Assembly: GCF_022810765.1 (NCBI RefSeq)
Contig: NZ_CP094494.1
Span: 3,038,001 to 3,102,000, forward strand
Direction: 5' to 3'
Source: Winogradskyella sp. MH6
GTDB lineage: Bacteria > Bacteroidota > Bacteroidia > Flavobacteriales > Flavobacteriaceae
DNA length: 64,000 nucleotides
Shown: in pieces, positions 1 through 64,000 of the stretch
Layout of the letters: every line of letters begins with the position of its first letter
Position numbering within the stretch: position 1 is the stretch's first letter
Notes under the pieces: generated by a model
Told to the model about the DNA's origin: nothing
Seen by the model: only the letters and a program-made list of their open reading frames with translations
Databases searched by the model: none
Position numbers and translations under genes: made by a program

Positions 1-189
1 CCAAACCAGGTACAGGCATAGCATGCCTATTGCTGTGTTGGTGATGAGTTGCCATACTTCGTGAATTTTGGCGTGTGGTGTCCAGTCTGGATTGAAGACA
101 TGGGTTTGGTTGATTTCGAGTATTGGTACTGCCACTGCATAGAGCATTACGGCAAAAGTGATGCTGTATTGTTGTATTTGCTTAGTCAT
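1..189 (-). CDS. Membrane protein, N-terminal part (runs off left edge)
   Basis: The reading frame opens with ATG at 189 and stays open for 63 codons to the window edge, so only the N-terminus is seen. It begins MTKQIQQYSITFAVMLYAVA, has a hydrophobic segment at about residues 10-25 and another starting near residue 50, with a polar loop between them, as in a small multi-pass membrane protein. Its ATG lies inside the end of the upstream hydrolase gene (8-nt overlap), which suggests translational coupling and one transcript with it. The family is not recognised from this fragment. Confidence 0.6.
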   Translation of the reverse strand, partial: MTKQIQQYSITFAVMLYAVAVPILEINQTHVFNPDWTPHAKIHEVWQLITNTAIGMLCLYLVW

Positions 190-1681
190 TTTTTAGTGCT
201 TTTAGTTTTGCCTGTGCATTGTTGCACCAGTGGCAATTGTCTTCTTGTCCGAGTTGTAGTGCCTTGGTAAATGCTGTGATGGCATTTTGGTTTTGGTTGT
301 ACTTAAGGTAGGCTTCGCCAAGGGAATCCCAAAGGTTACCATCGTTAGGGAATAGTTGTGTGTTTAGTTTTAAGAGTTCTAAGCCCCAAGCTGCGGTGGT
401 TTCTTTATCCATGCGCTTATACCCTATTCTATTTAAGACTGCTTTGTCGCTGAATGCTGTGCCGAGGTTGCTTTCTAAAAATGCTGGCAGTTGCTGGCTG
501 TCTTCGGGTTTGTTATGGTTGATGAAGTCATAGACCAGCTGGTAAGTGAGTTTAGTGATTGGCTTTGGTGTATAGTCTTTATCGGATACCATTTTGGCTA
601 TGTACCATGCTGCGTTTTCAGAATCTTGGTTTAGCCTTGTGTTAGACAGGACAATGATGACCATATCTTCTTCTACAAATCTTAGGATATTGGCAAAATA
701 GATGCCGTTGCTACCGTTGTGGGTTACGATTTTGGTGTTATTACTGCTTGTGAAAATTGCCCAGCCATAACCATAATGGGATTGTGCTTGTTGGTCTTCG
801 GCTACGTGTGCTGTTTCTATTTGCTTTAGGGATTCGGCTGTTAAGACTTCATTGTTTTTAAGTGCCTGATGCCATCTGAATAAATCTTGTGTTGTAGCGT
901 GTATATCGCCTTTGCCGATGCTAAACCAGTGGTTGTTGGTGTCTGGCAATTGTTGTTGTGTGGTTCCCCAATCTCTCCATTCGCCATCGGTATAGTTAAA
1001 ATAATAACCATGTGCCAGTTGCTCGGTACTAAAGTTGATGCTTTTGTAGCCTGTGTGGTTCATGTTGAGTGGTTTGAAAAACTGCTCTTCTAAAAAGGTG
1101 CCATAGACTTGGTTGGAGACCTTCTCGATTATGGCTGCCAGTAGTATGTAGTTGGCATTGGCGTATCTGTGATTTTCGCCAGGTTTGGTTAGTAAGTCGG
1201 CCGTAAAACATAGGTCTAAAAACTCTTGTTTGCTGGCTTCATCGTATCTAAAGCCACCTGTTGCAGGCGAAATACCTGAGGTATGGGTGAGCAGTTGATG
1301 GATGGTAATGTCTTTTTTGTCTTTTGGTACGTTGCTAAAGAACTGTGTTAACTTATCTGATACTTTGAGTTTGCCTTGTTCTACCAGTTTCATGATGGCT
1401 GCTGCGGTAAACTGTTTGGTTACCGACCCTATATTGAAGACGGTTGCCGGGCTGTTTGGGATTTTGTATTCTCTATTTGCCCAACCGTAGCCTTTGGATA
1501 GGATGATTTTATCGTTTTTAGCCACCAATACTGAGGCTGCGTATCCGTTTGCAGCACTGTTTGTTAGGTAGGTGTCTATTCTGTCACTTAGGGCGTTAGT
1601 GTCTGGCGTTACTTGTTGTGCTGCTACCAGATTTAATCCAAGTAGCAGCAACAAGCTGAGTATAATTGATTGGTTTTTCAT
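182..1681 (-). CDS. Serine hydrolase, beta-lactamase class C fold, with C-terminal TPR
   Basis: A 499-residue exported serine hydrolase of the class C beta-lactamase / penicillin-binding-protein-like family. Residues 1-22 form a signal peptide (MKNQSIILSLLLLLGLNLVA). The family motifs are visible: SVTK (S86, K89) as the SxxK nucleophile motif, YAN near residue 173 as the YxN motif, and HNG near residue 319 in place of KTG. After the catalytic domain comes a linker and a TPR-like helical pair (about 430-480) containing LWDSLGEAY and AITAFTKAL. Such proteins are usually periplasmic esterases or D-amino-acid peptidases; sequence alone does not give the substrate and resistance should not be assumed. 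It is the last complete gene of a minus-strand run from the AraC regulator. By eye its GC looks higher than in most of the window. Confidence 0.85.
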   Translation of the reverse strand: MKNQSIILSLLLLLGLNLVAAQQVTPDTNALSDRIDTYLTNSAANGYAASVLVAKNDKIILSKGYGWANREYKIPNSPATVFNIGSVTKQFTAAAIMKLVEQGKLKVSDKLTQFFSNVPKDKKDITIHQLLTHTSGISPATGGFRYDEASKQEFLDLCFTADLLTKPGENHRYANANYILLAAIIEKVSNQVYGTFLEEQFFKPLNMNHTGYKSINFSTEQLAHGYYFNYTDGEWRDWGTTQQQLPDTNNHWFSIGKGDIHATTQDLFRWHQALKNNEVLTAESLKQIETAHVAEDQQAQSHYGYGWAIFTSSNNTKIVTHNGSNGIYFANILRFVEEDMVIIVLSNTRLNQDSENAAWYIAKMVSDKDYTPKPITKLTYQLVYDFINHNKPEDSQQLPAFLESNLGTAFSDKAVLNRIGYKRMDKETTAAWGLELLKLNTQLFPNDGNLWDSLGEAYLKYNQNQNAITAFTKALQLGQEDNCHWCNNAQAKLKALKND

Positions 1682-1726
1682 GATTGTTAGTTATTACCTA
1701 GTGATAAAAGTTACAACAAAAGTTGA

Positions 1727-2575
1727 TTATAGTACGGTTTCAACTTTAGCATTCCATACTCCTGTTTTGGCAGTTTCTTTTACGAAGTCTGAAAAATCGG
1801 TTGGTTTTCTGCCCAATACCAATTCAATATCGTTTGTAATTTCTGAATTGTTTGGGTTGCCCAAAACTTCGGTAAACAGATATTCTATTAACCATACAAA
1901 GTCTGTTGGTACACCGTGTTGCTTTAGCATGTGCGTGTATGCTGATATGGCAATAGGTATAAATGCGATGTCTCTATGGGTAGCCTGAGCAATTTCTTCA
2001 ACGGCCTCTTTAAAGGTTAGAGTTCTGGCACCTGTAAGCTGGTACATTTTTCCGTTGTGCTTGTCGTGCAAAAGTGCTTCTACTGCTACATCTGCAATAT
2101 CGCCAGTATCTACAAAAGGGATTTTGGCCTCTGCTTGTGGTAAGGCTACAAAACCTTCGAGAATAGGGTCTATTAAAAAGCTTTCGCTAAAATTCTGATT
2201 GAACCAACTGGCTCTAACAATGGTGTAATCTAATCCTGAATGTATAACGACCTGCTCACAAAGTTCTGCTTCTCTTTCACCCTTACCAGATAAGAGTACG
2301 AGCTTCTTTACCTTACAGTTTTTGGCTTTTTTGACTAAGGTTTCAATAGCTTCTAATGCGCCAGGCACTGCCAAGTCTGGTTGAAAGGTAATATAGACCT
2401 TGTCTATGTTTTGCATAGCGTCTTCCCAAGTGTCTGGATTATCCCAACCGAAGGCTGGAGTTGCTGATCTTGACCCTACCCTTACGTTATGTCCTAAGGT
2501 GTTTAGTTTGTTTACAATTTTGCGACCTGTTTTACCAGTTCCGCCAATGACTAAGATGTTTTGTTTGTTTTCCAT
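1727..2575 (-). CDS. NmrA-like NAD(P)-binding oxidoreductase
   Basis: A 282-residue atypical short-chain dehydrogenase of the NmrA / NAD(P)H-binding family. The N-terminal nucleotide-binding loop is ILVIGGTGKTGRKIV (GxxGxxG, residues 7-20), followed by the basic patch VRVGSRS that normally favours NADP(H). The catalytic Tyr-Lys pair of classical SDRs is not evident, as in NmrA proteins, which either sense dinucleotides or reduce quinones and small carbonyls. No signal peptide, so cytoplasmic. It sits 42 nt downstream of the DUF1772 gene and upstream of the hydrolase, in a cluster headed by an AraC regulator. A redox or detoxification role is inference. Confidence 0.8.
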   Translation of the reverse strand: MENKQNILVIGGTGKTGRKIVNKLNTLGHNVRVGSRSATPAFGWDNPDTWEDAMQNIDKVYITFQPDLAVPGALEAIETLVKKAKNCKVKKLVLLSGKGEREAELCEQVVIHSGLDYTIVRASWFNQNFSESFLIDPILEGFVALPQAEAKIPFVDTGDIADVAVEALLHDKHNGKMYQLTGARTLTFKEAVEEIAQATHRDIAFIPIAISAYTHMLKQHGVPTDFVWLIEYLFTEVLGNPNNSEITNDIELVLGRKPTDFSDFVKETAKTGVWNAKVETVL

Positions 2576-2617
2576 GATTGTTATGTTTTGATTATTGTTC
2601 GTTTTTTGATTGATGAA

Positions 2618-3124
2618 TTATAAATTGTTTTTAGCGATTTGCATTGCGCTAATGACGAGTAGCACAAAGGCTATTGTTGCTGTTACTGTTCTGATGGCAT
2701 GGAATTGATTCCATTTGGTTTCAAAAGTTGCTCTTAAGTTTTGTAAGTCCTCTGTACTAGCTGTCGCTATATTGGTTTTGTCCAACAGTTCGTTTAAGGG
2801 TACATTTCCGAAGATGGTGACCAATAATACTCCGACAGTATATACTATTGCTGCTGCTATTAATAATCCCTTTATGTTTGATGGCGCATTTCTAAAGACG
2901 TATATATTGATGATGCTTAAGAAGAATGGTCCAAAGAATACTATAAAGAAGGTTGGATTGATAATGGTTCTGTTTATTTGCTGAAAGGCACTCAAGTAAC
3001 CGATGTTATCTAATCGTCCTAATCCTGTAGTAACGGCATTAGACCATGTAAAGCATAAACCTGCTGATAATCCGGTTAGTACTATGAGTACTGTAATTGC
3101 TGTGTTTTCTAAGGAGACATTCAT
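2618..3124 (-). CDS. DUF1772 family membrane protein
   Basis: A 168-residue protein with four predicted membrane segments (about 8-28, 55-78, 84-105, 145-163). The stretch LSAGLCFTWSNAVTTGLGRL followed by FQQINRTIINPTFF is typical of DUF1772, a family that includes fungal anthrone oxygenase-like proteins. Biochemical function in bacteria is unproven. It begins 3 nt after the stop of the next gene upstream (3128-3529) and is probably co-transcribed with it and with the NmrA-like gene. In Bacteroidota DUF1772 genes often accompany NmrA reductases and AraC regulators; that association is from general knowledge. Confidence 0.75.
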   Translation of the reverse strand: MNVSLENTAITVLIVLTGLSAGLCFTWSNAVTTGLGRLDNIGYLSAFQQINRTIINPTFFIVFFGPFFLSIINIYVFRNAPSNIKGLLIAAAIVYTVGVLLVTIFGNVPLNELLDKTNIATASTEDLQNLRATFETKWNQFHAIRTVTATIAFVLLVISAMQIAKNNL

Positions 3125-3127
3125 GGC

Positions 3128-3529
3128 TTAAGCTTTTGAGGTTTTGTGTTTAGGATGTACACGTATGTACCAGTATAGTGTTGCCACGGTTAAAAATTCG
3201 AAAGCAATGATCCAGAATTCCCAAGCGGTGAAAAAGCTGTAGTAGCTACCACCCATTGGTATAATAAATACAGGTACTGTAATGAGTGCGTCTAATGCCG
3301 CTGCTGTAAGTAGCATGGTCTGCCCTACCCAATAGCCGTGAGTTTTGTTGTCTTTTTTATAATAGTACTTAGTACCAAACCATACCAATGGCATTACGAC
3401 TATAAATAAGACGGTTCCTGGAAGGTGTTCTAATTGTTCTGAAGTTGCGATACTGCCTGCTACGGTGTAGCATAGTATGGCTATCATCCAAATGATGAAT
3501 CCTATTACAATAGCTCTTTTTGTTTTCAT
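3128..3529 (-). CDS. Small four-helix membrane protein (DUF5367-like)
   Basis: A 133-residue integral membrane protein with four hydrophobic segments (about 6-26, 40-52, 72-95, 102-122) and a basic C-terminal tail (VHPKHKTSKA). It resembles the DUF5367 group of small Bacteroidota membrane proteins (motif MPLVWFGTKYYY), which have no known function. It ends 3 nt before the DUF1772 start, so the two are almost certainly one transcription unit. The gene lies just downstream of the AraC regulator with about 90 nt between them. Confidence 0.65.
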   Translation of the reverse strand: MKTKRAIVIGFIIWMIAILCYTVAGSIATSEQLEHLPGTVLFIVVMPLVWFGTKYYYKKDNKTHGYWVGQTMLLTAAALDALITVPVFIIPMGGSYYSFFTAWEFWIIAFEFLTVATLYWYIRVHPKHKTSKA

Positions 3530-3620
3530 GTCCTTTTAGTTTTTAAATTCAGGACAAAGCTATGGGTAAGGCTAAGGGTTGACTTGTTTAAAAGGGATTA
3601 TGATTTGTTTGAAACGGAAT

Positions 3621-4493
3621 CTACTTGATTTGACTAGGTCTGTAGCCAAACTTTTTTTCGAAGGCATTAGAGAAGGAACTTAAGCTATCGTAGCCCACAT
3701 GCCATGCGGCTTCCTGTACTGTAGCATCTTGATTTCTAATCATCTTATGTGCCAGGGTAAGGCGTTCGTTTTGAAGGTATTTGAAAACTGGTACACCGAA
3801 TAGTTCTTTGAACTCCTTTTTGAGTTTGAAAGTGTTGAGTCCTATGCGTTTTGATATTTCGTTTAAGGATGGAGGGTTGTCGAGATTGTTTAATAGAATA
3901 TCTCTTGCCTGATTGAGTTTTTCGCGCTCTGGTGTTTTTAGTTTTTCGGTTTTTAGATTGGCGAGTTCTCCAAAGAAGTGCGATAATAATGCTGTAATCT
4001 GACTGCGAAAGAACATCATTTTGGTTTTGCCTTCGTATTGAATATTGAACAATCCATCAACTATGGCTTGCATTTGCGGTGTCATGATAAAGCTTGGACC
4101 TTCTACATAATGATCGGACGGATTGACCAGCTCGTTGAGCATTTCCCCAAACAGCTCCCCTTCCTGGTTTGGTAGCTTGTCTATGGCACTGGTTGTGGTT
4201 GCAATGAGTAAGCACTCTAGTGGTTTGTCGTTTTCAACGGTATGATCGAATACTACGTTTTCATCAGCATAAAAAGATAATGCCAAACCTTTGGTGTAGT
4301 TGAAGTCTCTTTGTTTGTCACCGTACTTAACAGAAAGGTCTACGTTACCAGAGCCGTAAAAGGCTACTGCAATGACTGGTTCATCAAAAGCGCATGCGCT
4401 AGATTCTGATACTAAATCTGTGGCATTAGTACTAACTTTAGCTTCTTCCACCAGAATGATGAAGTCGTTGATATTGATGATGTCTCTTGTCAT
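3621..4493 (-). CDS. AraC family transcriptional regulator
   Basis: A 290-residue DNA-binding regulator. The C-terminal hundred residues carry the double helix-turn-helix of the AraC/XylS family: SLNEISKRIGLNTFKLKKEF for the first motif and VQEAAWHVGYDSLSSFSNAF followed by FGYRPSQIK for the second. The N-terminal 180 residues form an effector-binding region with no obvious metal or sugar motif. It lies at the head of a same-strand cluster (DUF5367-like, DUF1772, NmrA, hydrolase), so it plausibly controls those genes; the inducer is unknown. No signal peptide. Confidence 0.9.
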   Translation of the reverse strand: MTRDIININDFIILVEEAKVSTNATDLVSESSACAFDEPVIAVAFYGSGNVDLSVKYGDKQRDFNYTKGLALSFYADENVVFDHTVENDKPLECLLIATTTSAIDKLPNQEGELFGEMLNELVNPSDHYVEGPSFIMTPQMQAIVDGLFNIQYEGKTKMMFFRSQITALLSHFFGELANLKTEKLKTPEREKLNQARDILLNNLDNPPSLNEISKRIGLNTFKLKKEFKELFGVPVFKYLQNERLTLAHKMIRNQDATVQEAAWHVGYDSLSSFSNAFEKKFGYRPSQIK

Positions 4494-4564
4494 GTGGTGT
4501 TCAAATTTAAAAATAGTTTTTTGAATTTGAATGGTAGCTGTGTAAGAACGTGTGTTGTATGGGT

Positions 4565-5137
4565 TTATTCATTTGATATTAATTGTCCTTTATAACTTAT
4601 GCCATTTCGGTGTGAGGGTATTATATTAACATCTGCCGTGTTGTTAGAAAAGACTGTGATGGTTATTCTGTAAGTTTCTATAGGATCTTCGGTATCATTA
4701 ATATTGAACTTTATGATATACGCGTCTCTCTTTTTATGCTTTGTTAGCGTGAAACTTTGTGGTTTGTCGTTAAAGACAATTCCCATATTACCATTGTAGG
4801 ATCCGCTGCTTAGTTGCTGCTCACCATAATACGGTAGTTGTCCTGAAATGCTATCGTTCTTAACGGTAATGTCGTAGCCACTGACTGTAATGCGGTTGGC
4901 GGTATTGCCTGTGTTGCGCATGAGCTGATTTAAGACTTGTGTTGTTGCTCTGGTTGTATACGGCAATGCTGTATGGATGTCTATTTTAAAGTCTTTGCTA
5001 TTGAGAATGGTTTCTAGGTTGTTGAGTGCTTGTATGCGTTCGGCTTTGGCTTGTGAGGGTTTACAAGATACTATAAGCGTTATGGCTAAGAGTGCCAAAC
5101 TGTATGCTAAGGGTTTTATGGTGATACGATGTTTCAT
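4565..5137 (-). CDS. DUF4251 domain lipoprotein
   Basis: A 190-residue exported protein. The N-terminus has a signal peptide ending at a lipobox-like cysteine (LLAITLIVSC), so it is probably a lipoprotein. The body matches the DUF4251 fold seen across Bacteroidota: an initial helix with LNNLETILNSKDFKIDI, then paired beta strands including SGQLPYYGEQQ and a final YKGQLI. A paralogue lies at 16920-17375. The function of DUF4251 is unknown. The gene stands alone, with a 640-bp repeat-rich gap on its upstream side. Confidence 0.75.
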   Translation of the reverse strand: MKHRITIKPLAYSLALLAITLIVSCKPSQAKAERIQALNNLETILNSKDFKIDIHTALPYTTRATTQVLNQLMRNTGNTANRITVSGYDITVKNDSISGQLPYYGEQQLSSGSYNGNMGIVFNDKPQSFTLTKHKKRDAYIIKFNINDTEDPIETYRITITVFSNNTADVNIIPSHRNGISYKGQLISNE

Positions 5138-5205
5138 AACCTATTAAAGGTAGTTATTTATTATGGGATTTGCTAGGATATTAACATGTTTGGTTTTGCA
5201 GTGAT

Positions 5206-5400
5206 ATGTGTGTTTTCTTTTTGAGATTCCTTCGCTATGCTCGGAATGACAATGGTAAGGTCATTGCGAATGAGGTACGAGCGAAGCAATCTCATTGCTG
5301 TGAATGTTACCTTTTTATGAGATTGCTCCGTTACTCGCAGTGACGGTTTGTTATCGTTGTGATTCTTTGATTAGATGCTGAATCAAGTTCAGCATGACAA
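5206..5400. repeat. Unit A, copy 1 of a 195-bp direct repeat
   Basis: Aligned by eye with 5573-5767 the two copies have the same length and about 13 mismatches (about 93% identity), with no gaps. The unit is a chain of short inverted repeats: TTCCTTCGCTATGCTCGGAA, then GTCATTGCGA paired with a GAAGCAATCTC segment, then GAGATTGCTCCGTTACTCGC, and finally the palindrome TGCTGAA-TCAAG-TTCAGCA followed by TGACAA. These short modules are known as widely dispersed intergenic sequences in many bacterial genomes. Confidence 0.8.
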
Positions 5401-5402
5401 TT

Positions 5403-5503
5403 ATGGCTTCCAAGGCTTCAGCCATTTTTAACGGATTTTGTTTATATATACTGCTGACAGCGACTTCTGACTGTGTCGGAATTTGGTTTGACGCGCTTCA
5501 GTG
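5403..5503. repeat. Unit B, copy 1 (about 101 bp)
   Basis: Starts ATGGCTTCCAAGGCTTCAGC, includes TATATATACTGCTGACAGCG and ends near TTTGGTTTGACGC. Two further copies occur at 7044-7143 and 7309-7393. It directly follows the terminal palindrome of unit A, as the copy at 7309 does. Confidence 0.75.
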
Positions 5504-5572
5504 GGTATTGGTTGTTGTGGTTGTTAATACATTTTATTCTCATGCTTCGAATAAAATACTCGAACTGACGTA

Positions 5573-5767
5573 ATGTGTGTTTTCTTTTTGTGATTCCTTC
5601 GCTACGCACGGAATGACAATGGTAAAGTCATTGCGAGTGAGGTATAAACGAAGCAATCTCATTGCTGGGTATGTTACCTTTTTATGAGATTACTTCGTTA
5701 CTCGCAGTGACAGTTTGTTATCGTTGTGATTCTTTGATTAGATGCTGAATCAAGTTCAGCATGACAA
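5573..5767. repeat. Unit A, copy 2 of the 195-bp direct repeat
   Basis: Second copy, about 93% identical to 5206-5400. After the terminal palindrome the sequence continues CAACAATAGCTTCT, which looks like the first bases of unit B cut short by the 3' end of the alcohol dehydrogenase gene (stop codon at 5778-5780). Confidence 0.8.
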
Positions 5768-5777
5768 CAATAGCTTC

Positions 5778-6833
5778 TTAATTCTTAAGGGATTTCATAT
5801 CGATGACAAATCGGTATTTAACATCGCTCTTGAGCATGCGTTCGTACGCGGTATTTATATCTTGTATGTTTACCACCTCAATGTCAGATGTAATATTGTG
5901 TTTGCCACAGAAATCGAGTAACTCTTGAGTTTCTGCGATGCCACCTATTAACGAACCTGCAATGGATTTGCGTCCCATTATCATTGGAACGGTTACCAGA
6001 GGTGGATCTAATGGTCCTAAATACCCTAAAACTACTAATGTACCATTGGTTTTTAATGTTGCGATGTATGGGTTAAAATCATGCTCGTATGGCACAGTAT
6101 CTAGTATAAGATCGAATTGTCCCATGGCTTTTTCCATTTGTGATTGATCGGTTGAAATAACAACCTCGTGTGCACCAAGTGCTTTGGCGTCTTCGATTTT
6201 GTTTGTTGATCTTGAAAATAAGGTAACGTATGCTCCAAGTGCATGTGCCAGTTTAATAGCCATGTGCCCTAAACCACCTAAGCCAACCACAGCCACTTTA
6301 CTGTCTTTGTTGACATTCCAATAACGTAAAGGCGACCATGTTGTAATGCCTGCACAAAGTACAGGTGCTATACCTGCAAGGTCTAAATGGTTTGGTACTT
6401 GTAATACAAAGTCTTCATCTACGACAATGGCTTCTGAATAGCCACCATGGGTGTTGGTTTGTAAATGCTTATCGAATCCACCATAGGTTCCTACCCATTC
6501 CGGACAGTATTGCTCTAAATCATTTTTACAGCTGCTACAGGTTCTGCAAGAATCTACCAAACAGCCTACTGCTACAATATCTCCAACTTTATGTTTTGAT
6601 ACGGCACTACCTACTTTTGTGACTTTACCCACAATTTCGTGACCTGGAACTACTGGATATTGTGTCATTCCCCAATCGTTGCGTGCAAAATGTAGGTCTG
6701 AATGGCAGACACCACAATATAAAATATCGATTTCTACATCTTTGCTTAAGACTTCTCTTCTATCGATTTGTACTTCTTTTAAATCTGCTTCTGGTGATTG
6801 GGTTCCGTATGCTTTAACTTGTTTTGTTTTCAT
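5778..6833 (-). CDS. Zinc-dependent NAD(P) alcohol dehydrogenase
   Basis: A 351-residue medium-chain dehydrogenase of the cinnamyl-alcohol-dehydrogenase-like group (YahK/AdhC type), which interconverts aldehydes and primary alcohols, usually with NADP(H). Catalytic zinc ligands are visible as CGVCHSDLH (C43), GHEIVGKV (H65, E66) and the later Cys; the structural zinc site is the cluster C96, C99, C102, C110. The dinucleotide loop is VGLGGLGHMAIKLAHALGA with a following SRST, which fits NADP preference. Full length and cytoplasmic. It is monocistronic, flanked on both sides by repeat-filled gaps. Confidence 0.9.
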   Translation of the reverse strand: MKTKQVKAYGTQSPEADLKEVQIDRREVLSKDVEIDILYCGVCHSDLHFARNDWGMTQYPVVPGHEIVGKVTKVGSAVSKHKVGDIVAVGCLVDSCRTCSSCKNDLEQYCPEWVGTYGGFDKHLQTNTHGGYSEAIVVDEDFVLQVPNHLDLAGIAPVLCAGITTWSPLRYWNVNKDSKVAVVGLGGLGHMAIKLAHALGAYVTLFSRSTNKIEDAKALGAHEVVISTDQSQMEKAMGQFDLILDTVPYEHDFNPYIATLKTNGTLVVLGYLGPLDPPLVTVPMIMGRKSIAGSLIGGIAETQELLDFCGKHNITSDIEVVNIQDINTAYERMLKSDVKYRFVIDMKSLKN

Positions 6834-7043
6834 TTTATCTGTGGTTTTTTGGTTTTTATAAATTTGTAGATGTTATTTTTTTAGTGGTACTTGATGATTG
6901 TTTTGTTGTTGATAGACTAGATTCTTCATGTTTTTTCTTACGTTCATTTTTGATGCACCAAAAACGAACCAAAAAGTGCTTTGCTGTCAAAGGTATTTTT
7001 AAGAGCACTTTTGGTACTCTTAAAACCATAACCAAAATCCTAA

Positions 7044-7143
7044 ATGGCTTCCATGGCTTCAGCCATTTTTAACGGATTTTGTTTATATATACTGCTGACA
7101 GCAGTTTCCGATTCCATCGGAATTTGGTTTGACGCTCTTTGTG
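7044..7143. repeat. Unit B, copy 2 (about 100 bp)
   Basis: Begins ATGGCTTCCATGGCTTCAGC and keeps the TATATATACTGCTGACAGCA core and the TTTGGTTTGACGC end. Here it is not preceded by the unit A palindrome but by the AACCATAACCAAAATCC linker. Confidence 0.75.
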
Positions 7144-7280
7144 GATATCTTAGCATATGGTTTTTAATACGTTTTGAGACTGCTTCGTTCCTCGCAGTGA
7201 CGGCTTTGGTTGTTTTTTTCTTTTTATTATAATGTTTTGTGCCTCAGTGACGGTTTATTATTGTTATACCTGTTGATGAG

Positions 7281-7393
7281 ATGCTGAATCAAGTTCAGCA
7301 TGACAACAATGGCTTCCAAGGCTTCAGGCATTTTTAATATACTGCTGACAGCGGCTTCCGACTGTATCGGAATTGGGTTTGACGCTCTTTGTG
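7281..7393. repeat. Unit A palindrome plus unit B copy 3 with internal deletion
   Basis: The palindrome ATGCTGAATCAAGTTCAGCA (7281-7300) is followed after a few bases by a unit B copy that lacks about 16 bases in the middle, where copies 1 and 2 read AACGGATTTTGTTTATAT. The ends are conserved, so the element appears to decay by internal deletion. Confidence 0.75.
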
Positions 7394-7430
7394 TTTAATT
7401 GTTTAACATATGTAACGCTTTATTATTTTA

Positions 7431-9245
7431 TTAATTTACGAAATACATTTTCATTTCGCCTCTGTTTTTTACTGCTATTTTGCCTCTGTATTCGCATTCA
7501 AAATCATCTTTAACGATGTTATAGGTGTCTTCTGAAATGTTGATTCGTCCAGCTTCGGAACTACTTTCCATACGCGATGCAATATTTACGGTATCTCCCC
7601 AAATATCATAGGCAAACTTTTTTGAGCCAACCACACCTGCTACTACTGCACCTGTGTTAATGCCTATTCTAATATCAAAGGTGGCATCTGTATAGTCATC
7701 GTGTTTGGCTTTATTTACAAAGGCATTCATTTCTTTGGCTGCCATAATCATTTCTTTGGCTTGATCCTTTTCATCAAAACTTAAACCACCAACTGCCATG
7801 TAGGCATCACCAATGGTCTTAATCTTTTCTAGTCCATATTTTTCTACGATGCTATCGAACTCTGTAAAGTAATGATCTATGGTTTTTACCAGTTTTTCTG
7901 GAGACAGGTTTTCTGCATAACTTGTAAACCCTTTAAAATCTGTAAACAGTACCGTTACGGACGGATACTTCTTGGCCTCTACTCTACCCTTGTCTTTTAG
8001 CTCTTTGGCGGTTTCTTCTGGTAGAATGTTTAATAATAAATCGTCGGAACGTTGTTTTTCTGCGGCAATGATTTTATTGGTGGCTTTTACATATTTGTGT
8101 CTTCTGAACAACCCATACGCTAATAAGGATGTAAGCAATAGAATACCAACGGTTGACCAGATGATAATGCGCTGATTTTTTCGTTTTTGGGTTTCAACCT
8201 TTAGTTCGGCTTCTTTTTTGCCTACTTCGAGATTGGCCATATTTTGGACATTCTCAAGATTAATGATGCTGTCTTGATAGATATCGTGTTGGATATACCG
8301 CTCTAGAGCTTCTTTGTAGTTTCCAGAATTCTGCATGAGTTCTGATAGCTGTAGATTCGCATTACTGATTTGGTCTTTTAGTTTGTGCTTGGTTGCCAGT
8401 TCTAAGCTTTTGTTTGCATATTCTGTAGCTGCTTCAAAATTTTGCTGTTCTTGGTATATATCTGATATGTAGTTTAAAAATTCTGAAATGGGATAATATT
8501 CTTCATTAGCTTCTAGAATTTCTATGGCTTCGTTCATATAGTCTTTAGCGAGCTCATCTTTGCCTTGTTTGGCATAGACCATACCAGTATTTCCTAAATT
8601 GTAGGCCTTTCCTATTTTATAATCTAATTTTTCAAACAGCTCTCCAGATTCTACAAAATGTCTTAAGGCTTTATCATATTGCTCGGTTTTGTAATATTCG
8701 TCTCCTGCATTCAAAAGAGCATTGGCTAACTCTATTGAGTCATTTCTCTTTCTGAAAACGGTAATTGCCTCTTTATAATATTTCTCTGCACTTTCTGAAT
8801 TACCAATCATGGAATAAGTATCTGCAATTGAGACTAGCAAACTTGACGAAGTTGTCTTAAATTTCCCTTTCTCTGCTAAATCCATACAAATAAAATAGTT
8901 TTCTAAGGATTTATGATATTCCCCTTTTAACTGTAAAGCATTAGCCTTTTCTAAAAATCCAAGAGTTCTATAATGAAGAATTGACCTGAAATTAGGTCTA
9001 GATTTGTTATTAAGAGTAGAATCCTTATTAGTTGCTTCAATTAATAAATTTGAATACAATAATTTTTCATCAGGATTTGTTTCTCCTTGAACAATATATG
9101 AGAGTAATAAAATTCTATTTTCAATGGCTTTGGAATCTCTATATTCCTTTTTTAAAATGTCTACTCGTAATTGTTCCTTATCAACTTCTTGTGCATGAAT
9201 AGAAATAATTAAAAAATTTATTAATACTGCATAAATATACTTCAT
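7431..9245 (-). CDS. TPR-domain class III adenylate cyclase, membrane-bound
   Basis: Makes a cyclic nucleotide, most likely cAMP, in response to an extracytoplasmic cue. The start chosen (ATG at 9245) gives a clean signal sequence, MKYIYAVLINFLIISIHAQ; an upstream ATG at 9278 would add 11 residues. After it come about six TPR-like helical repeats (for example KAYNLGNTGMVYAKQGKDEL), a coiled region, one membrane helix (IIIWSTVGILLLTSLLAYGL) and a cytoplasmic class III cyclase domain. The two metal-binding aspartates lie in LFTDFKGFT and KTIGDAYMAVGG; K in EKIKTIGDAY and D in FAYDIWGD match the adenine-specifying pair, and NIASRMES supplies the transition-state Asn and Arg. So the enzyme looks active and ATP-specific. 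It lies 100 nt downstream of the 142-residue orphan gene. Confidence 0.88.
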   Translation of the reverse strand: MKYIYAVLINFLIISIHAQEVDKEQLRVDILKKEYRDSKAIENRILLLSYIVQGETNPDEKLLYSNLLIEATNKDSTLNNKSRPNFRSILHYRTLGFLEKANALQLKGEYHKSLENYFICMDLAEKGKFKTTSSSLLVSIADTYSMIGNSESAEKYYKEAITVFRKRNDSIELANALLNAGDEYYKTEQYDKALRHFVESGELFEKLDYKIGKAYNLGNTGMVYAKQGKDELAKDYMNEAIEILEANEEYYPISEFLNYISDIYQEQQNFEAATEYANKSLELATKHKLKDQISNANLQLSELMQNSGNYKEALERYIQHDIYQDSIINLENVQNMANLEVGKKEAELKVETQKRKNQRIIIWSTVGILLLTSLLAYGLFRRHKYVKATNKIIAAEKQRSDDLLLNILPEETAKELKDKGRVEAKKYPSVTVLFTDFKGFTSYAENLSPEKLVKTIDHYFTEFDSIVEKYGLEKIKTIGDAYMAVGGLSFDEKDQAKEMIMAAKEMNAFVNKAKHDDYTDATFDIRIGINTGAVVAGVVGSKKFAYDIWGDTVNIASRMESSSEAGRINISEDTYNIVKDDFECEYRGKIAVKNRGEMKMYFVN

Positions 9246-9345
9246 TGAATATTTAAAAAAAGTATTAAAATGAACCATAAGTGATTATAAAATATTGATA
9301 AATGCTTAATTTTAGTGGTTTAGTTTTTCTAAGTATTGATATGAT

Positions 9346-9774
9346 TTAATCTCTTTTCTTTATTTGAAGTTTTGGATCTATTGTAAACAGCTCATCACCA
9401 CGATAGCCACTATCAAAGGTTATAGAATATTTAGCCACTAAATTATGATCGGTATTATTATCACCTAATACAGCGACCCAAGAGCCGTCACCAACGTCAT
9501 AAGGTGGCTTTTCAAAGAAGCCCTCGGGTGCATCTTTAAATTCAATATTAGTTATTAATGCAAGATGCTCACGTCCACTTGCGTCAGAAATATTCCAACT
9601 TATCAAGGTATTTGCATCTGCAACACTATCGAAGCTAGTCTTATCTCCAGGGACGTCATAGCCATCACTTGGGATATTGTCTTTAAAATCTATATATTTT
9701 AAAAAGTTAGTTCGGTCTCTATGCATATCTTCAGCATTGATTGTAATACTTACCGCTACAGATTGATTTCCCAT
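9346..9774 (-). CDS. Orphan beta-domain protein, paralogue of the upstream gene
   Basis: A 142-residue protein without signal peptide. Not recognised with certainty; the opening SVAVSITINAEDM and overall strand pattern faintly recall inclusion-body (PixA/AidA-like) proteins. Its C-terminus KYSITF-...-LFTIDPKLQIKKRD is shared with the next gene upstream (9786-10910), whose last 13 residues read FIIDPKLQIKKRD. The central NTLISWNISDASGREHL corresponds to NQQIIWTAVPKTGNTEV in that neighbour. So the two are paralogues and this is the compact form. Gap to the upstream gene is 11 nt, so they form one operon, perhaps with the cyclase. Confidence 0.65.
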   Translation of the reverse strand: MGNQSVAVSITINAEDMHRDRTNFLKYIDFKDNIPSDGYDVPGDKTSFDSVADANTLISWNISDASGREHLALITNIEFKDAPEGFFEKPPYDVGDGSWVAVLGDNNTDHNLVAKYSITFDSGYRGDELFTIDPKLQIKKRD

Positions 9775-9785
9775 GATTTATTAAT

Positions 9786-10910
9786 TTAATCTCTTTTTTT
9801 AATTTGAAGTTTAGGATCAATAATAAAAGTTCGTGTGCTAAATGGCATGGCAGCGACAGAGTGCCAGGCATTTTCGTTGTAATTTGACATGTATTGCAGC
9901 TGTGGTCCTGAAAAGATAATAGGTCCTCTAACGCTGTTTCCTGCAATACCTTCAACGTTATCATAAGGTGCATTGGCGACAGCTGTCCATATACCATCAT
10001 TAGACCTATACACTTTATTACCTCCATAAATTACTGTACCATTTCTATAGGTACCGCTCATTCCTTCTATCTCAATTGGTGCATCAATCATTGATTGCCA
10101 TCTATTATCATTATAACTCATCATACATTGCACTTTATTGCCTGCATAAACAATAGGGCCTCCTAAATTATCTCCTGCAATGCCTTCTATATCAAAAGGA
10201 GCATTAGCTACCTCTACCCAAATCCCTTGGTTATAATTGTCTATGTAGGCTACACGACTGCCATTGTAAACGATGACTCCTCTGCTGTTTTCGCCAGTAA
10301 TTCCTTGGATTGGGAATGGTGCTGGTGTTATTTCAACCCATTGGTTACTCGCAAAACCATTCATGTAGGCTACACGATTTCCAGAATAAATAATAGCACC
10401 ACTTGTATTGTAACCTGCAATACCCTCAATTTCGAAGGGAGCTTCAGCAACAACATGCCAAACATTATCTTGATAACTATCCATGTAAGCCACGGTTTTG
10501 CCTAAATACACCATAGGACCGTTTTCATTGCTACCCGCTATACCTTCATAGCCATTTAATCCGATAGTAATACTGTATTTTTCTTCATCGTCTGGATTGA
10601 AATTGCCATTTTTAATTTTTGCAGTAAAGACGTTATGACCATCACCACGTTTAATGGTTTGCATAATCTCCTTTCCGGATTTGTGCTTTACATCTTGAAA
10701 AAAAACTTCAGTATTACCAGTTTTTGGTACAGCTGTCCATATTATTTGTTGGTTTTTTTCGACTTGTGAGGTGTAGTTTTCTGGATGGCCTGGTTGCTCT
10801 ATAGGTCCTCCTAGTCCTTGTGAAAACACAACAGCATAATTTTTGTTTTCTTCTGTAATGTTATCTGTGTCTACAGTGACCGTAATATTAATTGGTGTTG
10901 GGTTACTCAT
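9786..10910 (-). CDS. Orphan beta-domain protein with inserted six-repeat propeller-like region
   Basis: A 374-residue cytoplasmic protein. Residues 1-120 resemble the 142-residue neighbour (INITVTVDTDNI, NQQIIWTAVP, EKYSITIGLNG). From about 121 to 360 come six repeats of about 40 residues with consensus EGIAG-x-N-xx-G-x-I-x-Y-x-G-N-x-V-AYM ... W-xx-V-xx-APF-x-I; the fifth is a few residues shorter. The last 15 residues RTFIIDPKLQIKKRD then return to the beta domain. The repeats have the spacing of four-stranded propeller blades or tachylectin-like units, but no family is assigned with confidence. The propeller is thus placed in the loop before the last strand of the beta domain. Function unknown; ligand or glycan sensing is only a guess. 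Confidence 0.7.
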   Translation of the reverse strand: MSNPTPINITVTVDTDNITEENKNYAVVFSQGLGGPIEQPGHPENYTSQVEKNQQIIWTAVPKTGNTEVFFQDVKHKSGKEIMQTIKRGDGHNVFTAKIKNGNFNPDDEEKYSITIGLNGYEGIAGSNENGPMVYLGKTVAYMDSYQDNVWHVVAEAPFEIEGIAGYNTSGAIIYSGNRVAYMNGFASNQWVEITPAPFPIQGITGENSRGVIVYNGSRVAYIDNYNQGIWVEVANAPFDIEGIAGDNLGGPIVYAGNKVQCMMSYNDNRWQSMIDAPIEIEGMSGTYRNGTVIYGGNKVYRSNDGIWTAVANAPYDNVEGIAGNSVRGPIIFSGPQLQYMSNYNENAWHSVAAMPFSTRTFIIDPKLQIKKRD

Positions 10911-11035
10911 AATTATTTTGGTTTAATTGGTTAATAGCTAGTTTGATAAGGTAAGGGAATTATGAAGTAATAGGACGTTATGTATTACTGGTACTCAATA
11001 GAATGCCACTTTACATATTGAAGTAAACGGGAATG

Positions 11036-11068
11036 TATCATATGTGGTCAACAATTAAACATATGATA
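11036..11068. promoter_or_regulatory. Inverted repeat, candidate operator
   Basis: TATCATATG, 15 nt, CATATGATA: perfect 9-bp arms about 130 bp upstream of the propeller gene start. It could bind a dimeric regulator or form a weak hairpin. No neighbouring U-tract, so it is not a terminator. Confidence 0.35.
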
Positions 11069-11212
11069 AGCAAGATCATGGTGCTACCACAATAGTATAT
11101 TTAGGGATAACAAAAAGTTTGGGAGTGTTTCTTGCAGAAAAGAGGTGAATATAAAAATACACAATATTTTTATGCTTTCCTAATAAAACGTCTGTATGGC
11201 TATTGATTTTAT

Positions 11213-11240
11213 AAAAAAAACCCGATTAAAAAATCAGGCT
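11213..11240 (-). terminator. Terminator of the helicase gene
   Basis: On the minus strand AGCCTGATTTTTTAATCGGG is followed by a run of eight T. The stem pairs CCTGATT with AATCGGG (one G-T pair). It begins about 30 nt after the helicase stop codon. Confidence 0.65.
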
Positions 11241-11269
11241 TCTATTATTTATTTTCTAATACAAGTGTA

Positions 11270-12823
11270 TTAATCCTCTGGCGGATAGCCATGGATTTCT
11301 TCGAACTTTTCATCGAAATTAGTACGTAGGTACGAGTTGAGTTTCTTTTGGTAATCGTCTTTTAACCATTTTAAGAAATTGTGTGTGCTCTTGCTAATAC
11401 ACTTAGCGTATACTTCAATACGTTGGTTGATATCGTCTTTTAACAATTTGGCTAATGCTAAGGCATCGTATACATCTTCGCTGTTCTCGATACAGATTTT
11501 AGCATGATGTTCTATTGAACGCTCTAAAACCACTTTAGAAGATTCACCAGCATCAACAGCGTCCTTGTAGCATTGTCTGATATCAAAGTAGGTGTCCTCG
11601 GACTTTGCAAACTCCCCTTTTATTTCGTCATCTAAATCGTGTTTAAAACCAGCTTCAATAGCTTCGTCATCCTTAATGCGGTCTGCATACCAGTTAGGAG
11701 ATTTAAAAATCAGTTGCCAATCTAAATCGGCTCCCCAAGGTCCGAAACGGTATAAGTTATTACCAAGGTCTATTACCGTAAACTTTTCTTTATTGTTTAG
11801 AATACGAGAGCCACGACCAATCATCTGGTAGTATAATGTTAAGGATTTTGTAGCTCTGTTGAGTATAATTGTATCTATAGTAGGCTCATCAAAACCCGTT
11901 GTTAGGATACTTACTGAGGTTAGGATGGCATTTGGAGTTTCGTGAAACCAATCTAAAATCTGTTTACGTTGCTTTTTGGTAGCTGTATTATCTAAATGCA
12001 TAATTGGCAAACCAGCTTCCCTAAAGGCATAATACACACTAATTGAAGTATTGATACCATTATTGAAAATAAGCGTCTTCTTACCTAGCGAATGTTTTTT
12101 GTAGGCATCTACTGTTTTTTGAAGCATTGCCGGACTGGTGTATAAATCTTCGGAAGACTTTACGGTATAATCACCATTAGAACCTACTTCTAGCGATGTT
12201 AATCCCATATCATAAGCATAGGTTTCGCAACGCGCCAGGAATTCGTTTTCTATAAGGTTTTCAATGGTTTCTCCGGTAATGAGTTCGTTGTAGTTACCTT
12301 TCATAGGTAACTCTTTATTAGAACTCAACGGTGTTGCGGTAACACCTAGGATAAAGGATTTTTCAAAGAACTTAAACAACTTTGTAAACGAGTTGTAATG
12401 TGCCTCATCAATAATTACCAAGCCAACATCTGAGATGTCTAGCATATCATCATTAAGACGGTTGTTTAAGGTTTCTACCATAGCCACAAAGCACGAGTAT
12501 TCTGCCTGGTCATCTAAATTTGCTTTACTGTTTACCACTTTGTTGGTAACACCAAAACTATTCAACATTTTAGATGTTTGGTTGCAAAGCTCAATACGAT
12601 GCGTCATTACCAAAACCTTTTTATTGTGGTTTTTTAAGTACTGACGTACCATTTCAGAAAAGATAACCGTTTTTCCACCACCTGTAGGCAATTGATACAA
12701 TAAGTGGTAATCGTCTGGAGCGTTATCAAATTTTTCGAAGATCTGGCTTATGGCTCCTTGTTGGTAATCGTATAATTCTTTATCGGTTTTCTTTTCTTGA
12801 ACAGCTTGGTTTGTTTGCGACAT
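11270..12823 (-). CDS. DEAD/DEAH-box SF2 helicase
   Basis: A 517-residue superfamily 2 helicase of the type III restriction / RadD-like branch, an ATP-driven DNA translocase. Motif I is QLPTGGGKTVIFSEM, motif II IIDEAHYN (DEAH), motif III GVTATP, and the second RecA domain has LTTGFDEPTIDTIIL and QMIGRGSR (motif VI). The C-terminal 150 residues are acidic and helical and not recognised. There is no nuclease or methylase beside it, so it is a stand-alone housekeeping or repair helicase, not part of a restriction system. It is divergent from the M23 peptidase gene and ends in its own terminator. Confidence 0.88.
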   Translation of the reverse strand: MSQTNQAVQEKKTDKELYDYQQGAISQIFEKFDNAPDDYHLLYQLPTGGGKTVIFSEMVRQYLKNHNKKVLVMTHRIELCNQTSKMLNSFGVTNKVVNSKANLDDQAEYSCFVAMVETLNNRLNDDMLDISDVGLVIIDEAHYNSFTKLFKFFEKSFILGVTATPLSSNKELPMKGNYNELITGETIENLIENEFLARCETYAYDMGLTSLEVGSNGDYTVKSSEDLYTSPAMLQKTVDAYKKHSLGKKTLIFNNGINTSISVYYAFREAGLPIMHLDNTATKKQRKQILDWFHETPNAILTSVSILTTGFDEPTIDTIILNRATKSLTLYYQMIGRGSRILNNKEKFTVIDLGNNLYRFGPWGADLDWQLIFKSPNWYADRIKDDEAIEAGFKHDLDDEIKGEFAKSEDTYFDIRQCYKDAVDAGESSKVVLERSIEHHAKICIENSEDVYDALALAKLLKDDINQRIEVYAKCISKSTHNFLKWLKDDYQKKLNSYLRTNFDEKFEEIHGYPPED

Positions 12824-12884
12824 ATATGTATTGTGAAATTTAAAAGTGCAAAATTAAGGCTTTTTAGTCGATGAATAAAGTGAT

Positions 12885-12914
12885 TTGCGATTAACAATAT
12901 TTGTTTTAATTTAG
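12885..12914 (+). promoter_or_regulatory. Promoter of the M23 peptidase gene
   Basis: TTG at 12885-12887, 19 nt, then TAATTTAG at 12907-12914, one base short of the Bacteroidota -7 consensus TAnnTTTG. It would start transcription about 25 nt before the ATG. Confidence 0.4.
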
Positions 12915-12947
12915 CGTTCTTTCAACCGAAAGCATATTTATAATTTA

Positions 12948-13883
12948 ATGAAAACCCTTCTTTTTGCCTTTTCATTTTTTATGAGTTTAACCTGTGTTAT
13001 TGCACAAAATGAAAGCTCATCTGAAACTTTAAAAATCACATTACCATCAACTTACAAGAAAGCCAATCTGGTTAAAGAAATAGAAATTCCTTTAGCATCA
13101 GGTAGCGATACCCTACTTAGCGATTTGCCAGATATTAAGGCTGAGTATTGGGATACAACTGTATACAATCCTTATAAAAATATTGCGGTAACTGAGTTCC
13201 CAATCAACATCACATTTTCTGATAGTACTTATGCATCACCTGTACCACACACAAAAGTTATTACCTCTCGTTACGGCTGGCGCAGAGGACGACCACACAA
13301 AGGTATTGATATTGATTTGGTAACCGGAGACTCTGTTGTTTCTATACTAGATGGTGTAGTTAGGTTTGCCAGATACAGTCGTGGTCATGGAAAAACGGTT
13401 GTTGTGCGTCATTTTAATGGCTTAGAAACCACTTATGCGCATCTTTCGCATATTGCAGTAAAAGCCAACGACACCCTTAAAAAAGGTCAGTATCTAGGTA
13501 AAGGTGGTAATACAGGACGCTCAACAGGTAGCCATTTGCATCTTGTAACAAGCTATAAAGGAGAATACATTCATCCTGAGTACCTTTTTAATTTTGACGC
13601 TACCAATACGATTCGTTCTCAAGATCTTTGGGTTACACACAAATGGACCAGAACCACTTACCACAGCTCTAGAGGCTTGGCCAAACTTACCTTATTTAAC
13701 ACTAAGGAAGAAGCCTTAGCCAGTTTAGAAAAACAGCGTAAAGTTTATGTGGTTAGAAAAGGAGATACTTTATCCCGAATTTCTAAACGCAACCAAACGA
13801 GTATTGCTTCTATTTGCAGAACCAATAAGATAAAACGTACTTCTACACTACGGATTGGTCAAAAGCTAATTTTAGAGCTTTAA
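12948..13883 (+). CDS. M23 peptidase with C-terminal LysM
   Basis: A 311-residue envelope hydrolase that likely cuts peptidoglycan cross-links. Residues 1-19 are a signal peptide. The M23 (LytM) domain shows the zinc ligands in the spaced motifs RPHKGIDIDL (HxxxD), TYAHLSH and GSHLHLV (HxH). The C-terminal 45 residues form a LysM domain (VVRKGDTLSRISKRNQTSIA) that binds N-acetylglucosamine chains. All metal ligands are present, so it looks catalytically active. Its gene is followed 47 nt later by topoisomerase III on the same strand; a shared transcript is possible. Confidence 0.9.
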   Translation: MKTLLFAFSFFMSLTCVIAQNESSSETLKITLPSTYKKANLVKEIEIPLASGSDTLLSDLPDIKAEYWDTTVYNPYKNIAVTEFPINITFSDSTYASPVPHTKVITSRYGWRRGRPHKGIDIDLVTGDSVVSILDGVVRFARYSRGHGKTVVVRHFNGLETTYAHLSHIAVKANDTLKKGQYLGKGGNTGRSTGSHLHLVTSYKGEYIHPEYLFNFDATNTIRSQDLWVTHKWTRTTYHSSRGLAKLTLFNTKEEALASLEKQRKVYVVRKGDTLSRISKRNQTSIASICRTNKIKRTSTLRIGQKLILEL

Positions 13884-13930
13884 AAATTCTATATTTTATT
13901 TATTTTGCAGTCTTTAAAACTCTGTAAAAT

Positions 13931-16162
13931 TTGAAAGTCTGTATTGCCGAAAAACCGAGTGTTGCAAGAGAAATTGCAAGTGTTTTGGGTGCCAACACCA
14001 AGCGTGATGGTTACTTTGAAGGCAATGGCTATGCTGTAACTTATACTTTTGGTCATCTTTGTACACTTTGTGAACCGAGTGATTACAAGCCTTATTGGAA
14101 AAGTTGGGATTTGAACAATCTTCCGATGCTTCCTGAGAAGTTTAAAATTAAGGTTGCAGACAATCAAGGTATCAAAAAGCAATTCAAAATTGTTAAAAGC
14201 CTTTTTGATAAAGCAGAAGTCGTTATTAACTGTGGTGATGCCGGACAAGAAGGAGAATTAATACAGCGTTGGGTACTCAGTGAAGCCAAATACAAAGGCA
14301 AAGTTCAGCGTTTATGGATTTCATCCTTAACAACAGAAGCTATTAAAGAAGGTTTTGAAAACCTAAAGCCAGCCGAAGACTATGATAATTTGTATTATGC
14401 AGGTTTTTCTAGATCTATAGGAGATTGGCTTTTAGGTATTAATGCTACACGTTTATATACCGTAAAACATGGTGGCTATAAACAAGTGTTATCTGTAGGT
14501 CGTGTGCAGACTCCTACCCTTGCGATGTTGGTGAATCGCTATAAAGAAATTGAGAACTTTGTACCACAGCCTTACTGGGAATTGCAAACCTTATACAGAG
14601 ATACGCTTTTTAGCTACGAAGAAGGACGTTTCCTAAACATGGAGGATGGTGAAAAGCTAGCCAATAAAGTTAAGGAGCATGAGTTTGAAATTGTTTCAAT
14701 AAGCAAGAAAAAAGGTACCGAATATGCGCCCAAGCTTTTTGACCTTACAGGACTGCAAGTGTATTGTAATACCAAGTTTGGTTTTTCGGCAGATGATACT
14801 CTAAAAATAGCGCAACGATTGTATGAAAAAAAGGTGGTTACCTATCCTAGAGTTGACACCACGTTTTTACCCAATGATATTTATCCAAAGGTTAAAGGCA
14901 TATTATCTAAACTAACTGATTACGTTTCGCTTATACAACCTTTATTAAATAAAAAGATAAAGAAGTCTTCTAAGGTTTTTAATGACAAAAAAGTTACCGA
15001 TCATCATGCTATAATTCCCACCGGAATGCAAACGCATTTGCAACCAGCAGAGCAGCAAGTTTATGATATTATCGTAAAACGTTTTATTGCTGTTTTTTAT
15101 GAAGATTGTAAAGTGTCTAATACCACAGTTATTGGAAAAGCTGATGATGTAAACTTTAAAACTACAGGAAAGGAAATTTTATCTAAAGGCTGGCGTGTTG
15201 TGTTTGAGAAGAAAGATGCTTCGACTGCGCTCAGCATGACAAAAGATACTATTTTACCAACTTTTACCAAAGGTGAAAAAGGACCACACGAACCTTCGTT
15301 TTTAGAAAAACTGACCAAACCACCAAAACAATATACCGAAGCTTCTCTCCTACGCGCTATGGAAACGGCAGGCAAACAAGTGGATGATGATGAGCTACGC
15401 GACCTAATGAAGGAGAACGGTATTGGTCGTCCGTCTACACGTGCCAATATTATTGAAACACTTTTTAAGCGTAAATACATTAAAAGAAATAAAAAGCAGA
15501 TTTTACCAACGGTTACAGGTATTCAGTTGATAGATACCATTCAGAATGAACTCTTAAAATCTGCTGAACTTACAGGTACTTGGGAAAAGCAATTAAAGGA
15601 TATTGAAAAAGGTGACATTAGTGCCAATGCTTTTATTAAAGGTATGAAACGCATGGTTGATGCTTTGGTATATGAAGTACGAAGCGAAAAGGTAGAAACA
15701 CGTATTTCTGCCGTAAACAATAAACCTGTTGGAAAGTCGAAATCGAAGGCGAAGTCTAAAAATGAAAAATTGATTGGTACTACTTGCCCTAAATGCCAAA
15801 ACGGACAATTGGTAAAAGGAAAATCGGCTTATGGCTGTACCCTTTACGGCAAAGGTTGTGATTTTGTACTACCTTTTATGTATGGTGCTAAAAAGATTTC
15901 TGAGAATCAGTATTTACGATTACTAAGCAAAGGTTCAACGGTGAATCTTAAAGGTTTTAAAATACAAGGAGAATCTATTGAGGGCTTATTGCGTTTTGAT
16001 GATAACTTCAAACTAAAACTAGAACCAAAGCAAACCGCTAAAAGACAGGTTAAAGCTGGTGATGCTTGCCCAAAGTGTAAAACAGGTACCATTTTAAAAG
16101 GGAAAACTGCTTTTGGGTGTAGTAATTATAAAACGGGGTGTGACTTTAGGGTTGGCTTTTAA
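13931..16162 (+). CDS. topB: DNA topoisomerase III (type IA)
   Basis: A 743-residue type IA topoisomerase that passes single strands through a transient break. Start is TTG at 13931, giving MKVCIAEKPSVAREIA, the correct N-terminus for the TOPRIM domain (E7, K8). The catalytic tyrosine is Y305 in VVTYPRVDT. Two zinc ribbons end the protein (CPKC...GC...GC near 620-645 and again near 715-740). Two oddities: the TOPRIM DxDxE motif reads D103-A-G-Q-E107, lacking the middle aspartate; and codons for residues 429-438 (DASTALSMTK) are a copy of a dispersed palindromic repeat (15215-15242). The frame is intact, so the enzyme is probably functional. Confidence 0.9.
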   Translation: MKVCIAEKPSVAREIASVLGANTKRDGYFEGNGYAVTYTFGHLCTLCEPSDYKPYWKSWDLNNLPMLPEKFKIKVADNQGIKKQFKIVKSLFDKAEVVINCGDAGQEGELIQRWVLSEAKYKGKVQRLWISSLTTEAIKEGFENLKPAEDYDNLYYAGFSRSIGDWLLGINATRLYTVKHGGYKQVLSVGRVQTPTLAMLVNRYKEIENFVPQPYWELQTLYRDTLFSYEEGRFLNMEDGEKLANKVKEHEFEIVSISKKKGTEYAPKLFDLTGLQVYCNTKFGFSADDTLKIAQRLYEKKVVTYPRVDTTFLPNDIYPKVKGILSKLTDYVSLIQPLLNKKIKKSSKVFNDKKVTDHHAIIPTGMQTHLQPAEQQVYDIIVKRFIAVFYEDCKVSNTTVIGKADDVNFKTTGKEILSKGWRVVFEKKDASTALSMTKDTILPTFTKGEKGPHEPSFLEKLTKPPKQYTEASLLRAMETAGKQVDDDELRDLMKENGIGRPSTRANIIETLFKRKYIKRNKKQILPTVTGIQLIDTIQNELLKSAELTGTWEKQLKDIEKGDISANAFIKGMKRMVDALVYEVRSEKVETRISAVNNKPVGKSKSKAKSKNEKLIGTTCPKCQNGQLVKGKSAYGCTLYGKGCDFVLPFMYGAKKISENQYLRLLSKGSTVNLKGFKIQGESIEGLLRFDDNFKLKLEPKQTAKRQVKAGDACPKCKTGTILKGKTAFGCSNYKTGCDFRVGF
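15215..15242. repeat. Dispersed palindromic repeat inside the topB coding sequence
   Basis: The stretch GATGCTTCGACTGCGCTCAG followed by CATGACAA has the same ends (ATGCT...AGCATGACAA) as the intergenic repeats at 5375, 5742 and 7281, and the same core GACTGCGCTCAG as a copy just after the gene (16171-16189). It is in frame and adds about nine residues. Confidence 0.6.
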
Positions 16163-16170
16163 TAAACTTT

Positions 16171-16189
16171 GACTGCGCTCAGCCTGACA
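16171..16189. repeat. Dispersed repeat copy downstream of topB
   Basis: GACTGCGCTCAGCCTGACA, one base different from the repeat inside topB. It lies 9 nt after the topB stop codon. Confidence 0.6.
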
Positions 16190-16295
16190 TCAAAACTTAG
16201 ATTGACTTTATTGGAATATAAAAATCCTCTTCAGAATCTGGCCTACACCCATGACTTGAAAATGCGGTATATCATCTATAGCGCGCATACTGAGT

Positions 16296-16751
16296 TTAAG
16301 CTTTTTTGACTTTAACAGCATTCATACCACGCTGTCCCTTTTCGAGTTCAAAAGTGACTTTGTCATTTTCTATGATATCGTCAATGACACCACTGATGTG
16401 TATAAAATGTTTTTCATTGGTTTCTGTATCTAAAACAAAACCGTAGCCTTTAGATTCATTAAAGAATGACACTTTACCTTTTCTGATAGGATCAAACTCT
16501 TCTTCTACATCTTCTTTTTTAGGTATGCCTATTTCAATATTTTTTGCCTTTATCTTAACCTTCATAGAAGGATCAGGAGGTGTATCGGTAAGATTTCCGT
16601 TATGATCTACGTATGCTATAGGGATGCCATTAGTTCCATTTTCTTCTTTGTCTAATTTACGAGCTTCCATTTTTTTACGTTTTTCTTCTCGTTTTTTTAA
16701 GCGCTTTTTTTCTTTTTCGGTTTTGCTAAATGTCTGTTGCGATCTACCCAT
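16296..16751 (-). CDS. Cold-shock domain protein with basic N-terminal extension
   Basis: A 151-residue RNA/DNA-binding protein. Residues 85-150 form a cold-shock domain: KGKVSFFNESKGYGFV and EKHFIHISGV match RNP1 and RNP2 with the aromatic residues in place. The N-terminal 80 residues are extremely rich in Lys, Arg and Glu (EKEKKRLKKREEKRKKMEAR) and presumably form a charged helix. Larger than CspA (about 70 residues), as is usual for this flavobacterial type. A role as RNA chaperone is family-based inference. Confidence 0.85.
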   Translation of the reverse strand: MGRSQQTFSKTEKEKKRLKKREEKRKKMEARKLDKEENGTNGIPIAYVDHNGNLTDTPPDPSMKVKIKAKNIEIGIPKKEDVEEEFDPIRKGKVSFFNESKGYGFVLDTETNEKHFIHISGVIDDIIENDKVTFELEKGQRGMNAVKVKKA

Positions 16752-16919
16752 TCAATATAATTTGTAGTTAATAATTGTGTCTGCTCATGAAAATATACAA
16801 TGCAAACGAGTTAATTAACTTAACAATGAATAGTGTATTAAACCAAAAAGATAACTAAGAATTAATGTTATTTGTGAGGTGTATCTTCAATAAACTAATC
16901 AAAGGTACTGTTTTAAATA

Positions 16920-17375
16920 TTATTTAACGAAACCTTTATAAGTAATTGTTTTGTTATTTTGAGAATTCAAAGTTAAAAATGCAATTCCATTAGGTTTTAC
17001 TGCAAGTGTTGCGTTGTATGCACCAATTCTAAAGCTGATGGTAATTTGATGGGTTTCATCATTAAAATTTACATTATAATTCTGCATACTACCTTTTAAC
17101 ATTATAGATGGTTTATTAGCATTTAATGTAGAAAGCGCACCATAAATATTAGACTTATTTATTGTGATTGTATTGGTATCTTCATTTACTTCACCTCTTT
17201 CACTATCACTAAAAACCCAAGTTGCTATAAAATTGAAATTCTTTGATTCAACTATTTTCTTATTAAGGTTGTACATAGCTTGTACCTTTTCCTCTTTGGT
17301 TAAAGCCGATTGCGAAAAGCCTATTGAAGGACTTACTATTACTATTAAAAAACAGAATATAAGTAGTTTTTTCAT
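16920..17375 (-). CDS. DUF4251 domain protein
   Basis: A 151-residue secreted protein with signal peptide ending ...SPSIGFSQ. The remaining sequence follows the DUF4251 pattern: helix with MYNLNKKIVESKNFNFIA, the central YGALSTLNANKPS, and the closing TITYKGFVK. It is a paralogue of 4565-5137 but lacks a lipobox. The ATG is 5 nt past the stop of the metalloprotease gene, so the two are translated from one mRNA. Confidence 0.75.
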   Translation of the reverse strand: MKKLLIFCFLIVIVSPSIGFSQSALTKEEKVQAMYNLNKKIVESKNFNFIATWVFSDSERGEVNEDTNTITINKSNIYGALSTLNANKPSIMLKGSMQNYNVNFNDETHQITISFRIGAYNATLAVKPNGIAFLTLNSQNNKTITYKGFVK

Positions 17376-17380
17376 GATTT

Positions 17381-19852
17381 TTATTTTGGCTCTAATATAG
17401 TGTTAATTCTTTCAATACAGTCTCTGTAATGGTATTTTGTATCTGTGTTTACACCAGAATTGGCTGCAGAAGCTAAAACTCGTTTTAACTGATTTAATTC
17501 ACCTCTAACAATTGATCTCACATCAGACTGATTGACATTAAAATACTGTCTACTTCTATTAGGATCTATTTTTTCAGTCATTAAATACTCCATTCTATCA
17601 ATATAAGCACGTTGTAAGTTTCTTCTAAAAATAGAAACATTAGCAGCTGATTTTGTTTCAGACCAAATTCCAAGGCGTAAATCTTTCATCATATCTAATG
17701 CAGAGTAATTGCTATTATCCATTGCTTTATGGTCTATGAGTCTGCCTAGACGTTCAAAATCCATAACATTGTTTAGATGGCGTGTTTGTAATCGTCTAAT
17801 TCTATCTGTATAGCCAGCAAAGTCAATATTTTTTACGATGGTTTCGTCTATTAACCAACCTGGAGTATCAAAAGCATTTTTATGCAACCATTGTATTGCT
17901 GATTTTTGATAGCCTTTATCTACAGGATTGTAAACTAAACCACTTTGAGAAGGATTTTTAGTGTCTTCTACTACACCACCTACATGCGTTACCACATGGC
18001 CAACGTAGCGACTCCAAACACCTAAAAGTTCACTATATAGTTCTTCTAAATCTTCATAATTGTTAGTCTTATCACTCGTCCAACTCGATAGGTTTTTAGC
18101 AACAACTTTTAGGTTTTTAAGTCCGTAAGTACTTGCTTTAATGCTATTGTTGCCAATGTCTTCGGTTTGTGCAGTTGGGTCGAAACGACTGCTTTGTTTT
18201 CCGAATTTATAAATAGGATTTCCAGCCTTTTCTGTAATCCAATTATCTAAGGTTTCCTTTTCGTCATCAGCAGATGTAGCATTAGGAATGTAACGATAAC
18301 CATAGTTAATAGCGTAATCATCATAAGGTCCTAACTGACGTATAAAACGTATGTTCTCGTCACCTGGTTGTGCTATGTAATTGTAGCGTGCATAATCCAT
18401 TATTGTTGCTGCAATTCCGTTTTTTTGAGTAAAAGCACCATCTCTGTAACTTTCTACATCATAGGCATAGCTTGCGCTCATGTTGTGTGGTAATCCTAAT
18501 GTGTGCCCAACTTCGTGAGCTATCACCATTTTCATCATTTCACCAATTTCTTCATCTGGAGTATTTAATGTTCTTGCGGATGGATTTGCAGCTCCTGTTT
18601 CTAACATGTAGCGATTTCTATACGAACGCAAATGGTTATGATACCAGATGATGTCACTTTCTATAATTTCACCACTACGTGGATCTGAAACGCTTGGTCC
18701 TGTGGCATTACGTGTGGTACTTGCTACATAACGCACTACAGAATACCGAATGTCTTCTGGACTAAACTCAGGATCTTCTTCTTTGGTTGGAGGATCTTTT
18801 GCGATAATTGCATTTTTAAATCCTGCAGCTTCAAAAGCCTTTTGCCAAAGCTCTATACCTTCTTTCATGTATGTTCTGAATTTCATAGGTGTTGCCGGAT
18901 CTAAATAATATACAATAGGTTTTACAGGCTCAACCAATTCACCTCGTTTATAGGCTTCTATATCTTTTGGTATTAATTTCCAACGTCTTATGTATGTTTT
19001 CTCGTCAGCTTTAAGTTCTTCGCTGCCATAATCATATTGGCTTAATGTAAACCAACCTACGCGTTCATCAAAATAACGAGGTTGCATAGGTTCTTCTGGT
19101 AACAAAATCATGGATTGATTCATTTGAACACTAATAGTTTCTGTTCCAGAATTTGAAGGTGGCTCAGCGGCATTATAAGTAAAATCCTGAATTACCTCAA
19201 TATTCTGAGGATAGCTACGCATAGCATTAATAAAGCTTCTTGAATTATCTAAACCTCTAACCTTGTATTGTTTTCTGAAAAAAGATGGTAAACCACTAAT
19301 AGCTTTTATATCTGAACTGTAAAACTTGGTTACATCAACCACTATAGCAGAAGAATCCTTAGAAAACGCTGCAATATCAAAAGCATATAAGGTTGGTTCA
19401 TAATTATTAGACCTTACAGATACATGGATTGGCAAACTATCTGCAGCTACAGCACTAGAGGACTTTTCTTTAATGAGAATTTTATCTCTAAAACGTTCCC
19501 AGTTAATCATTCTGGTGCTGGTTTTAGTACCTGCATTAACATAGCCTCCACCTAGATTTGCTGGCAATTTAGCCAAGCGACTTACCAACAACATATCTGT
19601 ATTTAGATATTTAGTAGGAATTTCGAAGTAGTATTTGTCGTCCACAACATGCACATCAAATAGCCCTTTGTCTGTTATAGCATCTTTAGTAATTACTTCG
19701 TTGTAGTCTTTAATTTTACCTTGCTTCTTTTTTGGTGCTTGAGGTTTTGTAACAGCTGTAGTTTGCTGGTTTTTGGCTTTAGAAGATTTCTTTACAGTAG
19801 CACATGAAAAACATAGGCTTGACACAAGAGATAATACCAGAATTTTTTTCAT
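17381..19852 (-). CDS. Large zinc metalloprotease (DUF5117/DUF4953 family)
   Basis: An 823-residue exported lipoprotein-type metallopeptidase common in Bacteroidota. Signal peptide with lipobox LVSSLCFSC. Long beta-rich N-terminal region (DUF5117), then a metzincin-like catalytic core with MVIAHEVGHTLGLPHNM, giving HExxHxxGxxH and a following Met turn region; the C-terminal part is DUF4953. Probably sits on the outside of a membrane and degrades or processes proteins; the substrate is unknown. Co-transcribed with the DUF4251 gene behind it. Confidence 0.88.
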   Translation of the reverse strand: MKKILVLSLVSSLCFSCATVKKSSKAKNQQTTAVTKPQAPKKKQGKIKDYNEVITKDAITDKGLFDVHVVDDKYYFEIPTKYLNTDMLLVSRLAKLPANLGGGYVNAGTKTSTRMINWERFRDKILIKEKSSSAVAADSLPIHVSVRSNNYEPTLYAFDIAAFSKDSSAIVVDVTKFYSSDIKAISGLPSFFRKQYKVRGLDNSRSFINAMRSYPQNIEVIQDFTYNAAEPPSNSGTETISVQMNQSMILLPEEPMQPRYFDERVGWFTLSQYDYGSEELKADEKTYIRRWKLIPKDIEAYKRGELVEPVKPIVYYLDPATPMKFRTYMKEGIELWQKAFEAAGFKNAIIAKDPPTKEEDPEFSPEDIRYSVVRYVASTTRNATGPSVSDPRSGEIIESDIIWYHNHLRSYRNRYMLETGAANPSARTLNTPDEEIGEMMKMVIAHEVGHTLGLPHNMSASYAYDVESYRDGAFTQKNGIAATIMDYARYNYIAQPGDENIRFIRQLGPYDDYAINYGYRYIPNATSADDEKETLDNWITEKAGNPIYKFGKQSSRFDPTAQTEDIGNNSIKASTYGLKNLKVVAKNLSSWTSDKTNNYEDLEELYSELLGVWSRYVGHVVTHVGGVVEDTKNPSQSGLVYNPVDKGYQKSAIQWLHKNAFDTPGWLIDETIVKNIDFAGYTDRIRRLQTRHLNNVMDFERLGRLIDHKAMDNSNYSALDMMKDLRLGIWSETKSAANVSIFRRNLQRAYIDRMEYLMTEKIDPNRSRQYFNVNQSDVRSIVRGELNQLKRVLASAANSGVNTDTKYHYRDCIERINTILEPK

Positions 19853-19964
19853 TATATGAGGATTTAATTTTTGATCGAAAGCCTAAAGATAAGTATTTGA
19901 AATCTAGTTTTTGTTTATTTCTTAAAACCTGTTAAAATGCTATGGTTATTCCTTAGTTGTACAG

Positions 19965-19972
19965 TACTTTTG
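19965..19972 (+). promoter_or_regulatory. Promoter -7 element before the DUF3817 gene
   Basis: TACTTTTG is a full match to TAnnTTTG; no good -33 TTG at proper distance. Its position favours the ATG at 19988 over an in-frame ATG at 19937, which would lie upstream of the transcript start. Confidence 0.4.
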
Positions 19973-19987
19973 CATAAAAATTTAAGT

Positions 19988-20281
19988 ATGTCAAAATTAT
20001 TACCGACATTTAGAATAGTAGCCCTTCTGGAAGGTGTGTCTTACATTTTATTACTATTTATTGCTACGCCTATAAAGTACCTTGCTGATGACCCTCAGTA
20101 TGTAAGAATGTTAGGAATGCCACACGGACTTTTGTTTATTGCTTATGTTGTTTTGGCTGTTTTAATGAGTAAAGACATGAAATGGGATAACCGCACTTTA
20201 TGGATTGTGCTTATTGCATCTATTATTCCTTTTGGTACGTTTTATATTGATAGAAAATACCTAAAAACAGTAAATGCTTAG
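19988..20281 (+). CDS. DUF3817 membrane protein
   Basis: A 97-residue membrane protein starting MSKLLPTFRIVALLEGVSYI. DUF3817 features are present: three hydrophobic helices and the motif LEGVSYILLLFIATPIKY with a later GMPHGLLF. An in-frame ATG 51 nt upstream would add 17 residues but precedes the best promoter. Function unknown; some relatives are fused to transporters. It overlaps the MscS gene by 8 nt, so they are coupled. Confidence 0.8.
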   Translation: MSKLLPTFRIVALLEGVSYILLLFIATPIKYLADDPQYVRMLGMPHGLLFIAYVVLAVLMSKDMKWDNRTLWIVLIASIIPFGTFYIDRKYLKTVNA

Positions 20282-21512
20282 TATAAGACATTACATATAC
20301 GATTTGCTTATAGAGCAAGGTGTTTCTGAAAATACTGCACAGTATTTAAATATGCTAGCACTATTATTAGGACTACTTATTATTGCATTTATTGTAGATT
20401 ATATTACCAAACGTATACTTTGGAAATTTTCTGCAAGTATTGCCAACCGTACCAAAACCAACTTTGACAATATATTAATAAGCAACAAACTTCCTAGAAA
20501 TGTTGCGCATATCATTCCTTTAATCATTCTTATTGAGTTTGTTCCAGATGTATTTTCAGACTTTTCATATTTTGAGAATATAGTTGAGAAAACCCTTAAG
20601 ATTATTACCATCTTACTCACGCTAAGGATTATTAGAAGTTTCCTTAACTCAGTAAAAGATTATCTTAAAACATTACCAAGATATAAAGACAAACCTATAG
20701 ATAGCTACATCCAGGTGTTTATGATCTTTGCCTGGATACTTGGAATTTTTGCAACCTTTTCCATTCTTACAGGCGTAACATTTTTGAATTTTGCCATTTC
20801 TTTAGGAACAGCTTCTGCGGTGATTTTGTTGATTTTTAAAGATACTATTCTTGGTTTTGTTGCCAGTATTCAAGTATCCATCAATGATATGGTACGTATT
20901 GGAGATTGGATTACTTTCGAAAAATATGGTGCTGATGGTGATGTTATTGAAATTAACCTAGCCACAGTAAAAGTGCAAAACTGGGATAAAACCATAACTA
21001 CGATTCCTACTTATGCGCTGATATCTGACTCGTTTAAAAACTGGCGAGGTATGATGAATTCTGGTGGCAGACGAATAAAGCGATCGGTAATTATAAAAGC
21101 TTCTACTATTAAGTTTTTATCTGATGATGATATAGAACGCTTTAAACATATTGAGCTTATTTCTAATTATATTGAACAACGTTCTAAAGAGATAAAAAAG
21201 TTTAATACAGAAAAAGGCATCAATAAATCCATTCTTATCAATGGTAGAAACCTTACCAACTTTGGTGTTTTTAGGAAGTATCTACAGACTTATATGGATA
21301 ACCACTCTGCTATAAATAAAGATATGACATTAATGGTGCGCCAACTAGAACCTACACCACAAGGTATCCCTATGGAAATTTACGCTTTTAGCAGCGATAT
21401 TCGTTGGGAAAACTACGAGTATATTATTGGTGATGTTTTTGACCATGTTTTGGCCTCTGTAAAGTATTTTGATTTAGAAATCTACGAACTGTCTTTAGGT
21501 AACAATAACTAA
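20274..21512 (+). CDS. MscS-family mechanosensitive channel (large form)
   Basis: A 412-residue channel of the small-conductance mechanosensitive family, inner membrane. Five hydrophobic segments lie in the N-terminal 200 residues, the last one (about 165-190, ISLGTASAVILLIFKDTILG) being the pore helix. The beta domain follows with VRIGDWITFEKYGADGDVIE and TTIPTYALISDSFKNWRGM. The C-terminal 130 residues are longer than in E. coli MscS and match the YbdG-like branch. Likely role: release of solutes on osmotic downshift. Overlaps the 3' end of the thioesterase gene by 4 nt (convergent). Confidence 0.85.
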   Translation: MLSIRHYIYDLLIEQGVSENTAQYLNMLALLLGLLIIAFIVDYITKRILWKFSASIANRTKTNFDNILISNKLPRNVAHIIPLIILIEFVPDVFSDFSYFENIVEKTLKIITILLTLRIIRSFLNSVKDYLKTLPRYKDKPIDSYIQVFMIFAWILGIFATFSILTGVTFLNFAISLGTASAVILLIFKDTILGFVASIQVSINDMVRIGDWITFEKYGADGDVIEINLATVKVQNWDKTITTIPTYALISDSFKNWRGMMNSGGRRIKRSVIIKASTIKFLSDDDIERFKHIELISNYIEQRSKEIKKFNTEKGINKSILINGRNLTNFGVFRKYLQTYMDNHSAINKDMTLMVRQLEPTPQGIPMEIYAFSSDIRWENYEYIIGDVFDHVLASVKYFDLEIYELSLGNNN

Positions 21513-21904
21513 TCGTTGTCTTTTAATCTATCTTTTACAAATTCTACCTCTGTTTTTCCATGAGGTTTTGGTTTACCATCAGGACCAAGATTTACCATGA
21601 TAAGGTTGTCAATCGTTAGGATGGTTTCTCTGGTCATTTTGTTTCTGGCCTCGCATTTTAAAGTCATTGATGATTTACCGAATTTGGTTACTTCAATACC
21701 AATTTCAATGATATCACCTTGCTTAGCAGAAGCCATAAAATTGATTTCTGACATGTATTTGGTTACCACTTTAGAGTTTTCGAGTTGAATTATGGTGTAC
21801 AATGCCGCTTCCTCATCTATCCAAGCCAAAAGCTGACCTCCAAATAGTGTTCCGTTGGCATTTAAATCTTCGGGTTTTACCCATTTTCTTGTATGGAATC
21901 TCAT
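21509..21904 (-). CDS. Acyl-CoA thioesterase (hotdog fold)
   Basis: A 131-residue single-hotdog thioesterase of the YciA/BFIT group that cleaves acyl-CoA to acid and CoA. The helix motif NANGTLFGGQLLAWIDEEAAL contains the catalytic-type Gly-Gly and Asp. FMASAKQGDIIEIGIEV is the typical central strand pair. Full length; a homo-hexamer is usual. Cytoplasmic. The gene stands alone, convergent with the MscS gene. Confidence 0.85.
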   Translation of the reverse strand: MRFHTRKWVKPEDLNANGTLFGGQLLAWIDEEAALYTIIQLENSKVVTKYMSEINFMASAKQGDIIEIGIEVTKFGKSSMTLKCEARNKMTRETILTIDNLIMVNLGPDGKPKPHGKTEVEFVKDRLKDND

Positions 21905-21944
21905 ATTATTAGTAATTAGTGTTTAGTTTATAGTAGTTTGGTGT

Positions 21945-22832
21945 TTATAAAAGTTTTTGTTGCTGCTCCTCATTTGGAATCTTTAAATCTGTTCCTAATT
22001 CGGCATTTAGCTTTTTAATTAAATACGCTGAAAGTAAAGGAGACTCTTTTTCAATATTTTGATGTACAAAAAAGTCTATTTCTTCAATACCATTGTCTTT
22101 CCAATGCTTTAATCGCTCTACCCAATCATCTAAACGTGTGTAGTCACTTGGATGATTTGCTCCCACATAACGCACAAATGCTCTAGAATTGGTTAAACGC
22201 ATGTGCATAATATCGCGTCGTCCTGCACTATCTACAATAATGTTTGAAATATTGTTTTCTTCTAATAATTGGTATAAATCTTCAGCTATGGCTTTGTCGT
22301 TGTACCAGCCTGTATGCCTAAACTCTACAGCTAAAGGAATCTCTTTTGGCCAACCTTCAATAAAATTTATCACACGATCAAAATCTTTTGGAGCAAAATT
22401 ATTGTGCATTTGCAAAAAGACACAGCCTAACTTTTCTTTGAGATTTACAGCACTGTAAAGGTAATTATCTACCACAGGTGCAACATCATCATTTAGACGT
22501 TTCCAATGGCTAATTTCTTGATTTAGTTTTGGAAAGAATTTAAAATTATCTGGTGTTTTATCATACCATTTTTCAAACTGTTCGGGAGGGAAAATTCTAT
22601 AAAACGTTGCATTGAGCTCAATAGAATTAAACTGACGTGAATAATATTCTAACTCGTCTTTTGTTCCTCTTGGATAGAATCCTTTTAAATCTGCCTTGTT
22701 CCATTTGGCACAGCCTACAAAAACCTGAGTATTATCTGAAGGATTTTTTTGTAGTGTTTTTAAGGTGTCAGGATGGTCTGGCGGCAGAGTAAAATCTATA
22801 TGTTCAGGATGGTCTACACTTCCAAATTTCAT
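21945..22832 (-). CDS. DUF72 domain protein
   Basis: A 295-residue TIM-barrel protein of the DUF72 (YecE) family. Diagnostic segments include VFVGCAKWNKADLKGFYP near the start, FNSIELNATFYRIFP, and PLAVEFRHTGWYND. Enzymatic activity of this family is not established; the fold suggests a hydrolase or isomerase. Cytoplasmic, full length. A -7 element (22847-22854) precedes it by about 14 nt. Confidence 0.85.
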   Translation of the reverse strand: MKFGSVDHPEHIDFTLPPDHPDTLKTLQKNPSDNTQVFVGCAKWNKADLKGFYPRGTKDELEYYSRQFNSIELNATFYRIFPPEQFEKWYDKTPDNFKFFPKLNQEISHWKRLNDDVAPVVDNYLYSAVNLKEKLGCVFLQMHNNFAPKDFDRVINFIEGWPKEIPLAVEFRHTGWYNDKAIAEDLYQLLEENNISNIIVDSAGRRDIMHMRLTNSRAFVRYVGANHPSDYTRLDDWVERLKHWKDNGIEEIDFFVHQNIEKESPLLSAYLIKKLNAELGTDLKIPNEEQQQKLL

Positions 22833-22846
22833 AATACGAGTTTTCT

Positions 22847-22854
22847 CAAAGATA
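22847..22854 (-). promoter_or_regulatory. Promoter -7 element of the DUF72 gene
   Basis: Minus-strand TATCTTTG fully matches TAnnTTTG and lies 15 nt upstream of the ATG. No TTG at the expected -33 spacing. Confidence 0.4.
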
Positions 22855-22969
22855 GCAGTAAATGGTGAGTTGCTATAGTATTTTGAATTGGATTTTTAAA
22901 TATTAAAATCTGAAATGTTAATAACACCGTTAACAACAATATCCGCTGCTCTGGTAATAGATAATCTTA

Positions 22970-23428
22970 ATGGCTAAATTTAATTCCAGATTAATCCAAA
23001 ATGACTTAACCATGGCAACACGCACTGAGCATTTATTGTCTATTAGACCTGTAATTTCTTCTGCAAAAATTTATGATTCCATGAGTTCTGATGAGCTATT
23101 TCAGAATAAAACATTACGACCTATTATAAAAATGCAACATGATTTGTTTATCGCGGTTTTTAAAAACTACATTGCTAAACACAAGAATGTGTTTTACGAA
23201 TTAAGTGTGTCTAAACAACTGTCTTATATAGACAATGCTATTCACAAGGATATGAAGTTTAGAAACTCTGTAAAAGGAATGATTATTGGTCAGTTTACAG
23301 AAGAAGAATATGCAATTTATATTCAGAATTCATCTGCTTTAAATAAGCGAATGATGAATATCGTAAAAGAGCGTTTTATTGATAGTATTCAAGCATTTAC
23401 CAAGCCAGAGGTTTTGAAGGCGGTTTAG
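22970..23428 (+). CDS. Conserved flavobacterial protein, function unknown
   Basis: A 152-residue, all-helical-looking, cytoplasmic protein. The core EHLLSIRPVISS ... FQNKTLRPIIKMQHDLF ... KHKNVFYELSV ... FRNSVKGMIIGQF is a well-conserved pattern in Flavobacteriaceae, sometimes labelled glyoxalase without any visible glyoxalase motif. Translation could also begin at the ATG at 23012, giving MATRTEHLLS. It is 8 nt from the GreA-like gene, so likely co-expressed. Confidence 0.7.
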   Translation: MAKFNSRLIQNDLTMATRTEHLLSIRPVISSAKIYDSMSSDELFQNKTLRPIIKMQHDLFIAVFKNYIAKHKNVFYELSVSKQLSYIDNAIHKDMKFRNSVKGMIIGQFTEEEYAIYIQNSSALNKRMMNIVKERFIDSIQAFTKPEVLKAV

Positions 23429-23436
23429 ACACCATA

Positions 23437-23883
23437 ATGAAATTAAAACAAGAACTACTGGATATTTGTTTACAGGATGTAAGCAAAAGAATTTCGAACT
23501 ATAAGAACGAAATATCCTTTATAAAAGAGTCTATAGAAAGTAATGATAAGATTAGTGATGAGGACGGAGAATCTGGCAACTCGCAATTGCTAGAGGACTT
23601 AGAAAAAAACCTTAACTATCTTAATGAGGCTCAAAAAGTAAAAGACTACCTTAATCTGGTAAAACCCAATGTTGTTTCTCAAAACGTTGTTTTGGGAAGT
23701 ATTGTAAAAACTGACAGCATTAATTTCTACATTGCTATTAGTAAAGGAAAAGTTACTGTTAACGATGAGGATTATTACATTATCTCAATTCAGTCTCCTA
23801 TTGGACAACTTATTAAGTCTAAATCTGTTGGTTACCAATTTGAATTTAATGGTAAATCTTATGAAATTAAAGATATACTATAG
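23437..23883 (+). CDS. GreA/GreB C-terminal-domain-like protein
   Basis: A 148-residue protein with a charged helical N-terminal half (about 1-70, rich in Lys and Glu, likely an antiparallel coiled coil) and a C-terminal beta domain whose end YYIISIQSPIGQLIKSKSVG followed by FNGKSYEIKDIL matches the FKBP-like domain of GreA. It may therefore bind the RNA polymerase secondary channel, but the tip acidic residues cannot be verified by eye. Its end overlaps the convergent DUF2461 gene by 6 nt. Confidence 0.6.
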   Translation: MKLKQELLDICLQDVSKRISNYKNEISFIKESIESNDKISDEDGESGNSQLLEDLEKNLNYLNEAQKVKDYLNLVKPNVVSQNVVLGSIVKTDSINFYIAISKGKVTVNDEDYYIISIQSPIGQLIKSKSVGYQFEFNGKSYEIKDIL

Positions 23884-24555
23884 CAATGACTCTCCATTGA
23901 GGTTTGTAGTGAGTACATCGCTCATATAATCAAAGAAAGGCCTAATTTTCTTAAAAGCATCATTTACATTATCAAGAAAATCTTCTTGTTGCACTTCTTC
24001 ATCTGAATACTTTTTGATGAATATGTATTGCTTTTTGCGAATAAGATCTATGGCTGGATGTTCTTTATCAAAACCTTTTGGTGCTGTTTTTAGCTCATCA
24101 CCAAAAAAGCTTCCCCAAGTTTTACTAAACGTTTTATCATTTAGAATTTCTCTCATTTCACTATCATCCATTTCAAACTCTTTTCTAATTCTAAATAAAT
24201 CTTCCTTGTTTGGTTCCCAGAATCCTGTAGCAATAAACGATTCATTGTTGGGTTGAATGTGAAGATAATAACCACCTCTTAACTCTGGCTTTTTTCTTGC
24301 AAAAGAGCCTCCAAAATGTGTTTTATATGGTAGCTTGTTTTTTGAAAAACGTACATCTCTGTAAATTCTAAAGATTTTAATTTTTTCAATCTGATCGTGA
24401 GCACTCATCAATTCTCCTAAGTGGTTGTATGCAGATTTGATTTTAGTTTCAATGGCTTTAAATTCTGGTTTATGCTCATTGAACCAATCTCTATTATTGT
24501 TTTTGGCTAGTTTATTAAAGAAGGAAAATGTTTCTTTTGGTATAATGGCACTCAT
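23878..24555 (-). CDS. DUF2461 family protein
   Basis: A 225-residue protein of the DUF2461 (TIGR02453) family. Typical segments: FFNKLAKNNNRDWFNEHKPE at the start, then IFRIYRDVRFSKNKLPYKTH, then GGYYLHIQPNNESFIATGFW. The family is widespread in Bacteroidota and fungi; activity unknown. Cytoplasmic, full length. Its start lies about 25 nt after the terminator that ends the small lipoprotein transcript. Confidence 0.85.
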   Translation of the reverse strand: MSAIIPKETFSFFNKLAKNNNRDWFNEHKPEFKAIETKIKSAYNHLGELMSAHDQIEKIKIFRIYRDVRFSKNKLPYKTHFGGSFARKKPELRGGYYLHIQPNNESFIATGFWEPNKEDLFRIRKEFEMDDSEMREILNDKTFSKTWGSFFGDELKTAPKGFDKEHPAIDLIRKKQYIFIKKYSDEEVQQEDFLDNVNDAFKKIRPFFDYMSDVLTTNLNGESLL

Positions 24556-24580
24556 AGTTTTTTGTTTGTATAAAAATAGA

Positions 24581-24608
24581 AAAAAGCCATCAGAATTGAT
24601 GGCTTTTG
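24581..24608 (-). terminator. Terminator after the small lipoproteins
   Basis: AAAAGCCATCA, GAAT loop, TGATGGCTTTT: perfect 11-bp stem, T-rich on the minus strand, about 48 nt after the stop of the lipoprotein gene. Confidence 0.75.
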
Positions 24609-24655
24609 AGGTTATGTAAATGAATAATTTTACATTTTTATATTAGTGGTCTAAA

Positions 24656-24868
24656 CTATTTACCACCATTTTCTTCTTTAACCTCTTCTATTTCATCTTT
24701 TAAGTCTTCTGCAGCATCTTTTACATCATCACTAGCTTCTTCAAGTTCATCGCCAACGTCATCTAATGCCTGCTCAACTTTTTCGTCTGGTGTTTTTTGC
24801 TCTCTACAACTTGTGGTTAAAACACTTAAGCTGAATAGCGCTAAAAACATATATACTGTTTTCTTCAT
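24656..24868 (-). CDS. Small acidic lipoprotein (copy 1)
   Basis: A 70-residue lipoprotein. The start at 24868 gives a standard lipoprotein signal MKKTVYMFLALFSLSVLTTS followed by the lipid-bearing Cys. The mature part is almost wholly Asp, Glu, Ala and Lys (ALDDVGDELEEASDDVKDAA), predicted as an amphipathic acidic helix. It is a tandem paralogue of the next gene upstream, 13 nt away; the sequence around the lipobox (LTTSCREQK) is identical. Function unknown; related small lipoproteins accompany stress genes in Bacteroidota. Confidence 0.75.
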   Translation of the reverse strand: MKKTVYMFLALFSLSVLTTSCREQKTPDEKVEQALDDVGDELEEASDDVKDAAEDLKDEIEEVKEENGGK

Positions 24869-24881
24869 CTTTTTTGAATTT

Positions 24882-25064
24882 TTATTTGTTATCAACTGCA
24901 TCTTCAACTTCATCAGAAACATCATCTGCCGCATCTTCAATAGCATCACCAGTATCATCTACTGCGTCTTCTATTTTTTCACCTGTAGATTTTTGTTCCC
25001 TACAGCTTGTTGTTAATAAACTAAGACTAAATAATGCTATAAATAAATATGTGAGTTTTTTCAT
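24882..25064 (-). CDS. Small acidic lipoprotein (copy 2)
   Basis: A 60-residue lipoprotein with signal MKKLTYLFIALFSLSLLTTS and then Cys. Mature segment EDAVDDTGDAIEDAADDVSD with an EVEDAVDNK end is a repeated heptad-like acidic helix. Arose with the downstream copy by tandem duplication. Gap to the DUF1328 gene is 45 nt, so all three could form one transcript. Confidence 0.75.
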   Translation of the reverse strand: MKKLTYLFIALFSLSLLTTSCREQKSTGEKIEDAVDDTGDAIEDAADDVSDEVEDAVDNK

Positions 25065-25109
25065 TGTTTTAAATTTTAGTGATTAGTGTTTTGTTTTTGT
25101 ATTTTTTGC

Positions 25110-25274
25110 CTATAGTTTTTTTGCTGATCCTCTAAAAAGAGAGATTACAAAAAGTACTAAAAACAAGAAGAAACATATTTTCGCTATTGTAGCTGCTCCT
25201 CCTGCTATTCCACCAAATCCTAGGATTCCGGCAATAATTGCGATGATTATAAATGTGATTGTCCAACGTAACAT
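25110..25274 (-). CDS. DUF1328-like small hydrophobic protein
   Basis: A 54-residue protein, [20 protein letters not shown] at its start, then [13 protein letters not shown] and a second helix [13 protein letters not shown]. This is the two-helix DUF1328 (YtjA) pattern: a small membrane protein seen near stress genes. The start ATG is at 25274 and the stop at 25110-25112. Function unknown. Confidence 0.8.
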
Positions 25275-25381
25275 AATTTTAAAATTTTAATAATTAGTGT
25301 TTTTAGATTTCTGACTTTCAGAAATCAAGTATTATTCAATGATTTTCATCGAACAATAAGAATGCGTAGGAATTAGTAGTA

Positions 25382-26284
25382 TTAATTGTTTGAAAACGCC
25401 TCTTGTAAGTCTTGAGACTTTACACTAAGCTTATTGTCAAATTGCAGTGTTCTGATAGGGAAAGGAATATTAATACCTTCTTTATCATAAGCCTTTTTTA
25501 TTTCTATAATGGCTTTGGTTTTAGCTCTTAACTTTTCGAGCATACTTTCGGCATCAATCCAAAATCTACATAAGTAATTGATAGAACTATCACCAAACTC
25601 AGTATAATAAAATTCTACGTTCTCTGGCTTTTCAACTTGGTCAAAGGTTTTAGCAATAACTTCTTTTGTAAGCTGTTCTACTTTTTCTAAGTCTGATTCA
25701 TAGCCTACACCACACTCTAAGAAAACTCGCATTCTGGTAGTTAAGGAATAGTTTTTTAATGGGTTTTCTAAGATGGTTTTATTAGGAATAACAACAATAT
25801 TATTATCTGCTTCCTTTAGGGTAAAGTCTTTAAGATTAATATCTATAACTTCACCCGAATATCCTGTAGTTTCCACCCAATTACCAATCTGAATTTTCTT
25901 TCTGAATGATAATATAAGACCAGCAAACGTATTGGCGAGTGTACCTTGTAAAGCTAGACCTATTGCCAAACCAACTACACCAGCACCAGCCAATAATGAA
26001 GTCAAGGCTTTACCTAAATTCATAACACCAAGTGAAATAAATAATCCCAAGGTAACCACTACGACTGCTGTAACTCTTGCTATAGCCGCAGTTATAGACT
26101 CTTGATTTACTTTTTTAGACACCAGCTTACTCACTAACTTGCTAATGTACTTAGCAGCAAAATATGATGCTACCATCACCAAAATGGCTAGTATAAAATT
26201 GGGTATGTATTCTATAATTGTGTTAAACCAACCCTCGAGTTTAGAAATAAGATTTCCAAGGGCATTATTAAATTGCTCTTTCAT
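25382..26284 (-). CDS. mscS: MscS-family mechanosensitive channel (small form)
   Basis: A 300-residue small-conductance mechanosensitive channel. TM1 about 27-47, TM2 about 70-92, pore helix TM3 about 95-125 with the Gly/Ala-rich SLLAGAGVVGLAIGLALQGT, then ANTFAGLILSFRKKIQIG. The beta domain has GYSGEVIDINLKDFTL and VVIPNKTILENPLKNYS. Length and layout fit E. coli MscS (286). Opens on membrane tension to release solutes. It lies 50 nt downstream of the Dps gene, suggesting a stress operon. Confidence 0.9.
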   Translation of the reverse strand: MKEQFNNALGNLISKLEGWFNTIIEYIPNFILAILVMVASYFAAKYISKLVSKLVSKKVNQESITAAIARVTAVVVVTLGLFISLGVMNLGKALTSLLAGAGVVGLAIGLALQGTLANTFAGLILSFRKKIQIGNWVETTGYSGEVIDINLKDFTLKEADNNIVVIPNKTILENPLKNYSLTTRMRVFLECGVGYESDLEKVEQLTKEVIAKTFDQVEKPENVEFYYTEFGDSSINYLCRFWIDAESMLEKLRAKTKAIIEIKKAYDKEGINIPFPIRTLQFDNKLSVKSQDLQEAFSNN

Positions 26285-26334
26285 TTTAGATGTTTTTATT
26301 AATTAAATGTTAGTAATTACTTGTTTAAAGTTCT

Positions 26335-26826
26335 TTATACTTCATTTAATTGTGATGCGGTTTCTTTGGTAAATGCATCTAACATCCAGCTACTTTTTTC
26401 TAATTCTCTAATATAAGCACCAATAAGATCTATGGTACCTTCGTCGTTTGTTTGTTCTGCCTTATCGATTACTTTAGACATTTGTCTGAGTAATATTGCA
26501 TGGTTGTCTAAAATGGAGTCTACCATCTCTTTGTCTGTTTTTTTTGAAGATACTTCTTCAATTGATGATGCCTTTAGGTAATCTTTTAAATTACTCATTG
26601 GATGATATCTTAAAGTAAGAATACGTTCGGCAATTTCATCTATTTTTACTCTTGCATCTGTATATAACTCTTCGAATTTTTCGTGTAATTCAAAGAAATT
26701 ATCACCTAGAATGTTCCAATGGAAATTTCTTAAGTTTTGATAGTAAATATGGTAATCTGCTAATAAAGTATTCAATTCTACAACAGTTGGTAATAATTTT
26801 TCGTCGTTCATATTTAAGTAGCTCAT
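26335..26826 (-). CDS. dps: Dps-family DNA-protection ferritin
   Basis: A 163-residue ferritin-like protein that forms 12-subunit cages, oxidises iron with peroxide and can coat DNA. Ferroxidase ligands are visible: H in LRNFHWNILGDNFFELHEKF, with D and E in YTDARVKIDEIAERI two helices on (the standard H-D-E set at the dimer interface). Full length. An ATG five codons downstream is an alternative start. Placed with MscS, DUF1328 and small lipoproteins, as in general-stress clusters. Confidence 0.9.
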   Translation of the reverse strand: MSYLNMNDEKLLPTVVELNTLLADYHIYYQNLRNFHWNILGDNFFELHEKFEELYTDARVKIDEIAERILTLRYHPMSNLKDYLKASSIEEVSSKKTDKEMVDSILDNHAILLRQMSKVIDKAEQTNDEGTIDLIGAYIRELEKSSWMLDAFTKETASQLNEV

Positions 26827-27074
26827 AACTATTGTTTTGTGTTTGTTTTATTTCGTTTCCATTTAATATATAGGGCATATAAAGTTTTGTCAAGAGACTT
26901 AACAGGATTTAACCATTTGAGGTATCTATTAACATAATATTTTGTTAAAGGAATTCTAAAATGTTAATAGAATTTAACGTGTTGATATTTTAAATTAGAA
27001 TTGTTAAAAATAAACTTGTGAGTTGCTATAATTTTCAGTATTATGCGGTACTTTTAAAAATACACACTAATTTT

Positions 27075-27296
27075 ATGGGTAGACCAGCAACAAGACCAAC
27101 AAAGCTTAAAGATGGTTTCTATATTGAAATCCGAAACAAAGGTTCTAAATCTGGTGTTAAGCTATATAGCGGCACCAAACTACAAATGCACCGAGCAATA
27201 AAGATGTACGAACGTTCTAAAGAAGTACTTATACTAGGTGAATCTGTAAATGGAAAGTTTGTAGAAAAAGAACCAAAATTACATGTTGTAGAATAA
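27075..27296 (+). CDS. Small conserved flavobacterial protein
   Basis: A 73-residue basic protein, MGRPATRPTKLKDGFYIEIR at the start, then KSGVKLYSGTKLQMHRAIKM. The start at 27075 is preferred over an ATG 57 nt upstream, because the conserved family begins MGRPATRPTKL. No domain of known function; the basic charge and short beta-helix pattern would suit nucleic-acid binding, which is only a guess. Monocistronic, ends at a strong terminator. Confidence 0.7.
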   Translation: MGRPATRPTKLKDGFYIEIRNKGSKSGVKLYSGTKLQMHRAIKMYERSKEVLILGESVNGKFVEKEPKLHVVE

Positions 27297-27317
27297 CTAA
27301 AATATACTAATTACAAG

Positions 27318-27348
27318 AAGGGTGAAAGTAAAATTTCACCCTTTTTTA
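27318..27348 (+). terminator. Rho-independent terminator
   Basis: AAGGGTGAAA, short loop, TTTCACCCTT followed by TTTT. Ten-bp stem starting 22 nt after the small gene's stop. Confidence 0.8.
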
Positions 27349-27458
27349 TTATATCAAAATCATAGCCTAAAATTACAGTCTATGATTTTTTTTATAAATT
27401 GTTAATTAAATCAGCAGTTTATATCTGCTAAAAAACTAACTAATTAAATCGATTTATT

Positions 27459-27893
27459 ATGGCAAATTCATTAGAAAAACCACCTATTTGGTTTTGGATC
27501 GTGAGTGTTATTGCACTTATTTGGAATGGAATGGGTGTGCATGGCTACATAAGCCAAGCCTACAAAACCAAATCATTTACAGACAATTATACAGTAGAGC
27601 AAATTGAAATTATGGACAGCATGCCTGCTTGGTATACGGCACTATTTGCTATTGCAGTTTTTTCTGGTGTGCTAGGCTGTTTATTATTGTTACTAAGAAA
27701 AAAGGTAGCTAAGACTATTTTAATTTTGTCTTTCCTTGCAGCAGCAGTAATGATGATTTACTTCTTGTTTATTGTAGATTTAAAAGGTGTTGACTTTAGT
27801 CAAAACAAAATCTTTTCTTATGCCGTTTTGGTATTTGCTCTATTTTTAGTTTGGTTTTCAAGTCATTCTGCTAAAAAAGACTGGATAAGCTAA
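27459..27893 (+). CDS. Four-helix membrane protein, function unknown
   Basis: A 144-residue integral membrane protein with helices at about 9-28, 57-80, 86-106 and 118-135. The opening EKPPIWFWIVSVIALIWNGM and the MDSMPAWYTALFAIAVF segment are seen in many flavobacterial proteins sometimes labelled sugar transporter, but no transporter fold of that size is established. Both termini probably cytoplasmic. Monocistronic. Confidence 0.7.
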   Translation: MANSLEKPPIWFWIVSVIALIWNGMGVHGYISQAYKTKSFTDNYTVEQIEIMDSMPAWYTALFAIAVFSGVLGCLLLLLRKKVAKTILILSFLAAAVMMIYFLFIVDLKGVDFSQNKIFSYAVLVFALFLVWFSSHSAKKDWIS

Positions 27894-27915
27894 AAACATT
27901 ACCAATCAATCTTTG

Positions 27916-27948
27916 AAAAGGAATTAATAATATTTATTGGTTCCTTTT
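27916..27948. terminator. Bidirectional terminator between convergent genes
   Basis: AAAGGAATTAATAA, TAT, TTATTGGTTCCTTT with T runs on both sides; two G-T pairs in the stem. It serves the membrane protein gene (+) and the TruA-like gene (-), whose stop codon is at 27950. Confidence 0.6.
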
Positions 27949-27949
27949 T

Positions 27950-28735
27950 TTATTCAAAATCTAATCTATGAAGAATTAGTCCTGAAGCTGGTGCTATATA
28001 ATCCATAACCTCTTTACTGTCTTCTTTTAAAGTTTCCTTTATATAATCTAAAGTTACTTCACCTCTCCCTAATTTTATAAGACAACCCATCATTAAACGG
28101 ATTTGGTTTCGCATAAAACCTTTTCCTCTTATAATAAAAACATAAGATTCTTTTGGAAAAAAATTAGCCGTATAAATAGTGTTATCTACAATTTCGCAAT
28201 ACTCAATAGTTCTCTGATATTCTCCCTTGTTGGTAGCTTTGTAGCAATAGGTTTTAAAGTTGTGCGTTCCTTCAAACAATTTAGCCCCTTCTTTCATTAA
28301 ATCTATGTTAAGAGGCTTTAAAATAGTCGTTAAAATAGGCGCACAAAACGGATGATTTTTTTGTCCCTGTGAAAATACATAATGGTATTCCTTTATTTTA
28401 GAATCTTGTATGATATTAAAATCCTTATCAACTTCTCTTATAGATAAGGCTCTTATATCTTGTGGTAAATTATAATTGAACAGTTCTAAAAACCCTTCAA
28501 AATCTTCAATAGGTTGATTGTAAATAAACAATTCTAAAGCAGCTTCATTAGCCGAAACCATAGCATCTGTTCTACCTGCTCCAAGGGTCTTAAATCTTGT
28601 GTCACCGAGAATATACTTTAAGGTTCTATCAATCATAAGATGTAAGGTTTTTACATCTGGTTGTTTTTGCCAACCATGAAATCGATAGCCTAAATATTGA
28701 ATTTTTATGAGGTAATAGTAGCGTTTGTCAAACAT
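27950..28735 (-). CDS. truA: TruA-like tRNA pseudouridine synthase
   Basis: A 261-residue pseudouridine synthase of the TruA superfamily, which isomerises uridine in the tRNA anticodon arm (positions 38-40 in E. coli). The catalytic Asp is in LGAGRTDAMVSANEAALEL. Canonical TruA reads GRTDAGVHA here; this protein has GRTDAMVSA, so it may be the divergent Bacteroidota paralogue with different target sites. The C-terminal domain ends RNQIRLMMGCLIKLGRGEV, normal for the family. Cytoplasmic. Confidence 0.8.
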   Translation of the reverse strand: MFDKRYYYLIKIQYLGYRFHGWQKQPDVKTLHLMIDRTLKYILGDTRFKTLGAGRTDAMVSANEAALELFIYNQPIEDFEGFLELFNYNLPQDIRALSIREVDKDFNIIQDSKIKEYHYVFSQGQKNHPFCAPILTTILKPLNIDLMKEGAKLFEGTHNFKTYCYKATNKGEYQRTIEYCEIVDNTIYTANFFPKESYVFIIRGKGFMRNQIRLMMGCLIKLGRGEVTLDYIKETLKEDSKEVMDYIAPASGLILHRLDFE

Positions 28736-28786
28736 AATAGCAAGAACGTTATTTTATAGAAAATTCCAAAAATTTAGAGCAAACAA

Positions 28787-28821
28787 AAAAGGCTGCCAAA
28801 TACTTTTTTTGACAGCCTTTT
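28787..28821 (-). terminator. Terminator of the M43 protease gene
   Basis: Minus strand: AAAAGGCTGTCAAAA, loop, TTTGGCAGCCTTTTTT; stem of about 13 bp with one mismatch, then T run. Starts about 24 nt after the stop. Confidence 0.75.
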
Positions 28822-28844
28822 GAGCATTACTAACTAACTATTCA

Positions 28845-30644
28845 TTAATCTAAAATTACTTTCTTAACTTTTGATTGAATATTATTAGAAACTTTTACAA
28901 TATAAATTCCACTGCTTAATCCTGATACATTCAAGGTATTTCTGGAAGAAGAAGTCTCTAATATTTGACTCTTGACCAACCTACCTTGTATATCATATAG
29001 ATTCGCTGTAGATACTTCTAATAATTGTCCTTTAACAACTAATTGGTCATTAGAACCATCTGAGTATATCATCAATTCATTAGTATTAATATCGTCTATA
29101 GATAATGTACCAGGCTCTATGTATAGTGCATAATCTTCTGACTGCCCATAACCTAATGATGTGTAGCAAGCTGAATTTATAATTCCTACACCATAAGCAT
29201 CATCAACATCTGTCATCAATCTAATTCTCACATAACTATCATAAGGAATCGTAGATGGATATGTTAATGATACAGGCACTATAGCACCACCAACAATATC
29301 TTGAGAATAATGTTGTGTTTCAGCATCATCATCAAAATCACCATCGTTATTCCAATCTATCCACACACCTAATTGATGAGCGTTTCCACCAGTAATTTCA
29401 ACATTCATTGTATAAGCATTATCTGTATCTATATTGAAAAGTCCGCTACAATTAACACTTCTATCTAGGTTACCACCATCACCAGCTGTTGTCGATGATG
29501 TAAAAGTTGTAGAATTTAATTCTACACTGATGATACCAGAAAAATTGTTACTAGCAGGTGAATTTGCAGAACATACAGTAGTAGGAGCTACAAAACCAAC
29601 TTCTGGTGCTTCATCACCTTTAGACTCTACAATAGCAGTATCTGTCATAGCTGCTCTTGCTCTTGTTTTCTGATCTTCAGTTAGTCTATCTGTACAATAA
29701 TAATAACTCATTACATTGTTAACTGTATTATTATCTACCCAAGGACTACCTGTACATGTGTTATTTGCAGGACACGTACTTGTTTCTCTTTGATGTGGCA
29801 CAGTATCTGCACAACCATCACTATCTGTACCTACAGTAATATCCGCAGGACATGTATCTGAAATACCATCATTATCTGTATCATCACCTTGAAAAGTATG
29901 ATACAAATGCAAATAGTGACCTACCTCATGAACAACTGTACTATTATCTCCGTTAGAATTTAAACCCCAACCATTGGTGTTTCCTGGATCATAACCAAAA
30001 ACCGAAGCCATCATTACAGAGCCATAATAACTACTAAATTCATTGTAAAAATAAGCGTAACCTTGGTAACCAAAACCACCATCATTATTATCTAATTCAG
30101 TTACTATCCAAAAATTAAGATAATCCGTGGATGGCCAATTTATATAATCTCTTATCGTTTCATAATCAGCACCTCCAGAATCAGCTACATTAACTCCATT
30201 ACTGGCATAACCAGGAATTCCAGAAGCATCAACTCTATTAATTCCTGTAGTAGCTGCACAATTAGGATCTCTCTGAGCTAAAACAAATTCAATCTCAAAA
30301 TCAACTGAACTACCTGGTGTTAAACCTCTATAAAAATCATTAAGATTATCTATACTACTTTGAATTTGAGCGTCAGAAATATTTGAACCTATTCCTTCTG
30401 CTTCACCCAAATGTAATACATGCACAACAACAGGTATTGTATAAATGGTACCATTTCGTTGAGCCAATTCATTATTTGATATAAAATTCTGAATTTTTTG
30501 CTCAGTAAGTTGTTCTTGCTGAACATAGTTTGGATCTTGCAATAATTCTTCCCTTTGGTGATCAAATGCACATTGCTGCGCAAAAACAGAATAAGTAAAT
30601 AAAGAAAAGAATACTATTACAGTACTAATTGTAAAGTTTTTCAT
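28845..30644 (-). CDS. Secreted M43 metalloprotease with GEVED-type domain and T9SS sorting tag
   Basis: A 599-residue secreted zinc protease. ATG at 30644 gives a signal peptide MKNFTISTVIVFFSLFTYSV-FAQ; a longer frame upstream adds 16 residues without sense. The catalytic domain of the pappalysin (M43) group has VVHEVGHYLHLYHTF (HExxHxxxxxH) and a following MSYYYC Met turn; Cys pairs suggest disulphides. Next is a beta domain with WIDWNNDGDFDDDAET (GEVED type, calcium-binding look). The last 75 residues are a T9SS type A sorting domain (SGLSSGIYIVKVSNN then KKVILD). It is thus exported through the type IX system. Confidence 0.9.
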   Translation of the reverse strand: MKNFTISTVIVFFSLFTYSVFAQQCAFDHQREELLQDPNYVQQEQLTEQKIQNFISNNELAQRNGTIYTIPVVVHVLHLGEAEGIGSNISDAQIQSSIDNLNDFYRGLTPGSSVDFEIEFVLAQRDPNCAATTGINRVDASGIPGYASNGVNVADSGGADYETIRDYINWPSTDYLNFWIVTELDNNDGGFGYQGYAYFYNEFSSYYGSVMMASVFGYDPGNTNGWGLNSNGDNSTVVHEVGHYLHLYHTFQGDDTDNDGISDTCPADITVGTDSDGCADTVPHQRETSTCPANNTCTGSPWVDNNTVNNVMSYYYCTDRLTEDQKTRARAAMTDTAIVESKGDEAPEVGFVAPTTVCSANSPASNNFSGIISVELNSTTFTSSTTAGDGGNLDRSVNCSGLFNIDTDNAYTMNVEITGGNAHQLGVWIDWNNDGDFDDDAETQHYSQDIVGGAIVPVSLTYPSTIPYDSYVRIRLMTDVDDAYGVGIINSACYTSLGYGQSEDYALYIEPGTLSIDDINTNELMIYSDGSNDQLVVKGQLLEVSTANLYDIQGRLVKSQILETSSSRNTLNVSGLSSGIYIVKVSNNIQSKVKKVILD

Positions 30645-30736
30645 CGAGATTTTGGTTAAAATTAAGTGTTGCAATATACACATTTTCAACAAAAAACAAC
30701 CTTTTGTCGTGAATATTTACATTTTATCGATAAAAA

Positions 30737-31339
30737 TTAATTTTCATTACGGTTATGAAGAATAGAAACCACATCTTCCAACTTAAACCCTTTTGCCTGC
30801 AACAACATTAAATAGTGAAATAATAAATCGGCACTTTCATTTAAAAATAAGTCGTCGTTATTGTCCTTAGCTTCAATAATGACTTCCACAGCTTCTTCAC
30901 CAACTTTTTGAGCCACTTTATTAATACCCTTGGCAAATAATGAAGCTACATAAGATTTTTCTGTGTTACCAGCTTCTACCCTACTTTGTATCGTGTTTTC
31001 CAGTTTGGTTAAAAACCCGTAAGATTCGGTATTAGCTTCATTCCAACACGTATCACTTCCTTTGTGACACGTTGGCCCTTTTGGATTTACAGTTACTAAC
31101 AAAGTATCATTATCGCAATCTAATTTAATATCTACTAAGTTTAAAACATTACCGCTTTCTTCACCTTTAGTCCAAAGTCGGTTTTTGGTACGACTGAAAA
31201 AGGTTAACAACTTAGTGTCTTGCGTTTTTTTAAGCGCTTCTTCGTTCATATAACCAAGCATCAACACATTTTTGGTTGTTGCGTCTTGAACGATTGCTGG
31301 GACTAATCCGTCGTTATTTTTATTAAAATTTATGTTCAT
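30737..31339 (-). CDS. hisIE: Bifunctional phosphoribosyl-AMP cyclohydrolase / phosphoribosyl-ATP pyrophosphatase
   Basis: Steps 2 and 3 of histidine synthesis. The HisI part (about 1-105) shows the zinc/metal ligands in DIKLDCDNDTLLV and GPTCHKGSDTCW; the HisE part (about 110-200) has KVGEEAVEVIIEAK and ESADLLFHYLMLL. The ATG at 31339 begins MNINFNKNNDGLVPAIVQDA; an upstream in-frame ATG at 31360 lies within a dispersed repeat and is not preferred. Last gene of the his operon; no clear terminator was found behind it. Confidence 0.93.
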   Translation of the reverse strand: MNINFNKNNDGLVPAIVQDATTKNVLMLGYMNEEALKKTQDTKLLTFFSRTKNRLWTKGEESGNVLNLVDIKLDCDNDTLLVTVNPKGPTCHKGSDTCWNEANTESYGFLTKLENTIQSRVEAGNTEKSYVASLFAKGINKVAQKVGEEAVEVIIEAKDNNDDLFLNESADLLFHYLMLLQAKGFKLEDVVSILHNRNEN

Positions 31340-31355
31340 TTTTCTTAGCTTTTCT

Positions 31356-31425
31356 GTCATTTCGAGTGAGCACAGCGACGAGAAATCTCAAAATTTAAAG
31401 ATACTTCGCTTTGCTCTGAATGACA
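31356..31425. repeat. Palindromic dispersed repeats between hisIE and hisF
   Basis: Two modules: TCATTTCGAGTGAGCACAGC followed by GACGAGAAATCTC, and ATACTTCGCTTTGCTCTGAA followed by TGACA. The same second module occurs between hisC and hisD. Confidence 0.7.
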
Positions 31426-31427
31426 AT

Positions 31428-32183
31428 TTATAATCTAACAGAAACACCTTTCTGTTTTAATTCTTCTTTTAAATCTTTTATTTCTATTTCACCAAAATGA
31501 AATACACTTGCAGCCAAAGCGGCATCTGCTTTTCCCTCTTTAAAGGTATCTGTAAAATGCTGAATAGTTCCTGCGCCACCAGACGCGATGATTGGGATAT
31601 TTACAGTGTCTGATAGTTTAGCCAAAGCATCATTTGCAAATCCATTTTTTGTTCCATCGTTATTCATAGAGGTAAACAGAATTTCACCTGCGCCTCTTGT
31701 TTCAACTTCTTTTGCCCAATCGAATAGATCTATTTCGGTTGGAATACTTCCACCAGCTAAATGCACTTTCCATTGTCCTTTAACTTGTTTGGCATCTATA
31801 GCAACCACAACACATTGACTGCCAAACTTACTTGACAATTCGTTTATCAATTCTGGTCGTTTTACAGCAGATGAATTTACAGATATTTTATCTGCTCCAG
31901 ATTTTAAAAGTACATCTACATCTTCAACACTTGAAATTCCGCCACCAACGGTAAATGGAATATTGACTTGTTCGGCGACTTTTAACACCATTTCAATCAT
32001 TGTTTTTCTACCTTCTAAAGTTGCAGAAATATCTAAAAACACCAATTCGTCTGCGCCTTTTTCAGCATACTGTTTTGCTAATTCTACAGGATCGCCTGCA
32101 TCTCTTAAATTAACAAAATTAACGCCTTTAACAGTGCGACCGTTTTTAATATCTAGACAAGGTATGATTCGTTTTGTAAGCAT
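31428..32183 (-). CDS. hisF: Imidazole glycerol phosphate synthase subunit HisF
   Basis: A 251-residue TIM barrel that, with HisH, converts PRFAR and ammonia to imidazole glycerol phosphate and AICAR. Catalytic aspartates are in [12 protein letters not shown] (D11) and [12 protein letters not shown]. Phosphate loops FTVGGGISS and IIASGGAGT are intact. Length as in E. coli (258). Seventh gene of the operon. Confidence 0.96.
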
Positions 32184-32191
32184 AGTTTTAC

Positions 32192-32258
32192 TTCCTACGA
32201 AAGCAGGAATCTCATTTTTAGTTTCAAAATAGATTCCGCATCAAGTGCGGAATGACAG
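32192..32258. repeat. Palindromic dispersed repeats between hisF and hisA
   Basis: CCTACGAAAGCAGGAATCTC and, 17 bases on, GATTCCGCATCAAGTGCGGA followed by ATGACAG. The latter is a palindrome TTCCGCA-TCAAG-TGCGGAA. Confidence 0.7.
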
Positions 32259-32260
32259 TT

Positions 32261-32995
32261 TTATAAAAAGCGTTCTAATTCTTTTAAACTTATTCTGTTT
32301 TCGTAAATGGCTTTACCAATTATTACTCCATCGCAACCTATGTCTGCTAAAACTTCAACATCTTCAATAGTTGTTACTCCGCCAGAAGCAATTAGTTTTA
32401 CAGATTGATCTGCGCTACCATTGGTACATTGGTTAATAATTTTTTTATACAGATCTACCGATGGACCTTGAAGCATGCCGTCTTTTGAAATATCTGTACA
32501 TACCACATATTGAATACCGTTTTTTTGATAGTCTTGTATAAATGGGACAACGTCTAAACTACTTTCTTCTAACCAACCAGAAATGGCGATTTTTTCGTTT
32601 TTACAATCGGCTCCAAGGATAATTTTTTGCGTTCCGTATTTATTAATCCATCTTAAAAAAGTGTCTGTATTTTTTACAGCTATACTACCTCCTGTAATTT
32701 GTTTAGCTCCAGAATTAAAAGCTATAAATACATCGTCATCCGATTTAAGTCCGCCACCAAAATCGATTTTTAAATTGGTTTTTGTCGCTACCTTTTCTAA
32801 CACTTTATAATTGACTACGTGATCTGCTTTAGCGCCTTCTAAATCTACCATATGCAAGTATTCTATGCCTGCATCTTCAAATTGCTTGGCAACTTCTAAC
32901 GGATTTTCATTATACATTTTTGTTGTGCTGTAATCGCCTTTAGTTAATCTTACGCACTTTCCTTCTATTATGTCTATTGCTGGTATTATTCTCAA
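32261..32995 (-). CDS. hisA: Phosphoribosylformimino-AICAR isomerase HisA
   Basis: A 244-residue TIM-barrel isomerase (ProFAR to PRFAR). The two catalytic aspartates are in [16 protein letters not shown] and [14 protein letters not shown]. Phosphate-binding motifs [12 protein letters not shown] and IASGGVTT are intact; a weak internal duplication with HisF is expected in the family. It lies only 15 nt downstream of hisH, the one his gap without a repeat. Confidence 0.96.
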
Positions 32996-33010
32996 AATAG
33001 TTGTTTGTTT

Positions 33011-33604
33011 CTAGTTGTTAGTATTTAGTTCTAAAAAATTCTTAAGAATTTTTTCTCCTTCTTTTCCACTTTTTTCTGGGTGAAATTGTACTCCGTAAAA
33101 ATTATCTTTTTGTAATGCTGAAGCGTATTCAACATCATAAGTTGTTGTTGCAATTGCTTCTTGGCATTTTTCTGCATAAAAACTATGCACTAAATACATA
33201 AATTCATTTGCTTTAATATGTTTAAACAAATCTGATTTAAGATTACTTATCGTATTCCAACCCATTTGTGGCACTTTTACTGTATTTGAAAAGCGTTTTA
33301 CATCTACATTAAAAATACCTAAGCCATTTGTATGTCCTTCTTCTGTAGACTTACACATTAATTGCATACCTAAACAAATCCCTAAAACAGGTTGTTTTAA
33401 CTGCGGAATCAAACGATCCAAACCTGATTCTTTTAGCTTTTTCATTGCACTACTCGCCTCGCCTACACCAGGAAAAATCACTCTGTCTGCTGCTTTAATT
33501 TCTTCAGGATTATTAGTTAACAACGCTTCAAAACCTAAGCGTTTAAAAGCAAATTGAATGCTTTTGATGTTTCCTGCACCATAATTTATGATGACTATTT
33601 TCAT
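33011..33604 (-). CDS. hisH: Imidazole glycerol phosphate synthase glutaminase subunit HisH
   Basis: A 197-residue class I glutamine amidotransferase feeding ammonia to HisF. The nucleophile Cys is in VLGICLGMQLM; the His-Glu of the triad is in YGVQFHPEKSG. The opening IINYGAGNIKSIQFAFKRLG is typical. Full length. Confidence 0.96.
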   Translation of the reverse strand: MKIVIINYGAGNIKSIQFAFKRLGFEALLTNNPEEIKAADRVIFPGVGEASSAMKKLKESGLDRLIPQLKQPVLGICLGMQLMCKSTEEGHTNGLGIFNVDVKRFSNTVKVPQMGWNTISNLKSDLFKHIKANEFMYLVHSFYAEKCQEAIATTTYDVEYASALQKDNFYGVQFHPEKSGKEGEKILKNFLELNTNN

Positions 33605-33684
33605 TTATTGTCATTCCTGCGAAGGCAGGAATCTTATTAATTATTGTTCATTTTTTTAGATTCCGTATCAAGTACGGAATGAAA
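33604..33684. repeat. Palindromic dispersed repeats between hisH and hisB
   Basis: GTCATTCCTGCGAAGGCAGG followed by AATCTT, then GATTCCGTATCAAGTACGGA followed by ATGAAAAG. The second is the palindrome TTCCGTA-TCAAG-TACGGAA, a compensated variant of the copy in the hisF-hisA gap. Confidence 0.75.
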
Positions 33685-33688
33685 AGTA

Positions 33689-34822
33689 CTATAACATTCC
33701 TTTTGTACTTGGTAAAATCATTTTTTCAACATCGCGTTTTACTGCCATTTTTATTGCTTTAGCAAATGCTTTAAAAATTGCTTCAATTTTGTGATGCTCG
33801 TTTGTACCTTCTGCTTTGATGTTTAGGTTGCATTTTGCACCATCTGTAAAGGATTTAAAGAAGTGAAAAAACATTTCGGTTGGCATTTTGCCAATCATTT
33901 CGCGTTTAAAATCGGCTTCCCAAACCAACCAATTTCTACCACCAAAATCTATTGCAGCTTGCGCAAAACAATCGTCCATTGGTAAGCTAAAACCGTAACG
34001 TTCTATACCTAACTTATTACCTAAAGTCGTTGCAAATACTTCACCTAAAGCAATAGCTGTATCTTCGATAGTGTGATGCTCATCTACTTCTAAATCACCA
34101 TCGACTTTAATATTTAAATCTAATTGTCCGTGACGCGCAATTTGGTCTAACATATGGTCGAAAAACGCAATACCTGTATTGATATTACTTTGTCCTGTTC
34201 CGTCAAGATTTAAATCGATCTTAATTTTTGTTTCGTTGGTATTTCGTTCGATGCTTCCAGTACGTTCTTTGGCTTTTAAGAATTTGTAAATCTCTTCCCA
34301 ATCATTACTTTCTAAAGCGATAAACTGGTCTAAAGAATCTCGTTTTACCGTAATTTCATCCGTTCCTAAATTGGTATTGTCATTAATAAAAATGCCTTTA
34401 GAACCAAGGTTTTTAGCTAATTCAACATCGGTTAATCGGTCACCAATAACAAACGAATTTTCTAAATCGTAATCCTCACCAAAATACTTGGTTAACAGAC
34501 CTGTATTTGGCTTTCGTGTTGGCGCATTGTCTTTTGCGAAAGTTCTGTCTATAAATTGTTCTTCAAAAATAACACCTTCATTTTCAAAAGATTGAAGCAC
34601 AAAATTATGTACTGGCCAAAACGTGTTTTCTGGATACAGATCTGTTCCCAATCCATCTTGATTGGTAATCATTACAATTTCAAAATCTAATTCTTTGGCG
34701 ATTTTACTTAAATACGTGAAGACCTTTGGGTAAAATACCAACTTCTCAAAACTATCGATTTGCTCATCTGCTGGTTCTTTAATCAATGTGCCATCACGGT
34801 CTATGAATAGTACTTTTTTCAT
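33689..34822 (-). CDS. hisB: Bifunctional histidinol-phosphatase / imidazoleglycerol-phosphate dehydratase
   Basis: A 377-residue fusion, as in enterobacteria. Residues 1-165 are a HAD phosphatase ([15 protein letters not shown]8 and D10; later [12 protein letters not shown] and [12 protein letters not shown]). Residues 180-377 are the IGP dehydratase with two metal sites marked by [28 protein letters not shown], and [19 protein letters not shown]. Both active sites look complete. Confidence 0.95.
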
Positions 34823-34841
34823 TTTTTTCTATGTTTTCGTC

Positions 34842-34880
34842 AGTTCGAGTGAATTTCTTATGAATATCACTTAATGTGAC
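34842..34880. repeat. Repeat remnant between hisB and hisC
   Basis: GTCAGTTCGAGTGAATTTCT and CACTTAATGTGACG, a degraded form of the TTCGAGTG...GTGACG module. Confidence 0.5.
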
Positions 34881-34882
34881 GT

Positions 34883-35932
34883 TTATATATTATTTAATAC
34901 TGCAATCAATTTCTCATTCTCATCACTTGTACCAACCGTAAAACGTAAACAGTTTTCACAAAGTGGCTGATTGGTTCGGTTGCGAACAACGATGCATTTT
35001 TCTACTAACTGATTGTATCGATTAGTCGCATCATCTACCTTAATTAACACAAAATTGGCTTGTGTTGGATATATAGTATCAATCCAAGTCAGCGACTTTA
35101 AGGCTTTAATTAACAAGCTTCTTTCTGAAATTATGTTTTGAATTTCGTTTTGAACCTCTTGTTGCTTTTCTAAACGTTGGATTGCCTTTTGCTGCGTTAA
35201 TTGATTGACATTATATGGTGGTTTTATTTTGTTTAAAATTGAAATAATTTCGGTTGAAGCGTAGCAAATTCCTAGTCTAATTCCTGCCATTCCGTAAGCT
35301 TTAGATAGCGTTTGCGTGACTATTAAATTTGGGAAATCTGATAATTTTGATATCCAACTTTCATCTTCTGAAAAATCGATATATGCTTCATCAATTACTA
35401 CAATTCCATTGAAATTAGTCAATAATTTTTCAATTTTAGACGCTTCAAAACTATTCGCTGTTGGATTGTTTGGCGAACATAAAAATAACAGTTTTGTATT
35501 GTTGTTTTGAGTGTTTAGAATATCGTTTACTTTTGGTTGAAAATCAGCATTCAATTCAACCGTTAAAACGTCTATAGCATTTGTATTTGCTAATACCTCA
35601 TACATACCGTAAGTTGGTGGTAATGTGATAACATTATCTTGGTTTGGCTCGCAAAAGGCTCTAAAAATTAAGTCTAATACTTCATCACTTCCGTTTCCTA
35701 ACAGGATATTTTCGGTTGGAATGTTTTTAATTTTTGATAACACCGATTTTACATCTTTTTGTTTTGGATCCGGATAACGATTTACACCATTTTCAAACGG
35801 ATTTTCGTTTGCATCTAAGAAAATCATTTGGCTTGAAGTTGCGTCTTTAAACTCATCTCTCGCAGAAGAATACGGTTTTAAGGCTGCGATGTTTGGTCTG
35901 ACTAAGTTATTTATGTTGAAAGTTTGTTTCAT
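34883..35932 (-). CDS. hisC: Histidinol-phosphate aminotransferase
   Basis: A 349-residue fold-type I PLP enzyme using glutamate to aminate imidazole-acetol phosphate. The Schiff-base lysine is in TQTLSKAYGMAGIRLG; LCSPNNPTANSF and VIDEAYIDFSED are the cofactor-binding segments. FLDANENPFENGVNRYPDP is the usual start. Full length. Confidence 0.95.
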   Translation of the reverse strand: MKQTFNINNLVRPNIAALKPYSSARDEFKDATSSQMIFLDANENPFENGVNRYPDPKQKDVKSVLSKIKNIPTENILLGNGSDEVLDLIFRAFCEPNQDNVITLPPTYGMYEVLANTNAIDVLTVELNADFQPKVNDILNTQNNNTKLLFLCSPNNPTANSFEASKIEKLLTNFNGIVVIDEAYIDFSEDESWISKLSDFPNLIVTQTLSKAYGMAGIRLGICYASTEIISILNKIKPPYNVNQLTQQKAIQRLEKQQEVQNEIQNIISERSLLIKALKSLTWIDTIYPTQANFVLIKVDDATNRYNQLVEKCIVVRNRTNQPLCENCLRFTVGTSDENEKLIAVLNNI

Positions 35933-35940
35933 ATTATAGT

Positions 35941-35966
35941 CTTTAGATTCTTCGCTTTGCTCTGAA
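35941..35966. repeat. Dispersed repeat between hisC and hisD
   Basis: GATTCTTCGCTTTGCTCTGA followed by ATGACA; near-identical to the module at 31401-31425. Confidence 0.65.
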
Positions 35967-35971
35967 TGACA

Positions 35972-37258
35972 TTAGTTCGTTAAGTCTTTTAATCTAATCG
36001 AAACTGCGTTTTTGTGCGCTTGTAATCCTTCAGCTTTCGCCATTAGTTCTATGGTGTTTCCTATGTTTTTTAAACCTTCTTTTGTGATATTTTGAAACGT
36101 AATCGCTTTTGTAAAACTATCTAAATTCACACCAGAATATGCTTTGCTAAATCCATTGGTTGGTAAGGTGTGATTGGTTCCAGACGCATAATCGCCAGCA
36201 CTTTCTGGTGTATAATTACCAATAAATACAGAACCTGCATTTTGAATTCCATCAATATAAAAATCATTTCTTTTAGTCGCTACAATAAAGTGTTCTGGAC
36301 CATAATCATTAATTAAATCTAATGCTTCTTTATCAGATTTTACTAAAATAGATTTTGAATTATTGATAGCTTGTTGCGCAATGTCTTGTCTTGGTAATAA
36401 TTTAATTTGCATGTTAATTTCAGTTTCAACTTCATTCATAAAGTTTTCAGATGTAGAGACTAAAATCACTTGACTATCAGTTCCGTGTTCTGCTTGACTT
36501 AATAAATCTGAAGCCACATAACTTGCATTGGCACTATCATCTGCCACAACCAACAATTCGCTTGGTCCTGCAGGCATATCGATAGCAACACCATATTTAG
36601 TAGCTAATTGCTTTGCGACAGTTACAAATTGGTTTCCTGGACCAAAGATTTTATAGACTTGCGGAATAGTTTCGGTCCCAAACGTTAATCCTGCAATAGC
36701 TTGAATACCACCAACTTTTATAATTTTAGTCACACCGCAAAGTTGAACTGCGTATAAAATTTCGTTAGCAATTTTACCGTCTTTATTTGGCGGCGAACAT
36801 AACACAACTTCTTTACAACCTGCGATATTTGCTGGAATTGCTAGCATTAAAACTGTTGAAAATAAAGGCGCTGTACCAGCAGGAATATAAATCCCAACTT
36901 TTTGTATGGCACGTTTTTCTTGCCAACAGGTAATACCAACAGACGTTTCTACACTTACCTTTTCTGTTTTTTGTGCTTTGTGGAATGTTTCTATGTTTGA
37001 TTTTGCTTGGTTAATTGCAGCTTTTAGTTCTGATGATAATTTTGAAGTAGCCTCTTCTATTTCTTGCGCAGTTACAAGATTAGATTGTAAATCTGCACCA
37101 TCAAATAACTTGGTGTATTTTGAAATTGCAGCATCACCATTGCGTTGTACATCTTCAAAAATTTGGTTGACTGTACTTTCTATATCGTTTACGGTTTGTG
37201 TTGGTCGTTTTAAAAGTTCTGACCATGTGTTTTTATTTGGGTATTTTATTGTTTTCAT
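35972..37258 (-). CDS. hisD: Histidinol dehydrogenase
   Basis: A 428-residue zinc enzyme performing the last two oxidations to histidine with NAD. Family segments: VGIYIPAGTAPLFSTVLM, VAIDMPAGPSELLVVADDSA, DLLSQAEHGTDSQVIL (with the zinc-site Gln-His) and YGPEHFIVAT (catalytic Glu-His). ASGTNHTLPTNGFSKAYSG is also complete. Length normal. Confidence 0.96.
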   Translation of the reverse strand: MKTIKYPNKNTWSELLKRPTQTVNDIESTVNQIFEDVQRNGDAAISKYTKLFDGADLQSNLVTAQEIEEATSKLSSELKAAINQAKSNIETFHKAQKTEKVSVETSVGITCWQEKRAIQKVGIYIPAGTAPLFSTVLMLAIPANIAGCKEVVLCSPPNKDGKIANEILYAVQLCGVTKIIKVGGIQAIAGLTFGTETIPQVYKIFGPGNQFVTVAKQLATKYGVAIDMPAGPSELLVVADDSANASYVASDLLSQAEHGTDSQVILVSTSENFMNEVETEINMQIKLLPRQDIAQQAINNSKSILVKSDKEALDLINDYGPEHFIVATKRNDFYIDGIQNAGSVFIGNYTPESAGDYASGTNHTLPTNGFSKAYSGVNLDSFTKAITFQNITKEGLKNIGNTIELMAKAEGLQAHKNAVSIRLKDLTN

Positions 37259-37259
37259 T

Positions 37260-37301
37260 CTTCTCGATACAATTTTCGTTCCTCAAAATCACTCGAAGTG
37301 A
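37260..37301. repeat. Repeat remnant between hisD and hisG
   Basis: TTCTCGATACAATTTTCGTT ... TCACTCGAAGTGACG: a TCTCGATAC / CACTCGAAGTGACG module in a 49-nt gap. Confidence 0.5.
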
Positions 37302-37307
37302 CGTTAC

Positions 37308-38165
37308 TTATAAAACCATATTTTCAATTGGACAAACTAATATGCCTTCTGCTCCATTTGCTTTTAATTCATCTATAATTTCCCAGAAATCATTTTTATT
37401 GATTACGGAATGTAATGAACTCCAACCTTCTTCAGCTAATGGTAAAACGGTTGGACTTTTCATTCCTGGTAAAATATTTATAATGTCATCAACCTTGTTA
37501 TTTGGCGCGTTAAGTAAGACGTAACGTGAGTTTCTTGCTTTTAAAACCGATTGCAATCTAAACTGTAACTTGTTTAAAATTGCTTGGTTTTCAGTGGAAA
37601 TTTGAGGTGACACTGCAAGTACAGCTTCCGATTTTAAAATGACTTCAACTTCTTTAAGGTTATTTTTAAATAAGGTGCTTCCGCTAGATACAATATCAAC
37701 AATTGCATCTGCTAAACCAATGTTTGGCGCAATTTCTACAGAACCATTAATGATGTGCAAATTCGCATCGATATTGTTGTTTTTTAAGAATTGGTTGACT
37801 GTGTTTGGATACGATGTCGCGATACGTTTTCCTTCTAAATCTTTAATGGAATTGTAGTTTTTTCCTTTTGGAATTGCTACAGACACTTTACAGCTAGAAA
37901 ACCCTAATTTTTCTACAATAGAAATGTCTTGTCCTTTTTCTACCAAAACATTTTCACCAATAATGGCTAAGTCTACAACACCATCTTTTAAATACTGAGG
38001 AATGTCTCCGTTACGTAAATAAAAGACTTCTAATGGGAAGTTTTTAGCTGAAGCTTTGAGTTGATCTTTGCCATTATCAATAGCAATACCAACGTCTTTA
38101 AGGATTTTCATCGAATCCTCGTTTAATCGTCCAGATTTTTGAATTGCAATTTTTAGTTTACTCAT
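37308..38165 (-). CDS. hisG: ATP phosphoribosyltransferase (long form)
   Basis: A 285-residue HisG with its own C-terminal regulatory ACT-like domain, so no HisZ is needed. It condenses ATP and PRPP, the committed step, and is normally feedback-inhibited by histidine. KLKIAIQKSGRLNEDSMKIL opens it; DAIVDIVSSGSTLFKNNL is the PRPP-binding motif. First structural gene, 50 nt behind the leader terminator. Confidence 0.96.
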   Translation of the reverse strand: MSKLKIAIQKSGRLNEDSMKILKDVGIAIDNGKDQLKASAKNFPLEVFYLRNGDIPQYLKDGVVDLAIIGENVLVEKGQDISIVEKLGFSSCKVSVAIPKGKNYNSIKDLEGKRIATSYPNTVNQFLKNNNIDANLHIINGSVEIAPNIGLADAIVDIVSSGSTLFKNNLKEVEVILKSEAVLAVSPQISTENQAILNKLQFRLQSVLKARNSRYVLLNAPNNKVDDIINILPGMKSPTVLPLAEEGWSSLHSVINKNDFWEIIDELKANGAEGILVCPIENMVL

Positions 38166-38186
38166 TTTTCTTTTTTAGTTAAAAGT

Positions 38187-38199
38187 GTTTGAGTAAATC
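38187..38199 (-). promoter_or_regulatory. Sequence complementary to the his terminator arm
   Basis: On the mRNA this 13-nt stretch reads GATTTACTCAAAC and is an exact complement of GTTTGAGTAAATC (38232-38244), which forms the 5' arm and loop of the leader terminator. It lies between the terminator and hisG. Confidence 0.45.
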
Positions 38200-38216
38200 T
38201 TGGTGAAGTTTTAGAA

Positions 38217-38252
38217 ATAAAAAAACCGTTTGATTTACTCAAACGGTTTTAA
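38217..38252 (-). terminator. his leader terminator (attenuator)
   Basis: On the minus strand AAAACCGTTTGA, GTAAA, TCAAACGGTTTT, then T-rich sequence. Perfect stem of about 12 bp located about 30 nt after the leader peptide stop and 50 nt before hisG: the termination half of an attenuator. Confidence 0.85.
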
Positions 38253-38263
38253 AAATATCTTGG

Positions 38264-38332
38264 TTTTATTCAATACATTTTCAGCTCGCTTGAGTGCAAG
38301 TATGAAAATGATGATGATGTAATTGAATAAAA
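38264..38332 (-). promoter_or_regulatory. Stem enclosing the His codons of the leader
   Basis: The leader mRNA reads TTTTATTCAATTACAT (38332-38317) and later ATGTATTGAATAAAA (38278-38264). They are complementary over 15 bp with one bulged base and enclose the His codons. A ribosome stalled on these codons would disrupt it. Confidence 0.6.
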
Positions 38333-38337
38333 GTCAT
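38281..38337 (-). CDS. hisL: his operon leader peptide
   Basis: An 18-codon frame, MTFIQLHHHHFHTCTQAS, with five His (four in a row, one after a Phe), between the SPFH gene and hisG. It is followed by a terminator and the full his operon, which is the classic arrangement for ribosome-mediated attenuation: scarce charged tRNA-His stalls the ribosome at the CAT codons and prevents termination. It is too short for routine gene finding. The mechanism is by analogy with enterobacterial hisL; the sequence is unrelated apart from the His run. Confidence 0.88.
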   Translation of the reverse strand: MTFIQLHHHHFHTCTQAS

Positions 38338-38362
38338 GTCTTGTTTTTGTTCTTTACAAAGA

Positions 38363-38382
38363 TTGTAAATTAAAATTTACAA
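38363..38382. promoter_or_regulatory. Perfect palindrome upstream of the his leader
   Basis: TTGTAAATTAAAATTTACAA: 9-bp arms with a 2-nt centre. On the minus strand it is followed by AATCTTTG, a near match to the -7 element, so the palindrome lies in the expected promoter spacer and could be an operator. Confidence 0.4.
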
Positions 38383-38418
38383 ATCCAAATCAATTTCAAT
38401 TTTTAAGAAAAAATTAAA

Positions 38419-39234
38419 TTATTGATTTCCTAAAATTATAGGCATTCCACTTTCACCAGAACCAATAATAACTACCTTACTATTAGGTGATTCTGCTAAT
38501 TTATTTGTTGCTTCAATACCTTTATCCTGTAGAATTTTATCAGTTAACGATGCGCTTAAAATTTTATTAGCTTCAGCTTTACCTTCTGCTTCAATAATTT
38601 GACGTTCTGCTTCCTTCTCAGCAGTAACCAGTCTAAATTCGTATTCTAAAGATTCTTGCTCCTGCTTTAATTTACGCTCAATAGCATCCTTAATTGTTGG
38701 TGGTAATGTCACATCACGCACTAAAATTTCATCTAAAACAATGTATTGATCATCAACAATTTTTTTGGTCTCTTCAAAGATTTCACGTTGAATAGCATCT
38801 CTTTTACTAGAATATAATTGTTCTGGCGTATAACGACCCACGACACTACGTGCAGCTGATCTTATAGTTGGCAAGATAATACGTTGTAAATAGTTATCAC
38901 CTATCTCTTGGTGCAACTTTCCTAAATTCTTAACATCTGGTTTATACCAAGCAGAAGCGTCTAATTGAATATCTAATCCATTAGATGATAAAACCTTCAT
39001 TTTTTCAAAAATTTCTTGTCTACGCACTTCGTAAACGTATACTTTGTTCCATGGTGCCACTATATGAAATCCTTCACCTAAAGGAGGCTCGTCAGTAACT
39101 ACACCTCCGCCAAAAGTTTTATATAAAACACCTGCTTCTCCAGAACCTATCGTTACAGCAGATTTAGCTACAATTATTATTAGTAACACAACTCCTATCA
39201 TGATCGGCAAACCGATTTTTGGTAATTTTTCCAT
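38419..39234 (-). CDS. SPFH/prohibitin-family membrane protein
   Basis: A 271-residue band-7 protein. One N-terminal membrane helix (about 8-28), then the SPFH domain starting GSGEAGVLYKTFGGGV, and a Glu/Ala-rich coiled coil (about 180-240; EQESLEYEFRLVTAEKEAER). It presumably oligomerises into a membrane ring that scaffolds proteases or channels, as HflK/HflC and prohibitins do. It lies 10 nt behind the VWA-like gene. Confidence 0.85.
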   Translation of the reverse strand: MEKLPKIGLPIMIGVVLLIIIVAKSAVTIGSGEAGVLYKTFGGGVVTDEPPLGEGFHIVAPWNKVYVYEVRRQEIFEKMKVLSSNGLDIQLDASAWYKPDVKNLGKLHQEIGDNYLQRIILPTIRSAARSVVGRYTPEQLYSSKRDAIQREIFEETKKIVDDQYIVLDEILVRDVTLPPTIKDAIERKLKQEQESLEYEFRLVTAEKEAERQIIEAEGKAEANKILSASLTDKILQDKGIEATNKLAESPNSKVVIIGSGESGMPIILGNQ

Positions 39235-39244
39235 TTTAGTACTT

Positions 39245-41278
39245 TTAAATTAAACCGTTATATTTTCTGATAAACCACTCAACAAATAAGCTCAAAGCTA
39301 TTAGACCAAGTAGATATTTCCAGTCTATCAAAGGTACAATATTTTTAGTGCTTTTTTGAATGGTAGCATATCTAGAATCTGTCAACAAATCAGAAATTAA
39401 CTCATCTATCTCGGTATTAAAAACAGCATTTCCACTGCTATTTTTAGCTAACGATTGAAGTTTTTCTATATCAGCATTTAAAAATTGTTGTTCAACATTA
39501 TATTCAAGAATTTCAAAACTACCCGTAGCTGCAACAGACTCTGTATTATGCTTAATAGTGAAATTATAAGATCCAGAAGCAATCCCACTTAAATCTACAC
39601 TATAATTCCCATTATTTAACAAAAGAGGAACTTCTCTAATACTGTCATCTTCTTTGTTCTTAAGAGTTATAGTTAACGCAGCAGAATTATCGAACTCGTA
39701 GTTTTTGTTGAAATACTGTGCAGAGATAATTACATCATCATTGCCATTATAAAACGATTTATAATCTAAATTGAGTCGACTACGCTTTTTATTAGAGCTT
39801 AGATATTGTACTAATTTCCCTATAAAATTATCAAAATTATTGAAGCTTTCAGACTCTAAGTACGATTGTGCTCTCCATCGCCAAATACCTTCTCCAGACA
39901 ATAATGCATGTTTTGTATTACCAACTTCATAAGTAGACAGCATTGGTTGATTGGTATCTATACCGTTTACCGATTTTGATAAAATAATAGCGTTTGGCAC
40001 AGAAAACTCAATAGTTCCAAATTCTGATTGTAACGGAGGATAATCTTCAAAACTTAGATTATCTATGATAAAGGTGTTGTAATTTCTATTTAATTGTGGT
40101 TGAAAATCTTCTGATTGATTGGTTACCGTCTGTTTGAAAGCAGATTGTAAATTGTTTAATAAACTAAAGTTTGTTGTATTGCCAGTAATTATAAAACTGT
40201 TTAGTTTTTGATCTGAAACTTCATTTAAAACTGTATTAAAGTTATTGTTTGGTTGATATAAAATAACCAATTGATAATCATTACTATTATTTAAATATTC
40301 ATTAGGTTTCAGAATTGAAACACTTCGCTGTTCATTGCTTTCTATAGACTTTTTTAAGGCACCTAAATCTGGATGAATAATATCTGAAACTAAGGCTATA
40401 TTCGTTTTTTGATCTATAACTTCTACACCAAAATTTTTAGAATTGTTTACCGTATTTTTTTCTAGATCTAATGGTGTTAACTCTACTTTATAGGTTTTTA
40501 CACCAACGGAGTTAGCTCCTAAAGTTGTAGTAATAACCTCTGATGTTTTAGTAGCATTAAACTGAATTGGTTTTCTGAAAACTACCGAATTACCAGACCA
40601 AATTTTTAGTTCAGTAGTTATAGATTCGGTACCGTTATAATTTGCTATAATTTCAACAGGAAATCTATTTTTTAAAAATACATAACGATTAACGTTAAGT
40701 TGTTTGATGCTTAAATCTGAATATATTGTAGAATCACCCAAAATCACTGGGTAAATAGGTTGTTTTACTGAATTTGAAACAAAGCTATAATCTGCACCAT
40801 AAGTTTGATTTCCATCACTTAACAATATAATTGGAGCAACTTGATTTGAGTACACCTCACCTATTTGTTTTAACGCATTAGAAATGTTGGATTGCTGCTC
40901 TGAAAAGTTTAAAGAATCAATTGGTTTTAAGGCTTTTCCGAAGCTATACGTTTCAATGTTAAATCGTTTCTCAATTTCAGGATTGTCGGTAATTGATTTT
41001 AAAATGCTAGTTGCATTTTTGTCTTGTTGTAAATATGTAATAGACTCAGAATTATCTACAGCAACAATAAGTGATGGCTTTTCATCATGATACGTCTCTG
41101 TTTCAAATTTTGGATTAATTAACAATAGAAGTATACCAAATACAGCAACTGTTCTTAAAACCGTAAGTATTGTTTTAAGCCTATTATTAAGCTTTGACTT
41201 GTATACATATTGAAACAGCGCTAATAAAAGCGCTGTTATAAATGCTAGAATAATATAAATTACGCTACTTTCTGTCAA
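39245..41278 (-). CDS. VWA-like membrane protein (BatA-related)
   Basis: A 677-residue protein with two N-terminal helices (about 5-25, 38-60) and one near the C-terminus (about 655-670). The region after helix 2 contains a von Willebrand A-like fold: SLIVAVDNSESITYLQ corresponds to the MIDAS DxSxS and PIILLSDGNQTYGADY to the later Asp site. The rest, with Ig-like strands, is extracytoplasmic. Found widely in Flavobacteriaceae; exact role unknown. It ends 10 nt before the SPFH gene and starts 4 nt after a secreted protein gene. Confidence 0.75.
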   Translation of the reverse strand: MTESSVIYIILAFITALLLALFQYVYKSKLNNRLKTILTVLRTVAVFGILLLLINPKFETETYHDEKPSLIVAVDNSESITYLQQDKNATSILKSITDNPEIEKRFNIETYSFGKALKPIDSLNFSEQQSNISNALKQIGEVYSNQVAPIILLSDGNQTYGADYSFVSNSVKQPIYPVILGDSTIYSDLSIKQLNVNRYVFLKNRFPVEIIANYNGTESITTELKIWSGNSVVFRKPIQFNATKTSEVITTTLGANSVGVKTYKVELTPLDLEKNTVNNSKNFGVEVIDQKTNIALVSDIIHPDLGALKKSIESNEQRSVSILKPNEYLNNSNDYQLVILYQPNNNFNTVLNEVSDQKLNSFIITGNTTNFSLLNNLQSAFKQTVTNQSEDFQPQLNRNYNTFIIDNLSFEDYPPLQSEFGTIEFSVPNAIILSKSVNGIDTNQPMLSTYEVGNTKHALLSGEGIWRWRAQSYLESESFNNFDNFIGKLVQYLSSNKKRSRLNLDYKSFYNGNDDVIISAQYFNKNYEFDNSAALTITLKNKEDDSIREVPLLLNNGNYSVDLSGIASGSYNFTIKHNTESVAATGSFEILEYNVEQQFLNADIEKLQSLAKNSSGNAVFNTEIDELISDLLTDSRYATIQKSTKNIVPLIDWKYLLGLIALSLFVEWFIRKYNGLI

Positions 41279-41282
41279 CGTT

Positions 41283-41819
41283 TTACTGTTTCACATTAAT
41301 AATGTCGAATGCATCTAAAAATTTATTCAAATTTTCAGTATTTACACTGCCTTCCATGCCTATTACTTGAGCTATATACATTACGTTATCAACTAAATAA
41401 GCATTCATAAACATTTCCATGCCAGTGGCTTTGATCTTAATTTTTCTTCCAGGATAACCATTGAGAGTAACGTTTTCGTCAGACTCTAATGTCCCGTTAA
41501 CATTACTCACTGCACCATTAACAGCACCATCTAGTATGGATTTTATTTTTTCTTCTGACATGTCTGAGAATTGCTCCTTTGGATAATCACTTCTAATAAC
41601 ACCATAAAAAGCATTGTCGTTAGTGTTTGAGGTAGAGTACGCAACTATGTGCATATCTAACTCCCCTACAACAGTTTTAATCTGCTGAACAGATTCTTCT
41701 GGAGTTCCAGGAAATTCAGTTACAAAAGCAAGCTCTTCAGATTTATATTTTTCCCAATCTTGAGCTGTTATTGTTGAAGCAAATACAAACAAAAAGATGG
41801 ATGTCATTAATAATTTCAT
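41283..41819 (-). CDS. Secreted protein of unknown function
   Basis: A 178-residue protein with a signal peptide (MKLLMTSIFLFVFASTITAQ). The mature part begins DWEKYKSEELAFVTEFPGTP and has the mixed alpha/beta look of small periplasmic proteins; the FVTEFPGTPEES segment recurs in several bacterial proteins. No catalytic motif seen. Tandem with the VWA-like gene (4-nt gap), so the two are likely translated together. Confidence 0.65.
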   Translation of the reverse strand: MKLLMTSIFLFVFASTITAQDWEKYKSEELAFVTEFPGTPEESVQQIKTVVGELDMHIVAYSTSNTNDNAFYGVIRSDYPKEQFSDMSEEKIKSILDGAVNGAVSNVNGTLESDENVTLNGYPGRKIKIKATGMEMFMNAYLVDNVMYIAQVIGMEGSVNTENLNKFLDAFDIINVKQ

Positions 41820-41858
41820 AGTATATATCTTAATGGTTAATAGTTTAATGTTTTATAT

Positions 41859-42605
41859 TTAGGTAAGCATACCTCCATCAACGTTTAATGTTTGCCCTGT
41901 TACATAGGCACTCATATCACTAGCAAGAAAAACACATGCATTAGCAATGTCTTCAGGAGTTCCTCCACGCTTTAAAGGAATAGCAGCTCTCCAACCTTTT
42001 ACAGTCTCTTCATCTAACTTCGCGGTCATTTCAGTTTCAATGAAACCTGGTGCAATTACGTTACTTCTAATATTACGAGACCCTAACTCTAATGCAACAG
42101 ACTTAGAAAAACCTATAATACCAGCTTTAGAAGCCGCATAATTAGTTTGCCCAGCATTACCTTTTACGCCAACAACAGAACTCATATTAATGATTGATCC
42201 TTTACGTTGTTTTAGCATAGTACGCTGAACAGCCTTAGTCATGTTGAATACAGATTTTAAGTTAACTTCAATAACTTTATCAAAGTCCTCTTCTCCCATT
42301 CGCATTAATAAGTTATCCTTAGTAATACCTGCATTATTTACCAAAATGTCTATTGAACCAAACTCTGCAACAACGTCATCTGCCAATTTTTGAGCTTCTT
42401 CAAAACTTGCTGCATTACTTTGGTAACCTTTAGCCTTTATTCCTTTACTATTAAGCTCCTTTTCCAATTCATTTGCAGCTTCCACAGAAGAGCTATACGT
42501 AAATGCCACATTAGCACCATGATCAGCGAAAATTTCAGCGATACCTTTGCCTATTCCTCTACTAGCACCAGTAACTATAGCTGTTTTACCTTCTAATAAT
42601 TTCAT
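41859..42605 (-). CDS. fabG: 3-oxoacyl-ACP reductase
   Basis: A 248-residue SDR reducing 3-oxoacyl-ACP with NADPH in fatty acid elongation. VTGASRGIGKGIAEIFADHG is the cofactor loop; NNAGIT the adjacent motif; catalytic Ser, Tyr and Lys are in INMSSVVGVKGNAGQTNYAA then SKAG. The end GQTLNVDGGMLT is canonical. It has its own promoter (42651-42678) after the sucD terminator. Confidence 0.95.
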   Translation of the reverse strand: MKLLEGKTAIVTGASRGIGKGIAEIFADHGANVAFTYSSSVEAANELEKELNSKGIKAKGYQSNAASFEEAQKLADDVVAEFGSIDILVNNAGITKDNLLMRMGEEDFDKVIEVNLKSVFNMTKAVQRTMLKQRKGSIINMSSVVGVKGNAGQTNYAASKAGIIGFSKSVALELGSRNIRSNVIAPGFIETEMTAKLDEETVKGWRAAIPLKRGGTPEDIANACVFLASDMSAYVTGQTLNVDGGMLT

Positions 42606-42650
42606 TTTTAATATTGTTGATTAGTTATGTTTACTTTCTTAGATGTCTTT

Positions 42651-42678
42651 CAAATATAATAATTACAAATTGCACCAA
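42651..42678 (-). promoter_or_regulatory. Promoter of fabG
   Basis: Minus strand: TTG (42678-42676), 17 nt, TATATTTG (42658-42651), a full match to TTG-N17-23-TAnnTTTG. It lies 46 nt upstream of the ATG. Confidence 0.6.
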
Positions 42679-42683
42679 ATAAA

Positions 42684-42712
42684 AAAACCTTACAAGATTT
42701 TGTAAGGTTTTT
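42684..42712 (-). terminator. Terminator of sucD
   Basis: AAAACCTTACAA, GATT-type loop, TTGTAAGGTTTT; perfect 12-bp stem with T run, about 20 nt after sucD. Confidence 0.8.
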
Positions 42713-42732
42713 AACAGTTTGTGAGAAAGTTA

Positions 42733-43605
42733 TTAGCCTAAAACTTCAGCTACTTTCTTCCCTATTTCAGCAGGAGAATCCACTACGTGAATTCCGCATG
42801 CTCTCATAATTTTCTTTTTTGCTTGCGCAGTATCATCACTACCACCTACGATAGCTCCAGCATGACCCATTGTACGTCCTGCAGGTGCAGTTTCACCAGC
42901 AATAAATCCTACGATAGGTTTTTTGCTTCCACTAGCTTTATACCAGTTAGCAGCATCAGCCTCTAATTGTCCACCAATTTCACCGATCATAACAACAGCC
43001 TCTGTTTCTGGATCATTAATTAAAAGTTCAACTGCTTCTTTTGTAGTGGTTCCAATAATTGGATCACCACCAATACCAATTGCAGTTGTAATACCTAATC
43101 CTTGTTTTACAACTTGGTCTGCAGCTTCGTAAGTTAAAGTACCAGATTTTGAAACGATACCAACTTTACCAGATTTAAATACAAATCCTGGCATAATACC
43201 AACTTTAGCTTCACCTGGTGTGATTACACCTGGACAGTTAGGACCAACCAATCTACAGTCTTTATCTTTAATATAATCTGCAGCTTTAACCATATCAGCA
43301 ACAGGAATACCTTCTGTAATTGTAATAATAACTTTGATTCCTGCATCAGCAGCTTCCATTATTGCATCAGCAGCAAATGCTGGTGGTACAAAAATAATAG
43401 TTGTATCTGCTCCTGCTTTTTCAACAGCTTCAGCCACTGTATTAAAAACTGGCTTTCCTAAGTGCTCTTGCCCACCCTTTCCTGGAGTTACACCTCCAAC
43501 GACATTTGTACCATACTCGATCATCTGACCAGCATGAAATGTACCTTCACTACCTGTAAAACCTTGAACAATGATGTTAGAATCTTTATTTACTAAAACG
43601 CTCAT
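42733..43605 (-). CDS. sucD: Succinyl-CoA synthetase alpha subunit
   Basis: A 290-residue TCA-cycle subunit. The CoA-binding part starts [33 protein letters not shown] is typical; the phosphorylated His is in [16 protein letters not shown]. The partner sucC is not adjacent, which is common in Bacteroidota. Own -7 element upstream and own terminator, so it is monocistronic. Confidence 0.95.
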
Positions 43606-43645
43606 TTGATATTGTTATTTTTAAGTTTTTATAAATTTAGTTGCA

Positions 43646-43653
43646 CAAAAATA
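43646..43653 (-). promoter_or_regulatory. Promoter -7 element of sucD
   Basis: Minus strand TATTTTTG, full match to TAnnTTTG, 41 nt upstream of the ATG. No TTG at standard distance. Confidence 0.45.
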
Positions 43654-43702
43654 AGTCTTTTGAAACGTATTTACGAGCCCTTTTTATTTTTTCTGTTGGG
43701 AA

Positions 43703-44638
43703 TTATAAATCTTTTAATTTTTGAAGAATTTCAGGTATTTTTTTAATCGACGCAATCTCTTTGTATTTAGACCTAAAATCATCTGCAGGAATTCCGAAAT
43801 AACTTTTATGACCTTCTAAAGATTTACTTACACCAGCTTTTGCAGAAATGACAGCCTTGGTACCAATAGTTACTCCACTAGTAATACCGACTTGTCCCCA
43901 AATTGTAACTTCGTCTTCTACTACTGTACAACCAGCAATACCTACATGAGAAGCAATTAAGCATTTTTTGCCAATCACAGTATCATGACCTATTTGAACT
44001 TGGTTATCAATTTTCGTTCCTTCTTTTATCGTGGTATCACCTGTTACACCTTTATCTATAGTACAACCAGCACCTATATCTACATTGTTTTCTACAACAA
44101 CTCTACCACCAGAAATTAACTGATCAAAGCCTTCAGGTCTTTTTTTGTAATAAAATGCGCTTCCGCCTAAAACTGTGTTAGCATGAATGATGACATTATC
44201 ACCAATAACTGCATCATCATATATACTTACATTAGAATGAATCACGCAGTTTTTTCCGATAGATACATTATTACCAATAAAGCAATTGGGTTGTATAATT
44301 GTACCCTCACCTATTTTAGCATCTTCAGCAATAGAAACATTAGATGATTTAAAAGGCTTAAAGTGAAGCGTTAATTTATTAAAATCTCTAAAAGGATCAT
44401 CTGAAATCAATAGTGCTTTACCTTCAGGACATTCCACTTCTTTATTGATTAAGACGATTGTTGCATCAGATTGAAGCGCTTTATCATAGTATTTTGGATG
44501 ATCTACAAAAACGATATCTCCAGGTTCTACAACATGAATTTCATTCATTCCTAAAACAGGAAAATCGTCTGCACCAACATAATCCGTGCCGATTAAATGG
44601 GCTATCTCTTTTAAAGTGTGAGGCTTTGGAAATTTCAA
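43703..44638 (-). CDS. LpxD-like hexapeptide acyltransferase (second copy)
   Basis: A 311-residue left-handed beta-helix protein. The N-terminal part (HTLKEIAHLIGTDYVGADDF) and the hexapeptide region (VSIGKNCVIHSNVSIYDDAV) resemble LpxD, the enzyme adding a 3-hydroxyacyl chain to UDP-3-O-acylglucosamine; H in IGHDTVIG may be the catalytic-type His. A canonical lpxD lies at 47545-48573, so this is a divergent paralogue commonly found behind efp in Bacteroidota. Whether it acylates lipid A or another sugar is not decided by sequence. Confidence 0.8.
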   Translation of the reverse strand: MKFPKPHTLKEIAHLIGTDYVGADDFPVLGMNEIHVVEPGDIVFVDHPKYYDKALQSDATIVLINKEVECPEGKALLISDDPFRDFNKLTLHFKPFKSSNVSIAEDAKIGEGTIIQPNCFIGNNVSIGKNCVIHSNVSIYDDAVIGDNVIIHANTVLGGSAFYYKKRPEGFDQLISGGRVVVENNVDIGAGCTIDKGVTGDTTIKEGTKIDNQVQIGHDTVIGKKCLIASHVGIAGCTVVEDEVTIWGQVGITSGVTIGTKAVISAKAGVSKSLEGHKSYFGIPADDFRSKYKEIASIKKIPEILQKLKDL

Positions 44639-44657
44639 AATCTATGTTTTTTTGAAT

Positions 44658-44686
44658 GTGAGATTCCTGCCTTCGCAGGAATGGTA
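44658..44686. repeat. Dispersed repeat between efp and the LpxD-like gene
   Basis: GTGAGATTCCTGCCTTCGCA followed by GGAATGGT: palindrome ATTCCTGC-CTTC-GCAGGAAT, same family as in the his operon. Confidence 0.65.
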
Positions 44687-44687
44687 A

Positions 44688-45254
44688 TTATTCCTTAACG
44701 CGTTCTTTGTACGTACCTTTTTCGGTTTCTACTTTAATTTTATCACCTTCATTAATAAATAAAGGGACATTAACTTCTGCACCAGTTTCAACTGTAGCAG
44801 GCTTAGTTGCATTAGTAGCTGTATTACCTTTAACTCCAGGTTCAGTATGTGTTACTTCTAAAATAACTGTTGCTGGCATATCTACCGACAACGGCATGTT
44901 GTCCTCAGTGTTAATTTGAATGGTAACTATCTCCCCCTCTTTCAATAAATCTGGTCTATCTAAAGCTCCTTCGGTTAGTTGAATTTGAGAGTAATCTGCT
45001 TCATTCATAAAATGATAGTATTCACCATCATTATATAAATATTGAAACTTATGAGTTTCTACTCTAACGTCATCTATTTTATGACCAGCAGAAAAAGTAT
45101 TATCAATTACTTTTCCTGTGGTAACACTCTTAAGTTTTGTTCTTACAAACGCAGGACCTTTTCCTGGTTTTACATGTAAAAATTCAATGATTTTATAAAT
45201 ATCGTGGTTATATCTAATGCATAATCCGTTACGAATATCTGATGTACTTGCCAT
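44688..45254 (-). CDS. efp: Elongation factor P
   Basis: A 188-residue translation factor that rescues ribosomes stalled on proline runs. Three beta domains; the tip loop of domain I is LHVKPGKGPAFVRTKLK with K32 at the position usually modified. The lysine-tip context suggests a lysine-modified or unmodified EF-P, not the Arg-rhamnosylated type. Lies between lpxA and the LpxD-like gene. Confidence 0.95.
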   Translation of the reverse strand: MASTSDIRNGLCIRYNHDIYKIIEFLHVKPGKGPAFVRTKLKSVTTGKVIDNTFSAGHKIDDVRVETHKFQYLYNDGEYYHFMNEADYSQIQLTEGALDRPDLLKEGEIVTIQINTEDNMPLSVDMPATVILEVTHTEPGVKGNTATNATKPATVETGAEVNVPLFINEGDKIKVETEKGTYKERVKE

Positions 45255-45274
45255 TATTTTCTTTTATTTCTTTA

Positions 45275-46060
45275 TTAATTTGATTTAAAGTAGCCTTTCA
45301 TAATTCCGCGATGCGAATTCTTTATAAATTGAAGAATTTCGTCACGTTCTGGTGTAGCTTCCATTTCGGCTTCAATAATTTCTGAAGCTTGTGTATTATT
45401 ATAATTTTTCTGGTAGAGAATTCTATAGATATCTTGAATTTCTCTAATTTTTTCGGTTGTAAATCCTCGTCTTCTTAATCCTACAGAATTAATTCCAACA
45501 TAAGATAAAGGTTCACGTGCTGCCTTAACATAAGGCGGCACATCTTTACGAACCAAAGAACCACCTGTTACAAATGCATGATTACCAACAGACGCAAATT
45601 GATGTACAGCTACCATACCTGCTAGTACTACATTATCTCCAATGGTAACATGACCAGCCAATGTTGTATTGTTAGAAAAAATACAGTAATTACCAACGAT
45701 ACAATCGTGTGCAATATGACTGTAAGCCATTATTAGGCAATTGTTGCCAATTACGGTTTTCATTTTGTCAGACGTACCGCGATTAATAGTGACACATTCT
45801 CTTATAGTTACATTGTCACCTATTTCTACAGTAGTATCCTCATCATTATATTTTAAATCTTGAGGAATTGCGGAAATTACAGCACCTGGAAAAATATTAC
45901 AGTTTTTACCAATTCTTGCACCTTCCATAATAGTAACATTGCTACCAATCCAAGTACCTTCCCCAATTTTCACATTGTTATGAATTGTTGTAAAAGGCTC
46001 TATTACTACGTTCTTTGCAATTTTTGCTCCAGGATGTACGTATGCTAAAGGTTGATTCAT
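45275..46060 (-). CDS. lpxA: UDP-N-acetylglucosamine acyltransferase
   Basis: A 261-residue first enzyme of lipid A synthesis, a trimer of left-handed beta-helices. Hexapeptide repeats run from VHPGAKIAKNVVIEPFTTIH; the catalytic His lies in IMAYSHIAHDCIVG. The helical C-terminal end (REIQDIYRILYQKNYNNTQA) is complete. Cytoplasmic. 20 nt upstream of efp. Confidence 0.95.
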   Translation of the reverse strand: MNQPLAYVHPGAKIAKNVVIEPFTTIHNNVKIGEGTWIGSNVTIMEGARIGKNCNIFPGAVISAIPQDLKYNDEDTTVEIGDNVTIRECVTINRGTSDKMKTVIGNNCLIMAYSHIAHDCIVGNYCIFSNNTTLAGHVTIGDNVVLAGMVAVHQFASVGNHAFVTGGSLVRKDVPPYVKAAREPLSYVGINSVGLRRRGFTTEKIREIQDIYRILYQKNYNNTQASEIIEAEMEATPERDEILQFIKNSHRGIMKGYFKSN

Positions 46061-46151
46061 TTTCGGAATTTTATTTTAGATAAATAGGTGAAAATGTGTT
46101 CGCCTATCAACATATTATGAACGATTTGAAAATTTATATTCGCTCGGTTCA

Positions 46152-47558
46152 TTATTTAACTTTTGATATTTGCGCCATTAACTCAGCTTCTGCACATAGT
46201 TTACCATTGGCATAGGCATAACCTTGCATATGGCAAATGCCTCGTCTTATAGGCGTTATAAGTTCGCATTTAAATATTAACGTATCACCAGGCACTACTT
46301 TTTGTTTAAACTTAACATTGTCCATTTTCATAAAAAACGTTAGATAGTTTTCAGGATCTGGTACTGTGCTTAACACAAGAATACCTCCTGTTTGCGCCAT
46401 AGCTTCAACAATAAGTACTCCTGGCATTACTGGTGCACCTGGAAAATGTCCTCTGAAAAACTCCTCATTCATGGTAACGTTTTTCATGCCGATAACATGA
46501 TTTTCAGTTAGCTCATAAACCTTATCTAACAATAAGAAAGGTTGCCTGTGCGGTAACATGTTCATGATTTGATTGACATCCATTAAAGGTGTTGAGTTCA
46601 AATCTATTTGAGGTACGTTATTACGCCTTTCGTTTTTTATAATCTTAGACATTTTTTTAGCAAACTGTGTGTTTACAAAATGCCCTGGTTTGTTAGCAAT
46701 TACCTTACCTCTAATTCTTGTACCTATTAAAGCCAAATCTCCAACAACATCTAACAATTTGTGACGTGCTGCTTCATTAGGATGATGTAAGGTTAGGTTG
46801 TCTAAAATACCATTAGGTTTTACTGCAATATTATCTTTATTAAAGGCCTTACGAAGCTTATCCATAGTTTCTTCAGATAATTCTTTATCAACATAAACTA
46901 TAGCATTATTTAAATCTCCTCCTTTAATTAAACCATGCTCAAGCAACATTTCAATTTCGTGTAAAAAACTGAAGGTTCTAGAATCTGAGATTTCATCTTT
47001 AAACTCAGATACAGAATTCATAGTAGCATTTTGGGTACCTAAAACTTTTGTACCAAAATCTACCATTGTAGTCACCTTATAGGTTTCTGATGGCATTAGG
47101 ATTATTTCGCTACCTGTAGATTCATCTGCATAAGAAACGACGTCTTTTACTACATATTCTTCTCTAAAAGCCTCTTGCTCTACTATACCTGCTTTTTCTA
47201 AAGCTTCTACGAAAAACTTTGAAGAGCCATCCATTATTGGTGGTTCTGATGCATTTAATTCTATTACTGCATTATCAATATCTAAACCTACCAATGCTGC
47301 TAATACATGCTCACAAGTTTGAATGGTTACACCATTTTTCTCTAAACATGTGCCTCTCTGTGTATTGGTTACATAGTTTGCATCTGCCTCAATTTTTGGA
47401 TGTCCCTCAAGGTCTATACGCTCAAATAAATAACCAGAATTTTCAGCTCCAGGTTTAAAAACTAATGTTACTTCTGCTCCTGTATGAAGTCCAACTCCTT
47501 GAAGTTTAACTTCTTTTTCAATGGTCCTTTGCTTAATTTCAGTTTTAATTATTGCCAT
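46152..47558 (-). CDS. lpxC-fabZ: Bifunctional LpxC deacetylase / FabZ dehydratase
   Basis: A 468-residue fusion typical of Bacteroidota. LpxC (1-310): zinc ligands in [17 protein letters not shown] and [16 protein letters not shown]. FabZ (320-468): [16 protein letters not shown] and [20 protein letters not shown], with catalytic His and Glu. The LpxC part removes acetyl from UDP-3-O-acyl-GlcNAc; FabZ dehydrates 3-hydroxyacyl-ACP, so lipid A and fatty acid synthesis compete on one polypeptide. Overlaps lpxD by 14 nt. Confidence 0.95.
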
Positions 47559-48573
47559 CTACTTTCTTTTCAATTTCATTTATACTTTTTACGATCTTAG
47601 GTAAATTTTTAAAGTATACATAAGACTTATTATAATCTCCATAAGTTAATGCTGGAGAACCTTGTAAAACTTCATTATCCTTTACGTGTCTACCAATACC
47701 AGACTGTGCTTGGATTTTAACATTATTTCCTATAGAAATATGCCCTACAATACCAACTTGACCACCTATTTGGCAATTTTCTCCAATTTTTGTGGAACCA
47801 GCAATACCTGTTTGTGCTGCAATAACCGTATTCTTACCAATTTCTACATTGTGAGCAATCTGTATTTGATTATCAAGTTTTACTCCTCTTCTAATAACCG
47901 TTGAACCTAATGTGGCTCTATCTATTGTAGTACCAGCTCCAACATCAACAAAATCTTCAAGAATTACATTCCCAATTTGTGGCACTTTAGAATATTCTCC
48001 TTTTTCGTTTGGCGCAAACCCAAATCCATCTGCACCTATTATAGCACCAGAATTAATAACGCAATTATTACCAATTATACAATCTGAATAAATTTTTCCA
48101 CCAGAAAAAACGATAGTATTATCACCTACTGTAACATTATCTCCTATATATGAATTAGGAAATATCTTTACGTTATTACCCAATTTTACATTGTCACCTA
48201 TATATGTAAAGGCTCCTATATAAATATCATCACCAATTTTTGCCGAATCTGAAACAAAACTAGGTTGCTCTATTCCTGATTTATTCAGTTTTATTTGGTT
48301 ATAATATTCTAACAGTTTTGTAAAAGCTCCATAAGCATCTTCTACTTTAATTAATGTAGTACTTATTGTTTCTTCTGGTTCAAAATCTGAATTAACGATT
48401 GTTATTGAAGATTTTGTGGTATATATATAAGATTTGTATTTAGGATTAGCCAAAAAGGTTAAAGATCCTTTTGTGCCCTCTTCTATCTTAGCGAGTTTAG
48501 AAACCTCAATATTTGGATCGCCAACGACTGTACCTTCTAAAATACCTGCGATTTGTTCAGCTGTAAATTTCAA
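47545..48573 (-). CDS. lpxD: UDP-3-O-(3-hydroxyacyl)glucosamine N-acyltransferase
   Basis: A 342-residue third enzyme of lipid A synthesis. N-terminal uridine-binding domain ([20 protein letters not shown]), then about ten hexapeptide coils; the catalytic His is in [16 protein letters not shown]. The C-terminal helix is complete. First gene of the lpxD-lpxC/fabZ-lpxA-efp unit, with a -7 element 33 nt upstream. Confidence 0.94.
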
Positions 48574-48605
48574 TGAATTGAATTTAAAATAATAGTTGGT
48601 TTCCG

Positions 48606-48613
48606 CAAAAATA
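48606..48613 (-). promoter_or_regulatory. Promoter -7 element of the lpx operon
   Basis: Minus strand TATTTTTG, full match to TAnnTTTG, in the 51-nt gap behind the HD gene. Confidence 0.45.
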
Positions 48614-48624
48614 GAAAAAATGTA

Positions 48625-49863
48625 TCACATTTTCTTTTTAGGGTAACACATATAATATTTGGTAACGGGTTTGCTTAGTGCTTTTAGGTTAAGTTGATCA
48701 GAAGCTTTTACGATATCTTTTATTTTACCAGACTTTAATTGGATATTAATGTGCTGCTTTTTACTCTGATATGCCAAGTTTGTTATTTCGCCACTAAACA
48801 CAAAGTAATCTGCCTCTTCTTTTGAAATATTATACTTATCCATTAATGCTGAGTTGTACATTTCCAAATCTGAAATCTTGATAGGTTTATTTTTCATTTT
48901 AATCTTTAACAAATCCCTATCAAGAATCATTTCGCATAAATTCTTTAAAACAAAATCCTCATGATTTCTCCAAGATTTCATAGCAGAAACAATATCGTAA
49001 TCATCTAGCTTTGCAAAAACGGTTAAAGTTTCTGTATCAAAACTATGACGATTAACTTCAGAAGTTAAAAAGAAATTTAAAGGTTCACTACAATTTAATA
49101 CTTCACCATTTTGTACTAGTTCTTTTGCTCTTTTTAAAATCCGAGTCAATAATTGCTCAGCAACTAAACCCGTTTTGTGTAAATACACTTGCCAGTACAT
49201 AAAACGTCTGGCTACCAAAAATTTTTCTACGCTATAAATTCCTTTTTCTTCTACAACCAACTCATCTTCAACTACATTAAGCATAGTAATTAAACGTTCG
49301 CTATTAATGTTTCCTTCTGCAACACCTGTATAAAAGCTATCGCGTTTTAGGTAATCTGCTCTATCCATATCTAGTTGACTAGATATAAGCTGGCACATAA
49401 ACTTGCGAGGATATTCACTTTTGAAAATTGATATAGCTAACGTTAAACTTCCGTTAAACTCTTCATTGAGTTTTTCCATAAATTGAAGCGAAATTTCTTC
49501 GTGAGAAATGTCGTTTACAATACTATGCTCCATGGCATGCGAAAATGGACCATGACCTATATCGTGCAATAAAATGGCGATTAATAGTCCGTTTTCTTCC
49601 TCTTCAGAAATCGCAACTCCCTTAAAACGAAGCACATTGATAGCTTTTTGCATTAAATGCATACTTCCCAATGCATGATGAAAACGCGTATGATGTGCAC
49701 CTGGATACACCAAATAAGACAGTCCCATTTGTGTAATACGACGTAATCTCTGAAAATATTTATGCTGAATAAGGTCGAAAATTAACGAATTAGGAATCGT
49801 AATAAATCCGTAAATTGGATCGTTAAATATTTTAAGTTTATTATTAGACTTCAAACTGAACAT
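48625..49863 (-). CDS. HD-domain phosphohydrolase (dNTPase-like)
   Basis: A 412-residue HD-superfamily protein. Metal ligands: HHTRFHHALGSMHLM (H), AILLHDIGHGPFSHAMEHSI (HD and later H), and DMDRADYLKRDSF (D). The layout matches the SAMHD1/dGTPase-like branch found next to lpxD in Bacteroidota. It may hydrolyse deoxynucleotides, but the substrate is not known. Divergent from porX with 24 nt between start codons. Confidence 0.88.
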   Translation of the reverse strand: MFSLKSNNKLKIFNDPIYGFITIPNSLIFDLIQHKYFQRLRRITQMGLSYLVYPGAHHTRFHHALGSMHLMQKAINVLRFKGVAISEEEENGLLIAILLHDIGHGPFSHAMEHSIVNDISHEEISLQFMEKLNEEFNGSLTLAISIFKSEYPRKFMCQLISSQLDMDRADYLKRDSFYTGVAEGNINSERLITMLNVVEDELVVEEKGIYSVEKFLVARRFMYWQVYLHKTGLVAEQLLTRILKRAKELVQNGEVLNCSEPLNFFLTSEVNRHSFDTETLTVFAKLDDYDIVSAMKSWRNHEDFVLKNLCEMILDRDLLKIKMKNKPIKISDLEMYNSALMDKYNISKEEADYFVFSGEITNLAYQSKKQHINIQLKSGKIKDIVKASDQLNLKALSKPVTKYYMCYPKKKM

Positions 49864-49887
49864 TCATTAATTAGAAAACAAATATAC

Positions 49888-51441
49888 ATGAACAACATAA
49901 ATATTCTCTGGGTAGACGATGAAATTGATTTATTAAAGCCTCATATTCTCTTTTTAGAACAAAAACAATATAAGGTAACAACTTGCCAAAGTGGTACAGA
50001 AGCCCTAGAGATTATTAATGACACTAATTTTGATATAGTTTTTTTAGACGAAAACATGCCTGGACTTACGGGTCTAGAAACGCTAAACGAAATAAAAGAG
50101 CGTCGTCCTAATCTTCCTGTTGTGATGATTACAAAAAGTGAAGAAGAATATATTATGGAAGAAGCTATTGGTAGTAAAATAGCCGATTACCTTATAAAGC
50201 CTGTTAATCCAAATCAAATTTTACTGAGTTTAAAAAAGAATTTAGACCACTCTCGCTTAGTGTCAGAAAAAACAACCTCTAATTACCAGCAAGAGTTTAG
50301 AAAAATTGCTATGGATTTGTCTATGGTTAATTCTTATGAAGAATGGGCAGAACTATACCAAAAACTGATTTATTGGGAGCTTCAACTCGAAGATATTGAA
50401 GATGTTGGAATGACAGATATTTTAGAATCTCAAAAGACTGAAGCCAATTTGCAGTTTGGGAAATTTATAGAAAAGAATTACGAAGACTGGTTTCAACCCA
50501 ATTCCGATGCTCCTATAATGTCTCACACATTATTTAAGGAAAAAGTTGTGCCTGAATTAAGTGATAAGCAACCAACAATCATGGTTGTGATAGACAACCT
50601 ACGATACGACCAATGGAAAGCTTTTGAACCTGTTGTGAATAACTACTATAAAAAAACATCAGAATTACCATTTTACAGTATTCTCCCAACAGCAACCCAA
50701 TATGCCAGAAATGCTATTTTTTCTGGTTTAATGCCTGCTGATATGGAAAAGTTATTTCCTCAGTACTGGAAAAACGATATTGACGAAGGTGGTAAAAATC
50801 TACATGAAGATGATTTTTTGAGAGAACAATTAAAGCGTCTTGGGCTTAACCATATTAAATACGAATACCACAAAATCACTAATTTAAAATCGGGTAAAAA
50901 ACTAGTTGAAAATTTTAGAAGTTTAAAAAACAATGATTTAAGTGTTATTGTATACAACTTTGTCGATATGCTCTCCCACTCTAAAACCGAAATGGAAGTT
51001 GTAAAAGAATTGGCTTCTAATGACAAAGCCTATCGCTCGTTAACGCAGAGCTGGTTTAAAAATTCGCCTTTGTTAGAAATGATTCAATTATCACAACAGT
51101 TGGGTTTTAAATTAATTTTAACCACAGATCACGGAACCATCAATGTAAAGGCTCCTTCTAAAGTTATTGGAGATAGAGACACAAGCTTAAACTTAAGGTA
51201 CAAAACAGGTCGTAGTCTCACATACCAAGATAAGGATGTGATGGCTGTTAAAGACCCTAAATCTGTACATTTACCGGCTTTAACGATGAGTAGTTCGTTT
51301 ATTTTTGCAAAAGGAGATTTATTTTTGGCCTATCCTAACAACTTCAACCATTATGTAAGCTATTACAGGAATACGTATCAACATGGAGGAGTTTCGCTAG
51401 AAGAAATGATCATCCCATTTGTGGTTTTAGACCCTAAATAA
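49888..51441 (+). CDS. porX: PorX-type response regulator with PglZ domain
   Basis: A 517-residue regulator needed for type IX secretion in studied Bacteroidota. Residues 1-120 are a receiver domain: acidic D10/D11, phospho-acceptor D54 in DIVFLDENMPGLTG, T82 and K104. After a helical linker comes an alkaline-phosphatase-fold PglZ domain from about 205: IMVVIDNLRYDQWKAF, YNFVDMLSHSKTE, LTTDHGTINV, with the zinc ligands visible. In PorX this domain has been linked to nucleotide or phospho-substrate hydrolysis. No histidine kinase gene is beside it. Confidence 0.93.
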   Translation: MNNINILWVDDEIDLLKPHILFLEQKQYKVTTCQSGTEALEIINDTNFDIVFLDENMPGLTGLETLNEIKERRPNLPVVMITKSEEEYIMEEAIGSKIADYLIKPVNPNQILLSLKKNLDHSRLVSEKTTSNYQQEFRKIAMDLSMVNSYEEWAELYQKLIYWELQLEDIEDVGMTDILESQKTEANLQFGKFIEKNYEDWFQPNSDAPIMSHTLFKEKVVPELSDKQPTIMVVIDNLRYDQWKAFEPVVNNYYKKTSELPFYSILPTATQYARNAIFSGLMPADMEKLFPQYWKNDIDEGGKNLHEDDFLREQLKRLGLNHIKYEYHKITNLKSGKKLVENFRSLKNNDLSVIVYNFVDMLSHSKTEMEVVKELASNDKAYRSLTQSWFKNSPLLEMIQLSQQLGFKLILTTDHGTINVKAPSKVIGDRDTSLNLRYKTGRSLTYQDKDVMAVKDPKSVHLPALTMSSSFIFAKGDLFLAYPNNFNHYVSYYRNTYQHGGVSLEEMIIPFVVLDPK

Positions 51442-51539
51442 ATCCGTTAAAAGCATGAAAAATCCGATGAAATGCACTTTTTTCTAGGTTTTTCAAAATT
51501 TTATTACTAACATTGTACCCTAATTAGTAATAGGTAAAC

Positions 51540-52004
51540 GTGCATAATATTGAGTTAACATACCATTTAAATGAAATTAACACTGTAGTTCTAAAAGTTC
51601 TTAAACATTTAGAATCTAAAGTAATTTTGTTTAACGGAAAAATGGGAGCTGGCAAAACAACATTCATTAATGCTTTATTAAAAGCTATGCATAGTGAAGA
51701 TGTTGCAACGAGCCCAACATTTTCTATTGTTAATGAGTATATATTGCCAAACGACAAAGTTTATCATTTTGATTTCTATAGAATAGAAACTATTGAAGAA
51801 GCCTATAATTTTGGAGTAGAAGACTATTTATTCAGTAATCATTGGTTGTTTATAGAATGGCCAGACCGTATAGAAGAATTACTACCCGAAAATACCCAAA
51901 CTATTGCTATTACTAAGATAGACGACAATACAAGATCCCTCAAATTAACTATAAACAAGAAACTTTTAACCGAAAATAACGCTATGACAGAACCGAAATT
52001 CTAA
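51540..52004 (+). CDS. tsaE: tRNA t6A biosynthesis ATPase TsaE
   Basis: A 154-residue ATPase for threonylcarbamoyl-adenosine modification of tRNA at A37, working with TsaB, TsaC and TsaD. Walker A: LFNGKMGAGKTTFINALLK; then SPTFSIVNEY and VYHFDFYRIE; IEWPDRIEELLPE closes the active site. Start codon is GTG at 51540. Often next to porX/ald in Flavobacteriaceae. Confidence 0.93.
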   Translation: MHNIELTYHLNEINTVVLKVLKHLESKVILFNGKMGAGKTTFINALLKAMHSEDVATSPTFSIVNEYILPNDKVYHFDFYRIETIEEAYNFGVEDYLFSNHWLFIEWPDRIEELLPENTQTIAITKIDDNTRSLKLTINKKLLTENNAMTEPKF

Positions 52005-52094
52005 CCAAATTTCATTTAACATTCTACTGAAGAGTTATGGAGTTACGGAAAAACCGTAATTAAAACCTCATAATTTATCGGATTTTAACATTAG

Positions 52095-52130
52095 TTGATT
52101 TTCAGCAGCTTAATAAGCACTGTAAATTTG
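52095..52130 (+). promoter_or_regulatory. Promoter of the small secreted peptide gene
   Basis: TAAATTTG (52123-52130) is a full match to TAnnTTTG; TTG at 52095-52097 is 25 nt upstream, a slightly long spacer. Transcription would start about 25 nt before the ATG at 52162. Confidence 0.5.
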
Positions 52131-52161
52131 TACTAAATTAATTAATTAAATCCCTTGAATT

Positions 52162-52305
52162 ATGAAATCTAGAAAACTAGTACTAGCAATTGCTATCTTT
52201 GGAGGAATGTTGTTTACTGCTCAAGCAACTAACATTATCGACTTAGATGGACAAACAACAACAAAAGTTGACAAAAGAAAACTTAAAGTTCCGACTCACG
52301 GATAA
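52162..52305 (+). CDS. Small exported peptide, 47 residues
   Basis: A short gene right after a good promoter. MKSRKLVLAIAIFGGMLFTA is a clean signal peptide ending AQA; the mature remainder is only about 24 residues (NIIDLDGQTTTKVDKRKLKV then PTHG). Function unknown. Its last 59 nt overlap the start of the next gene (52247) in another frame, so the two are translationally linked. The well-formed signal peptide and the promoter favour it as real. Confidence 0.65.
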   Translation: MKSRKLVLAIAIFGGMLFTAQATNIIDLDGQTTTKVDKRKLKVPTHG

Positions 52306-52801
52306 AAAATCTTACAACAAAAAGATTATTTTAGGGAGTATAGTTGCATCACTTGTAGCTGCTACTCCCTTTTTGTTTTACCTATATGAGTATGTTCCAG
52401 ATGTAAAAAGATGGGATACTATTTTTGGTACTTATGAAAGTATTGAGTATGAAAGTGCTAATGTGGCTTTCTGGGTATTAGCAATGAAATTTATTCCTCT
52501 ATTTCTTTCATTAATTTGGTTTTTTACATGTCGTCATTGGTGGTATCATGCTTTATTGGTGCCAATAGTCATGTTCTCATTTCAACTTATTAGTGCCTTA
52601 AATTTTGACGCAAGATATACAGATGAGTTTGATATAATTTGGTTATTACCTATAATGGCAATAATCTTTCCTTCCATTTATTTAATAAGAGCAAGAATGT
52701 TCAATAAAATTAATGACCATGATAAAACCATGGAGGAACTTGAAGAAGAGTTTATGATTAAACCGAAAACATTCTGGGGTAAAGTTAAACAGTATTTTTA
52801 A
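52247..52801 (+). CDS. Conserved flavobacterial membrane protein
   Basis: A 184-residue membrane protein: basic N-terminal tail (LTKENLKFRLTDKKSYNKKI), helix about 30-50, two helices about 72-112, one about 133-150, and an acidic tail (HDKTMEELEEEFMIKPKTFW). A conserved neighbour of ald and tsaE in Flavobacteriaceae; function unknown. Its first 59 nt overlap the small peptide gene in another frame. Confidence 0.75.
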   Translation: MDKQQQKLTKENLKFRLTDKKSYNKKIILGSIVASLVAATPFLFYLYEYVPDVKRWDTIFGTYESIEYESANVAFWVLAMKFIPLFLSLIWFFTCRHWWYHALLVPIVMFSFQLISALNFDARYTDEFDIIWLLPIMAIIFPSIYLIRARMFNKINDHDKTMEELEEEFMIKPKTFWGKVKQYF

Positions 52802-52909
52802 TCAACATTTTACGTATAAAATATAATTTGTAACTTAAAAGTTAGATAATTTAGTAATGCAAGACCGTGTTTTATTATCTTGCAACAACTAAGTCAATTA
52901 CTAACTTAA

Positions 52910-54109
52910 ATGAGTAAATCTTTATCACCGTTTACAAAGGCCCAATTATTACCTCAAGAAGAGACTTTAGAAGTTTTTAAGCAAAAAGGTGAACTTTATA
53001 TAGGCATCCCTAAAGAGACCCATTTTCAAGAAAGTCGTGTTTGTTTAACACCAGATGCGGTTTCTGCACTAACAGCAAATGGCCACAGAGTTTTGTTTGA
53101 ATCTGGAGCTGGTGAAGGTGCTAATTTTAAAGACAAAGATTATAGTGAAGCTGGTGCAGAAGTTACTAAAGATACAGCAAAGGTCTACTCCTGCCCTATG
53201 GTTTTAAAAGTTGAGCCACCTTCTTTGGATGAGATCTCACTTATTAATCCACAAACTATCCTTATTTCAGCGCTACAAATAAAAACGCAAAAAAAGAACT
53301 ATTTTGAAGCTTTGGCCAAAAAACGCATCACAGCTTTGGCTTTTGAATATATTAAGGATGAAGACGGAGCTTACCCTGCCGTACGATCGCTTAGTGAAAT
53401 TGCTGGGACAGCATCAATTTTAATTGCATCAGAGTTACTATCTAATGTTAATGGAGGTAACGGTCTAATGATGGGAAATATTAACGGTGTACCACCTACT
53501 GAAGTTGTCATTCTTGGAGCTGGTACTGTTGGTGAATTTGCAGCGCGTTCTGCCATAGGTCTTGGTGCTAATATTAAAATATTTGATAGTTCTATAACTA
53601 AACTACGTTGTATTCAAAATAACCTTGGAAGATCTGTTTATACGTCTACTATGCAACCTAAAAATTTACTAAAAGCCTTAAAGCGATGTGATGTTGCTAT
53701 AGGAGCAGTAAGAGGTAATAACCGTGCGCCAATTGTAGTTACAGAAACTATGATAGAACACATGAAACCTGGCTCTGTTGTTATAGATGTTAGTATAGAT
53801 ATGGGAGGTTGTTTTGAAACTAGTGAAGTTACCACCCACGATCATCCTACTTTTGAATATAATGGAGTCATACACTATTGTGTTCCAAATATTCCCGCAA
53901 GATATTCAAGAACCGCCTCTGTATCAATAAGTAATATTTTCACACCTTACTTGCTAGAAATTGGCGAATATGGTGGGCTAGAAAATGCACTACGTTTTGA
54001 TAGAGGATTAAAAAATGGGTTGTATTTTTACCACGGTATCCTAACCAACAAATCTGTAGCAGAATGGTTTGGTTTAGATTATAACGATGCCAATCTGTTA
54101 ATTTTTTAA
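52910..54109 (+). CDS. ald: Alanine dehydrogenase
   Basis: A 399-residue enzyme converting alanine to pyruvate and ammonia with NAD. GIPKETHFQESRVCLTPDAV begins the catalytic domain; VVILGAGTVGEFAARSAIGL is the NAD loop; IDVSIDMGGCFETSEVTTHD and CVPNIPARYSRTASVSISN are characteristic. An N-terminal extension of about 30 residues over Bacillus Ald is normal in Bacteroidota. Confidence 0.93.
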   Translation: MSKSLSPFTKAQLLPQEETLEVFKQKGELYIGIPKETHFQESRVCLTPDAVSALTANGHRVLFESGAGEGANFKDKDYSEAGAEVTKDTAKVYSCPMVLKVEPPSLDEISLINPQTILISALQIKTQKKNYFEALAKKRITALAFEYIKDEDGAYPAVRSLSEIAGTASILIASELLSNVNGGNGLMMGNINGVPPTEVVILGAGTVGEFAARSAIGLGANIKIFDSSITKLRCIQNNLGRSVYTSTMQPKNLLKALKRCDVAIGAVRGNNRAPIVVTETMIEHMKPGSVVIDVSIDMGGCFETSEVTTHDHPTFEYNGVIHYCVPNIPARYSRTASVSISNIFTPYLLEIGEYGGLENALRFDRGLKNGLYFYHGILTNKSVAEWFGLDYNDANLLIF

Positions 54110-54121
54110 TTCTTTTTCAAT

Positions 54122-54499
54122 ATGAAATTTACACAACGCTTAGCCTATTATTTAGGTGGCTTTGCTATAGGACTTATTATATTAATGTTCTTTTTGAATG
54201 GTAAAGAGGCTTCATGCGATTATGGTCCTAATGCCAGAACTGTAAAAAACATTAGCTCTAAACCCATTACCTACTCTAATGAGGTTTCAAGTTTTGTTAC
54301 TAATCATTCTATAGATTCCTCAACGGTTGTTAACCTTATTAAATATGGAAATGTAGATTTTTCAAAAAGTAACACAGAGTTAGACTCTTGTAAGATTTAC
54401 CATATTGACAATATATATAAAGATAAAGACATTCTACTAAGTATTGAAAATTGTGACTCCATAGCTAAAATATTAGTTATGAGTTACCTTAACGAATAA
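54122..54499 (+). CDS. Small membrane-anchored protein downstream of ald (DUF4258-like)
   Basis: A 125-residue protein with one N-terminal helix (YYLGGFAIGLIILMFFLNG), then a Cys-containing extracytoplasmic part. Relatives behind ald are sometimes called DUF4258; the resemblance here is only approximate. 12 nt behind ald, so co-transcribed. Function unknown. Confidence 0.6.
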   Translation: MKFTQRLAYYLGGFAIGLIILMFFLNGKEASCDYGPNARTVKNISSKPITYSNEVSSFVTNHSIDSSTVVNLIKYGNVDFSKSNTELDSCKIYHIDNIYKDKDILLSIENCDSIAKILVMSYLNE

Positions 54500-54580
54500 A
54501 ATTACAGTTTCATAGTATAAATATCTATTCTTAAAATTTAATTATAATCTTTGGATTCTAAACTTAAATCTACCTAAAAA

Positions 54581-55603
54581 ATGAAAATACTTGTAACCGG
54601 AGCTGCGGGATTCATTGGCTTTTTCACATCTAAAGTACTACTAGAAAAAGGTCATGTCGTTGTAGGTCTAGACAATATTAATGATTACTACGATTTTAAC
54701 CTGAAGTATTCTAGATTAGAAGAATTAGGAATTAACAGAAGTGACGCCGAAAACTTCAATAGCTTATGCAAAAGTACTAATGATAAATTTTCTTTTGTAA
54801 GAATGAATCTTGAAGACCGAGAAGCATTACCAAAGCTTTTTGAACAAGAAAAATTTGATGTTGTTTGTAACCTTGCCGCACAAGCTGGTGTTAGATACAG
54901 TCTTGAAAACCCAGAAACTTATATAGATTCTAACTTAGTTGGTTTTTTAAATATTCTTGAGTGTTGTAGACACAACGATATTAAACATTTAGTTTATGCA
55001 AGTAGCTCTAGTGTTTATGGGTTAAACGAAAAGATACCGTTTTCTACAGATGATAATGTAGATCATCCGATTAGCTTATATGCCGCTACTAAAAAGAGTA
55101 ATGAATTAATGGCACACACATACAGCCATTTATTCAATATTCCAACTACAGGATTAAGATTTTTCACTGTTTACGGCCCATGGGGAAGACCAGATATGGC
55201 AATGTTCCTATTTACAGATGCTATTGTGAATGATAGACCTATTAAGGTTTTTAACCATGGAAAAATGGAGCGTGATTTCACTTATATTGATGATATTGTA
55301 GAAGGTGTTGTTCGCATATGTGAAAAACCAACACAAGAGCGCTTAGATTCAAATTCTTTATATAAGGTTTATAACATAGGAAACAATAACTCTGTAAAGC
55401 TTTTAGACTTCATTAAAGAAATAGAATTTAATTTAGACAAAGAAGCAGATAAAAATATGATGCCTATTCAACCTGGTGATGTAGAAAAAACCTGGGCAGA
55501 TGTAGATCAACTTATAAAAGACTATGACTATAGACCTAACACCTCTATAAAAGAAGGAGTTAAGTCTTTTGTAACTTGGTATAAATCATATTATAACAAA
55601 TAA
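54581..55603 (+). CDS. UDP-sugar 4-epimerase (UDP-glucuronate epimerase-like)
   Basis: A 340-residue extended SDR. NAD loop VTGAAGFIGFFTSKVLLEKG; catalytic Ser-Tyr-Lys in YASSSSVYG and SLYAATKKSNELMAH; TVYGPWGRPDMAMFLFTDAI is characteristic of UDP-glucuronate/galacturonate epimerases (CapI/WbpP-type). With Ugd next door it likely supplies UDP-galacturonate for a surface polysaccharide. First gene of the locus. Confidence 0.88.
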   Translation: MKILVTGAAGFIGFFTSKVLLEKGHVVVGLDNINDYYDFNLKYSRLEELGINRSDAENFNSLCKSTNDKFSFVRMNLEDREALPKLFEQEKFDVVCNLAAQAGVRYSLENPETYIDSNLVGFLNILECCRHNDIKHLVYASSSSVYGLNEKIPFSTDDNVDHPISLYAATKKSNELMAHTYSHLFNIPTTGLRFFTVYGPWGRPDMAMFLFTDAIVNDRPIKVFNHGKMERDFTYIDDIVEGVVRICEKPTQERLDSNSLYKVYNIGNNNSVKLLDFIKEIEFNLDKEADKNMMPIQPGDVEKTWADVDQLIKDYDYRPNTSIKEGVKSFVTWYKSYYNK

Positions 55604-55688
55604 TTTTAATGCTGTACAACGATATAATAGCTACTTCTGTAAGAATTAAATGAAGTTTATCGTAAAAACTAGTCGTTGATATATTAAT

Positions 55689-55720
55689 TTGTAGATAATT
55701 AAATAATTCCCACACTTTTG
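55689..55720 (+). promoter_or_regulatory. Candidate promoter of ugd
   Basis: TTG (55689-55691), 21 nt, CACTTTTG (55713-55720), one mismatch to TAnnTTTG. Lies 43 nt before the ATG. Confidence 0.4.
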
Positions 55721-55763
55721 TTACGCTAAATAAATTAACCCAAGTCAAACACATAGATTTAAA

Positions 55764-57143
55764 ATGAAAATTTCAAAAATTTGCTGTATTGGAGCTGGAT
55801 ACGTAGGTGGACCTACAATGGCTGTAATCGCTAAAATGAATCCAAACATTCAAGTTACCATCGTAGACATTAATGAAGAACGAATTGCTGCTTGGAATGA
55901 TAAAGATGTTTCAAAATTACCAATATATGAACCTGGATTAGCTGAAATAGTAGCTGAAACCAGAGGAAAGAACCTATTTTTTTCAACAGAAATAGATAAA
56001 GCCATTGATGAATCTGAAATGATTTTTATTTCAGTTAACACACCAACCAAAACTTACGGTAAAGGAAAAGGCATGGCTGCAGACCTAAAATACGTAGAGC
56101 TTTGTGCTAGAAATATTGCTGACGTAGCTAAAACTGATAAAATTGTAGTTGAGAAATCTACATTACCTGTAAGAACTGCTCAAGCAATTAAAAGTATTCT
56201 TCATAATACTGGAAGTGATGTGAAGTTTGATATTTTATCAAATCCTGAATTCTTAGCAGAAGGTACTGCTATTCAAGATTTATTAAATCCAGATAGAGTT
56301 TTAATTGGTGGTGAATCTGAAGAAGCTATAGAGGCTTTAGCTAATATCTATGGTAGTTGGGTACCTCAAGATCAAATTTTAAGAACTAATGTATGGTCTT
56401 CTGAGTTATCTAAATTAACTGCTAATGCTTTCTTAGCACAACGTATCTCTTCTATTAATGCCATTTCTGAACTTTGTGAGAGAACTGAAGCTGATGTTAG
56501 CGAAGTAGCTAGAGCTATTGGTATGGATTCTAGAATAGGTTCTAAATTCTTAAATGCTTCGATTGGTTTTGGTGGATCATGCTTTCAAAAAGATATATTA
56601 AATTTAGTGTACATTGCTAGAAGCTACGGACTAAATGAAGTTGCTGATTACTGGGAACAAGTCATTATACTTAACGATCATCAAAAACGAAGATTCTCAG
56701 ATAACTTAATAAGCACATTATATAATACTGTATCTGGTAAGAAAATTGCTATACTTGGTTGGGCATTTAAAAAGGATACAAATGACACAAGAGAATCGGC
56801 AGCTATCTATGTAGCTGACCATTTGTTAAGTGAACAAGCCAATATCGCAGTATATGATCCAAAAGTACCAAGCAAAAAAGTTTACGGTGATTTAGATTAC
56901 TTACAAACACGTACTGAACAAGAGAATAAAGATTTAGTTGAAGCTTTTGACGATCCTTATGATGCTGTAAAAGATGCACACGCCATTGCTATTATGACCG
57001 AATGGGATGAGTTTAAAACTTATGATTGGAAAAAGATTTTTGGCCTTATGAAAAAACCAGCTTTCATTTTTGACGGTAGAAACATACTTAACAAAGATGA
57101 AATGATTGAGATAGGATTCGAATACTCTTCTATAGGAAAGTAA
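55764..57143 (+). CDS. ugd: UDP-glucose 6-dehydrogenase (animal-like type)
   Basis: A 459-residue enzyme oxidising UDP-glucose to UDP-glucuronate with two NAD. NAD loop [20 protein letters not shown]; nucleophile Cys in [31 protein letters not shown] and [20 protein letters not shown]. These segments and the length resemble animal UGDH more than the short bacterial Ugd (about 390-440). Feeds the epimerase upstream. Confidence 0.93.
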
Positions 57144-57200
57144 AGTTTTGGGTTGTCTACGCAATAAGATAACTTACCATTAACTTGAAAATTATAAAAT

Positions 57201-58304
57201 TTGAATACCAAAAAAAAACATATAGCTTTTGTTATTGGTGCTCTAAGTCCTGGTGGTGCAGAACGTGTAATAACTAATTTAAGTAATAGTTTAGTAAAAG
57301 ATTTTAAAGTTACAATAATTACTTTTATAGAGTCTGATCCATTCTATGCATTAAACGACTCAGTTAATGTAGTGTCTTGTTTTAAAGAATTAAAGAATCC
57401 AAAATCTTTTTTGGGTTCATTAAAACTAAATTATTCAATTCTTAAACGTGTAAGTAAAATTACTAAAGAAGAGAAAATCGATCTACTTATAGGGTTTATT
57501 ACACAAGCCAATATAAAGGCCGTATTAGCAGCAAAGTTCAATGGAATACCTTGTCTTATAAGTGAGCGGAATGACCCTTTAAAGAATGATATACCAAAGT
57601 TTTGGGTAATACTTAGAAAATACATTTACCCCAAAGCTAATTGTTTAATCGTACAGACCGAAAAGGTAAAACAGGTATACGAACGTATGATTAAGGCAAA
57701 GGAGATGGTGGTTTTACCTAATCCTATTTCTACAGAACTTTCTAAGCTTAGAGAAGACTATAGTACAAATAGAGAAAAAATTATTTTATCTGTAGGCACC
57801 TTTAATAATGACAAAAGACAAGAAAGAATAATTTCAGCATTTCATGAGCTTCAACTGAATAATTGGAAATTATTGTTAATTGGTGAAGGTCCGAATGAAT
57901 CTAAACTGAAAGCATTAATTGAAGAATTGAATATTTCTGATAAAGTGAAAACACTACCTAAGATCAGAAACGTACATGATTATTATAATAAGGCATCAAT
58001 TTTTGCTTTTGCATCCAAAGCCGAAGGATTTCCAAATGTATTGTTAGAGGCTATGCACTTTGGTTTACCTTCCTTATCTACAGATTGTAATTACGGACCC
58101 TCAGAATTAATTACAAACGGAGAGAATGGATTTTTAGCGCCAGTTAACGATCAGGTCATATTTGTTGATTACTTACAAAAGCTAGTTGAAAGTGAAGAAT
58201 TGAGAATATCATTTTCTAAAGAATCACAGAAAACAACCGAAAAGTTTTTAGATACACATGTAACATCGAGTTGGAGAAATTTAATATTGAAGCATTTGTC
58301 TTAA
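57201..58304 (+). CDS. Glycosyltransferase family 4
   Basis: A 367-residue GT-B glycosyltransferase. AFVIGALSPGGAERVITNLS at the N-terminus; EGFPNVLLEAMHFGLPSLST contains the EX7E motif and GPSELITNGENGFLAP the nucleotide-sugar end. It starts with TTG at 57201 (MNTKKKHIAF). Acceptor and donor unknown. It abuts the next gene with no gap. Confidence 0.88.
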   Translation: MNTKKKHIAFVIGALSPGGAERVITNLSNSLVKDFKVTIITFIESDPFYALNDSVNVVSCFKELKNPKSFLGSLKLNYSILKRVSKITKEEKIDLLIGFITQANIKAVLAAKFNGIPCLISERNDPLKNDIPKFWVILRKYIYPKANCLIVQTEKVKQVYERMIKAKEMVVLPNPISTELSKLREDYSTNREKIILSVGTFNNDKRQERIISAFHELQLNNWKLLLIGEGPNESKLKALIEELNISDKVKTLPKIRNVHDYYNKASIFAFASKAEGFPNVLLEAMHFGLPSLSTDCNYGPSELITNGENGFLAPVNDQVIFVDYLQKLVESEELRISFSKESQKTTEKFLDTHVTSSWRNLILKHLS

Positions 58305-59279
58305 ATGAAAAAATTTCTAAAACATATTTTATATGGGTTTTTATTCTTTGTAATTATTAACTTATTAATAGTTATAAAATATGAATTGCCTGCACATGAA
58401 GCTATCAAAAATAAAACTCATAAAAACTATTTAAAATGGAATGGTATTCATAATAATGCTAATACATATGATGTAATTATTCTTGGTTCTAGTAGAGCAT
58501 ACACATCTTTAAACCCTAAGATTATTGATTCAGGCTTAAATCTCAAGTCGTTTAATATGGGAACTTCTTCGCAGGATATTACAGAAACATATTATACACT
58601 CAAGGAAATCTTAGATTATCAAAATCCTAAATATATAGTTTTAGAAACATATTTTGGATCTTGTGATAGTTTTATTAATTATTACCAAGTATATTCAAAT
58701 TCCTCTTTTTTTAAATCTACTAAACACAAATACGACTTAGTAGTTGATGGTTATGGCAGTAAAGGAATAGTAAATTATATTGTACCAATGATGAAGTTTA
58801 ATAACTATATAAAACAAGACATAATATCTCTTTTTTCAAAAAAGAAAAGTAAAAATCCGATGAAAGGTTGGTACAAAGGATTTTACAATGACACTACTGT
58901 AGTTAAACAAAATGATATTAATAATTTTGAACCTATACCAAACTTCAGAAACAAAGTGTTTAATAAGAACCGTTTCAAAAATTCTTTTGATAAAATATAT
59001 GAACTAACAAAAGAAAGAGGAATTCAGCTAATAGTCATAAGAACCCCTTACCCTCCTTCTAGACTAATGCTAAATTCTAATACTGATGAAAATAGTTTTT
59101 ATCAAAATTATTTCAGTCAATATAAAGATGTAGGGTATTATGATTTAAACAGTTACAAATCAAACATATTCAATTTCAAAGACAAAGACTTTTCTGATTT
59201 CCATCATGCAAACGGAAAGGGAGCAGTAAAAATTAGTCAACAAGTTGTTGATATTATAAAAACCCATCAACTTAATTAA
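58305..59279 (+). CDS. SGNH-like acyltransferase partner (AlgJ/DltD-type)
   Basis: A 324-residue membrane-anchored protein: one N-terminal helix (about 9-28) and an extracytoplasmic SGNH-like domain. The nucleophile block is VIILGSSRAYTSLNPKIIDS (GSSR); the terminal Asp-His is in FSDFHHANGKGA. Together with the MBOAT gene 8 nt downstream it forms the AlgI/AlgJ or DltB/DltD pairing that O-acylates exported polysaccharide. Family placement is by motif and context. Confidence 0.7.
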   Translation: MKKFLKHILYGFLFFVIINLLIVIKYELPAHEAIKNKTHKNYLKWNGIHNNANTYDVIILGSSRAYTSLNPKIIDSGLNLKSFNMGTSSQDITETYYTLKEILDYQNPKYIVLETYFGSCDSFINYYQVYSNSSFFKSTKHKYDLVVDGYGSKGIVNYIVPMMKFNNYIKQDIISLFSKKKSKNPMKGWYKGFYNDTTVVKQNDINNFEPIPNFRNKVFNKNRFKNSFDKIYELTKERGIQLIVIRTPYPPSRLMLNSNTDENSFYQNYFSQYKDVGYYDLNSYKSNIFNFKDKDFSDFHHANGKGAVKISQQVVDIIKTHQLN

Positions 59280-59287
59280 AAACCAAT

Positions 59288-60721
59288 ATGCTTTTTAATT
59301 CCTTAGAGTTTTTCATTTTTTTACCAATAGTTTTTGCTATGTATTGGCTTATTGGTAATAAGCGTATTAAACAGCAAAATTTATTGATTGCTATTTCTAG
59401 CTATGTCTTTTATGGTTGGTGGGACTGGCGATTCTTGTTTTTAATCCTTTTTAGTTCTTTGATTGATTACACTATTGGGCTAAAGCTTAATTCGGAAGAT
59501 AAACCGTCTAAGCGTAAAGTACTTCTTTGGATAAGTATCTGCGTGAATCTAGGTTTTCTCGGATTCTTTAAGTACTACAATTTCTTTGTTGATAGTCTAA
59601 TTGAATCGTTTACATTTTTTGGAGGACAATTAAGCATTAATACACTCAACATTATCCTCCCTGTTGGTATTAGCTTCTATACATTTCAAACCTTGAGTTA
59701 TACAATAGATGTATACAATAGGAAATTAGAGCCAACTAAGGACTTCTTGGCTTTTATGGCTTTTGTTAGCTTTTTTCCTCAATTAGTCGCTGGACCCATT
59801 GAGAGAGCTACCAACCTATTGCCTCAATTCCATAAAAGAAGAGAATTTGTATATGAGAATGCCGTAGATGGCTTGCGTCAAGCACTATGGGGTTTATTTA
59901 AAAAAGTTGTCATTGCTGATAATTGTGCTACTTATGCCAACATGATCTTTAACAACCAGCAAGAGTATTCCGGAAGCACACTCTTACTAGGAGCCTTTTT
60001 CTTTGCGTTTCAGATTTATGGTGATTTCTCTGGTTATTCTGATATTGCCATTGGCATCTCACGCTTATTTGGGTTTAATCTAAAACGGAATTTCGCTTTT
60101 CCTTATTTTTCAAGAGATATTGCTGAATTTTGGAGAAGATGGCATATATCATTGTCCACGTGGTTTAGAGATTACTTATATATTCCTTTAGGTGGTAGTA
60201 GAGGTGGTACAAAGATGAAAATTCGAAATACCTTTATAATTTTTATTGTAAGCGGATTTTGGCACGGTGCCAACTGGACATTCGTGGTTTGGGGAGCTTT
60301 AAATGCTATATACTTTTTGCCTCTGCTTCTGTTAAAAAAGAATAGAGTGAACACCAATTTAGTAGCCGAAGGAAAGTATCTCCCAACCGTAAAAGAATTA
60401 TTTCAAATGTTGTTAACCTTTTTCATAACGCTTATTGCATGGGTGTTTTTTAGAGCTGACAACGTAACCAATGCCTTTATCTACATAAAAGACATATTTT
60501 CTGAATCTCTTTTTAGCAAACCTGATATTATCCCCATTACAGTTTTAGGACTGGTATGCTTATTTATAACTATTGAATGGCTAGGTAGAGCCGGTGAATA
60601 TGCTATTGAAAAAATTGATTTTTTAAATAAACCTCTAAGATGGAGTTTTTATATGTTATTGATTGTCCTAATGTTTGTCTACACTGGTGAACAACAAGAG
60701 TTTATTTACTTTCAATTTTAA
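59288..60721 (+). CDS. MBOAT-family O-acyltransferase (AlgI-like)
   Basis: A 477-residue polytopic acyltransferase that moves acyl (usually acetyl) groups across the membrane. Motifs: FFPQLVAGPIERATNLLPQF, FWRRWHISLSTWFRDYLYIP followed by LGGSRGG, and the catalytic His in VSGFWHGANWTFVVWG. About ten membrane segments. Pairs with the SGNH-like protein upstream. Confidence 0.93.
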   Translation: MLFNSLEFFIFLPIVFAMYWLIGNKRIKQQNLLIAISSYVFYGWWDWRFLFLILFSSLIDYTIGLKLNSEDKPSKRKVLLWISICVNLGFLGFFKYYNFFVDSLIESFTFFGGQLSINTLNIILPVGISFYTFQTLSYTIDVYNRKLEPTKDFLAFMAFVSFFPQLVAGPIERATNLLPQFHKRREFVYENAVDGLRQALWGLFKKVVIADNCATYANMIFNNQQEYSGSTLLLGAFFFAFQIYGDFSGYSDIAIGISRLFGFNLKRNFAFPYFSRDIAEFWRRWHISLSTWFRDYLYIPLGGSRGGTKMKIRNTFIIFIVSGFWHGANWTFVVWGALNAIYFLPLLLLKKNRVNTNLVAEGKYLPTVKELFQMLLTFFITLIAWVFFRADNVTNAFIYIKDIFSESLFSKPDIIPITVLGLVCLFITIEWLGRAGEYAIEKIDFLNKPLRWSFYMLLIVLMFVYTGEQQEFIYFQF

Positions 60722-60769
60722 GTTAGAAATCCATATTTTTAACTAACCAAAATTACTAACACTGATTAA

Positions 60770-61900
60770 ATGAGAATATTAAAGTACATATGTTTTGGTT
60801 TAATATTGCTAAACATACCATCTGTAGCTCTATCTGCTTTTGGAGGAGGTGTTGGTAGTTTGATGAGTTACCTAACTATACTATCTCTTACTTTATATTA
60901 TTTCTTTGGAAAAAAGACACGTCCTAACTGGTGGCTTATAATTATTTCCATTTTGTTCTTTATGATTGGTGGATTTCAATTTATTGGCTTAACATCTGGT
61001 TTTATTTATGACACCATTAAGTACTTTATATATCTTATTTGTGCTTATGAAATGGTAAAGAATATTAGTGTCTCAGAATATAATTTTTTTCTATTGATCG
61101 GCTCTGCCACAATAATTTTAGAGGCAATTCTATTTACTAGTGATTATGGTAGATACAGTGGTTTTTATATAAAACCAAATGAAGCAGGATTTATATGTAT
61201 TACGGGCTATGCAACGACATATGGGCTTAAAAATGTAAGTGTAAAGTTAATAGGACAATTTATTTTTACACTAGCTGGTTTGTTGACATTCTCTAGGACT
61301 TTTATTGTTATATGGTTGTTGATAAATGTAATTTCCCTTAAAATCAGTGTGAAAAATATCAGGGTTTTTGGTCTTGGTTTTTTGATTATAGGAACTCTTT
61401 TCTTTATCGATGAAGTTGTAGGACTTAATAATCCTAGGTTTGATCAATTAAAAAGTATAGTCAACAATGAAAATGTTTCAACAGAAGAACTTAATGAAGA
61501 TTCAAGGGCTGATACATGGGCTAAATTCTATGATAAAATTCTAGACTCTCCTTTTATTGGAAACGGTTATGGATCTTTTTCTGGCAAAGAAGGTCATGGT
61601 AAAGGAGTTCACAATTCATTTCTTACCGTAATTGGTGAAGCTGGCATATTGCCTTTTATCTTGTTTGTTCTATATATAGGATACCTCATTGTTATGAGTA
61701 TAGTCTATTTTAATAAAAAGCCTAACTTAATAATGCAAATTATTGCACTATCACTTTTCTTAATGGCTAATCATAATTTCTTTACATTTTATTATGTATC
61801 ATTTGCTGCAATGTGGATTCAATATCAAATTGAAGAAGCAAAAAATGAAGACGAGTTAGATGAAATTGAGGAAGGTGAAAATATTTTGGTTACATCATAA
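60770..61900 (+). CDS. O-antigen ligase / polymerase-like protein
   Basis: A 376-residue polytopic protein of the Wzy_C/WaaL group. About ten helices; the large extracytoplasmic loop precedes GKGVHNSFLTVIGEAGILPF, the diagnostic Wzy_C segment with the functional His. It either polymerises or ligates the polysaccharide made by this locus. Its stop codon lies within the stem of the terminator. Confidence 0.82.
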   Translation: MRILKYICFGLILLNIPSVALSAFGGGVGSLMSYLTILSLTLYYFFGKKTRPNWWLIIISILFFMIGGFQFIGLTSGFIYDTIKYFIYLICAYEMVKNISVSEYNFFLLIGSATIILEAILFTSDYGRYSGFYIKPNEAGFICITGYATTYGLKNVSVKLIGQFIFTLAGLLTFSRTFIVIWLLINVISLKISVKNIRVFGLGFLIIGTLFFIDEVVGLNNPRFDQLKSIVNNENVSTEELNEDSRADTWAKFYDKILDSPFIGNGYGSFSGKEGHGKGVHNSFLTVIGEAGILPFILFVLYIGYLIVMSIVYFNKKPNLIMQIIALSLFLMANHNFFTFYYVSFAAMWIQYQIEEAKNEDELDEIEEGENILVTS

Positions 61901-61940
61901 AAAATAGGCAGGTTCTACAACCTGCCTATTTTTTATGATG
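61893..61940. terminator. Perfect bidirectional terminator
   Basis: 22-bp perfect stem with a four-base loop (CTAC): CATCATAAAAAATAGGCAGG... and its complement. It ends the polysaccharide transcript (+) and the adhesin gene (-), whose stop is 12 nt away. Confidence 0.88.
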
Positions 61941-61952
61941 CTCATTTATAAT

Positions 61953-64000
61953 TTATCTCACAATTAACCTTTTATAAAGTTCTCTTCTAATATCTGCTAA
62001 TTTTATCAAATATATACCTGGTCGAAAACTGCTAACATCTATTCTAGTTGTTGAAGAAACACTTAAACTTTCATTTTCAACTCTTTTTTGTAAGATTAGT
62101 TTGCCTGTTATATCATATATATAAAACCCTGTTAATTGATCACTTCCCGAAAGTTTAATATCAACAAATTCAGTAGCAGGATTAGGAAAAACGGAAAATT
62201 CAAAATCAAGTTCTGTCCCATCAATTGGATCTTCTATCACTCCACCATCGTCAGTACAATTACTATCAACAAAGACTGTTACTGTATCTTCATCAAAATC
62301 AAGTGCATTAAATACTGTAACAGTATATTCTGTCGTCTCAGTTGGTGATACTTGAATAGACTGTGTTGTTTCTCCTGTACTCCAAACGTATTCGTCACCA
62401 CCGCTTGCTGTTAAAGTTACAACATCACCTAAACAAATTTCCTGATCTTCACCAGCATCTGCTTCTACTTCAGGAATGACGTTAACCGTTACTTGTTTTT
62501 CATCATAGCAATCACCTATGTAACCCCTCACTTCGTAAGTTGTAGTTTGAGAAGGACTAACTGCTATATTTGGTTGGGTTGCTCCATTATTCCATTCGTA
62601 AGTATTTGCACCTGATGCAGATAATGTAATGAAATCACCACTCATTATATCAACACTTTCTCCATTTAATATCACAACATCTGGATTAGGATTTACAAAA
62701 ACTGTAACATCATCTGTATCTTCTTGTATACCTGAAGTAACTGTTACAGTATAGGTAGTTGTAGATAATGGACTAACAATTATACTTTGTGTTGTTTCTC
62801 CTGTACTCCATAAATAACTGTCTCCTGAACTTGCTGTTAAAACAACTTCATAGGTATCATTTTCACAAACATTCTCGTCTTGTCCAGCAGACACAACTAA
62901 AAGTTCTTCAACGGTTACAGTGACTTGTGCTTCTGTTGAACAAGTTGCTGTTGTACCAATAACAGTATATATTGTTGTTTCATTTGGTGATACATTAATT
63001 GTATTACTAGTTTCACCTGTACTCCATGCGTAAGTTGAGGCACCCGAAACAGTCAACTGAATACTTTCTCCTTCTACAATAGTTAAATCTTCGGTTATGT
63101 TTAGTGTAGGTGAATCATTAACAGTTACAGTTACAGAATCTGAATCTGAATTTCCAAAAGCATCTTCAACCGTTACCGTATATGTTGTTGTTGTATTAGG
63201 ACTTACAGTTATTTGAGCAGAAGTTTCACCTGTATTCCATGTATAACTTACACCGCCTGAAGCTGTTAATATCGTTTCTTCTCCGCTACAAATCTCTACA
63301 TCTTCGCCTGCATTAGCAATAAGTTCTGGAACCACAGTAACTGTAACTTCTCCGTTACTGGTACATCCATTTACCGAAGTAGATGTTACTGTATATGTGG
63401 TCGTTACAGATGGTGTTACTTCAATTGATTCTGTAGTTTCCCCTGTACTCCATAAATAATTATCACTACCACTAACAGTAAGCGTCGTTGTTTCTCCATC
63501 CATAATGGTCACATCATTACTAACAGTAATATTTGGAAATGGATTTACAAATACATTAACATCATCAGTACTTGAACAACCATTAGTTGTCACTTCTACT
63601 GAATATAACGTATCAGAAGTTGGAGCAACAGAAATAGAAGCTGTTGTCTCACCTGTACTCCATAAATATTCATTTCCTCCACTAGCAGTAAGTGTTACTG
63701 TATCTCCCTCACATATTGTTTGGTCGTCTCCTGCTTCAGCAATAGGCAGTTCATTAACCGTTACCGTTACTGTATCATCATCACTATTTCCTGAGTCATC
63801 AAAAGCAGTAACTGTATATGTGGTCGTAACTGTTGGACTAACTTCTATTGAAGCTGTAGTTTCCCCGTTACTCCATAAATAAGTTATTCCACCAGATGCT
63901 GAGAGCACAACGGACTCCCCTTGGCAAATAGTTTGATCCAGTCCTGCGTTCGCTTCGAACGCTTCTGGAAAAACCGTTATGACTGATGTATCAGAATATC
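61953..64000 (-). CDS. Giant repeat adhesin-like protein with T9SS sorting domain (5' end outside window)
   Basis: The frame stays open to the right edge, so only the last 682 residues are seen; no start is in the window. About eight Ig-like repeats of about 70 residues follow, each with the core YLWSTGETTxSIxVSPTxTT then YTVTV. They alternate between a form starting AGEDQEIC (Cys) and one starting VTIMDGE (no Cys). The last 85 residues are a T9SS type A sorting domain (FSVFPNPATEFVDIKLSGSD, ITGKLILQKRV, FRPGIYLIKLADI). Likely a secreted, surface-bound adhesin; ligand unknown. Confidence 0.9.
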   Translation of the reverse strand, partial: YSDTSVITVFPEAFEANAGLDQTICQGESVVLSASGGITYLWSNGETTASIEVSPTVTTTYTVTAFDDSGNSDDDTVTVTVNELPIAEAGDDQTICEGDTVTLTASGGNEYLWSTGETTASISVAPTSDTLYSVEVTTNGCSSTDDVNVFVNPFPNITVSNDVTIMDGETTTLTVSGSDNYLWSTGETTESIEVTPSVTTTYTVTSTSVNGCTSNGEVTVTVVPELIANAGEDVEICSGEETILTASGGVSYTWNTGETSAQITVSPNTTTTYTVTVEDAFGNSDSDSVTVTVNDSPTLNITEDLTIVEGESIQLTVSGASTYAWSTGETSNTINVSPNETTIYTVIGTTATCSTEAQVTVTVEELLVVSAGQDENVCENDTYEVVLTASSGDSYLWSTGETTQSIIVSPLSTTTYTVTVTSGIQEDTDDVTVFVNPNPDVVILNGESVDIMSGDFITLSASGANTYEWNNGATQPNIAVSPSQTTTYEVRGYIGDCYDEKQVTVNVIPEVEADAGEDQEICLGDVVTLTASGGDEYVWSTGETTQSIQVSPTETTEYTVTVFNALDFDEDTVTVFVDSNCTDDGGVIEDPIDGTELDFEFSVFPNPATEFVDIKLSGSDQLTGFYIYDITGKLILQKRVENESLSVSSTTRIDVSSFRPGIYLIKLADIRRELYKRLIVR

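Follow-up and report, generated by a model that had tools for sequence, protein, structure and literature searches.

A predicted ribosome-mediated attenuator ahead of the histidine biosynthesis operon in Winogradskyella and its relatives among the Bacteroidia

The his operon and its leader frame

The window, that is, the entire 64,000-nucleotide stretch of the Winogradskyella sp. MH6 genome analyzed here, carries on its minus strand a complete hisGDCBHAFIE operon, whose eight genes run in one direction downstream of a short leader. The operon begins with hisG (37308..38165; NCBIfam TIGR00070), the first gene under the predicted control, and continues with hisD, hisC, a two-domain hisB, hisH, hisA, hisF and hisIE (30737..37258). 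For every one of these genes at least one NCBIfam model is matched above its cut-off, in agreement with the preliminary description, made from the sequence alone, which had placed a complete his operon after a terminator. The host genome consists of one 3.5-Mb contig, and the closest HisG among the best 80 of 535 confirmed relatives is that of Mesoflavibacter zeaxanthinifaciens (96%). Upstream of the leader lies a prohibitin-like (SPFH) gene on the same strand (38419-39234); the name is our own reading, and the matches to HflC/HflK given by NCBIfam all fall below cut-off.

The leader frame MTFIQLHHHHFHTCTQAS (38281..38337, minus strand) comprises 18 codons, with its ATG at 38337-38335 and its TGA stop at 38283-38281, the stop and the hisG start at 38165 being 115 nt apart. 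It specifies the 18-residue peptide with HHHHFH that had been claimed beforehand with coordinates on the plus strand, while all elements of the attenuator lie on the minus strand. Histidine occupies codons 7-10 and 12, and the run of four CAU codons (His7-His10; 38308..38319, minus strand) is the predicted stall site. In an alignment of the window with the best 80 of 535 confirmed relatives, the rows of which were not picked for structure, the leader is 15, 17 or 18 codons long in all 81 sequences, and the gaps within the frame measure 0, 3 or 6 nt (43, 37 and 1 sequences, respectively). The choice of His codon in these leaders is distinctive: the loci of the best 80 relatives (L003-L082) use CAT 336 times versus 17 times for CAC, as against 100 CAT and 111 CAC in the hisG genes of the same loci. 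The preference for CAT also extends to 86 further leaders (CAT 322 versus CAC 87). Pairing of CAU with AUG in the RNA, or a slower reading of CAU, could explain this bias.

A putative -7 promoter box AATCTTTG (38357..38364, minus strand) differs by one mismatch from TAnnTTTG, the -7 element reported at -12 to -5 for F. psychrophilum in passages of PMC9723704. Among the 81 loci the box matches perfectly in 6, with a single mismatch in 74 and with two in the remaining one, and it ends 13-19 nt ahead of the leader ATG in 75; because 741 of 1620 mononucleotide shuffles reach one mismatch or fewer as well, its position weighs more than the match itself. Transcription would, by this placement, start near 38352, with an untranslated lead of about 15 nt in the window. 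Within 20 nt of the leader start, a tetramer resembling a Shine-Dalgarno site occurs in two of the 81 loci and is absent from the other 79; hence, translation of the frame would rest on initiation without such a site. This is in line with the abstract of PMC9976891, according to which the ribosomes of Bacteroidia do not recognise Shine-Dalgarno sequences.

Competing RNA structures and the position of the ribosome

The leader RNA (minus strand throughout) can adopt three structures. The first is a protector stem, recognized from folding and marked by two-sided changes, between a 5' arm UUUUAUUCAAU in codons 2-6 (38322..38332) and a 3' arm AUUGAAUAAAA directly past the stop codon (38264..38274). 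An inner protector hairpin, CUUGC-ACUCAA-GCGAG in codons 13-18 (38285..38300), hides the 5' strand of the second structure, the antiterminator. The latter joins CUCAAGCG in codons 15-17 (38287..38294) to CGUUUGAG (38238..38245), which makes up most of the 5' arm of the terminator, and includes an inner helix with UGAAAAUGU and UUG on its 5' side (38271..38283) and CAA and AUAUUUUUA on its 3' side (38250..38262). The third is an intrinsic terminator, AAAACCGUUUGA-GUAAA-UCAAACGGUUUU followed by a U tract (38219..38250), with a hairpin of -14.2 kcal/mol.

The whole leader region folds at -35.5 kcal/mol (z -5.51), a value that none of 200 shuffles equals. When the full leaders of all 81 sequences are folded, the best fold contains the terminator in 80 and the protector stem in 70, whereas folding from codon 13 to the terminator loop, with the RNA through codon 12 hidden, gives the antiterminator as the best fold in 81 of 81. 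Thus, the strong terminator past the frame and the additional stem between the bases before the His codons and those after the stop, both proposed in the preliminary description, are recovered here. Its view that the position of the ribosome decides the RNA structure also finds support in the folds, but it named no antiterminator, which left the mechanism incomplete; the pairing of codons 15-17 with the terminator 5' arm was identified in the present analysis and has comparative support. The antiterminator of the window reaches -15.7 kcal/mol, and over the 81 sequences the mean energies are matched (-16.1 kcal/mol for the antiterminator side versus -15.8 for the terminator), an evenness that, as modeled, is what a switch needs. 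Judged by these folds, the three mutually exclusive and conserved structures constitute a classical ribosome-mediated his attenuator, leader-peptide attenuation by the ribosome being a textbook type of switch.

We regard it as very probable that the element is a ribosome-mediated transcription attenuator of the his operon, which senses charged tRNA-His. We infer a promoter, translation of the frame, stalling and a response to histidine, in that RNA polymerase would start just 5' of the short frame with a ribosome close behind. With ample histidine the ribosome would reach the stop codon and cover codons 15-17, leaving the 5' arm of the terminator free; the terminator would then form and transcription would stop ahead of hisG. 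With histidine in short supply, the ribosome would stall at the CAU run and block the 5' arms of the protector structures, exposing codons 15-17, which could pair with the emerging terminator 5' arm, the inner helix forming between them; no terminator would arise and the operon would be read. If the frame were not translated, the protector stem would form and the terminator would win.

The dependence on the ribosome was modeled by folding a transcript that ends in the terminator loop, in which the A-site codon, all RNA before it and the 12 nt after it are hidden, an assumed footprint. In the window, the antiterminator then forms with a probability of 1.00 for an A site anywhere in the His run (codons 7-10); the value drops to 0.75 at Phe11 and 0.35 at His12 and is 0.00 for codon 13 and all later codons through the stop, as against 0.18 without a ribosome. 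The corresponding means over the 81 sequences are 0.85 at the His codons (0.96 at the first of them), 0.00 at the stop codon, a value that follows from the assumed footprint, and 0.41 without a ribosome. The three-state pattern appears by a margin of 0.3 in 50 of the 81 sequences and is absent from 31, because in these the antiterminator does well at equilibrium without a ribosome, its probability then lying within 0.3 of, or above, the value with a stalled one. Hence, the folds do not predict for every sequence that an untranslated leader is firmly off; in those 31 the off state would be rescued only by the order of folding, with the protector forming first.

The behavior of these 31 sequences would also fit an RNA that senses histidine or tRNA directly, be it a riboswitch, a T-box-like element or a protein-bound terminator, with the peptide as a bystander. 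The strong and conserved alternative folds, and a histidine response that is here a prediction, count for such an RNA too. Against it, Rfam gives no match at gathering scores, the T-box included; a stretch of at least three His in six residues persists between families while the rest of the peptide varies; and the structural logic of the window tracks the position of the ribosome. We accordingly give direct sensing very little chance and retain attenuation by the translating ribosome as the preferred reading.

To assess the pairings of this attenuator, the 81-row alignment was extended to 119 rows with 18 genus loci (taken of the 29 same-genus loci besides that of the window, apparent repeats of organisms being dropped), 10 family loci (4 of the same genus) and 10 loci from other families. 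As the last ten were chosen for a similar-looking antiterminator or peptide, the counts over 119 rows lean towards structure. In the 81 unselected rows, each of the six pairs at the center of the antiterminator is present in 80 or 81 sequences, and the flanking ones are present in 77, 66 and 51. In the 119 rows, the terminator has 98.9% of its cells paired (40 two-sided cells), the antiterminator core 96.7% (14), the composite antiterminator 90.4% (44) and the protector 82.6% (86); sliding the partners by 1-3 columns leaves only 17-51% paired. For each structure the percentage paired and the covariation score lie above all 500 shuffles, a result that kinship alone can give. Further pair types do not rise above the shuffles, 343 of 500 reaching the value of the antiterminator core and 263 of 500 that of the protector, nor do pairs with two-sided change (260 of 500 for the terminator and 198 of 500 for the protector). 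Because most antiterminator columns hardly vary, its covariation rests on few pairs, namely one inner pair (AU 93, GU 16 and GC 9 of 119) and a loose end pair. The first pair of the inner protector hairpin is CG in 57 rows, UG in 18, UA in 31, AU in 6 and unpaired in 7; two of its other pairs are unpaired in 27 and one in 45. Compared with mononucleotide shuffles, an antiterminator duplex as good as the real one arises in 49 of 8100.

The two arms of the terminator are conserved unequally. Eight columns of the 5' arm never vary across the 81 sequences, whereas four of the eight bases opposite them on the 3' side do, chiefly through wobble (e.g., A 31, G 48, T 2). A single helix does not account for this asymmetry, but a second partner of the 5' strand, the antiterminator, does; the argument appears to depend less than the shuffle comparisons on statistics sensitive to kinship. 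The distance from the leader ATG to the terminator core is likewise constrained, at 86-94 nt in all 81 sequences. In other families the antiterminator strand changes along with the terminator arm: UCAGGCG occurs with CGUCUGA, already within the genus (L145, L147), UCAGGUG with CGCCUGA, GGCGAGCC with GGCUUGCC, and CAGGUAG with CUACCUG. In a broader set of 86 leaders, an automated finder gave a testable terminator in 67, and in only 33 of these does the antiterminator rank with the top 5% of shuffles; the other 19 comprise 17 in which none was found and 2 in which it lay too near the His codons, and at least two of the misses (L174, L132) visibly have a terminator.

The C-terminal Gln-Ala-X of the leader peptide, present in 77 of 81 sequences, might be taken as the mark of a His-rich peptide that is functional itself, e.g., in metal binding, with the hairpins being ordinary ones. 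However, what looks like a conserved Gln-Ala peptide end is, at the RNA level, the strand of the antiterminator. In Formosa maritima (L007) codon 16 is TAA, so that the peptide ends at residue 15 and drops its last residues, yet the RNA pairing is kept as U-G; this is a single genome, in which a sequencing error is possible. Peptides from other families have a different C-terminus, which matches the changed terminator arm wherever an antiterminator was identified. A functional peptide is thus highly improbable.

Phyletic range and descent of the element

Absence of the short frame from relatives had been named beforehand as the finding that would speak against the attenuator; such a frame stands before hisG in 80 of 80 loci, drawn as the best 80 of 535 confirmed relatives and thus biased to near relatives. 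It is present in all 110 loci when these 80 are taken together with 30 of the genus, that of the window included, some of them being the same organisms. Four-codon runs of CAY are common, occurring at 87 places in the host genome, but short His frames are rare: an ATG frame of 8-40 codons with at least three His in six residues is found in 27 of 3283 control 400-nt tiles taken off the leader in the 80 loci, and with at least four in none, as against 80 of 80 and 72 of 80 leader regions, respectively, in these best 80 of 535. A chance run of CAY codons was discarded as an explanation on this basis.

Among 102 further regions upstream of hisG (10 from the family, of which 4 belong to the same genus, 11 from the order and 81 from the class), 86 have an ATG His frame, compared with 21 of 2040 dinucleotide shuffles, and 16 are without one. 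Only 89 of the 197 sampled genomes of the class yielded a HisG, so that statements on range cover genomes with hisG. Forty regions were selected from the phylum-level matches, 37 of them from outside the class; among these 37, 16 have at least three His in six residues with an ATG, GTG or TTG start, by direct count. The positives are all eight regions of families f84 and f102, four of four in f91, two of three in f89, one of three in f97 and the one of f92. The 18 regions of the other twelve families, including those with a HisG only about 30% identical, have no His frame.

These loci also bear on the upstream gene. A same-strand prohibitin-like gene lies at most 1.5 kb upstream in 70 of the 80 relatives' loci (best 80 of 535) and at most 163 nt away in 58 of those 70, an arrangement that would suit a constitutive terminator of the prohibitin-like transcript beside which the His frame is incidental, as the frequency of CAY runs in the genome might allow. 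Against this, the ten loci of the 80 without the prohibitin-like gene, two of which have a gene in the opposite direction there, still possess the element, and the frame, the antiterminator and the spacing are conserved; moreover, many other families also have His leaders before hisG. We therefore set aside a plain terminator of the upstream gene as highly improbable.

We built a covariance model, R1, from the 81 sequences; it scores the window element at 154.7 bits. Of 149 family genomes, R1 matches 138 at E <= 0.001 and, with the cut-off tightened to E < 1e-6, still 129; part of these genomes had also contributed sequences to the model. In the 11 genomes with a known hisG position (G000, G011, G120, G183, G209, G336, G340, G350, G361, G365 and G410), the best match lies directly before hisG. 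Ten secondary matches in other genomes (41-47 bits) proved, once opened, to be ordinary terminators, one of them behind a tRNA, and palindromic terminators give matches of up to 36 bits on the wrong strand. Of 67 loci scored (65 his regions, from family to phylum, and the trp and phe leaders described below), 26 exceed 40 bits, of which 21 also exceed 47 bits; the trp and phe leaders are not among the 26. Outside the class, R1 matches L269 (82.5 bits) and L249 (48.5 bits). The scores suggest common descent over repeated invention, with low scores in many class members leaving doubt.

Two variant situations surfaced in this survey. One genome (G530) has two copies of the his leader with an equal score of 144.3 bits (C81:9264-9399 and C126:23068-23203), reflecting either duplication or assembly redundancy. 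In five loci of families f17, f30 and f62 (L177, L181, L184, L187, L188), the His leader frame ends in HHSS and an inverted repeat lies around or just past the stop; an obvious U-tract terminator was not seen in the sequence before their hisG, and these leaders possibly exercise a different mode of control.

Known leaders and biological implications

The Rfam His_leader family (RF00514) has no match in the window and is not one of the 21 hits obtained along the leader at E <= 10, all of which are sub-threshold and belong to other families. At gathering scores no family, the T-box included, matches the window, and in 20 his loci from order, class and phylum only three tRNAs were matched. A T-box or another Rfam element was rejected as a candidate, since no Rfam leader family matches the window, the leader or these 20 wider loci. 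That routine annotation would overlook the leader, as had been supposed from the sequence, fits this absence of an Rfam match.

We take the peptide and RNA sequences of the flavobacterial leader to differ from those of enterobacterial hisL. Both combine a short frame containing consecutive His codons with a terminator before hisG and an alternative antiterminator, and the logic is equal, judging by the passages of PMC9413887 that treat hisL. They differ in that the 5' strand of the flavobacterial antiterminator lies inside the frame, and in that the flavobacterial leaders lack a Shine-Dalgarno site in 79 of 81 and have a putative promoter box of the Bacteroidota type. The His leaders predicted in Firmicutes, as described in passages of the same paper, similarly have three to five consecutive His codons, a terminator and an antiterminator; compared by description, they belong to another phylum and to few lineages. 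Closest to the present element is one that passages of PMC9723704 place upstream of hisG in Flavobacterium psychrophilum, a structured 5' element described there as conserved in other genera; the same passages mention strong indications of leader-peptide attenuation ahead of operons for amino acids. The hisG element likewise belongs to the Flavobacteriaceae and lacks an Rfam match, and, as far as these passages go, it is very likely the same element; relative to them, the peptide, the structure, the antiterminator and the range beyond the family come from the present analysis.

Bacteroid-trp (RF01692) comes from the same phylum and is of the same peptide-leader type but has Trp codons and precedes the trp operon; the his leader has no match to it in the window at gathering score, nor does it figure among the sub-threshold matches over the leader. 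The host genome has a Trp leader of its own, MKTITNHTWWWNFANSCS, with a terminator-like hairpin and U tract before a trpE-like gene (L216:747-865), which matches RF01692 at 65.1 bits (cut-off 49). It further has a Phe/Tyr-rich leader, MIHISKTYYNWFYFFFNKRNEA, about 130 nt before position 1489 of L220, with a terminator-like hairpin and U tract, which precedes a prephenate dehydratase gene; this leader has no Rfam match at E <= 0.1 and fits the pheA element named in passages of PMC9723704. Both downstream genes pass Pfam cut-offs, and their best NCBIfam matches fall below the curated cut-offs, so that trpE and pheA are probable names. The 450 nt preceding an ATG internal to the thrA gene showed no leader, and PF00920, searched for ilvD, has no match in the host genome. 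We count the Trp and Phe leaders, with their like design, for the attenuator reading of the his element.

A histidine leader peptide in Bacteroidota is not described in the passages of the literature searched; the 2010 comparative study by Lopatovskaya and colleagues, which is cited in passages of PMC4833913, may hold one. The his leader is an addition to a known switch type and is not claimed here as a first description. The consulted main text of a 2021 survey of his genes in the superphylum does not contain the word "leader", and it states that his regulation is very little studied in prokaryotes besides the enterobacteria (PMC8305728). For Proteobacteria and Firmicutes, a 2022 paper on his regulation lists T-boxes, HisR and attenuators; no word starting with "bacteroid" occurs in its main text (PMC9413887). 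What stands out in the present element is its breadth and the absence of Shine-Dalgarno sites: a switch hardly described in the group is present in most of the sampled relatives with hisG. It supplies a precise model, with peptide, stall codons, protector, antiterminator and terminator, for the control of histidine synthesis in a major phylum. We hold in even balance the broader proposal that one inherited his RNA switch before hisG predates the split between the Bacteroidia and their sister classes and, together with the Trp and Phe leaders, makes ribosome-mediated attenuation the standing mode of control of amino-acid operons in a lineage with ribosomes that ignore Shine-Dalgarno sequences. 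Since an attenuator of this kind needs the ribosome near RNA polymerase, the leaders are natural reporters of coupling in Bacteroidia. If the proposal is true, it would mean tight coupling of transcription and translation across much of the Bacteroidota.
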